This document shows positions 1 to 29,521 of a DNA stretch of 29,521 nucleotides, piece by piece (positions within the stretch are counted from its first letter, which is position 1; each line of letters opens with the position of its first letter). The translations under genes and the position numbers were made by a program. The notes below the pieces were generated by a model, which was given only the letters and a program-made list of their open reading frames with translations, did not search any database and had not been told where the DNA came from. The stretch covers positions 1 through 29,521 of the IMG/VR virus record IMGVR_UViG_3300012924_000021; one strand, written 5' to 3'. The DNA comes from a virus.

Positions 1-28
1 CTACACCAACTGAACAGCGGGAGCGGAC

Positions 29-187
29 ATGAGCGACAACCTGATCACCGAGCAATTCATCGTCATGGAGCGCAGCGTCACCGGACAGGAGAGCACCTAC
101 CGGGTCGAGGACCTGAAGACCGGACTCCACAGCGACAACCTCACCCGCGAGAAGGCGCACGAGTACGCAGCCCTCCTCAACGGCTAA
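29..187 (+). CDS. Small hypothetical protein, 52 aa
   Basis: This is an ATG-started frame preceded by a plausible ribosome site (GGGAGCGG) and closed by TAA just before a strong terminator. The 52-residue product begins MSDNLITEQF and ends in an alpha-helical, charged segment (EKAHEYAALL). It has no signal peptide, membrane segment or cysteine. I do not recognise the family. It is the first of three short rightward units; the next gene and the RNA locus follow, each with its own promoter or terminator, unlike the leftward bulk of the window. The frame and terminator make it a credible gene; the function is unknown. Confidence 0.6.
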   Translation: MSDNLITEQFIVMERSVTGQESTYRVEDLKTGLHSDNLTREKAHEYAALLNG

Positions 188-193
188 CACCAA

Positions 194-224
194 GACCCGG
201 CCCCTACGGGGGTCGGGTTTTCTC
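194..224 (+). terminator. Intrinsic terminator after the 52-aa gene
   Basis: A GC-rich hairpin (ACCCG-CCCC arm, TAC loop, GGGG-CGGGT arm) is followed by TTTTCT. It lies a few bases after the TAA at 185-187. This is a classical rho-independent terminator for the rightward gene. Confidence 0.8.
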
Positions 225-257
225 GTATCTGGAGGTTACCCGCTCTTTTGCGCAAGA

Positions 258-277
258 CCCGACCGGCAACGGTCGGG
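258..277. other. Second hairpin resembling the first terminator, without a T-run
   Basis: CCCGACC at 258-264 pairs perfectly with GGTCGGG at 271-277 around a 6-nt loop. The surrounding bases (CAAGACCCG...GGTCGGG) resemble those of the terminator at 194-224, so this may be a duplicated terminator that lost its T tract. It may still stop or pause transcription just before promoter P1. Confidence 0.5.
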
Positions 278-285
278 CTGCTGGC

Positions 286-339
286 GTGTCCAAGTTAAGC
301 CATTCGGAGTATTCCCAGTTCTGGAGATCCGTGTATAGT
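286..339 (+). promoter_or_regulatory. Promoter P1 with repeated upstream element
   Basis: The -35 is TTCCCA (312-317), then a 16-nt spacer, then -10 TATAGT (334-339). The distance to the ATG at 346 is 6 nt, so the transcript is predicted to start at or next to the start codon (leaderless). The stretch from 286 to about 330 aligns without gaps to 595-639 upstream of the RNA promoter P2, sharing TCCAAGTT and CCATTCGGAGTATT. Confidence 0.7.
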
Positions 340-345
340 TGTGGT

Positions 346-552
346 ATGACGAACTCGCAGAACGCCAAGGTTGCCAACACCCGCAACGGCTGGGCCATCG
401 CGCTCATCACCAGCACCTACCGCGACGGCTCGGACTGCTACGAGATCGCTCGGGTCTCCCCCGCGAACCAGACCGTGACGATCCACCGTACGGGCGACTA
501 CCACAAGGCCCGCCAGCTGGCCAACCGCGAGTGGGCGGCCGACAAGGCCTAA
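346..552 (+). CDS. Small hypothetical protein, 68 aa, probably leaderless
   Basis: The longer frame starting at 286 would run through promoter P1, so I place the start at the ATG at 346 (MTNSQNAKVA). The product is 68 aa, polar, with one cysteine and no membrane segment. It contains a beta-rich middle (YEIARVSPANQTVTIHRTG) and a helical end (HKARQLANREWAADKA). I do not recognise the family. The -10 TATAGT ends only 6 nt before the ATG and there is no Shine-Dalgarno, so translation is probably leaderless, as is common in actinobacteria. A strong terminator follows 18 nt after the stop, so this is a single-gene unit. Confidence 0.65.
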   Translation: MTNSQNAKVANTRNGWAIALITSTYRDGSDCYEIARVSPANQTVTIHRTGDYHKARQLANREWAADKA

Positions 553-570
553 AACCCTTCCCGCACACAG

Positions 571-591
571 GCCCCCGAAAGGGGGCTTTTT
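571..591 (+). terminator. Intrinsic terminator after the 68-aa gene
   Basis: GCCCCC (571-576), GAAA tetraloop, GGGGGC (581-586), then TTTTT (587-591). This is a textbook rho-independent terminator. Confidence 0.9.
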
Positions 592-594
592 CAT

Positions 595-649
595 GTCTCC
601 AAGTTGCCCCATTCGGAGTATTGCCAAACTCCAGACCAACCAGTAGACT
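595..649 (+). promoter_or_regulatory. Promoter P2 driving the candidate RNA
   Basis: The -35 is TTGCCA (621-626), the spacer is 17 nt, and the -10 is TAGACT (644-649), continuing as GGCG. The predicted start is near 656. The -10 with its GGCG tail is identical to the promoter at 29375-29403 on the other strand, and the upstream part is a near copy of P1. No translatable gene follows. Confidence 0.75.
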
Positions 650-655
650 GGCGTT

Positions 656-838
656 ACAACTTCACAGAGCGACACCAAGTAGGGCCGCGAGGAGTACCCG
701 AGTACATCGGGGCAACGGAACGCCTGAACAGCCCGCACCCGCGAGGGTGGCAGAGGCAAGGGTCGATCGAGTCGCGGGGATGAAACCCGCGAACGCTCGG
801 CTCGCGTCATCCCGCCTGGTCCTCGCTCTGTGAAGTTG
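656..838 (+). ncRNA. Candidate structured phage RNA (~183 nt), undescribed
   Basis: The segment starts at the predicted start site of P2 and is closed by a perfect 16-bp inverted repeat: CAACTTCACAGAGCGA at 657-672 pairs with 823-838. The stem can extend through 682-686/818-822 with a 9-nt bulge. Inside I can draw three arms: CCCGA/TCGGG (697-701/707-711); GCCT/AGGC (722-725/754-757) capped by CACCC/GGGTG (736-740/745-749) with a GCGA (GNRA) loop; and GGGATGA/TCATCCC (777-783/807-813) stacked on CGCGA/TCGCG (788-792/802-806). An alternative hairpin CGCGGG/CCCGCG (773-778/786-791) excludes the last arm. An open frame (339-833) crosses it but starts inside P1 and has no start codon behind P2. 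I recognise no tRNA, tmRNA, RNase P or 6S signature. Structure is seen; function is unknown. Confidence 0.65.
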
Positions 839-842
839 CCTT

Positions 843-1679
843 TCAGCTCCACTCGCGCATCATCGCGCGCTCTTCGCCGAACAAGTCTTCCCCAGTACGG
901 GAGCCGTTGTCGGCCTTCTCGGCTTTCTGCGCCTCTGGCGGCCCTGTATGGGCCTCTCCCGAGATTACCTCCGCATCGAGCACTTCTTCCCCCTCGGCAG
1001 CCTCGAGAGCCGCACGGGCCCTCCTAGGCCCCGTTACGAGACGCTCGAGCACGACCTGGAACGGCTTGTCGGCCGAAACCTGCACGATCTCTGGAGTCTT
1101 GCCGCGCAACCGCTCGAAAACGTAGGTCGCGGCCTTGAGCCGTTGCGCGTCCTCGCCATTCTCCATAACGTCCAGCATCGTGTCGACCGCATCGAGCAGG
1201 CCGGCCTTGAGCGTCTCGTCAGTGCGCTCGTACAGCTCGGTCGCGAGCCGGTCGTACAGCGCCCTCAGCTTCATGTTGTTCGGGAACTGCCGAACGAGCT
1301 TGCGCACTTCGCGCGGCAGCGACGTGAGCGACTTCCGCGACAGCTCGGCGACGAGGTCTTCTTCCTCGCGAAGAGCCCGAATCTCCCATTTCGTGCGCTC
1401 GGCGAGTTCCGGGTCTTCCTCGATCTCGTCGTCGTCCGCGCGTTGGCGAATTAGCGCGCGTCGCTCCTCAGGCGTCATCGTCGGGGTAAAGCCCCACGAC
1501 GCGTCGATATCCGCGTCTGTGGGTTGCTCGGGCTCCGGAGTCGAGTAGTAGTCGTCTCGCGTCTTCGTGGCCTGCGCCCTCAGTTCCCGAAAGCGTTCAG
1601 GCGTCAGCTTCCTTCGTGGGTCGTCCAAAGGCAGCGCGTCCCACTCAGCTTCCTCATCCCTCTCGAATGTAGTGCTCAT
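843..1679 (-). CDS. Putative terminase small subunit-like DNA-binding protein, 278 aa
   Basis: I choose the ATG at 1679 (MSTTFERDEE, preceded by GGGAG) over an in-frame start at 1829, because the longer version would overlap the well-signalled 64-aa gene almost entirely. The N-terminal half is charged and helical (PLDDPRRKLTPERFRELR). The centre (about residues 115-190) contains SLPREVRKLVRQFP and then DAVDTMLDVMENGEDAQRLK followed by ATYVFERLRGKTPE. This last pattern, helices averaging over 'batches' of a repeat followed by a GKxP motif, resembles many phage small-terminase or HTH DNA-binding proteins. The tail is acidic and low-complexity. It is last in the leftward operon and convergent with the RNA locus at 656-838. 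No large terminase is adjacent, which weakens the call. Confidence 0.5.
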   Translation of the reverse strand: MSTTFERDEEAEWDALPLDDPRRKLTPERFRELRAQATKTRDDYYSTPEPEQPTDADIDASWGFTPTMTPEERRALIRQRADDDEIEEDPELAERTKWEIRALREEEDLVAELSRKSLTSLPREVRKLVRQFPNNMKLRALYDRLATELYERTDETLKAGLLDAVDTMLDVMENGEDAQRLKAATYVFERLRGKTPEIVQVSADKPFQVVLERLVTGPRRARAALEAAEGEEVLDAEVISGEAHTGPPEAQKAEKADNGSRTGEDLFGEERAMMREWS

Positions 1680-1848
1680 AGCTCGCCACTGCTCCCGGAT
1701 CTTCGCTCTCCTGGTCAACTCGAAGCATCGCCCGATGCGCCTCGCGGTTACTGGGAACGGCTCCCAAACTCGTGGGCGCCTGAATTCCCCGTCCCCAACT
1801 AAATTCAGTTGGCCCCTCGGGCTCAACATCCCTCAGCTTGTCAGCCAT
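1654..1848 (-). CDS. Small hypothetical protein, 64 aa
   Basis: The ATG at 1848 (MADKLRDVEP) has a GGAGAAGGGCGAG leader and overlaps the TAA of the upstream 49-aa gene (TAATG). Its end overlaps the start of the 278-aa gene by 26 nt. The product is polar and ends ASYEHYIREG; no known domain is recognised. The tight coupling to both neighbours supports it being translated, but a part of this region is also open in the neighbouring frame. Confidence 0.55.
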   Translation of the reverse strand: MADKLRDVEPEGPTEFSWGRGIQAPTSLGAVPSNREAHRAMLRVDQESEDPGAVASYEHYIREG

Positions 1849-1997
1849 TACTCGCCCTTCTCCAACATCGCTTCCAAAGCATCGGCAATCCGATCTAACG
1901 AAGACGATACCCCAGAGATCCTGCTCTCGATCGACTCCAACTTCTCCGCCAACAACGCGATATGTAGATCCAAATAATCCAGCGGATTTTCGCTCAC
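1848..1997 (-). CDS. Small coiled-coil-like protein, 49 aa, GTG start
   Basis: The GTG at 1997 follows GGAGGGAAA at ideal spacing. The 49-aa product begins MSENPLDYLDLHIALLAEKL and continues with heptad-like leucine/isoleucine positions (ESIESRISGVSSSLDRIADA), so it is likely one amphipathic helix that could oligomerise. Its TAA overlaps the ATG of the next gene (TAATG). It is the first gene of the last leftward operon and is read from the repeat-rich gap at 1998-2350, where a TATAAT -10 box lies at 2158-2163. The function is unknown; a small adaptor for the two proteins behind it is only a guess. Confidence 0.65.
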   Translation of the reverse strand: MSENPLDYLDLHIALLAEKLESIESRISGVSSSLDRIADALEAMLEKGE

Positions 1998-2157
1998 TTT
2001 CCCTCCAAATTACACCGAAATCCTACCCTGAAAACTACCGGCTACCGATTGCTAGAAGTTAGAGCTGCGTAGCGTTTCAAAACCCTCTAAACGGAGAGGC
2101 TCTCCGGTTACTCTATTAAACTACCTCTCCCCCTTTAAAATCGGTAGTTCGGTAGTT

Positions 2158-2186
2158 ATTATAGTAGAAACCCATCTCTACCAGGC
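2158..2186 (-). promoter_or_regulatory. Possible promoter for the 1997-843 operon
   Basis: On the minus strand the -10 is a perfect TATAAT (2163-2158). The -35 is poor (TGCCTG at about 18 nt). The expected start lies inside a tandem AACTACCG pair (2139-2157), so a protein bound there could repress it. Confidence 0.45.
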
Positions 2187-2206
2187 ATTTCATTGGCTAC
2201 CGATCC

Positions 2207-2250
2207 CTCCTGAAACCAGTAGCTAACTACTCGTCTTCAGGAGCTTTTTC
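2207..2250 (+). terminator. Nested hairpin followed by T-run, facing right
   Basis: CTCCTGAA (2207-2214) pairs with TTCAGGAG (2236-2243); inside it AGTAG (2218-2222) pairs with CTACT (2227-2231) around CTAA. CTTTTTC follows on the plus strand. Rightward transcription is not otherwise expected here, so it may end an antisense or primer RNA, or simply be an origin hairpin. Confidence 0.45.
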
Positions 2251-2350
2251 AACTGGTTAATTGCAAACCAACAACCAACCGTGCAGTAAAAATATCAAAC
2301 CAAGATCGAACTACCCTTTTAACTACCGTTTTCAAGATCGAATAGGCCCT

Positions 2351-4933
2351 CTACTTAACCCAGGAAAGACCAGTACGAATCTTTACGCTTTTGCCGCCCT
2401 TCGATGTAGTCTGAATGCCGTATCCCCGTCCAGTTAGCTCCCGTCCGAACTTGTTAATTGACATCCGGGAGACGTCTACATTCCCCACTTCAGCCCACAT
2501 CATCCAGCGCTCGAAAAGCTCGTGCGCCAGGACTTTGCCACCAGCGTCGACCCGCGTTACCTCGGTCAAGAACACATCGAGATCGGTCATCTCGCCCAGC
2601 ATCTTCGCGGTCTCCTGTAGCACCACCTCGGGCGCGGCCATGCCTTCTTCCCGGTACAGCTCCCAGCCCCGTACAGCCCACGCGAGCAGGGCAGAACGCC
2701 CCTCCGCGGATGCGAGGGCGACCGACACGGCGAAGTTCTCGCTACCGGCATCTACAACCTCGCGGAACGGCACGCAGACAAGCCGCCGTTCGATCGCTTT
2801 GTCCTTGCCGAGGATCTGCGGCATCGCGTTCGTCGCGACCCACGGAGTAAACGCGGGAATCCGCTCGACATAATTCGACGAGTTGAGCAGCCGTGCCCGG
2901 ATCGGATCTCCGCCAGTGAGCCGCTTGACCTGGTCCGCGTGCAGATACCACTCCGCCGAGGCCTCCGAAGCGGCCAACAGCCTTTTCCCAAGCCCACGAA
3001 CAAGGTCTGCTCTCGGCCGCTCATCCTGGTTGTCTCTGAACAGCGACAAGTTCATTGTGCCAGCATATTCTCCGAGCGCCCCATTAAACGCGTTGACGAA
3101 GGTGGTTTTTCCAGTAGAGGTGGTGCCCTGCATGAAGAACATTTTTCGCTCTGGGTTGGAACCGAACAGGGTGTAGCCCGCGATTTTCTGCACATACCGC
3201 GCAACCGAGGCATCGGGCAAGAAACGAGCAAGATACGCATCCCAGGCTTCCAATTTAGCCCCTGGAGCGTAACGGGTTCCAGTGGACAGCGAAATGAGAT
3301 CTGAACGGGAAGCCGGCCGGAACCGAACCTCCGAAGCCCCTAACTCAAGCGTTCCATTCGGGCAGGCAAGCAGCGCGGGTAAACAATCAAAGGCTTCGGC
3401 ATCCTGCAGTGCCCGATCTTGCGATGCGGCGATCTTCGCCATATTAACGAGCCCTTTGTGGTCTGAAGAGATCTTCGCGTGCTTAGAAAGCAACCCGATC
3501 TTTCCGGCCAGGTCTCCTCCGACATCTGCTGATACTGATGACCCTGATGATACGAGCTTGTCAGTCCACTCATCACACAACTCTCGCTGTCGCTTCCCGA
3601 CAAGCTGAGACGCCTGCATAGCTCGGTTCCCATTTGGGTCAGGAACCCAAGCCCCTGTATCTGGGGCCCAGAAATACCAAGCCTTATCCCCTGCGACGTA
3701 ATACGCTGACCCATCTAGGATATCCAACAAATGGTCTGCGTTCCCCGAATCGTCATATGTATATTTATCGGCTGGTTTAGCTTTACCCATTCGAGCACGT
3801 TTACGAACCGAACCACTCTCCGGTTCCTCTACTTGGATGCCGAGCTTCTCGCCCCACGACAACGAGTTTTCCGCGCACCCGCACTCGTCCTCAGCAACCG
3901 ATTCGCCGTCGGCAACCGAAGCCATCATGATACGAACGGCGCCGTCTCGGACCCGGTTGAACTCGAGGATGGCCTGTCTGTCTGAACGTCGCCCCTTGCG
4001 TCCGGGGGCCTTTACTTCTTCATAGAAGGAATCTCGCATCAGCCGGATCGCTTTGACGATGCCGGAATGTCCTTCGCTAGCCAAACTAACGACTGAGTAG
4101 ACTCGGGAGTTCAATGCGTCGTGCGCGCCGCCGGACATCTCGTCGACCGCTGCCTGCGCTTGCTTCCGCATGAGGCGGCACATCTCCCCGGCAGGCCGCT
4201 CCTTTACCCACCGGAGGATGTCCGTCCGGGTCGCGGAGACGTCGGACGGGAGAGCGGACCAGATCTTGCCGCCCGAGAGCCCCTCGACCCACGGAGCGGG
4301 CATCTTCGCGAGGTCGGAGAGCAGCGGGATCTCGTTGTCGACCGTAATGCCTTCGGGCGTCCCATTCAGGCTCGTGCCAGGAGGATACCACAGGTAGATC
4401 TTTTTCGTGTCCGGGTGAACCGAGGGGTATGCGACTGCGTACCTGTGATGATTCTGAATTATCTGGATATCGGCGATCGGTTGGCCCGACCAATGAAGGC
4501 CGCCCGGGACCCGGAAGAACCGGATGCCCGAGACGCCGTCCGACCGCGCCGTAAGAGTCCAGGTGTCCGGGAGCGGCCCGAGGTCTGCGAGGAGTTCATC
4601 GAACGAGGCGCGGCCGACCTTCTCGCCATAGGCATCTACGTCAATACCAATTACGGTATCGGGCATCCGCAGCGCGATATTGCCGTTAGCCTGATAATCC
4701 TTATGCCACTTCATGACCTTTTGCTTGTCTGGCATATCGTACTTGCCAGTGCTGCCAGTGGGCGGTGAACTTTTCCGCCGAGGCGGCAAAGGGAGCGGCA
4801 CCCAGCCGGCTTCAAAGTATTTTTGGGCAAAGGAATGCCAAGGACGCTTGCTTCGGAGGTTGTCGCCACCACCCGAATTCGAACCGCTTTCCGACGCACT
4901 GGGACCAGGCGAATTCGGCGTGCGTCGTACCAC
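2351..4933 (-). CDS. Bifunctional primase-polymerase / SF3 (D5-like) helicase, 860 aa
   Basis: The product starts with GTG at 4933 behind AGGAGGTAAAC. Residues ~36-215 form an archaeo-eukaryotic PrimPol domain: GIDVDAY supplies the metal-binding D98/D100, D155 is a candidate third acid, and GVSGIRFF replaces the usual SGxH motif with arginine at the His position. Residues ~395-560 look like the D5 N-terminal domain. Residues ~590-730 are an SF3 helicase: Walker A GTTSTGKTT (603-611), the acidic ...LLAASEAS strand (E657), sensor-1 asparagine in PWVATNAMP (N702) and arginine finger region ERR (715-717). It should prime and unwind DNA at the phage origin, probably in the repeat region immediately downstream (1998-2350). 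It follows the RuvC-like gene, separated by a long inverted repeat. Confidence 0.93.
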   Translation of the reverse strand: MVRRTPNSPGPSASESGSNSGGGDNLRSKRPWHSFAQKYFEAGWVPLPLPPRRKSSPPTGSTGKYDMPDKQKVMKWHKDYQANGNIALRMPDTVIGIDVDAYGEKVGRASFDELLADLGPLPDTWTLTARSDGVSGIRFFRVPGGLHWSGQPIADIQIIQNHHRYAVAYPSVHPDTKKIYLWYPPGTSLNGTPEGITVDNEIPLLSDLAKMPAPWVEGLSGGKIWSALPSDVSATRTDILRWVKERPAGEMCRLMRKQAQAAVDEMSGGAHDALNSRVYSVVSLASEGHSGIVKAIRLMRDSFYEEVKAPGRKGRRSDRQAILEFNRVRDGAVRIMMASVADGESVAEDECGCAENSLSWGEKLGIQVEEPESGSVRKRARMGKAKPADKYTYDDSGNADHLLDILDGSAYYVAGDKAWYFWAPDTGAWVPDPNGNRAMQASQLVGKRQRELCDEWTDKLVSSGSSVSADVGGDLAGKIGLLSKHAKISSDHKGLVNMAKIAASQDRALQDAEAFDCLPALLACPNGTLELGASEVRFRPASRSDLISLSTGTRYAPGAKLEAWDAYLARFLPDASVARYVQKIAGYTLFGSNPERKMFFMQGTTSTGKTTFVNAFNGALGEYAGTMNLSLFRDNQDERPRADLVRGLGKRLLAASEASAEWYLHADQVKRLTGGDPIRARLLNSSNYVERIPAFTPWVATNAMPQILGKDKAIERRLVCVPFREVVDAGSENFAVSVALASAEGRSALLAWAVRGWELYREEGMAAPEVVLQETAKMLGEMTDLDVFLTEVTRVDAGGKVLAHELFERWMMWAEVGNVDVSRMSINKFGRELTGRGYGIQTTSKGGKSVKIRTGLSWVK

Positions 4934-4980
4934 GTTTACCTCCTGCTAGACTTCGAATGTCCGGCCCTCCGTACGGACCC

Positions 4981-5035
4981 CCGCGAGACGCTTAGGCACG
5001 TGCTCTAAGTGCACAAAGGACTAAGCGTCTCGCGG
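4981..5035. repeat. Perfect 15-bp inverted repeat before the primase gene
   Basis: CCGCGAGACGCTTAG (4981-4995) is the exact reverse complement of 5021-5035. The 25-nt loop holds GCAC...GTGC, which could pair. No T-run follows on either strand. It sits between the resolvase stop (5043) and the primase ribosome site, so it may be a U-tract-less terminator, a leader RNA structure or a protein site. Confidence 0.7.
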
Positions 5036-5042
5036 TTCTATC

Positions 5043-5663
5043 TTAGCTCGTTACGGCCGGCAAAATAGGCCCGGAGATAAGCGTCGGAATGGGTGCCGGA
5101 ATGGGTGCACCAAACTCACCGCCAGGTCCATAAATATATGGCCAACAGGCCTGCCTAAGCCATTGCTTTTCCTTGCATTTGCGGAGCCAGGTTAGGCCGT
5201 GTCGATCGGCGTCCCGGGCGTGTTCGAGCCCGCCTTCTCTTTGGTAAAATCCCCAACTCTTCAATCGCTCATCTGTGGCGACGGATTTTGCTTCGGACGG
5301 CATCTGGCGAGACGAGGCCCGACTCGATACCCATAGCGCATATTCGAGCTTCGCGGTAATCCGCACGGGCGAGAGAACTTCGCGCGAAGTAACAGTCGTT
5401 CTCAAAATGAAATCTTCGATAAGGACATAGCACCCCGGCCAACTGTCGACGATGCCGAGGATCTGGGTTGTCTGCTCGTTTTCGTCTCCAACAATTTGGC
5501 CGTGTGACCAATGCAGTACGTTCGGTAGAATTTGGACTCCAGGCACGCAGAGAGCCTCCGGATGCACCGACATCACTGACCAACCCGTAGTCCCACCGGG
5601 ATCGATCGACACTAACGTCGGGTTATCCAGAGGCTTTACCTCTTCGCCCTTCTTCCTAGCCAT
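5043..5663 (-). CDS. RuvC-like Holliday junction resolvase, 206 aa
   Basis: I place the start at the ATG at 5663, which overlaps the end of the upstream gene; an in-frame TTG at 5669 is possible. The protein shows the RNase H-fold pattern of RuvC-type resolvases: SIDPGGTTGW with D21, VLIEDFIL with E83, and HARDADRHGL with D151 and D153 in the C-terminal helix. Such enzymes cut four-way junctions to clear recombination intermediates before packaging. The proline-rich tail (GAPIPAPIPTLISGPILP) is unusual and probably flexible. It lies directly upstream of the primase-helicase and fits the phage-encoded recombination set elsewhere in the window. Confidence 0.85.
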   Translation of the reverse strand: MARKKGEEVKPLDNPTLVSIDPGGTTGWSVMSVHPEALCVPGVQILPNVLHWSHGQIVGDENEQTTQILGIVDSWPGCYVLIEDFILRTTVTSREVLSPVRITAKLEYALWVSSRASSRQMPSEAKSVATDERLKSWGFYQREGGLEHARDADRHGLTWLRKCKEKQWLRQACWPYIYGPGGEFGAPIPAPIPTLISGPILPAVTS

Positions 5664-5943
5664 TCTCAAACCGAAGCCGGCCCAAAGTTGGCTGGTTCTT
5701 TATCCAGCGCGTGATTTCCTGGATCTCCTCGAAGGCATGGGAGAGCAGGTGCTCGAGCAACTTGATCCGCGCCGTTGCCTCCTCGCTTGCCTCGTGGACC
5801 TGTTCCTGGCAGCTACCGCAGTACGCCTCGTACATCCCATATGCCCATGGAGCTACCAAATCAGCCCGGTAGCGGTCAACGATTACCCGCGAGCCGTCCG
5901 GCCAATCCGCGAGCACTACGGTTTCACCCTCAATCTCGTTCAT
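5656..5943 (-). CDS. Hypothetical protein with CxxC, 95 aa
   Basis: The ATG at 5943 (MNEIEGETVV) follows GAGGTAG. The sequence has a single CGSC pair (near residues 42-45), possibly half of a metal site or a redox pair, followed by a long helix (EASEEATARIKLLEHLLSHA). It overlaps the genes on both sides by a few bases, so it is translated in an operon with them. No family is recognised. Confidence 0.6.
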   Translation of the reverse strand: MNEIEGETVVLADWPDGSRVIVDRYRADLVAPWAYGMYEAYCGSCQEQVHEASEEATARIKLLEHLLSHAFEEIQEITRWIKNQPTLGRLRFENG

Positions 5944-6193
5944 GGAGCACTACCTCTGCGATTGCCTTCACTGTGGGGCACGGGTATTCGGTGGCCATGA
6001 ACGGGTCGTCGTAATCGCACCCTTCGCAGTGCGGGGTATTGCCGCCGCTCACCCAGGAGAACTCAGGCGGAGGAGCAAAAGGTTGGTGGATGTCGAGCAC
6101 TGCGACGAGAGCTTCGACCTTCTCGTCATACTTCCCGGGGATATTAACGAGGAGGTGCTCTCGAATAATATCCCCAAGGTTCTTCTTATCCAT
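5930..6193 (-). CDS. Hypothetical Cys-rich protein, CxxC...EYPCPT family, 87 aa
   Basis: The ATG at 6193 follows GGAGGCAATTG; the preceding in-frame TTG is less likely. The C-terminus carries CEGCDYDD...EYPCPTVKAI. The same spacing-tolerant motif CxxC...EYPCxT..AI occurs in the neighbouring 65-aa protein (6379-6576), so the two are paralogues. Three cysteines plus nearby acidic or histidine residues suggest a small zinc site. The N-terminal part has DIIREHLL and a short hydrophobic helix (VEALVAVLDI). Function unknown. Confidence 0.65.
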   Translation of the reverse strand: MDKKNLGDIIREHLLVNIPGKYDEKVEALVAVLDIHQPFAPPPEFSWVSGGNTPHCEGCDYDDPFMATEYPCPTVKAIAEVVLHERD

Positions 6194-6386
6194 CAATTGC
6201 CTCCCGGATATCTTTTGCGACGTCTTCCACGTCTAGATGAAGTAGGTTTCCATCGTAAATCGAGTACAGGTTCTCGAGTCGGTTTTTCAGATTCGAATAC
6301 GCCTGCTCAAGTTCGCCGAGATCTGAAAGAACATCTTCCATTTTGTTTTCAACTTTGGAAAACTTATAAAAAATTTCATCATCCAT
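6186..6386 (-). CDS. Small coiled-coil protein, 66 aa
   Basis: The ATG at 6386 overlaps the TGA of the upstream gene, and its TAA overlaps the ribosome site and start of the next. The sequence is almost fully helical with heptad hydrophobics (VENKMEDVLSDLGELEQAYS) and is acidic. It lies between the two CxxC...EYPC paralogues, suggesting the three are used together, but no function can be assigned. Confidence 0.6.
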   Translation of the reverse strand: MDDEIFYKFSKVENKMEDVLSDLGELEQAYSNLKNRLENLYSIYDGNLLHLDVEDVAKDIREAIDG

Positions 6387-6576
6387 TGATTCCAGCCGCC
6401 TTAGTAATTGCCCGCATGGTTTGACAAGGATATTCGGATTCGCGTCCGCGCACCGTGCATTCCGTACATGTGTCGCGTTGAGAACGCATATGCATGATCA
6501 TGACCGCCTCGAGCATCTGCCGAGCGGTATCGGGCACCTTCGCAGCCCGCAGCACCTTGTCATATACCCCGGTCAT
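6379..6576 (-). CDS. Hypothetical Cys-rich protein, CxxC...EYPCQT family, 65 aa
   Basis: A helical N-terminus (ARQMLEAVMIMHMRSQ) leads into CTECTVRGRESEYPCQTMRA. This is the same C-terminal motif as the 87-aa protein at 5930-6193. The start ATG at 6576 overlaps the end of the upstream gene. The likely zinc-binding or structural cysteines are conserved between the paralogues while the rest differs, which supports selection on the motif. Function unknown. Confidence 0.65.
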   Translation of the reverse strand: MTGVYDKVLRAAKVPDTARQMLEAVMIMHMRSQRDTCTECTVRGRESEYPCQTMRAITKAAGING

Positions 6577-6902
6577 TGTCGGCCTTTACGAACAGGCGAG
6601 ACCCAGATACCTTCTCCGTTGATAGCGGTCCCGATACGTACGGTTCCAGATTCAATTCGCGTCGTCATCTTCCCAAGAGAAAGCCCAAGCAAAAACAGGT
6701 TTCCGGAACTCTGTTCGTTCGGACAGTCGATGCACGAGTCGATCGAGTGCCGCCCGTGCTCGCAACGGTCGAGGTCGCTCTCGTCCCATCGGACGAACGC
6801 AGGGCCATACACCTCGTCGTCGGGCTTCGGCATAAAGTTGCAGCTCTTCTCGTGCGGCTTGTGAATCGGGGTGTTGCAGCACCAAGTTCTGAGTGTGCTC
6901 AT
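6573..6902 (-). CDS. Hypothetical protein with two Cys/His clusters, 109 aa
   Basis: The ATG at 6902 (MSTLRTWCCN) has GGGGAGGCAACA; the longer in-frame start at 6980 has no such signal and overlaps the neighbouring gene. Two clusters are visible: CCNTPIHKPHEKSC near the N-terminus and CEHGRHSIDSCIDCP in the middle, each able to bind a zinc ion. The rest is a short beta-rich tail (TTRIESGTVRIGTAINGEGI). Its end overlaps the start of the 65-aa gene. No family is recognised. Confidence 0.6.
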   Translation of the reverse strand: MSTLRTWCCNTPIHKPHEKSCNFMPKPDDEVYGPAFVRWDESDLDRCEHGRHSIDSCIDCPNEQSSGNLFLLGLSLGKMTTRIESGTVRIGTAINGEGIWVSPVRKGRQ

Positions 6903-7030
6903 TGTTGCCTCCCCGGGCATCGTTCCTTCATGCGAGCCGTATCCTGCTCGGGCAGCCAGCGTACGTGGCAGCGCTTGCACTCGTACATCGGGTTCCCACG
7001 GACCTCGATCGGCTTCGTATTATGTCTCAT
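6899..7030 (-). CDS. Small zinc-ribbon-like protein, 43 aa
   Basis: The ATG at 7030 overlaps the TGA of the upstream gene (ATGA), and the end overlaps the next start. The product is MRHNTKPIEVRGNPMYECKR followed by a CHVRW segment and a CPG near the end, so it has CxxC plus a third cysteine. It is a short single-site zinc protein or a fragment of one. The longer frame (7153) lacks a start signal. Confidence 0.5.
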   Translation of the reverse strand: MRHNTKPIEVRGNPMYECKRCHVRWLPEQDTARMKERCPGRQQ

Positions 7031-7140
7031 TCCATGCCGTCCAATACCCAGAGGAGGAGCACCAAGCCGATGCCGCCCGATACCGTGGCGACGAGCAAAA
7101 CGAGCGCCAAAACCCGAAGGAAGAACAAAAACTTGCTCAT
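7027..7140 (-). CDS. Tiny membrane protein, 37 aa
   Basis: The ATG at 7140 overlaps the TGA of the gene before it (ATGA). The product is nearly all one membrane helix (FLFFLRVLALVLLVATVSGG then IGLVLLLWVL) with short charged ends. With the 45-aa protein upstream it makes a pair of membrane microproteins. A promoter-like TTGCCA-16-TATAGT lies 9-40 nt upstream. Holin-like or membrane-modulating roles are possible but not shown. Confidence 0.6.
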   Translation of the reverse strand: MSKFLFFLRVLALVLLVATVSGGIGLVLLLWVLDGME

Positions 7141-7274
7141 GGTAGCAACCCAATAACTATAGCTGTCAGGAATCCACTGGCAAACCCGATCGTTATGCAG
7201 AACAACGTCCAGAGCACGAAGGCGATAGTGACGGACTTCTTCGTCCGAGGAGGACCTGACTCCGACTCCATCAT
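7137..7274 (-). CDS. Tiny membrane protein, 45 aa
   Basis: The ATG at 7274 sits 6 nt after GGAG; a second ATG follows at once. The product has a short charged N-terminus (MMESESGPPRTKKS) and one membrane helix (VTIAFVLWTLFCITIGFASG continuing to GLLP). The positive residues before the helix suggest N-inside topology. It is coupled by ATGA to the 37-aa membrane protein. Function unknown. Confidence 0.55.
   Translation of the reverse strand: MMESESGPPRTKKSVTIAFVLWTLFCITIGFASGFLTAIVIGLLP
7156..7183 (-). promoter_or_regulatory. Promoter-like site before the 37-aa membrane protein
   Basis: On the minus strand: TTGCCA (7183-7178), 16-nt spacer, TATAGT (7161-7156). The spacing and -10 equal those of P1. 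It lies inside the coding sequence of the 45-aa protein. Confidence 0.45.
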
Positions 7275-7468
7275 CGGGCACTCCATTGACGCCGAGCCCT
7301 TTCGGCTCGGGCTTCTCGACTGTTGTTCGGGTGAGAATTCATTTGCACTACTCGACTCCCTCTTCCGTCTTCAATAGCCGACTTGCGAGCGTGGCAGTTG
7401 TGATGCATCGGCTGCCAATTTTCCGGGTCGTTGTTCGTGTCGTGGACATTTGCACACGCCAGGACCAT
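7271..7468 (-). pseudogene. HNH-endonuclease-like fragment, up to 65 aa
   Basis: This frame reads ANVHDTNNDPENWQPMHHNC then HARKSAIEDG. That is the C-terminal half of an HNH nuclease motif (first His, then DPxNxQ, then HxxCHxRK). Directly upstream in the same frame is a TAA, and beyond it more HNH-like sequence (ARCTMD...), so the nuclease appears to be cut by an in-frame stop. It overlaps another frame with a strong ribosome site (7371-7538). It may be a decayed gene, an internal start at 7468, or be reached by frameshifting from the overlapping gene. Confidence 0.45.
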
Positions 7469-7538
7469 GCCTCGACTTTATCTTGCCACGCGGTCCATTG
7501 TGCATCGGGCATTTGCAGAACCCTTTCCCGTGCGTCAT
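7371..7538 (-). CDS. Cys-rich protein with tandem CKCPxH repeat, 55 aa
   Basis: The ATG at 7538 follows GAGGAGGTGAT directly, the best ribosome site of the three frames here. The protein contains two near copies of a 17-residue unit: HGKGFCKCPMHNGPRGK and HGPGVCKCPRHEQRPGK. The repeated CxCPxH groups could bind metal. The tail is low in information. It overlaps the HNH-like frame (7271-7468) by 98 nt, so one of the two is likely not read as drawn. It starts 2 nt after the ThyX stop. Confidence 0.5.
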   Translation of the reverse strand: MTHGKGFCKCPMHNGPRGKIKSRHGPGVCKCPRHEQRPGKLAADASQLPRSQVGY

Positions 7539-7539
7539 A

Positions 7540-8685
7540 TCACCTCCTCGCAGCGCCAGGATCAGCGAGCCATTCCCACGGCTGAATGTCCACCCACTCT
7601 GAAGAGGGCTCCCCTTTCGCGTGATGTGCGTCAACCCGCTCGCGGATGCTGCATGCCCGGTCAAAATTGGCCTTGAATTCGCACTTTCCAGTCTGGTAGC
7701 AGACCGGCCTGAACATGTCAGCGATCTTGTCGGCCATGTAGATGTGCGAAGAGCCGTTCGCGTCCGCTGCAGTTGCCTTTGCCCAGATATCTCCTGGGCC
7801 AGCGTCCTGCTCTCCGATGTCCAGGACCGTCTTGCCCCTAATAGCTTCGGCGATACGCGAGAACACCAATCGCCACTCGAACTGCGCTTGAACCGATAGC
7901 CGATTACCGGCGTGGTCGAGGAGCGCGCGCAGGTCGGTGCTGTAGTGCAGCCGTGTGAGGACATTGTGCGGCAACAGGCCGCGCGCGTCTTCCGCTGGCA
8001 TCCCCGCGCCCACTACATCTTCATAGGCGACACGAACTTGCCCGATTGCCTTCTCCCATCGGAAACGTTGCTTGTCAATATCGGATAGGCGATCGAAATT
8101 CCCGAGGTCTACGTCTACCTGGATGTCCGAAAGCCCCCGACTGCCTGCCAACGAAGGTGGCATCCCGACTGGCATGTCTTCTTTCACAGCGAACCGCAGG
8201 CTCTCCTGCGCGTAGACCGCTGTGCGCTGTCGGACCATCTGATGCGTGAATGCGCGGGTGACCCCTTCGATCAGGAAGTGAAACTTGACGAACTCGAAGG
8301 GCGCCTGCAGCTTGGTTTTCTGGACCTGCTCGAAGTACTCGAGCCGCTCGGCGTCGGTGACCGAAGAGAGGTCGCGCACGACTTCGCCCTTGTACATTTT
8401 CGCCGCCGCCGCGATAGCCCCAAGCGGATCCGGCGTCATCGAGAGGAGGTAGACCCGAGGCCCCTCCTCGGCCACGATCGGCTCAGCCGTAAACATCGCA
8501 GAATCAGCCCACTTGGTGATCGTCTTGTTTTCACGACGAACGCCAGCCGGCAACGGGTCAAAACCTTCGCATTCACAGAACGAATTGTCGCAGGGGAAGG
8601 GAGTGATTTTGCCGTGCTCGTTTTCGGTATGGCCGCACACTTTTTTAATAGACCAAACTTTTCTCTGGCACTTAACATCGCTCAT
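7540..8685 (-). CDS. thyX: Flavin-dependent thymidylate synthase ThyX with N-terminal Cys/His extension, 381 aa
   Basis: ThyX methylates dUMP to dTMP using FAD, NADPH and methylenetetrahydrofolate. The signature RQRTAVYAQESLRF (from residue 152) corresponds to RHRx7S...R(Y/F), with S162 and R164 kept and the motif histidine replaced by glutamine. A second conserved block ARGLLPHNVLTRLHYSTDLR and then ALLDHAGNRL (dUMP and FAD region) follows. The protein is longer than typical ThyX (~220-260 aa). Residues 1-45 add a Cys/His cluster (C17, H19, H24, C32, C37, C39), which may bind metal. The start ATG overlaps the upstream TGA (ATGA). In context it raises dTTP for phage DNA synthesis independently of the host. 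Confidence 0.93.
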   Translation of the reverse strand: MSDVKCQRKVWSIKKVCGHTENEHGKITPFPCDNSFCECEGFDPLPAGVRRENKTITKWADSAMFTAEPIVAEEGPRVYLLSMTPDPLGAIAAAAKMYKGEVVRDLSSVTDAERLEYFEQVQKTKLQAPFEFVKFHFLIEGVTRAFTHQMVRQRTAVYAQESLRFAVKEDMPVGMPPSLAGSRGLSDIQVDVDLGNFDRLSDIDKQRFRWEKAIGQVRVAYEDVVGAGMPAEDARGLLPHNVLTRLHYSTDLRALLDHAGNRLSVQAQFEWRLVFSRIAEAIRGKTVLDIGEQDAGPGDIWAKATAADANGSSHIYMADKIADMFRPVCYQTGKCEFKANFDRACSIRERVDAHHAKGEPSSEWVDIQPWEWLADPGAARR

Positions 8686-8996
8686 GACTTCACGTCCGGG
8701 ATGAATTGAACTTTGATGATTACAAATCCACCCTGCACACGCATTTGGTATTCACCAGTTGTGATCTGCGGGAGTTCCGGCAACTCAGACAGGGTGAAGC
8801 CGCCAGGCCGACCGCTCAGGGGAAACTGCTGCTCCGGGATGTACTCGAGAACCTGTCGAGCTACGTGGTGCTTGTAGCAGCGCCAGATACCGTCATCCCC
8901 CTGGACGGTTGCGAACCGACCGCAGGCGATGGTATCGCCAGTGCCGAGCATGTCGATAATCTCCGGGCAGTAGCGGTCTTCGTCGTCATCGGACAT
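8682..8996 (-). CDS. Hypothetical protein, 104 aa
   Basis: The ATG at 8996 (MSDDDEDRYC) follows GGAGGGGCAATTCA; the longer start at 9044 is not supported. The N-terminus is very acidic. Cysteines occur in RYCPEI, IACGRF and WRCYKHH, so a loose Cys/His metal site is possible. The C-terminus is beta-rich (EYQMRVQGGFVIIKVQFIPD). It is translationally coupled to thyX. The family is not recognised. Confidence 0.6.
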   Translation of the reverse strand: MSDDDEDRYCPEIIDMLGTGDTIACGRFATVQGDDGIWRCYKHHVARQVLEYIPEQQFPLSGRPGGFTLSELPELPQITTGEYQMRVQGGFVIIKVQFIPDVKS

Positions 8997-9198
8997 TGAA
9001 TTGCCCCTCCAATTTACTCTCTGGGATAAGCCACTCGAAACCATCTGGAAAAGGGATCGACTGCTTTTTAGGCCAAGACTGCATAGTGCTCAACTGGTAC
9101 ATCATGCATGTTGCATCCGCCTCGTCAACACTCAGAACGAAAACGTAGATGCCCCGCCAGCGGAAAACGTCGCCTGACTTGGGGCTAGGCCTGCTCAT
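8986..9198 (-). CDS. Hypothetical protein, 70 aa
   Basis: The ATG at 9198 (MSRPSPKSGDVFRW) has CCGGAGG at 6-nt spacing. The fold looks like a small beta barrel: FRWRGIYVFVLSVDEADATC then MMYQLSTMQ. The product has no membrane segment and no close family that I recognise. It overlaps the genes on both sides by about 11-14 nt. Confidence 0.55.
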   Translation of the reverse strand: MSRPSPKSGDVFRWRGIYVFVLSVDEADATCMMYQLSTMQSWPKKQSIPFPDGFEWLIPESKLEGQFNVR

Positions 9199-9436
9199 CG
9201 TCATCCTCCGGACGGACCTGGTAGGTGGAGCGATTGATTTTGTCGACATAAGCCTTATGCTGAGTTTCCTCTACGTGCTGCTTGGCCTTCGCGCGGGTCT
9301 GCTTCGGGTCGTAAAACTCCGACCCGACGTCGTACTTCCATTCGCACTTCTCGTCCGCGCAATATGAGATCGGTTGGTATGTGATGTTGTGGTAAATTAC
9401 CTCGAAAAGCTGTGTCGCCAGTCTAGGCCTAGCCAT
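9185..9436 (-). CDS. C2H2-type zinc-finger-like protein, 83 aa
   Basis: The ATG at 9436 follows GGAAGCAGG. The core is CADEKCEWKYDVG...AKQHVEETQH, i.e. CxxxxC, spacer, HxxxxxH. The 92-aa protein at 11408-11686 has the matching CEEEDCLW...AKDHVAYTGH, so these are paralogues. A role in binding nucleic acid is plausible but not shown. The acidic tail ends RPEDDDEQA. Confidence 0.65.
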   Translation of the reverse strand: MARPRLATQLFEVIYHNITYQPISYCADEKCEWKYDVGSEFYDPKQTRAKAKQHVEETQHKAYVDKINRSTYQVRPEDDDEQA

Positions 9437-9695
9437 CCTGCTGCTTCCTCCACTCCCAATATCGTTCGAGCTTGTCCTGATATTTGGCTCCTCCGAAGAA
9501 CCAGAGAAACACTGCCCGACTCGCCGTTATCCGCTGCAGCGAGGAGGAGTTTGGCGAGTAAGAAATCAACTCCCAGCGCTGTCCGCACTCGTCGCAGCGC
9601 AGTACCGTGCCCGAGCCGAGTTCCTCAATATGGATCCACTTCCAGACATCGGTAAAGAGGCAGTGATGCCGGACTGTCCGGTTCGTGATGCGCAT
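9429..9695 (-). CDS. Zinc-ribbon-like hypothetical protein, 88 aa
   Basis: The ATG at 9695 follows GGAGGGTAGAACCC. CDEC in the middle (VLRCDECGQRWELI), with HHC near the N-terminus, suggests a zinc site; a helical tail follows (YQDKLERYWEWRKQQ). A promoter of the window's common type (9723-9751) lies just upstream, inside the end of the preceding gene, so this gene probably starts its own transcript as well as being read from upstream. Confidence 0.6.
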   Translation of the reverse strand: MRITNRTVRHHCLFTDVWKWIHIEELGSGTVLRCDECGQRWELISYSPNSSSLQRITASRAVFLWFFGGAKYQDKLERYWEWRKQQDG

Positions 9696-9710
9696 GGGTT
9701 CTACCCTCCG

Positions 9711-10097
9711 CTAGAGACCGCCAGTGTACGGCAATGCCTCAAATTTGGCAAGGTCTCGCGCGTCTGGGATCTCTGAGGCCCGATAGAAGATCGTCATGCC
9801 GGTCCAGCAGGCCACGCTGTGCTCGCGCTGGGCACCCACGCTATGGTGCCACTCGCCGATCATGAGTATCGCATCACACCCCAGCATCTTGAGGAGGTCC
9901 CCGCGCATGTAGCAGGCTGCCGAGTGTTCGGCCCCGCTGTACGCAGGCGGGCAGTCGCCCTCGTGTGCCCAGGGCTCGATGTCGTGCGGCACGATCCCGA
10001 CATGCCCGAGGCTACCAAGCAGCTCCTCGGCTTGCCGGAACGGATCTTCACCCCGCTTCGCCTTGCCGTGTATCGCACCTGAGATATAAATATTCAT
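9711..10097 (-). CDS. DUF4406 / nucleoside deoxyribosyltransferase-like protein, 128 aa
   Basis: The N-terminus MNIYISGAIHGKAK and the later blocks GIVPHDIEPWAHEG, GDLLKMLGCDAILMIGEW and HHSVGAQREHSVACWTGM match the DUF4406 pattern. These small Rossmann-like proteins are related to nucleoside 2-deoxyribosyltransferases, and are common in phages. The acidic and asparagine residues needed for transferase activity cannot be confirmed from sequence alone. AGGAGCAAAATGAC precedes the ATG. It fits the nucleotide-metabolism theme (ThyX, MazG-like, HAD). Its last codons also encode a promoter. Confidence 0.75.
   Translation of the reverse strand: MNIYISGAIHGKAKRGEDPFRQAEELLGSLGHVGIVPHDIEPWAHEGDCPPAYSGAEHSAACYMRGDLLKMLGCDAILMIGEWHHSVGAQREHSVACWTGMTIFYRASEIPDARDLAKFEALPYTGGL
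9723..9751 (-). promoter_or_regulatory. Promoter of the common TTGCCA/TAnACT type
   Basis: Minus strand: TTGCCA (9751-9746), 17-nt spacer, TACACT (9728-9723) continuing GGCGG. It is embedded in the C-terminal coding sequence of the DUF4406 gene and points at the gene starting at 9695. Confidence 0.6.
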
Positions 10098-10098
10098 G

Positions 10099-10347
10099 TC
10101 ATTTTGCTCCTATCCGGGAAACTCGGCCCCTACCCTTGCACGGGCTGCATCTCCGCCTAAGAGAAAACGGGCCTTTTGAACCTTGCCCATTGCAACTCTG
10201 GCATCTCTTATCAGGCCAAACCAGCAGGCTGATATACCAAATTCCGATCAGGACCCCAATTCCGACGATTACCCCGGCTGCTTCGGCGGGAATCCCGAGA
10301 ACTGCTATCAAAGTGATTGATCCGATTATGACGAGGACAGGCCCCAT
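10099..10347 (-). CDS. Membrane protein with DnaJ-like CxxCxGxG zinc motifs, 82 aa
   Basis: The ATG at 10347 shares its A with the TGA of the upstream gene (TGATG), behind GAGGAGGGG. Residues ~4-50 hold two hydrophobic segments (VLVIIGSITLIAVLGI and VIVGIGVLIGIWYISLLVW). The cytoplasmic-looking tail has CQSCNGQGSKGP and CSPCKGRGRV, two CxxCxGxG units like the DnaJ zinc centre. A membrane-tethered zinc tail of this kind is seen in phage and actinobacterial small proteins; the role is unknown. Confidence 0.65.
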   Translation of the reverse strand: MGPVLVIIGSITLIAVLGIPAEAAGVIVGIGVLIGIWYISLLVWPDKRCQSCNGQGSKGPFSLRRRCSPCKGRGRVSRIGAK

Positions 10348-10598
10348 CACCCCTCCTCAGGAAGTGTTACTCCCCACTCGTCCGCGATTGCATCCACAAT
10401 GTCGCGCATGCACTGCTCATATCCGTCGCGCCACAATTCCATATCTCCGGGAAGATCTTCCCAGGGTTGATCGATAAGCTCGAGCGTCGCTTCGTAACCA
10501 CCCTTGAGCCGGCTATTCGAGACAACCCTGTTCTGCATGTGCTCGCTCAGCAGGCGGACAAACCGCGAGAGGCTGCCCTGCTCAGTCATCGTCGTCAT
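10347..10598 (-). CDS. Hypothetical protein, 83 aa
   Basis: The ATG at 10598 overlaps the upstream TGA (ATGA). The product is acidic and helical (SRFVRLLSEHMQNRV; YEQCMRDIVDAIADEWGV) without membrane segments or metal motifs. Its end is coupled to the membrane zinc protein. No family is recognised. Confidence 0.6.
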   Translation of the reverse strand: MTTMTEQGSLSRFVRLLSEHMQNRVVSNSRLKGGYEATLELIDQPWEDLPGDMELWRDGYEQCMRDIVDAIADEWGVTLPEEG

Positions 10599-10891
10599 GG
10601 CATTTCGCCAGGGGCTCCGGTAGCCGGCTCGATCCCTCGGTTGGTGAGTCGGACGTAATTAGTCTTTCCAGGTTCTCCTCCAATTCGTCCTCGAACCTCA
10701 TCCCGTTGCCGAGCTGCTTCCCGATCATTTTTCGCCTCCCAAAGAGATCTCGCGCTGCCGATCGCCGATCCAAGGTCTGCCCAAAAGGCCTGTGCCGCTT
10801 CCGGATCCATGCGCACATGGCAGGAAACTCCGTTCTCCTCAAACAACAATGTGACATGCCCCAATGGGTCGTAGTTCGCGAATGCGCTCAC
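10595..10891 (-). CDS. Hypothetical protein, 98 aa, GTG start
   Basis: The GTG at 10891 overlaps the TGA of the MazG-like gene (GTGA) behind GGGGGCAAGA. The protein has a short beta region (VTLLFEENGVSCHVRMDPEA) followed by a helical, charged region (FWADLGSAIGSARSLWEAKN) and a flexible end. This arrangement is common in small actinophage proteins of unknown function. No catalytic motif is visible. Confidence 0.6.
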   Translation of the reverse strand: MSAFANYDPLGHVTLLFEENGVSCHVRMDPEAAQAFWADLGSAIGSARSLWEAKNDREAARQRDEVRGRIGGEPGKTNYVRLTNRGIEPATGAPGEMP

Positions 10892-11247
10892 AATGTCTTG
10901 CCCCCGTGCTTGTAGGGTCGAGCCCAGTTGAACTCCATCTTCTTACGAAACTCTGCCCAAAGGTCGATGTCGTATCGCGAGCACATGTCGAGCAGCCTAA
11001 TGAAAACATCGGCTGCTTCCACTTTGAAGCCCTCGGGCTTGGTTAGACCCTCCCCCGCGAACCAGGGCTCCAGCTTGTTTTCGCGGTACGCCTCGAGCAT
11101 CTCGGAGACTTCCGCGTGCAGGAGCGCGACCATGTCTCCGACCGAACGGTCCTCGTCGTACCAACCCTTCTCGCGGTTCAGCTCGCGGACTTCCCGAACC
11201 ATGCCGTCTAGAATCTGGCCCTGCACTGCTGGATTCATTTGCACCAT
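10888..11247 (-). CDS. MazG-like NTP pyrophosphohydrolase, 119 aa
   Basis: The central helices carry HAEVSEMLEAYRE (E46, E49) and KVEAADVFIRLLD (E77, D80). This ExxE...ExxD arrangement is the metal site of all-alpha MazG/dUTPase-type NTP pyrophosphatases. The C-terminus FNWARPYKHGGK is also typical of phage versions. Such enzymes hydrolyse (d)NTPs or related nucleotides and could lower dUTP or alarmone levels. The ATG at 11247 follows GAGGAAGTAA; an ATG nine bases later is possible. It lies in a block of small genes and fits with ThyX and the DUF1599-like protein. Confidence 0.8.
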   Translation of the reverse strand: MVQMNPAVQGQILDGMVREVRELNREKGWYDEDRSVGDMVALLHAEVSEMLEAYRENKLEPWFAGEGLTKPEGFKVEAADVFIRLLDMCSRYDIDLWAEFRKKMEFNWARPYKHGGKTL

Positions 11248-11253
11248 TATGGA

Positions 11254-11466
11254 TTACTTCCTCTTTTCCTGTTCGATTACGGTCTTAGCGTGTCGGAATG
11301 GGCCTGGTACTGGGATGCCGTTTTCTGCGAGCAGGAGAGCCAGAGCAGCGGCTAACGAGGGCCACTGCATAGATAATTGGTAGGCTCGGGCGTCGAAGTG
11401 CCGTCGGCTAGGCGCGCCCAACCCCTTCGGCGCCAGTGCGTCCGTCAGAGCTTCGATCCCCTCCAT
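11254..11466 (-). CDS. Hypothetical protein, 70 aa
   Basis: The ATG at 11466 lies inside the end of the preceding gene with GGAGG 12 nt upstream. The sequence contains YQLSMQWPSLAAALALLLAE, a short moderately hydrophobic helix, followed by a basic end. It overlaps the neighbouring gene by 59 nt, more than usual here, so either its start or the neighbour's end may be wrong. No family is recognised. Confidence 0.5.
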   Translation of the reverse strand: MEGIEALTDALAPKGLGAPSRRHFDARAYQLSMQWPSLAAALALLLAENGIPVPGPFRHAKTVIEQEKRK

Positions 11467-11686
11467 CGCCGTTCGATACCTCCTTCGGCTCGGGCGCCCA
11501 GTAGTTCGCTATCGTCTCCGTAACCACCTTTACATAATGTCCGGTATACGCGACATGGTCCTTGGCTGCTAGCTTGGCCGACTTCCTCTGGAAGCGAGTA
11601 TCCCAAAGGCAATCCTCTTCTTCGCAAGTTCCAAACGGCTCATATCTAGTTTCGATAAACCGAACTTCACTTACTCTGAACTTCAT
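11408..11686 (-). CDS. C2H2-type zinc-finger-like protein, 92 aa
   Basis: CEEEDCLWDTRF...AKDHVAYTGH repeats the CxxxxC...HxxxxxH layout of the 83-aa protein at 9185-9436. The N-terminus MKFRVSEVRFIETRYEPFG forms a beta strand pair. After the finger, a Gly/Ser/Asp-rich tail (SNGDGGDRSSDGRTGAEGVG) is probably flexible. A possible ribosome site (GGGAAAG) precedes the ATG. The two paralogues may come from a duplication inside this gene block. Confidence 0.6.
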   Translation of the reverse strand: MKFRVSEVRFIETRYEPFGTCEEEDCLWDTRFQRKSAKLAAKDHVAYTGHYVKVVTETIANYWAPEPKEVSNGDGGDRSSDGRTGAEGVGRA

Positions 11687-11936
11687 CTTTCCCTTTCTTA
11701 AGGGAGCCCGTGCGCTTGAGGGCGTCGATGAGGACTTGAGTCGCTGCGTTGTCCTTCTGGAGCCATTCCCACATCTGGATTTCCGCGACTGTGGCTGGGC
11801 GAGTCGCCCTGTCGGTGCCGTCTTCGCTAGACCAGATCAGGCTACCAACACGATGTTCAGGGTCCTTGTCCTTGCGCATGTCGATCCGGAACCCAAGAGC
11901 CACCTCGAGCGGGCTACGCTCGCGCTTATTCGTCAC
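11667..11936 (-). CDS. Hypothetical protein, 89 aa, GTG start
   Basis: I choose the GTG at 11936 (MTNKRERSPLEVALG): it overlaps the TGA of the preceding gene (GTGA) and has GGAG nine bases upstream. The longer frame to 12056 overlaps that gene by more than 100 nt. The protein is basic at both ends, with a helical middle (ATVAEIQMWEWLQKDNAATQ). The family is not recognised. Confidence 0.55.
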   Translation of the reverse strand: MTNKRERSPLEVALGFRIDMRKDKDPEHRVGSLIWSSEDGTDRATRPATVAEIQMWEWLQKDNAATQVLIDALKRTGSLKKGKDEVQSK

Positions 11937-12283
11937 GCTGTCGCACTCCAATTCATCGTCGGTCCTGTCTTCATGATCTTGAGCCACTTGTCGAGGCCCA
12001 TCGGCTGTAGGCGGGCCAGCATTACCCGCGTCGTGTCGCGCTCGATCTTCCAGCACACCGCGCGAACCGCGAAGTCGAACAGCTTGCCCGCGAAACGCTC
12101 GCGAAGGGTCGGCTTGCGGTGCCGTCCCGTGCTCCTGGCGGGGCGCTGTGCCGCGTGCTGCCGTAGGACGGACTCTGCCCTCGTCCGGGCACTCTGCAGG
12201 CGGGAGAGCGCGTCTCGTCGGGCCGCTGCCGCACGTCGGAGCAGGCGCTCGCGCTTGCCATAAGGCTTTTCGCTATTCATCAT
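11933..12283 (-). CDS. Basic hypothetical protein, 116 aa
   Basis: The first ATG of the pair at 12283/12280 sits 6 nt after GGAG, which lies in the 3' end of dnaE, so the genes are coupled. The N-terminal half is strongly basic and helical (RERLLRRAAAARRDALSRLQ; RPARSTGRHRKPTLRERFAG). This could bind nucleic acid; charge alone is weak evidence. No conserved motif is visible. Confidence 0.6.
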   Translation of the reverse strand: MMNSEKPYGKRERLLRRAAAARRDALSRLQSARTRAESVLRQHAAQRPARSTGRHRKPTLRERFAGKLFDFAVRAVCWKIERDTTRVMLARLQPMGLDKWLKIMKTGPTMNWSATA

Positions 12284-15200
12284 CACTCTCTCCTTCGTCA
12301 GGTTCATCAGGGTTGATAATAGCCATATTCTTTACCTTGACCGAATTGCCGAAGCCCTTCTTCTTCTCGCCAATTACCAGAAGGACATCAGCGTTCGGTC
12401 GGATTCCTTCGAGCCCAGCCTTGAACTTCGGGAACTGGTATCGGTCGAAACGGAGGTAGACCTCTTCCTCGCTGTCGTCATACGCGTGAATAGTGGCCCA
12501 CTTCTGCAAGTGGCTGTTCTTGATATTGGCCCGAATCTCTTCTTCGCTGGTGCCGAAACGAGCGCGCTGGTCCTCGATCAGGTCCTTGTACTCCACAAGC
12601 TTCGCGACTCCGATCCAGACCACGCGGCTGTTGTCGGCCAGATCAACCATCTGTTCACCAGTATGTGTCGGCTTCGGGAATCCCCTCCAGAATCCAAATT
12701 GATCTTTCAGGCCGATCCGGTACTCGCGAAGGATCTTGCCGACGAGATCCAGTTCAAACGGATCGTCGCTAGTTGCGAAGTCCTGGATCTTCTCCATCGT
12801 CTTGTCGCCAATTCCGCGAACTGCCGTGTAGTCGCTCCAGTCGAGCGAAGCGTTCGGACTCAGCCTCGCAACGTCCGACCGGTACTCGAGCATAGCCGAT
12901 GCAGTGCGCTCTCCGATACCCGGAACTTGCTCGAATCCGGCCCGGATCGCATTTTTCTCGCGAGCTGGAACCCAGGAACCGGAGCTTTCCTCCGGATCGG
13001 GCGGAAGGATCTTCACCCCTCTGCGTTGTGCGTCGCGCAACAGGCGCGGGCCCTTGTCTTTCCACTTGCCGCCATCAACCTTGCGCAACGTCGCGGTGTA
13101 GAACTCGAGCGGGTGATGCTGCTTTAGCCACATGTTCCAGAACGCCAACATGCTGTAAGAAACGCTGTGCGCCACGTTGAATGAATACGTTGCGCTGGTA
13201 ACTAGATATTTCCAGATGCGCATCGCGAGGTCCCGCTTAATGCCATGCAGCTCTAGGGCCCCATCGCAAAACGCGTCTACCATCTTGTTGAAAGATGCCT
13301 CGCCAAGTTTCTGGGAGATGATTTTCCGGATGTCCGCGACCTTAGTAACTGGGAACCCACCGATTACGCGAATAATCGCGAGCACCTGCTCTTGGTAGAC
13401 AATCTGGTATTTGGTGTCCTTGGTCATATCGTCGATGAGGGGATGCAAGTGGTCGACTTCCGCGTGCCCATGCTTAACGTTCACGTACCGCGTCTTCGTG
13501 CCCGAGAAGAGCGGCCCCGGCCGAGACAGCGCGTTGATGTCTGCGATCTCCATAAAGTTGTCTGGCTTTACTTCGCGGCAAACGAGCCGAGTCGCTCGTC
13601 CTTCGAATTGGAAGATGCCGACGACATCATTGGTCCGAAATCCCTCCATCGTCTTCGGGTCGTCAAGCGGCACCCGGTACAGCTCTTCCAGTTTCATGCC
13701 GATTAGGTCGAGCGCGATATTTATCATGCCCATATTCGAGAGCCCGAGGAAATCAGCCTTCAGCATCCCAAGATATTGGGCGTCTTTCTTGTCATATGCC
13801 ACAACTGAAACGCGATGCTTGTCCTTGCCGATTTCCCGTTCGTAGACCGCGCAGGTGTCGGTAATCGGATCGTTCGAGATAACGATTCCGCACGCGTGCA
13901 CAGAGAAACCCGACATGTTGCCCTCGAGGCGCAACGCAGCGTGCATCTGGGGATGCTTCTCGAACACCTCCGCAGCTTGCGGGAAGGTGGAGATCGTGTC
14001 TTCGAGCGAAGAGTCCAGCCGAGAGTCACCGCCCGAGCGCTCGATAATCAGGTCGAGGGCAGGTTGGACTTCGAACTTCGGGATCCGGTAGACGCGGGCT
14101 ACGTCGTTAATGCTATTCTTGCCACGGTACTTAACGAAGTTCCCGAGTTGCCCGACATGATCCTTCCCGAACACTCGGCCGGCTTCCGCTACCACCTCGT
14201 GCCGCCGATCGTCAGCGAAGTCGAGGTCTACGTCCGGGAGATCTTCACGGGTCGCGTCGACGAATCTCTCAAACATCATCGTCGGGAATTGCATCGGATC
14301 GACCTCTGTGATCCGGAGGAGGTAGCAGACGAGCGAGGCGGCGGCACTACCGCGAGCCGGTCCGACCGCGATGCCGTTCCCCTTCGCCCATCGGACGAGA
14401 TAGGAGAGCGTCAGGAAGTAATCTAGGAAGTCCTTGCCTTCCACAAGGCCCATCTCATATCGCATCCGAGTCACGTACTCGTCGGCCCGCTTGCGCATGT
14501 GCTTGTTCTCCGCGAACCGGAAGCTCCAGCCTTCGCGAAGCCAATCCCAAATCAATTCGCTTGTGGAGGCATAACCCCCAGGCAGCGGGAAACGGATCCG
14601 CTCATTCTTCGGCAGTACGACCGTGCAACGATCGGCGATCTCGCCCGTCGAGGCGACTGCTTGTTGCGCTTGCTTCCTAGTCAGTCCTGTTGTGACGAGA
14701 CGATCTAAGATCGCCCGGTCCGAGGTCGGGAAGGTGAGCCGGATATCGTATTCCCAGGTCGCTTCCTGCTCTTCAACCGATCCAGTTCCACGACCAGCCG
14801 CGTGCAGGATCTTCTGCATCTCGTTATCGTCTGGGAATGGGTAATGCACATCGGACGTCGCAACGAGTGGCACGCCGGTCCGCCGCGACAACTCGGCGAG
14901 AATCGGGTTGAGTGTCCGAGTACGTTGCAGCTCGGGAAATTGCTGAGTCTCCAGGTAGTAAGCGTCACCAAACAGATCTTGAAACTTGCGCACGACTTGC
15001 TCGGCCGCATCCAGGTGCCAACGCGATGCTGTCTCCCGCTTCGGCCCGTTCGACTTGCCGCCAAGCAACGTGCAACTCAAGAGCGAGTCCGCGCACCCGG
15101 ACAGCACCAGCAGACCGTCCGCGTGGTCTCGGAGCATCACTCCGGATGCCGTAGGCCAGTAGTAGAACCCCTCAGCCCAGGTGCGGGAGACGAGCCGATT

Positions 15201-15479
15201 CAAGTTCTGGTAGCCTGGCTGAGTTTCCGCGAGCACCGTAAGGTGCCATTTCGCCTGGATCTGCTCGGCCGCCGTGTACATCTCGCAACCGAACAGCGGC
15301 TTAATGCCGGCTAGGTTCGCCTCTCGTTCTAGCTGAACATGAGAGCTGGTATTGCCATGCTCTGTATGCGCTAGCGCGGACATCCCGAGATCAGCGGCCC
15401 GCTCGACATGCTCCTTCGGCATGCCGAACCCATCCTTATATGAATAAGTGGAATGGTGATGGAGACTTACATACTTCAC
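12273..15479 (-). CDS. dnaE: DNA polymerase III alpha subunit (DnaE-type), 1068 aa
   Basis: This is a C-family replicative polymerase. The N-terminal PHP domain has the metal-site residues expected of an active one: HHHST (7-11), AHTEHGN (~37-43), GCEMY (64-68), H79, SGC (127-129) and the D..H of TSDVHY (~210-213). Bacterial PHP domains with this set usually give 3'-5' proofreading, unlike E. coli. The catalytic palm has GPARGSAAASLVCYLL, then PDVDLDF with D418 and D420, and LKADFLGL with D576. Helix-hairpin-helix motifs follow (VPGIGERTASAML; VRGIGDKTMEKI). It is slightly short compared with host enzymes (~1150-1200 aa), mainly at the C-terminus, where the beta-clamp and tau-binding regions usually lie. 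It starts 12 nt after the SDR gene. Confidence 0.95.
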   Translation of the reverse strand: MKYVSLHHHSTYSYKDGFGMPKEHVERAADLGMSALAHTEHGNTSSHVQLEREANLAGIKPLFGCEMYTAAEQIQAKWHLTVLAETQPGYQNLNRLVSRTWAEGFYYWPTASGVMLRDHADGLLVLSGCADSLLSCTLLGGKSNGPKRETASRWHLDAAEQVVRKFQDLFGDAYYLETQQFPELQRTRTLNPILAELSRRTGVPLVATSDVHYPFPDDNEMQKILHAAGRGTGSVEEQEATWEYDIRLTFPTSDRAILDRLVTTGLTRKQAQQAVASTGEIADRCTVVLPKNERIRFPLPGGYASTSELIWDWLREGWSFRFAENKHMRKRADEYVTRMRYEMGLVEGKDFLDYFLTLSYLVRWAKGNGIAVGPARGSAAASLVCYLLRITEVDPMQFPTMMFERFVDATREDLPDVDLDFADDRRHEVVAEAGRVFGKDHVGQLGNFVKYRGKNSINDVARVYRIPKFEVQPALDLIIERSGGDSRLDSSLEDTISTFPQAAEVFEKHPQMHAALRLEGNMSGFSVHACGIVISNDPITDTCAVYEREIGKDKHRVSVVAYDKKDAQYLGMLKADFLGLSNMGMINIALDLIGMKLEELYRVPLDDPKTMEGFRTNDVVGIFQFEGRATRLVCREVKPDNFMEIADINALSRPGPLFSGTKTRYVNVKHGHAEVDHLHPLIDDMTKDTKYQIVYQEQVLAIIRVIGGFPVTKVADIRKIISQKLGEASFNKMVDAFCDGALELHGIKRDLAMRIWKYLVTSATYSFNVAHSVSYSMLAFWNMWLKQHHPLEFYTATLRKVDGGKWKDKGPRLLRDAQRRGVKILPPDPEESSGSWVPAREKNAIRAGFEQVPGIGERTASAMLEYRSDVARLSPNASLDWSDYTAVRGIGDKTMEKIQDFATSDDPFELDLVGKILREYRIGLKDQFGFWRGFPKPTHTGEQMVDLADNSRVVWIGVAKLVEYKDLIEDQRARFGTSEEEIRANIKNSHLQKWATIHAYDDSEEEVYLRFDRYQFPKFKAGLEGIRPNADVLLVIGEKKKGFGNSVKVKNMAIINPDEPDEGESDDE

Positions 15480-15491
15480 GCGCCAAACCCC

Positions 15492-16157
15492 TTACTTGCC
15501 TCCGGTGAGAGGAACGATCGCACCCGTCAAGAACTCGGGCCCGAGGAGTAGGTCTACCGCGAGCTGTGCCACCTCTTCTGTCGTACAGCGTCGGCCGGAC
15601 GGCGACATGCTGTTCTCGTACGCGCGGGCTCGCTCGGGCGACCAGCCCCGGATCTTCGGGATAACGTTGTCAACATGCGCCGTCATTGGGGTGCCCTCGA
15701 CCATGCTGGGGGAGATCCCGTTCACCCGGACGCGGGGCGCGAGTTCGCGGGCGGCACACTTAATGGCGTGCTGCATAGCGGCTTTCGACGAGGCGTACGC
15801 GATGCTCCCGCGCATCGCGGTGTGGGCCGAGTCGGAGACGATCGCGAGAACCGACACCCGCTTCTCTTGTCGAGCCACCTCGTTCATGATCTCGATAAAC
15901 CCGAGCACGTTGATGGCGTAGGTGTTGAACAGATTGGCCATCCCAACGTCACCAAGCATCTCCGGGTAATTGACCCCCGCGCTGTACACGATCGAGTCAG
16001 GGAACTCGTGGTCCGCGAACCACTTTCGGATCGAAAGGAAGTCCCGCACATCGAGACGCTCTTCGGTCGGTCTATATGTCTGCTCGCCAATCTGCATCAA
16101 CCGATCGCCGATCGCCTGTCCGATGCCCGAGTTCCCACCGATAATGAGGGTGTTCAT
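15492..16157 (-). CDS. Short-chain dehydrogenase/reductase, 221 aa
   Basis: The Rossmann motif GGNSGIG (7-13) binds NAD(P). Further SDR hallmarks are SAGVN (59-63, NNAG position), N83, the catalytic Ser in AIVSDS (108 or 110), and YxxxK as YASSK (Y121, K125). Family length is usual (~250 aa). ATG is preceded by GAGGAGCC and overlaps the upstream TGA (ATGA). SDRs are rare in phage replication regions. Its place next to a DUF1599-like protein, a HAD phosphatase and an FAD protein suggests a shared nucleotide- or sugar-modifying pathway, but the substrate cannot be read from sequence. Confidence 0.88.
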   Translation of the reverse strand: MNTLIIGGNSGIGQAIGDRLMQIGEQTYRPTEERLDVRDFLSIRKWFADHEFPDSIVYSAGVNYPEMLGDVGMANLFNTYAINVLGFIEIMNEVARQEKRVSVLAIVSDSAHTAMRGSIAYASSKAAMQHAIKCAARELAPRVRVNGISPSMVEGTPMTAHVDNVIPKIRGWSPERARAYENSMSPSGRRCTTEEVAQLAVDLLLGPEFLTGAIVPLTGGK

Positions 16158-16495
16158 TTGAAAGGCTCCTCAGTCTCCTCGAGCAGGAAAAGCAGGGTGA
16201 GTAGGCAATGCCCGATCATGTCCCGTACGACTTCTTCGATCGGCTCGCCAGACAATTTCTTGCCGTCCCAAAGAGCAGACTTCATCTTCCAGAACTTCCG
16301 ATTCATATCGGCGAACTGCCCCTTCGCACCGAGGTGCACCGCAGCATCGCCATAGTCCTTGTTCTTCTCCAAGAAGAGGTCCGCGACATCCGGCAAAACC
16401 TCTTCGAATACCCGAGCTGACTGTAAGGTCGGGAATTCATATTTGATGCTAGCTTTTCGAATGTTCTCGGCTATTTCAGTCCGCTGCTCTTTCAT
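16154..16495 (-). CDS. DUF1599/MazG-type (nucleotide modification-associated) protein, 113 aa
   Basis: The ATG at 16495 overlaps the upstream TGA (ATGA) with GGAAAG in front. The central block NKDYGDAAVHLGAKGQFADM, then NRKFWKMKSALWDGKKLSGE and EVVRDMIGHCLL, matches the DYGD...G.F.D..RK...GE...D.IG pattern of the DUF1599 family, which is related to all-alpha NTP pyrophosphatases and occurs near DNA-modifying genes in phages. The Asp/Glu residues could bind Mg for nucleotide hydrolysis. Its location between an SDR and a HAD phosphatase supports a nucleotide-handling role. Confidence 0.72.
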   Translation of the reverse strand: MKEQRTEIAENIRKASIKYEFPTLQSARVFEEVLPDVADLFLEKNKDYGDAAVHLGAKGQFADMNRKFWKMKSALWDGKKLSGEPIEEVVRDMIGHCLLTLLFLLEETEEPFK

Positions 16496-17124
16496 TGGTT
16501 CGCTTTCCATTGCTGGATGAGGTTCCAGAAGAAGACTTCTGCCTCTTTGAGGTCGTGGATTCGATATGTGTTGCTGACGTACTGGTTGTACGGCTGGTCT
16601 CGCAGGTACGCGGGCAACCCGAGCCCCTGTGCCTGTCCTACCATCGCCATAAGATCGTCGAGAACCGCGACAACCCGTTTGCGATCGACGCGCTTAACGA
16701 GTTCGCGATACTTGTTCTCGCCAAACAACACCCCGTCATATTGAATGCCGTGCCGCCGTAGCCAATGCCTTGTGTCGGGGTCGATGTTGTCGAGTCGAAG
16801 GTAAGGCCGAGTCGTACAGATCCAGACTTCGGCTCCCGCACGGCGCAAGTTCTTCGTTAGCTCCGCCGCGTGCGGGTAGACGGGCATACTCCGTTTCATT
16901 CCACCTTGTCGATATGCCAGTTTGCATGCGCGGTACGTCGCCTTGCCCAAACCGAGGTGCTTGTGGAGAGGGATCCCGGGATTGATATCGAGAGGATCCG
17001 GGAGCGCTCGCCCGGTCCAGGCTTCCGCGAAGGTGATAAAGTGCGCGTGATAATTTCCGAGAGTCCCGTCGATGTCGAGAGCGATAACGGGTCGCTTTCC
17101 ATTAGAAGAGCGCACCTTGCACAC
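16492..17124 (-). CDS. HAD-superfamily phosphatase-like protein, 210 aa
   Basis: The HAD motifs are all visible: ALDIDGTLG with the nucleophile D17 and acid D19, motif II CTTRP (Thr 104/105), motif III lysine near K138, and motif IV VLDDLM with D156/D157. These enzymes remove phosphates from nucleotides, sugars or nucleic-acid ends; this version is similar in size to phage 5'-nucleotidases and polynucleotide kinase-phosphatase domains, but the substrate is not evident. It starts with GTG behind AGAGGAACAG and overlaps the FAD protein gene by 23 nt. Confidence 0.8.
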   Translation of the reverse strand: MCKVRSSNGKRPVIALDIDGTLGNYHAHFITFAEAWTGRALPDPLDINPGIPLHKHLGLGKATYRACKLAYRQGGMKRSMPVYPHAAELTKNLRRAGAEVWICTTRPYLRLDNIDPDTRHWLRRHGIQYDGVLFGENKYRELVKRVDRKRVVAVLDDLMAMVGQAQGLGLPAYLRDQPYNQYVSNTYRIHDLKEAEVFFWNLIQQWKANQ

Positions 17125-17908
17125 CTGTTCCTCTTAGGATCCCCTCGACCTGCTCGAAAGCAGTGTGGGCAAGTACGCCCTTCTTCCATCTTCCATACCT
17201 TCCGATTCGAACGATATTCGGTCCACACGTACAGGTTGTGCTGAGAGGCTTCGACACGACAGCGAGTCTTGAGATCGGCGGCTTCTTCCTCGCGGGCCAC
17301 TCTGCCGTACCATGTCCGAAGATATTTGATGCCCGGTACCAGGATGTATCTTTCGTCCCGTCATACCGAATCATGTTGGGTTCGGTTCGAACAGGACACT
17401 CGATCCCGAGATCCTGCGCGTCGCCGATCGCGTAGACGTGCTGCGACGAGAACTCGTGCGCGACATCCCCGCAGACCTTAACGAGAGGGATCGACGAGAA
17501 TACGTAGTCGTAGTACTTCTCCTTCGCCAAGTCGGCAAAGTCAATGGCAGTGAACCGGAAACTGTCGATCTGGCCCCCGTACCGATCCCAGAGCCAAGCG
17601 TATGCCTGCCGAATATCCCACCCGAGGTGGCCGCCCGAAAGTACCTGTGGCGAGACCGGCCCCTTGTAGTCCGCGCCGTAGACCTTCTCGCGGTAGTCGT
17701 CCGCTGTGCCACGCAACTCAACCGAGATCTGCACGGGCGGCACGTGCGGGATCTCCGGAATCGCCGCGTGCAGATACTGGGCTCCGTACAATTTCGAGGG
17801 TCCAGGATTAGCCGAGATAATCGTTAGTTCGAATCCGTGGAGCGTGGCCGCATGCGCGGCCAACAGCCCAGCCGGCCCGGAACCGAGAATCGCAACTCGC
17901 TGCCTCAC
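17102..17908 (-). CDS. FAD/NAD(P)-binding oxidoreductase-like protein, 268 aa
   Basis: The N-terminus RQRVAILGSGPAGLLAAHAA has the GxGxxG dinucleotide-binding fold (G9, G11, G14), and HGFELTIISA provides the second strand. Later signatures of a particular FAD subfamily are hard to place, but VRIGRYGRWKKGVLAHTAFE near the end is a distinctive conserved-looking block with preceding CTCG. At 268 aa it is shorter than classical two-domain FAD enzymes, so it may be a minimal phage version. GTG start behind GGAGGCAGA, overlapping the upstream TGA (GTGA). It lies among HAD, DUF1599 and SDR genes, so it may act in a shared redox pathway; the substrate is unknown. Confidence 0.7.
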   Translation of the reverse strand: MRQRVAILGSGPAGLLAAHAATLHGFELTIISANPGPSKLYGAQYLHAAIPEIPHVPPVQISVELRGTADDYREKVYGADYKGPVSPQVLSGGHLGWDIRQAYAWLWDRYGGQIDSFRFTAIDFADLAKEKYYDYVFSSIPLVKVCGDVAHEFSSQHVYAIGDAQDLGIECPVRTEPNMIRYDGTKDTSWYRASNIFGHGTAEWPARKKPPISRLAVVSKPLSTTCTCGPNIVRIGRYGRWKKGVLAHTAFEQVEGILRGTGVQGALF

Positions 17909-18114
17909 TCTGCCTCCAGTTCATGACCCCAGGCCCAAAGGCGACCCTGATCTCTAGACTCAGCACCGTCAAACTCTACACAGAACGGACGGAAAGAACT
18001 GTTCTTATCGACAACGATAACCGTGCCGGCCTGCTCTGGGATCAGGTCGTGGTACCCAGGCTTGACCCGGACACGGTCGCCTTGCTTCCAGAGCTTCTGC
18101 TCTACCTCGCTCAT
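17905..18114 (-). CDS. KOW/SH3-like small protein, 69 aa
   Basis: GDRVRVKPGYHDLIPEQAGT then VIVVDKNSSFRPFCVEFDG gives the beta-barrel layout of KOW/SH3-like small domains that bind nucleic acid or protein. The ATG at 18114 overlaps the upstream TGA (ATGA) and the stop overlaps the GTG of the next gene. This kind of protein is common and its role here is unclear. Confidence 0.6.
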   Translation of the reverse strand: MSEVEQKLWKQGDRVRVKPGYHDLIPEQAGTVIVVDKNSSFRPFCVEFDGAESRDQGRLWAWGHELEAE

Positions 18115-18677
18115 TGCTCTTCCTCTTCCTCCAGGTTGATTACTTCACGCGTGAGCTTATTGTAATGCAGCCATTCTGGCAATTCGCGCTCTCCGCTATG
18201 GAGCTGCCGATCGCCCAGGGTTGATGGGCGCAGGAAGTAGCCGCGAGGGTCCGCGTCGGTGAGCTTCGGCCAGAGTAACGGCATGTTCAGGGGTGTATTC
18301 GGCCAATACTCTTCGTAGACCTCTGGCATCTTCCGGATCAGATAGGAGCGGTGTGAACGGTGGAAATCGAGATCACCCATCCAGGGCGGCACGTCGAATT
18401 CCTTCGGCAGCCCATCCAGGAGTGCATGGATATCGAACGCGATTTTGTCCCGATTGCCACGCTTGTTCTGCCACTCGCTGCACGCGGACATCCCGTAGAC
18501 CCCAAGAACATATTCGTACCCGCCCCACATATCCATAATGGCGTGGCGAATTTTCGTTTTGGGGCCCAGTAAAAGTTGCAATGCGGCGAGTGCGTCTTGC
18601 CGCTGCTTGCTCAACCGATCGTCGTCAAGTTGGCGAAGCGACTTGAAAAACCCGATGTTGGGCATGAGAGTTAACAA
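18111..18677 (-). CDS. MSMEG_6728-family (pyrimidine-dimer glycosylase-like) protein, 188 aa, TTG start
   Basis: The pattern RQLDDDRLSKQRQDALAALQ, MWGGYEYVLGVYGMSACSEW and FHRSHRSYLIRKMPEVYEEY matches the MSMEG_6728 family, which is annotated as related to T4 endonuclease V-type pyrimidine-dimer DNA glycosylases. I set the start at the TTG at 18677, because GGAGGAGG lies at good spacing and the resulting MLTLMP aligns with the usual family N-terminus, whereas the ATG at 18665 has no ribosome site. The tail is a Glu run (LEEEEEQ). A repair or DNA-modification role fits; activity is inferred only from the family. Confidence 0.75.
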   Translation of the reverse strand: MLTLMPNIGFFKSLRQLDDDRLSKQRQDALAALQLLLGPKTKIRHAIMDMWGGYEYVLGVYGMSACSEWQNKRGNRDKIAFDIHALLDGLPKEFDVPPWMGDLDFHRSHRSYLIRKMPEVYEEYWPNTPLNMPLLWPKLTDADPRGYFLRPSTLGDRQLHSGERELPEWLHYNKLTREVINLEEEEEQ

Positions 18678-18860
18678 GAGGGCTTCCTCCTCCGTTTAGA
18701 AGCCTTGGCATGAGTGTACACGTGGGGAACGAGCAACGGAAGGCCGGTTGTACCGACCTCCCGCTACTCACCTAGCGACCAGAGATATCTGCAGCCTACA
18801 GACACCCAACTAGCCCAGTGTCATATCTCTAGTTCTTATGTGGCCATCCACGCTAGCCGA
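18678..18860 (-). promoter_or_regulatory. Intergenic region with stacked inverted repeats
   Basis: This gap has no gene. It holds an outer repeat AGAGATAT (18782-18789) / ATATCTCT (18825-18832) enclosing GACAC/GTGTC, and a hairpin near 18740-18765 (GGAAGGCCGG / CCGACCTCC) that could end transcription after the ssDNA-binding gene. No clear promoter of the common type is present, although GTAGGCTG occurs. Confidence 0.5.
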
Positions 18861-19868
18861 TCAGAACGGAGGATCCCCGGCAGCGGCCTTACGACGCCGC
18901 GTACCGGTCCGAGCGCGGGCCGGGGCCTCCTCGGCAGCAGGAGTAGCCGAACGCCCCTGACGGGCCGCAGGAGCAGGAACAGCCGACCGACGCGTGCGCT
19001 TCGGGGGCTCGGGCTCGACCTCCTCGTCGTCTTCCTCGTCCTCGTCCTCCAGCTCTTCCTCTTCCTCCTCGTCCTCCTCGTCCTCCTCGTCCTCCTCGGG
19101 CTCGTCGGGCTCGTCATCACCCTCCGGGAACTCACGCTCCAGGATGGCGTCGATGAGCCCCTCCTCGTCGAGACCCTTCACCTCCGCCAGCTTCATGCCG
19201 AGTTCGCCGCGTGCGATCTTCTTCAGCTCGGCGAGTGTCATCTCTGACAGCTCCTCCTCGCGCTCCGCCAACTCCTCGTCGCCCTCGCCCTCGGACTCAG
19301 GTGCGTCGGCGTCGGCGTCGGGCTCCTCGACCCACTCCTCCTCGTCCTCCACGGGTGCATCGGTGCCCAGGTCCTCGTCCTTCGGACGCATGAACTTCGA
19401 CACGTCCAGCGAGACGTCGCCGTTGTACGTCTTGAGTTTCGTGTTCACGGCGACGAGAGGCGTCTTGTCGAGCAGCTTGAGTGTGCCGATCGACACGACG
19501 TTCGGGGGCTCGTTCTTGTCGAGCATGACCTTCTGTCCCCAGAACGCCTTCCGGAGCGCGGGCACCTTGTCTTCCGAGACGAGGGCCGAAAGGAAGTTGT
19601 TCAGGTACGGCGCACCCTGCTTCGTGACGTTCTGGTTGAACCAGAAGTCGTATCCGTTGTACTGGGACTTCTTCGATCCCTTCGGCTCATTGATAACGAG
19701 CAGGCCGTTCAGCATCGGGTCGCCGTTCGAGTTCTCCTTCAGCCGCAGGAACTTGAGCGTGCAGCGGTAGACGCCCTTCGGCGGCATCTCGCCATCATAA
19801 ACGTCATAGTCTTCGAGGTCATCCTCGAAGGGGTTGCCTTCGATATTTCCCCATGTCGCCTTCGGCAT
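18861..19868 (-). CDS. ssDNA-binding-like protein with acidic and basic tails, 335 aa
   Basis: The N-terminal ~165 residues form the conserved part: MPPKGVYRCTLKFLRLKENS, then a GYDFWFNQNVTKQGAPYLNN block typical of phage ssDNA-binding or DUF669-like proteins next to Sak4. Residues ~208-246 (MTLAELKKIARGELGMKLAE then VKGLDEEGLIDAIL) resemble a SAP/Rho-N DNA-binding helix pair. Residues ~250-287 are almost all Asp/Glu; the last ~45 are Ala/Arg-rich and basic. Acidic tails in SSBs recruit partners. It immediately follows the Sak4-like gene. The role is inferred from layout and context. Confidence 0.68.
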   Translation of the reverse strand: MPKATWGNIEGNPFEDDLEDYDVYDGEMPPKGVYRCTLKFLRLKENSNGDPMLNGLLVINEPKGSKKSQYNGYDFWFNQNVTKQGAPYLNNFLSALVSEDKVPALRKAFWGQKVMLDKNEPPNVVSIGTLKLLDKTPLVAVNTKLKTYNGDVSLDVSKFMRPKDEDLGTDAPVEDEEEWVEEPDADADAPESEGEGDEELAEREEELSEMTLAELKKIARGELGMKLAEVKGLDEEGLIDAILEREFPEGDDEPDEPEEDEEDEEDEEEEEELEDEDEEDDEEVEPEPPKRTRRSAVPAPAARQGRSATPAAEEAPARARTGTRRRKAAAGDPPF

Positions 19869-19874
19869 TCGGAA

Positions 19875-20693
19875 CTACCTTCCTGTTGTCCGGCGCGAGC
19901 CGGCCCTCCGGGTCCCTGCCGTGCGTGTGCGCGGCTGGGTAGCTGTCGCGGTTTTCAGACCGCCACTATCGTTGATCAGTTTCTCGATCTTCGGGATGGT
20001 TGGTGCCGCCATGTAGCGCGGAAGGCAATCGTAGCGATCTTTCGCGAAGTACGGCGAGATGTGCTCGAACTGAATCCGACGCACCTTCTTCCGTTCGTCA
20101 CCAGACCCAATAACCTTATCGCTCATCCGCCCGACGACGTGCATCTTGCCGCAAATGGTCTGCGAGATCTCGTAGTCCTTCCCGAGCAGAAGCGGTAGCA
20201 CGATGTCTTCCGCCTCCTCGTTCTCGCGCTTCATCTCCAAAGCGGTGTAGCACACGTTGATAGGCAGATCATTGAACAAGTTGACGAACCTCTTCAGCAT
20301 GTTCTGCCACTTTTGGTGATCCTGAATTGCTGGGATATCCGGATCCCGCGACTTGTTCTCCTCCATTGCCTTGTCCAGGATGTAACGCAACAGCTTTTCC
20401 TGCATGTCGGTAATTGAGTCGATCACGAGCCACTTGTACTTCCCTGGGTTGTCTCGCACCCAGGTATAGCAGTTCTGCACATCCTCCCATTGCTCCACCG
20501 GCCAAAGGTCGCAGGTGCTCCCTTGCCGTTTCGCGGAGATTACGCCCGCCTCGAGTCCAAGGATCAGGCCGCTTGCCGCCGTACCGCCGAACACAGTCTT
20601 GCCGATCCCAGAGTCGCCATAGACCAGCATGTTTACGGATTCGTCATAGTCGGCAAGCGCGATGATGCCGGACTTCGCCCGTGCGCCTGCCAT
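19875..20693 (-). CDS. Sak4-like RecA-family recombinase ATPase, 272 aa
   Basis: Walker A YGDSGIGKTVFGG (residues 25-37) and Walker B KWLVIDSIT (D92) place this in the RecA-like Sak4 family of phage single-strand annealing recombinases. Sak4 needs an SSB partner to anneal ssDNA, which the next gene appears to supply. Length (272 aa) is as expected, plus a basic Thr/Arg-rich tail (TRTAGTRRAGSRRTTG). The ATG shares its A with the upstream TGA (TGATG). The Cas4-like nuclease lies just upstream, completing a recombination module. Confidence 0.88.
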   Translation of the reverse strand: MAGARAKSGIIALADYDESVNMLVYGDSGIGKTVFGGTAASGLILGLEAGVISAKRQGSTCDLWPVEQWEDVQNCYTWVRDNPGKYKWLVIDSITDMQEKLLRYILDKAMEENKSRDPDIPAIQDHQKWQNMLKRFVNLFNDLPINVCYTALEMKRENEEAEDIVLPLLLGKDYEISQTICGKMHVVGRMSDKVIGSGDERKKVRRIQFEHISPYFAKDRYDCLPRYMAAPTIPKIEKLINDSGGLKTATATQPRTRTAGTRRAGSRRTTGR

Positions 20694-20938
20694 CAGCGGT
20701 CGATATCGGGTAGGTCACCCAACTCTGCCGACGTTCCGCTCAGCACCTGGGCCCACATCTCCGCAACCCGGAAATGCTCCTTAGCGAGTTCCTGATGGCG
20801 CATCGCCTCGTTGGTGTGCTCCTTTACGTACCCCATGGCGCGCTCGAGCACCTCGCTGATAGCTTCGTTGTTCGCACCAACCATGTCAATGTTGCTGGAT
20901 CGAACCGGAGAATCGCTCTTCGCCTTAGCATATTCCAT
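20693..20938 (-). CDS. Small hypothetical protein, 81 aa
   Basis: The ATG at 20938 (MEYAKAKSDS) follows AGGAGATCTGAT in the end of the upstream gene; the longer frame to 21115 is a shadow. The protein is helical (NEAISEVLERAMGYVKEHTN; MRHQELAKEHFRVAEMWAQV), acidic and coupled by TGATG to the Sak4 gene. It may be an accessory of the recombinase, but no motif shows this. Confidence 0.65.
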   Translation of the reverse strand: MEYAKAKSDSPVRSSNIDMVGANNEAISEVLERAMGYVKEHTNEAMRHQELAKEHFRVAEMWAQVLSGTSAELGDLPDIDR

Positions 20939-20939
20939 A

Positions 20940-21164
20940 TCAGATCTCCTCATATCGGATGGTGCGGTAGACGTCCAGGATGACAAGGTTCCGAGCCTCG
21001 AGGCCTTCCCAGTCTTCGAGAATCTCCTTCTTCGCCTTCGACAAGGCCCGGTTCGCGGAAGTCGAGTTGACCTCGACCTTCTCTTCTCCACGCTTCGCGG
21101 GCGTGAGATGGGCATCCTCGGGCGACTGATATACGACCGTGAACAGCCAGTTCTTATTCGCCAT
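20940..21164 (-). CDS. Small hypothetical protein, 74 aa
   Basis: AGGAGCAAGT precedes the ATG at 21164. The product reads as beta strand (NWLFTVVYQSPED), a basic loop, a helix (ANRALSKAKKEILEDWEGLE) and a beta strand (LVILDVYRTIR), a compact alpha/beta fold. It lies between the Cas4-like nuclease and the Sak4 pair. The family is not recognised. Confidence 0.65.
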   Translation of the reverse strand: MANKNWLFTVVYQSPEDAHLTPAKRGEEKVEVNSTSANRALSKAKKEILEDWEGLEARNLVILDVYRTIRYEEI

Positions 21165-21172
21165 ACTTGCTC

Positions 21173-22171
21173 CTATGTAGCTGCGGTTTTCCGCAGGTGG
21201 TCCGCGTACGGGTTTTGTACTCGGAAGACCATGTTTTTGAACTCGTCGGCATCCTCAGGGTTGCTCTCGTGCAGGAGGCACATCTCGTAGAAGTCGCAGT
21301 CCCACGAGCAATCCCTTGTTGGGTTTTTCCACAGCTCCCGATCGCCACGTCGAAAGTCATTCATCGACTCTACTTCTTCCGCGATGCGGCGCAACTGCGT
21401 TTGTTGCTCGCTCCGAGAACGGGTAATTGGCAGTCGAACGAATAGCGGGGAGGGCTGGCTCTTCGAGATCGTGCCGTCTTTGTTCAAGCTCTGCCCCTTC
21501 TCGTTCGTCGGCCGATCGTCTTTCTTGCCCTTGCGCAGGAAGTTGTAGGTGATCTCTTCTATGGTTTCGTTCGGTCCAATCAACCCTTGTTCGCGACAGG
21601 TGTGCGTAGCGACCGTAACGTATGTGCCGCCCTGTTCGTCTAGCTCGAGATGCCCGGTGTAGATCGCGGCGGCCGTCTTATGCTCCATCAGCTTCGGCCG
21701 ATTGCCATCGTCCAGGTCGCGATACACCCCGTCAAACGTGCCGAACAAGCGGACAACCGGCTTGCCGTTGTGGTCCGGAACGAGCACTTCGAACCGCTGC
21801 TCGGGTGCGATAACGTCCCAAGACCGATCGCGTCCCCAGTGGTCGAGGTAGTTCGTGAGCAACTCTTCGCCAAACGTCGCGGCATCCTCATATTTTGCCG
21901 GATCGTATTCCTTCGCGTACTCGGTTTTGATAAATTTGATGTCGTCCTTCGCGAACTTCCGCCACGTCTTTCGCGGGTCGACACCACGCTTCATCCCGGG
22001 AATGTACCAGAGTGCCAAGGCAAGGTGCATCCCCTCGCCGAACCACAATTTATCGTTCGGCGGCCCCTGCTTCTTCAGGCCCTCCCGCCACCCCCACCAC
22101 CACCTCTGGGGGCACCTTTTGAAGTCCTTGCGTTCGGAATTCCGAAGCATCGGGATCCGTTGTGCTACCAT
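21173..22171 (-). CDS. Cas4/RecB-like PD-(D/E)xK exonuclease, 332 aa
   Basis: The nuclease core has FGTFDGVY (D147) and PKLMEHKTAA (E163 and K165), then the downstream YTGHLELDEQGGTYV block, with H49 in an N-terminal helix. Four cysteines, C20 (KRCPQRW) and C288, C292 and C298 (CSWDCDFYEMC), are placed as in the [4Fe-4S] cluster of Cas4/AddB-type exonucleases. It should resect DNA ends to ssDNA for Sak4. The start used is the ATG at 22171; it has no Shine-Dalgarno but TAAAAT ends 6 nt upstream, so it may be leaderless. An ATG at residue 8 is an alternative. Confidence 0.85.
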   Translation of the reverse strand: MVAQRIPMLRNSERKDFKRCPQRWWWGWREGLKKQGPPNDKLWFGEGMHLALALWYIPGMKRGVDPRKTWRKFAKDDIKFIKTEYAKEYDPAKYEDAATFGEELLTNYLDHWGRDRSWDVIAPEQRFEVLVPDHNGKPVVRLFGTFDGVYRDLDDGNRPKLMEHKTAAAIYTGHLELDEQGGTYVTVATHTCREQGLIGPNETIEEITYNFLRKGKKDDRPTNEKGQSLNKDGTISKSQPSPLFVRLPITRSRSEQQTQLRRIAEEVESMNDFRRGDRELWKNPTRDCSWDCDFYEMCLLHESNPEDADEFKNMVFRVQNPYADHLRKTAAT

Positions 22172-22359
22172 GGCGAGATTTTACGAGTCAACAAATAAAG
22201 CTTCACTATGGTTTCCCTCCGTTGAAAACCGTTCTGGAGGAAGCTCCCGCGTAGGCAGCGGACCAAACCTCGGGAGCCTCCACCACAACGGCCGGACCAC
22301 CGGTATGTAGCCCGGACGTCGTGAATGGTGCTTACAGGCGCACCAGCCTGTCGGAAAGT
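22172..22359 (-). promoter_or_regulatory. Intergenic region with long stem-loop and possible leaderless promoter
   Basis: GGAG and GCTCCCG (22236-22249) pair with CGGGAGC and CTCC (22271-22281), a strong hairpin with no T-run. Near 22178-22183 on the minus strand TAAAAT lies 6 nt before the nuclease ATG, suggesting a leaderless start, but the -35 is unclear. A small hairpin (ACAGGC/GCCTGT) follows the stop of the AT-hook gene. Confidence 0.45.
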
Positions 22360-23019
22360 CTAGAACGCGGCTTCGCCATCTCGCCGCGCTGCCCGACGAG
22401 TCGGCTTCGGCGCCTCATCCGTCGTGGGATCGGTGGCCTTTACCGGGGTACTCCGCTTGCGGATCGGGGTAACGGACGCGGACTCGGCCGCCTCAACACC
22501 GTCAACGCCTCCCGCTCCAGCCGTCTTGCGCGGCCGACCGCGACGCGGCTTAGCGGGCTCGGTAACTGCCTCTGCGACCGGAGCGGCCGTACGGCGCCCC
22601 CGACGCTTCGGCGCCTCGACAGGAGCCTCCTCGGCTACCTGCGCGGCTGCCTTTCGCCCACGGCGAGCCGGCTTCGGCTCCTCGTCGTCGTCGGCCGCAG
22701 GCTTCGGCAGCCGTCCACGCGCTGCCGCCCCGACGCGCTCACGCTCGGCCCGTCGCTCTGCCTTCTCGGCTTCGCGTGCCTCGGCCGCCTCGCGAGCGAC
22801 CTCGAGTCGAGCCTGGTTCTCCTCGGACGCCTGGTGGTGGCTGCGGAGCGCGACCGTCAGCTCCACGCCACGCTCGAACGCCTCCTCCGGGGTGCTATCG
22901 CTCGGGTCGAAACCCGTCTTCTCGAGGATCCACTCCGTGATGTGCTCCATCAGCGTCGTAGGTTCCTTGTCGAGGTACTTCGCGTACTCCGGGTCGACCT
23001 TGCTACTCTTCGTTGCCAT
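22360..23019 (-). CDS. AT-hook/histone-like DNA-binding protein, 219 aa
   Basis: The N-terminal ~70 residues are a folded-looking domain (EYAKYLDKEPTTLMEHITEW) followed by a helical charged stretch (ARLEVAREAAEAREAEKAER). The second half is Ala/Pro/Lys/Arg-rich with repeated AT-hook-like cores: ARRGRKAAA, KRRGRRTAA and RRGRPRKT. Such tails bind the minor groove of AT-rich DNA. The AGGAGGAAG ribosome site precedes the ATG. A nucleoid-like role in the phage genome or its origin is plausible; no enzyme motif is visible. Confidence 0.6.
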   Translation of the reverse strand: MATKSSKVDPEYAKYLDKEPTTLMEHITEWILEKTGFDPSDSTPEEAFERGVELTVALRSHHQASEENQARLEVAREAAEAREAEKAERRAERERVGAAARGRLPKPAADDDEEPKPARRGRKAAAQVAEEAPVEAPKRRGRRTAAPVAEAVTEPAKPRRGRPRKTAGAGGVDGVEAAESASVTPIRKRSTPVKATDPTTDEAPKPTRRAARRDGEAAF

Positions 23020-23077
23020 GTCGGAACTTCCTCCTAGTTGGTAAGTCTGTTCGCAACCTTACTCTGATAGATGCTGG

Positions 23078-23094
23078 TGCCGCAATTAGCGGCA
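23078..23094. terminator. Small perfect hairpin between genes
   Basis: TGCCGC-AATTA-GCGGCA (23078-23094) lies just after the stop of the 112-aa membrane protein. There is no T-run. It could be a weak terminator or pause site. Confidence 0.4.
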
Positions 23095-23433
23095 TTACCC
23101 CTTGCTGGTAAATCGTGCCTTGGAGACTCGGGCACTCGGGCCAGCGTCCTCGCGGGGCTCCGACGTACGTCGGGCGTTACGCAATTCCTCGCGTCGACGC
23201 GCGAGCCAACCTGCGTTGCAAAGTTCCCAACCCTGAGTAGCCCCGCTTTCGTGCCCGCGCCGATAGGCCTTGCGGTACATCCCGAGCAGGTAGCTCCGCA
23301 GATAGGCCCGAATACAGATACCCGCGATAGCGCAGAGGCAGCCCAACACGAAAAGTCCGCCAAATACCAAAGCGTCCATAGACCAGGATGCCTGCTCAGC
23401 AGTACCCACTACTTCCCAAAATATCTCGCTCAT
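23095..23433 (-). CDS. Membrane protein with basic tail, 112 aa
   Basis: One membrane helix (DALVFGGLFVLGCLCAIAGI) follows a short N-terminus, and the rest is basic (LRSYLLGMYRKAYRRGHESG; ELRNARRTSEPRED). Topology is probably N-out, C-in with a cationic tail that could touch DNA or lipid. Its ATG overlaps the TGA of the SNF2 gene (ATGA). No family is recognised. Confidence 0.6.
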   Translation of the reverse strand: MSEIFWEVVGTAEQASWSMDALVFGGLFVLGCLCAIAGICIRAYLRSYLLGMYRKAYRRGHESGATQGWELCNAGWLARRREELRNARRTSEPREDAGPSARVSKARFTSKG

Positions 23434-25379
23434 GATCCTACCAACCTTTTCGCGTATTCGACGCCCCTGCGGCCATCGAGAAATTTACGTTGGATGTTGT
23501 CGCGACCTTCAGCTGTCACGGCGATGTGCTCTTCGATCGTGCCGACGCTGTACAGGTAGAAAATCGTAGCCTGGTGGTCTGTGCGGGAGACGCGGTGGAT
23601 CCGGTCCTCGACCTGCGTATCGTCGTCGGGAATCCAGGTTCTGTCAAGTACAACCAGGTCGTCCGCTGCATCCAGGGTGATCGATACGCCACCAGCCTTC
23701 GTGTTCAGGAAGAACACACGCGGTCCGCCCTCGCCCTGAAACTCGGCAATCTGCCTTGTCCGGTCACGAGCCTTCGTCTCGCCAGTCAGGATGTGGCTCG
23801 CAACGCCTCGCTTCGTCAGCTCGGCACGGAACATGTTCAAGACTGACGTGTACTTCGACGAGATAACGACCTTCTTATCTCCCCAGGCATCTCCAAGGAT
23901 CCCGCGCTCTGGGAGGAACTTCTCCACCAGCCAGTTAAATTTGTTGCTCGGCAACGTCGGGACGAATTCGCCGTTTGCAAGCTTCGCGGAAGACACCGAC
24001 AATTGCATGAGCCGAGTCATCTCAGAGAGCAAGCCATTCCCCATGAGCGTGCCGCCCTCGAGCTGTGCTGCCGCGTTCGCACGCATCGCGTGGTAGGCCT
24101 TCGCCTGCGCGGGATCCATGTCGAGCCACACCCCGACAGGGCTGTCCTCGTCGTCCGGATCGTGGGGCGTGCCCGCGTACAGCTTCGGCGGCAAGTCCTT
24201 CGCGACCTCGCCCTTCGTTCGGCGCAGCATAACGGAATCGAGTTCTTTGCCCCAATCCTCTTCCATCTCAGGCTTTATATCGCCGATCGTCCGGCCGAAG
24301 CCATTCGATTCGATGTCGAAGAACTTCTCGGCCCATCGCCAATATCCGGTGTAGATCTCGGGCCGCAACCAGTTCAACGTGCCCCAGAAGTTCTGAGGTT
24401 TTCCGCGCCAGGGGGTCCCGGACAACGCGAGCCGCAAGCCGTCTTCGGCGAGCTTGAGCATGCCGAAACCGACGCGTGTCTGGCTCTGCTTCTGCTTTCG
24501 GCTCTTCGTCGTGACGATCGCCTTGTGTGACTCGTCCAGCACGATAGCCTGCCAATTCGGCTCGAACAGACCCGGGTAGCTCGGCTCGGCAACCTGCTTA
24601 TGCCGCCCCGCGTACAGGCACCCGACGTACTCCCCATCGCACGGATCCCCGTCCCCTCGCCCTATGAGGGTTTTCATTTCCTTATCGGTCGGCCCCGGAC
24701 AATGCGCGGAAAACTTCACGCGCAACATTTCGATATTGCCGATCAACCAGGTCCGGCGGTCGGTCGGGATGTGAGCAAGGGATTCGAGCGTGGCGAGCCG
24801 CTGCTTACGATCTCCAACGCACGGCAGGATGTTGTCGTTCGGCAGCCAGCGAGCGATCTCGCGGGCCCAGGTCGAGTCGATCGCGACGGACGGGCAGAGC
24901 ACAAACACGACGCCCGTTTCGATGCCGGCTTCGACTACCGCGCCGAACGTCTCGAGTGTCTTGCCGAGCCCCGGGTCGTCTCCATTAAGCCAGTAACGAG
25001 ATTTCGCCGCTACGGCTGCCTGCACCTTTTGGTAGGGGCGGTTTTCGAACGCGGCCCATAGCCGGGGCTCCTGCGTCCGTACGCGCGGGCAATCGACCTC
25101 GCCAGACCCGAGGGCGCTCGCGATCTCGTCGGCCCGCACACGCTCGTTCCGAGCCCACTGCCACAGCTCCGGGCCGATCTCGAGCGCCGTGCCGAACACC
25201 TCTCGCAGCTCGACACAGGTCGAGTACTCGAGCGGGTAGCTCCAGAGCTTCTTAGCCGAAGACCAGGAAGCCCCGGACACCTTTTTGCACAGGCGCGGGA
25301 TGTCGGGCGAATAGGGCGTGCGCAAGTAGATACGGTTCCGCTTGCCGCTGTCGCTACGTTCAACCTGGACCTTGCGCAC
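23430..25379 (-). CDS. SNF2-family helicase/ATPase, 649 aa
   Basis: An SF2 double-RecA motor is clear: motif I DDPGLGKT (residues 134-141), motif II LDESH (D282), motif III LSGTP, and motif VI QVEDRIHRVSRT near the C-terminus. Residues 14-65 (RIYLRTPYSPDIPRLCKKVS and following) resemble the HARP-like domain found in front of SNF2 motors of the SMARCAL1 type, which remodel forked DNA. GTG start behind GGGAGGCGAC. It is the first gene downstream of the promoter at 25411-25439. In phages such proteins support replication restart and recombination together with Sak4 and resolvases. Confidence 0.88.
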   Translation of the reverse strand: MRKVQVERSDSGKRNRIYLRTPYSPDIPRLCKKVSGASWSSAKKLWSYPLEYSTCVELREVFGTALEIGPELWQWARNERVRADEIASALGSGEVDCPRVRTQEPRLWAAFENRPYQKVQAAVAAKSRYWLNGDDPGLGKTLETFGAVVEAGIETGVVFVLCPSVAIDSTWAREIARWLPNDNILPCVGDRKQRLATLESLAHIPTDRRTWLIGNIEMLRVKFSAHCPGPTDKEMKTLIGRGDGDPCDGEYVGCLYAGRHKQVAEPSYPGLFEPNWQAIVLDESHKAIVTTKSRKQKQSQTRVGFGMLKLAEDGLRLALSGTPWRGKPQNFWGTLNWLRPEIYTGYWRWAEKFFDIESNGFGRTIGDIKPEMEEDWGKELDSVMLRRTKGEVAKDLPPKLYAGTPHDPDDEDSPVGVWLDMDPAQAKAYHAMRANAAAQLEGGTLMGNGLLSEMTRLMQLSVSSAKLANGEFVPTLPSNKFNWLVEKFLPERGILGDAWGDKKVVISSKYTSVLNMFRAELTKRGVASHILTGETKARDRTRQIAEFQGEGGPRVFFLNTKAGGVSITLDAADDLVVLDRTWIPDDDTQVEDRIHRVSRTDHQATIFYLYSVGTIEEHIAVTAEGRDNIQRKFLDGRRGVEYAKRLVGS

Positions 25380-25410
25380 GTCGCCTCCCTCAGAACTTCA
25401 CTCGGCCGCC

Positions 25411-25439
25411 AGCCTACTCCAACTTGGAGAAATTGGCAA
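25411..25439 (-). promoter_or_regulatory. Promoter upstream of the SNF2 gene
   Basis: Minus strand: TTGCCA (25439-25434), 17-nt spacer, TAGGCT (25416-25411) continuing as GGCG. The spacer contains the palindrome CTCCAA-N-TTGGAG, a possible operator. The predicted start is near 25404, about 25 nt before the GTG. Confidence 0.7.
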
Positions 25440-25447
25440 ATCTGGAG

Positions 25448-25636
25448 TTACGCCTGGTCGGGACCGAACAAGCTTTCCAGGTCGGAACCGATCTCCGGTC
25501 GACGTGGCTTCCGTGCCTGTTCGTCCCGAACGACAGCCATCACCAGAGTGGTAACCGCAGCTACGATCGCTGCACCCCCGAATCCAACAGCAAGAATCCA
25601 AGCTAATACCACAAAGACATTTTTCATATTTTCCAT
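25448..25636 (-). CDS. Small membrane protein, 62 aa
   Basis: I start at the ATG at 25636 (MENMKNVFVV), two bases after the previous stop. Residues ~5-40 form a long membrane helix region (FVVLAWILAVGFGGAAIVAA and on), then a basic/acidic tail (RDEQARKPRRPE). Function unknown. Confidence 0.55.
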   Translation of the reverse strand: MENMKNVFVVLAWILAVGFGGAAIVAAVTTLVMAVVRDEQARKPRRPEIGSDLESLFGPDQA

Positions 25637-25638
25637 TA

Positions 25639-25812
25639 TCAGCATCCCATGTCTTGGAGTTGCTTCATAGTGAATGAACGGGCGTGCATCCGCTCGCAAT
25701 CCTGAACGGTCGGCCCATGCGGATTTTCATGTTCAGCCCAAACTCCTACGCCAATTAAAATGACGATAAGCAGTAAGGGGCTAAACATCACTTTCATTGC
25801 CTTCTTCATCAT
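25639..25812 (-). CDS. Small secreted or membrane-anchored protein, 57 aa
   Basis: ATG ATG AAG AAG at 25812 overlaps the stop of the upstream gene (ATGA) behind AGGTGAA. The N-terminus MMKKAMKVMFSPLLLIVILI is a positively charged leader followed by a hydrophobic core (IGVGVWA), like a signal anchor; no Ala-x-Ala site is certain. The rest has two cysteines (QDCERMH...DMGC), one at the very C-terminus. I infer an exported small protein, possibly disulfide-bearing. Confidence 0.6.
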   Translation of the reverse strand: MMKKAMKVMFSPLLLIVILIGVGVWAEHENPHGPTVQDCERMHARSFTMKQLQDMGC

Positions 25813-26615
25813 TTCACCTGCACCAAATCTTCTAGGGCGACAGAGCGGAAACCCTCGGGCGAGATAAAAGTGAGGATGGCCCTGCCGGCATTTCCAGTTT
25901 CGATCTTGTTGTGCTTGACTCCCGCGACGCGAGTCGTCTCGTAACTCTCAGAGATGTTGTTCCACCAAGTCAAACGTCTCCCGCGCACTGCGTTGAGGAT
26001 CTCGTCGTCATACGCCTCCTCAATATCGAATGGCAACTTGACCTTCAGGGTACGTCGCACAGGCTCGGCTCGTTTCACCTGTCGCGTCTCTACCGCCACG
26101 GTTGGTTTTACATCTGGTCCAGGGGCCGGCTGCTCGAGCATACGTCGCGCGTCCGACTCGTTGCGCAAGTTCCGAAACATGCCGCCGTCGGTGCCATACT
26201 GCGGAACATGCAGGATCCGTTTGCCTTCCCAAACGATCTCGATAACCTCTGTGTCGCGCATCGCCTTGACGATTACCGCGCCGTCTGCCTCTTCGAACTC
26301 GACGTCCCAACCTGCTTGCTCGGCCGTGTCCATGAACGCGTCGGCGCGCTCGTTCCCGCTTGCCTCGCTTGCTTCCTCGAGCAGGGGTTCGGCACAGTCG
26401 CGGAAGACCGTAATCTCCGCGAAGGTGTCGAGTTCCTCTTCGGTAATGGGTTGGTCTCCGAGGAACTCCTCCCAGATTGCCGTGAGCGCGTCGTCCTCGT
26501 CCTCCACGTCGATCTCGAACACAAGGCCAGCCTTGACCTGGGACCGGAGCCCCTCACATCCCGGAGCGTGCACATGGACGGTCCCCTCGGCCATCTCCAC
26601 GTAGTGCAGGATCAT
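25809..26615 (-). CDS. Hypothetical two-part protein, 268 aa
   Basis: The ATG at 26615 overlaps the upstream TGA (ATGA). The N-terminal ~110 residues are acidic (VEDEDDALTAIWEEFLGDQP; EELDTFAEITVF). The C-terminal ~75 residues read as a small beta-rich domain (RRLTWWNNISESYETTRVAG; AILTFISPEGFRSVALEDLV), possibly nucleic-acid-binding, joined by a Pro/basic linker. No catalytic motif is visible. The family is not recognised. Confidence 0.6.
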   Translation of the reverse strand: MILHYVEMAEGTVHVHAPGCEGLRSQVKAGLVFEIDVEDEDDALTAIWEEFLGDQPITEEELDTFAEITVFRDCAEPLLEEASEASGNERADAFMDTAEQAGWDVEFEEADGAVIVKAMRDTEVIEIVWEGKRILHVPQYGTDGGMFRNLRNESDARRMLEQPAPGPDVKPTVAVETRQVKRAEPVRRTLKVKLPFDIEEAYDDEILNAVRGRRLTWWNNISESYETTRVAGVKHNKIETGNAGRAILTFISPEGFRSVALEDLVQVK

Positions 26616-26887
26616 TCCGCACCATCTTCCCAGCGCTGCATGGCCTGCTCCCGGATCTTCGGCACATCGGGCGCATAGGGGTCCGTTATCACGGCGATAG
26701 CGTACGCGACGCCTTGTGCCTGCCCGCGTAGCTCGCCGTATGCCATCTGCTCGTCCGCTATCTCCTGTAGCTCTCCTGACATCCGCGTGTCGGGAACAGA
26801 AGGCCGTCCGTCTTCGCTCATGATCTGGTCGACGATCGAGTCGAGTTCCTCCCAGAGCATCTCCAGGAGGCTACGTCCGGCGGTCAC
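26612..26887 (-). CDS. Hypothetical protein, 91 aa, GTG start
   Basis: The GTG at 26887 follows GGAGAGGAAGA and overlaps the TGA of the tiny membrane protein (GTGA), so the longer frame beginning with TTG at 26917 is unlikely. The sequence is helical and acidic (LLEMLWEELDSIVDQIMSED; AYGELRGQAQGVAYAIAVIT). Family not recognised. Confidence 0.6.
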   Translation of the reverse strand: MTAGRSLLEMLWEELDSIVDQIMSEDGRPSVPDTRMSGELQEIADEQMAYGELRGQAQGVAYAIAVITDPYAPDVPKIREQAMQRWEDGAE

Positions 26888-26982
26888 TCTTCCTCTCCGT
26901 TTCCCCCGGGCCAACAAATCACAGCGATGAGAGCGACGATCACGACGACAACGATCCAGAAGGCCAGTTCATATCCGTTCAT
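26884..26982 (-). CDS. Tiny membrane protein, 32 aa
   Basis: ATG at 26982 behind GGAGCAATCTC. MNGYELAFWIVVVVIVALIA continues VICWPGG and ends in a Glu-rich tail. The product is one membrane helix with an acidic C-terminus. The ATG overlaps the TGA of the preceding 33-aa protein, so the pair is translated together. Confidence 0.65.
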   Translation of the reverse strand: MNGYELAFWIVVVVIVALIAVICWPGGNGEEE

Positions 26983-27080
26983 GAGATTGCTCCAAAGTAT
27001 CCGAGGACGAAGAACAGGAAGGTTGCGATTGAGAGAAGAAGAACGAGACCCCGACCGACGAGAACGAACAAATTGAACAC
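26979..27080 (-). CDS. Tiny membrane protein, 33 aa, GTG start
   Basis: GTG at 27080 directly after GGGGAGAGTAA. MFNLFVLVGRGLVLLLSIAT then FLFFVLGYFGAIS is one long hydrophobic stretch. It is coupled (ATGA) to the 32-aa membrane protein. Such paired membrane microproteins resemble holin/antiholin or small phage regulators, but size alone does not decide this. Confidence 0.6.
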   Translation of the reverse strand: MFNLFVLVGRGLVLLLSIATFLFFVLGYFGAIS

Positions 27081-27359
27081 TTACTCTCCCCTTTGGACCT
27101 TTTCGATTTCTTCGAGCAGGAGCTTGCCGAGCCGACTCGTCGTGGGGGTGATGAATAATCCTACGTGAATAATCCTAGGCAATCCTTGGAATTCTTTATC
27201 TCCATCCTTGGTAACCTCATACTTAACTACTTCGCGTTCGGGATGCTGTTCATCCTGAACGAGACAGGCCCCTACGATCCTAAGGTCCAAATCCGTAAAT
27301 TCTTCCTCGGGTATCGCATCTGCCCAACCTAGATATCCCAAATCATGATCATCGGTCAT
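27081..27359 (-). CDS. Hypothetical protein, 92 aa
   Basis: ATG at 27359 overlaps the upstream TGA (ATGA). The product is acidic, alpha/beta (DLRIVGACLVQDEQ; EVVKYEVTKDGDKEF) and ends in an amphipathic helix (RLGKLLLEEIEKVQR). Its TAA is followed one base later by the GTG of the tiny membrane protein. No family recognised. Confidence 0.6.
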   Translation of the reverse strand: MTDDHDLGYLGWADAIPEEEFTDLDLRIVGACLVQDEQHPEREVVKYEVTKDGDKEFQGLPRIIHVGLFITPTTSRLGKLLLEEIEKVQRGE

Positions 27360-28381
27360 GAGATCTCCTTCTTCGTACTATCAGCGTTGACCTTCGTGGC
27401 TCCGAGGTCGACCTGCTGGGCCGCTGCACTTCCGGCGGCACGTCCGACGGCATCCTGTCGCTTCGCCTGCTCGCGCTCCCAACGAGCATGACTCTGCTTG
27501 CGCTCGCGCTGTTCCGCACGCTCCTGTGCGGCTCGCTGGGCTGGTGTCATATTGTCCAGCTTCGCCTGTTGCTCGGCCCGGTACTTCGCGAGAGCTTCGG
27601 CGGACATCGGGCGCAGGTGCGGGAACAGCTCGTAGTAGGCATCGCTCACGTCGGAGAACCGGTCCCGAAGCGCAACCGCGCTACCGGCCGTCTTCGAGAC
27701 GACGTCTTCCGCCGCGCGGCGCTGGATTTCGAGACGGTAGCGAATCGTGCGCTGGAAACCCTCGGCGTAGGCGGCACGGTAGGCCGCGTGCCGTTGGGTG
27801 TGGGGAACGGGCTCGACCCCTTCGAGCTTGCATTGCCGCCGATACGCGGCCTTCAACTTGCCGTCGTTCGACTTGCAGGGGAAGTCGTGCGCGTTCGCCT
27901 GGGTCGCGATGTCGTCCCACTTCCAGCCGGCTTCCTTAAGGATCTTGATGTTCTCGTCGGCCGGTCGACTCGCATCCCAGGACGGGTCGAGCTTCGAGAC
28001 GAAAGCGAGGTAGGCAGAGGTCCAGAGCATCCGAACGTATTCGACGTCAACCGGGAAGCCGACGACCGTTGCCTTGCCACCCCAGGCGCGGACAACCGTC
28101 TTGCAGCGCGCGTGCTGCGTGATGCTGGAGATCAGGAGGAACAGGTCGTCTTCGAAGACGTGCTCGGAGGGGAACACGATGTCGATCGAAATCGGGACCT
28201 CGCGCTCGTTCTTCGGCCTGTGCGACTCGAGAAGAGCAGCGTCGATCGCGTACTTCACCATCATCTTGTCTGCGAGCGCTAGTGCGGCGTCTGCGCTGCC
28301 GTGCTCCCCATGCCTGCGGAAGTCTTCGGCTTTCCCGACGAGGTTCGAGACCTTGTCGAGGATGTGCTGGGGTGTGTCCAT
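27356..28381 (-). CDS. DUF2786-containing protein, 341 aa
   Basis: The N-terminal ~50 residues (ILDKVSNLVGKAEDFRRHGE; ADAALALADKMMVKYAID) match the DUF2786 pattern of a helical domain found in actinobacterial and phage proteins of unknown function. The middle is alpha/beta with a Trp/Asp-rich block; the last ~80 residues are a long charged helix (AQRAAQERAEQRERKQSHAR). A weak ribosome site (GAAGGG) precedes the ATG. A GC-rich hairpin (28408-28445) lies just upstream. Function unknown; a coiled-coil scaffold or DNA-associated role is possible. Confidence 0.7.
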   Translation of the reverse strand: MDTPQHILDKVSNLVGKAEDFRRHGEHGSADAALALADKMMVKYAIDAALLESHRPKNEREVPISIDIVFPSEHVFEDDLFLLISSITQHARCKTVVRAWGGKATVVGFPVDVEYVRMLWTSAYLAFVSKLDPSWDASRPADENIKILKEAGWKWDDIATQANAHDFPCKSNDGKLKAAYRRQCKLEGVEPVPHTQRHAAYRAAYAEGFQRTIRYRLEIQRRAAEDVVSKTAGSAVALRDRFSDVSDAYYELFPHLRPMSAEALAKYRAEQQAKLDNMTPAQRAAQERAEQRERKQSHARWEREQAKRQDAVGRAAGSAAAQQVDLGATKVNADSTKKEIS

Positions 28382-28407
28382 GGGGTTATACCCTTCTAGC
28401 GGAGGAG

Positions 28408-28445
28408 GGGAGCCGGTCCGATGTCGGGCGACGAGACCGGCTCCC
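28408..28445. repeat. Perfect 11-bp inverted repeat upstream of the DUF2786 gene
   Basis: GGGAGCCGGTC (28408-28418) pairs with 28435-28445; the loop holds an inner GTCG/CGAC pair. No T-run follows. It could end transcription from the HNH gene without U-tract (I-shaped terminator) or shape the leader of the DUF2786 mRNA. Confidence 0.6.
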
Positions 28446-28461
28446 GCGAGCAGTGTAGCGC

Positions 28462-28896
28462 CTAGAACTTCCGATGCCTAGCTAGACCGCCCTTCCGAGC
28501 GAACTCTTCTAGATTTCCATTTTCTCGCATTCGGGCAATTGCATTTCTACCATTTCGTCGACTGTTTTCCAATCGGACTTCGCGATATTTCGGATCCTTA
28601 TTCATCGCAATCATCCGTTCGCGAGCCTTTTGTGTTTTGACTGCATGCCGATCTGGATCCTTCTGGTGATCCCACTTCTTATGGCAACTGCTACACATCG
28701 GTTCGTAGCAATCCTGATTTACTGAATATCTTTTTCCGTCTGGAGCCACAAGTTCAGGATCGCCATTGTAAAGATATGCCCATTCCCGGGCCAAAGCATT
28801 GCATCGGGAACAAGCAAAATCTCGGGCTCGTCCCCGATCAACACTTAGGCGCTTGTGAATCGCGCGATATGTGATGCTCTTGCGCGGCCGACTCAT
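28462..28896 (-). CDS. HNH-type (zinc) endonuclease-like protein, 144 aa
   Basis: Start ATG at 28896 overlaps the upstream TGA (ATGA). Cysteines C29/C32 (CSRC) and C68/C71 with H72 (MCSSCHKKWD) frame a block WAYLYNGDPELVAPDGKRYS, a layout common to HNH/homing-type zinc proteins of actinophages. The first catalytic histidine is not obvious, so it may be a DNA-binding relative rather than an active nuclease. The C-terminal half is basic and helical with a repeated RENGN/RRNGRN motif, as in NUMOD-like DNA-binding tails. Confidence 0.65.
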   Translation of the reverse strand: MSRPRKSITYRAIHKRLSVDRGRARDFACSRCNALAREWAYLYNGDPELVAPDGKRYSVNQDCYEPMCSSCHKKWDHQKDPDRHAVKTQKARERMIAMNKDPKYREVRLENSRRNGRNAIARMRENGNLEEFARKGGLARHRKF

Positions 28897-29336
28897 GAGA
28901 AGTACTTGTCTCGGCAAATAGGTCCAATTCCCAATTCTACAGAAATTTCATTTGTCAAGGTTCTCCCACACACCACACATGTGTTATAGAGAGCGCCAAA
29001 TTCCTTCGCCTGCTCAAGCGAGAGCTTGTGCTCGCTCCGCAGCTCGAAGATGAAACCTGGGGCGTACTCGAACCGGAACTTCGGCTTGCCGGTCTTCGGG
29101 TCGTTCGCGAGCACCTGCACAAGACGCTTCGCGTAGTTGCGGCCCGAGCCGTGCACGGCCTTCTGGACCTTGTAGATCGAGCCGGCCTTGCGGTACATGC
29201 CCTCGTCGGCCCGCTTCTTTGTCGGGACGGCCGCCGCCTCGCGCTCTTCGGCAGAGACACCTTTGCCCTGCGAGCAGGCACGAACCTCGTCCACGCTGGT
29301 GTGGGTGCCCTTGCAGTGTCCGCAGGTGATACTCAT
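28893..29336 (-). CDS. DUF6011-like zinc protein, 147 aa
   Basis: The C-terminus CVVCGRTLTNEISVELGIGP then ICRDKYFS (C120, C123, C141) matches the DUF6011 pattern (CxxCGRxLT...GIGPxCxxK) of actinophages and their hosts. An N-terminal zinc cluster is also present (CGHCKGTH with C21). The middle is basic (YRKAGSIYKVQKAVHGSGRN). It is the first gene behind the promoter at 29375-29403. The role is unknown; nucleic-acid binding is plausible. Confidence 0.72.
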   Translation of the reverse strand: MSITCGHCKGTHTSVDEVRACSQGKGVSAEEREAAAVPTKKRADEGMYRKAGSIYKVQKAVHGSGRNYAKRLVQVLANDPKTGKPKFRFEYAPGFIFELRSEHKLSLEQAKEFGALYNTCVVCGRTLTNEISVELGIGPICRDKYFS

Positions 29337-29374
29337 CGGGTTGAACCCTTCGTCGTTCCGCTCTGGCCTGCGCC

Positions 29375-29403
29375 AGTCTACCCGAGTTCCTTAAACTTGG
29401 CAA
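29375..29403 (-). promoter_or_regulatory. Promoter of the leftward operon starting at 29336
   Basis: Minus strand: TTGCCA (29403-29398), 17-nt spacer, TAGACT (29380-29375) continuing as GGCG, the same -10 and tail as P2 at the left end. The expected start is near 29368, about 32 nt upstream of the ATG. Confidence 0.75.
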
Positions 29404-29432
29404 GTTCAGGCTTCTTGGCGCAGGCCGTCAAG

Positions 29433-29521
29433 CTAGAGCACGTCCTTGTTGGTCTTGCGTCGCCACAGCACCAGGCCGACACCCGCCAGCAGGGAGCCTG
29501 CGCCGATCCCGAGCATCCAGC
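29433..29521 (-). CDS. Partial membrane-anchored protein (C-terminus only)
   Basis: Only the last ~28 residues are in the window; the gene continues beyond the right edge. WMLGIGAGSLLAGVGLVLWR then RKTNKDVL is one membrane helix followed by a short basic tail, similar to the C-terminal anchor of cell-wall or membrane proteins; a sorting signal, if any, would lie outside the window. The TAG is at 29433-29435, before the promoter for the next operon. Confidence 0.55.
   Translation of the reverse strand, partial: WMLGIGAGSLLAGVGLVLWRRKTNKDVL

Follow-up and report, generated by a model that had tools for sequence, protein, structure and literature searches.

A candidate promoter-driven non-coding RNA closed by a 16-bp stem beside a small terminase-like gene of a phage

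What does promoter P2 produce, when the 183 nt behind it are bounded by the two arms of an inverted repeat and run up against a convergent gene? The original prediction was that this segment is a new phage RNA. We addressed the question in the window, meaning the whole 29,521-nucleotide stretch of DNA that was analysed, and in the phage contig from which it derives.

The window is part of an IMG/VR phage contig of 61,969 bases (~62 kb; G001), which closes into a circle because its two ends overlap by 77 bases. The nearest named relatives are Nocardia phage P3.1 (56.8%) and mycobacteriophages such as Chill and KandZ (56.0%; KandZ is classified in Dclasvirinae) based on DNA polymerase, and Gordonia Lambovirus phages (about 54% over the aligned 62%) based on terL. 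As these nearest relatives by protein are actinophages, the host is probably an actinobacterium. Three promoter units lie on the + strand, opposite in orientation to the surrounding terS, primase and terL genes. The P0 unit, the P1 unit and the candidate RNA unit make up a small accessory island of reversed orientation that separates terS from terL, with terL (L010:991-3528) lying beyond the contig junction. The island and its flanks comprise, in window coordinates:

-32 to -5 relative to the window, in the longer contig, + strand: promoter P0, preceding the 52-aa ORF
29..187, + strand: small ORF (52 aa) following promoter P0; matched neither Pfam nor PHROG
286..317, + strand: 32-bp promoter-upstream repeat, P1 copy, 84% identical to 595-626
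312..339, + strand: promoter P1, TTCCCA-16-TATAGT, outside the P2 promoter family
346..552, + strand: leaderless small ORF (68 aa), its ATG 7 nt behind the P1 -10
569..588, + strand: intrinsic terminator with U-tract, closing the P1 unit and preceding P2
595..626, + strand: 32-bp promoter-upstream repeat, P2 copy, 84% identical to 286-317
621..649, + strand: promoter P2, TTGCCA (621-626)-17-TAGACT (644-649), then GGCG; family member
843..1829, - strand: small terminase-like (terS-like) gene, convergent with the RNA; PHROG matches
2351-4933, - strand: primase gene

The gene at 843 had been suggested to encode a small terminase, and this may well be so: its best match was a family without assigned function (phrog_7407, E 2.3e-14), followed by a terminase small-subunit family (phrog_10899, E 1.5e-13). 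It had no Pfam family, and its protein had tblastn matches in 19 phage records covering 23-35% of the query. For the 68-aa ORF there was no Pfam family either, and PHROG matches were weak only (best E 0.17).

Several other elements were seen around the island. The terL gene (L010:991-3528) contains an in-frame, intein-like insert of ~360 aa after the terminase GPEY that is missing in three relatives. Upstream of terL, tRNA genes occur in 3 of 60 scanned loci (of 79 terL-related) and in Nocardia phage P3.1; tRNA-Met genes stand at L007:6309-6384, L040:360-434, L065:1002-1075 and L079:2455-2608, the last together with tRNA-Arg. Between the terS-like and primase genes, inverted GGTAGTT/AACTACC repeats (window 2138-2328) mark a possible replication origin, and other inverted repeats lie directly behind the primase gene in four named-relative loci (L005, L007, L012 and L014). 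Upstream of the primase gene, the gap contains a perfect inverted repeat of 15 bp (window 4981-5035), perhaps the terminator of the preceding gene.

P2 was found with the hexamers and 17-nt spacing originally claimed for it, and it is one of a family. The pattern TTGCCA-N17-TANRCTGG occurred at 7 distinct exact sites in the 61.9-kb phage compared with 0 in 60 shuffles (8 rows were returned, which include the duplicated contig end counted again). Allowing one mismatch added nothing to the exact sites, and a backward-pattern control matched once in G001. Promoters of this family may be early promoters. The start could be placed using P1, whose -10 ends at 339 and whose leaderless ATG stands at 346: the P2 -10 ends at 649, the equivalent position is A656, and the 7-nt offset in P1 supports a transcription start there. 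This agrees with the earlier proposal of a start at ~656 beside the 5' arm at 657, with the predicted A656 one base ahead of the arm. The 32-bp repeat upstream of P1 and P2 may represent an operator, or a promoter region that was duplicated. A separate operator-like motif, AACTCCAGA, noticed by eye in the promoters, did not exceed chance: with up to one mismatch it matched the window 10 times, and 7 of 100 shuffles had as many.

The segment behind P2 has the following predicted structure:

656..838, + strand: candidate structured non-coding RNA of 183 nt; would start at A656, 7 nt past the -10; fold z the lowest among 246 windows
657..672, + strand: closing stem, 5' arm CAACTTCACAGAGCGA; mean pair probability 0.99
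697..711, + strand: internal hairpin CCCGA/UCGGG; mean pair probability 0.90
736..749, + strand: GNRA-capped hairpin CACCC-GCGA-GGGUG, pairs 736-740/745-749; mean pair probability 0.56
772..792, + strand: internal hairpin UCGCGGG-GAUGAAA-CCCGCGA, pairs 772-778/786-792; mean pair probability 0.96
823..838, + strand: closing stem, 3' arm TCGCTCTGTGAAGTTG, then CC, as in the hairpin of a related phage described below

The perfect 16-bp inverted repeat was confirmed. Its arms pair in full across a 150-nt spacer, and in 200 window shuffles (first-order Markov, arms separated by at most 250 nt) the longest perfect inverted repeat was 14 bp, with none reaching 16 bp. Folding of 656-838, suggested earlier as a check, predicted the closing stem, and in a scan of 246 + strand windows of 183 nt, candidate included and with 16 shuffles each, the segment ranked first by fold z (-6.25, the next being -3.36). 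The region 655-840 folded at -92.6 kcal/mol (z -5.1) on the + strand and at -93.7 (z -4.4) on the - strand; as both strands fold about equally, folding alone cannot pick the strand, and the promoter picks it. The significance of the fold is mostly due to the closing stem, because the inner 150 nt without the closing arms were weakly above chance (z -1.46; 19 of 300 shuffles fold as well). Within the interior, the predicted GNRA-capped hairpin (loop GCGA) was present. A 12-bp bulged stem had been proposed to compete with another hairpin (777-791); because the hairpin 772-778/786-792 is near certain (0.96), the bulged stem would be a minor state at most.

BLAST of window 180-900 in distant mode against 50,697 phage records gave no match, and 595-842 had short matches only (best E 0.05) in five named relative genomes (L005, L006, L007, L013 and L014). 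Using 640-845, four Rhizobium plasmid records shared a 46-nt match, which we judged to be chance (E 0.2). In viral_contigs, protein searches with terS and primase recovered the same phage only. A terL alignment identified 214 relatives; among the best 80 of these, which were used, one was the same phage, leaving 79 loci: the 656-838 RNA had no significant match among them (best E 1.5), and its absence from relatives is not firm because only these best 80 were used and a terS match was present in 22 of the 79. Several of these loci hold other inverted repeats of at least 12 bp; those of L041, L089 and L078 had no evident sequence in common with 657-672/823-838, and those of L041 and L078 look coding by eye. 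In all, no relative of the 656-838 locus was found in the phage, plasmid, viral_contigs, genome_contigs or terL-locus searches. A non-exhaustive check of titles and abstract openings found no description of an RNA resembling 656-838.

The ends of the segment did recur behind another promoter of the family. A related phage, G002, was reached through the promoter pattern and matches G001 in the same order with 73-87% nucleotide identity in blocks of at least 450 bases. Its sequence does not cover the 656-838 locus; it carries three promoter-family sites, all alignable with G001 sites. The G002 promoter at 9195 (-) is homologous to the G001 site at 28283, and both it and P2 read GTAGACTGGCGYTACAACTTC. 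Behind it lies a 49-nt insert that starts with ACAACTTC and ends with GAAGTTGC, then C, with ACAACTTC at the same offset from the promoter as behind P2 and GAAGTTGCC after it. The homologous leader of G001 is without these 49 nt, making this a clean insertion. The insert folds as a 5' hairpin of about 48-49 nt (-17 kcal/mol, z -3.0; 3 of 200 shuffles did as well). With the same ends at the same offset behind a sister promoter, the ends of the RNA recur as a transcription-start hairpin; since the G002 copy is part of the leader of an mRNA, hairpins of this sort are not necessarily RNAs in their own right.

Across the scanned pieces of both phages and L038, CAACTTC...GAAGTTG pairs 15 to 300 nt apart were located at the 656-838 RNA, at the G002 hairpin and in one further G002 match ending in that hairpin. 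Among the 10 family promoters of G001 and G002, ACAACTTC stands at the predicted start of two and not at that of the other eight, the G001 homologue of the G002 9195 site included. Three of the 10 promoters have, from +2 onwards, a 5' arm that finds a perfect partner over at least 7 nt within 260 nt: P2 (16 nt), G002 9195 (7 nt) and G002 5105 (8 nt, ending at +233), the last probably by chance. At random positions, arms of at least 7 nt occurred in 100 of 4000 cases and arms of 16 nt in 0 of 4000. We claim no similarity between the interior of the RNA and that of the G002 hairpin, because 297 of 1000 shuffles equal it, and BLAST of the G002 leader in phages gave no match.

A structured leader with two hairpins is common to G001 and G002 (L117:3283-3425, corresponding to G001 contig 28283-28425, and L124:8995-9195 minus). 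For helices picked by eye on the sequences, the comparison of these two leaders gave 3 of 14 pairs with compensatory double changes, 11 unchanged and 0 broken, and the G001 leader alone folded with z -2.0. From the compensatory pairs and the absence of broken ones in this two-sequence comparison, RNA structure behind one promoter of the family appears to be maintained in this group of phages.

On balance, we lean towards P2 driving a stand-alone small non-coding RNA of ~183 nt, its ends paired in a clamp, as the third unit of the terS-terL island. The evidence is the recurrence of the promoter, a predicted start that coincides with the arm, the stem itself, the lack of a convincing ORF and the same ends behind a sister promoter; together with the lack of an Rfam match, the promoter family, the start position and the coding analysis lend support to the original prediction of a phage RNA. 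P2 would start transcription at A656, one base ahead of the closing stem, and the 16-bp (up to ~20-bp) end clamp would protect the RNA, leaving the internal hairpins as possible binding surfaces. Such an RNA would be made early, end near 838 and act in trans, through base pairing or protein binding. The two instances also hint at a reusable transcription-start hairpin in this phage group. A bolder extension, which we consider less likely than not, is that one promoter family of this lineage would carry hairpin cassettes precisely at its transcription start, their ends constant (A-CAACUUC ... GAAGUUG-CC) and their interiors free to vary; one may have become the 183-nt stand-alone RNA and another the 49-nt mRNA-leader insert, again with two instances in hand. 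If true, the cassette would be a portable 5'-end RNA module able to turn a promoter into a non-coding RNA gene.

The main rival to a stand-alone RNA arises because no canonical terminator follows 838: neither strand showed a terminator-like site (U-tract) between it and 2400, unlike the P1 unit, which ends in one, and the terS-like gene ends on the opposite strand four bases past the end of the stem. The segment could then be the structured 5' leader of a longer antisense RNA, comparable to lambda OOP, that runs into terS and holds it down, with the hairpin stabilizing the 5' end, much as the G002 hairpin, which shares these ends, opens an mRNA leader and cannot act there as a full terminator. 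A perfect 16-bp clamp would nonetheless exceed the need of a 5' stabilizer. Neither a promoter-family site nor a ACAACTTC...GAAGTTG pair was present in 90 related loci (79 terL-related and 11 named-phage; 812 kb), many of which cover terS-terL partly and in which scrambled motifs, 20 of them used as controls, matched 0 to 2 times; this too argues against the leader, which we consider unlikely, if the strongest of the alternatives.

Perfect terminal inverted repeats with 16-bp arms are also a feature of small mobile or hairpin DNA elements (MITE- or REP-like), and the G002 hairpin is a clean insert with the same ends; the RNA would then be incidental to an element lying behind a promoter. We regard this as distinctly unlikely, given that no target-site duplication was seen by eye at the flanks, that no second copy was found in the pieces of the 61.9-kb phage and that both cases (P2 and G002) begin exactly at the predicted transcription start. 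Exact scans of genome_contigs gave 0 matches for the paired arms and 0 for the upstream repeat. In viral_contigs, the 5' arm was found in the same phage and in five other contigs that lack the 3' arm; the hairpin core and an inner 18-mer were found in the same phage only, and a promoter-upstream 18-mer in two other contigs, by eye in unrelated coding sequence.

Both P0 and P1 precede a small ORF, and the upstream regions of P1 and P2 are 84% identical over 32 bp, which would suit the remnant of another small protein gene, the third in the island, with its frame lost or reduced to a short peptide. In the segment, reading frames begin at GTG 747 (28 codons) and ATG 780 (17 codons), both ending at TGA 831-833, and GTG 830 opens 65 codons extending across the terS gene; no well-spaced ribosome site was seen by eye for any of the three. 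The earlier statement that neither a start codon nor a ribosome site follows P2 thus stands for the ribosome site and fails for the start codon. Two translated frames gave no convincing family match (one weak, E 0.022, to a family without assigned function), and the segment contains no convincing ORF. It has no similarity to the P1 gene and its stem is longer than chance allows (0 of 200 shuffles), making a gene remnant improbable.

A packaging-RNA-like role had been raised as a speculation, and its one support is the position next to terS; a DNA-level packaging (pac) element would in addition be compatible with the circular contig (77-base overlap), which may point to headful packaging. The phage has terS-like and terL genes of its own, there was no match in the 79 terL-related loci (22 of which show terS), and the Rfam search suggested earlier placed 656-838 in no known family, with 0 matches in the window at gathering score and a single miRNA match (E 2.6) for 560-900 at a relaxed threshold. 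A pac or phi29-like element is therefore very improbable. Readings as a 6S-like RNA, a CRISPR-repeat-like element (GCGGGGAUGAAACCC, which may resemble a CRISPR repeat), a tmRNA-like RNA or a type I toxin were dropped for want of defining features; ARAGORN reported 0 tRNA or tmRNA genes in the window.

Returning to a stand-alone RNA, how does it compare with known systems? 6S RNA is a long rod with a central bubble. The predicted fold of 656-838 is a clamp around a branched, partly uncertain interior, and Rfam gave no match to the 6S family at gathering score (window) or relaxed (560-900). The phi29 packaging RNA is likewise structured, encoded by a phage close to a packaging gene and comparable in size; unlike it, 656-838 adjoins terS/terL packaging proteins and matches no Rfam family. 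The lambda OOP antisense RNA is a short transcript from its own promoter that overlaps cII and has a terminator. Like OOP, the candidate has its own promoter and is convergent with the gene whose 3' end it faces; unlike OOP, its stem ends before the terS stop codon, so that an antisense overlap is something we infer. Phage-derived sRNAs are reportedly the subject of a review (PMC12197685).

Abundant non-coding RNAs from actinophage promoters are a reported yet unexplained phenomenon. According to one report, some extrachromosomal prophages need a region expressing non-coding RNA for replication (PMC7157519). In Rhodococcus phage WC1, a 46-kb phage like the cluster CA temperate phages, RNA-seq reportedly revealed three transcribed intergenic non-coding regions (PMC10986025); 656-838 is likewise intergenic, non-coding and from a probable actinophage, with the transcripts observed in WC1 and predicted here. 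The closest parallel in kind is in the cluster A mycobacteriophages L5, D29 and StarStuff, where abundant stable non-coding RNAs come from the Pleft early promoter. As reported there, the Pleft region spans ~500 bp at the right end of the genome, yields four RNA species of ~500 to ~100 nt by RNA-seq and Northern, is toxic in M. smegmatis and has no ORF longer than about 30 codons, and the role of the RNAs is given as unclear (PMC5712189). To the extent of that description, both are non-coding regions directly behind an actinophage promoter with no long ORF; unlike the Pleft RNAs, 656-838 is 183 nt long, has a 16-bp end clamp, lies between terS and terL and is known from sequence alone. By this likeness of description, not of sequence, 656-838 may be akin to the promoter-driven RNAs of cluster A, and it is likely an orphan phage non-coding RNA of a known general kind. 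For another phage group it supplies a small candidate with sharp boundaries, a predicted start and a clamp, which can be deleted or expressed, and the same ends behind a relative's promoter suggest how such RNAs may arise.
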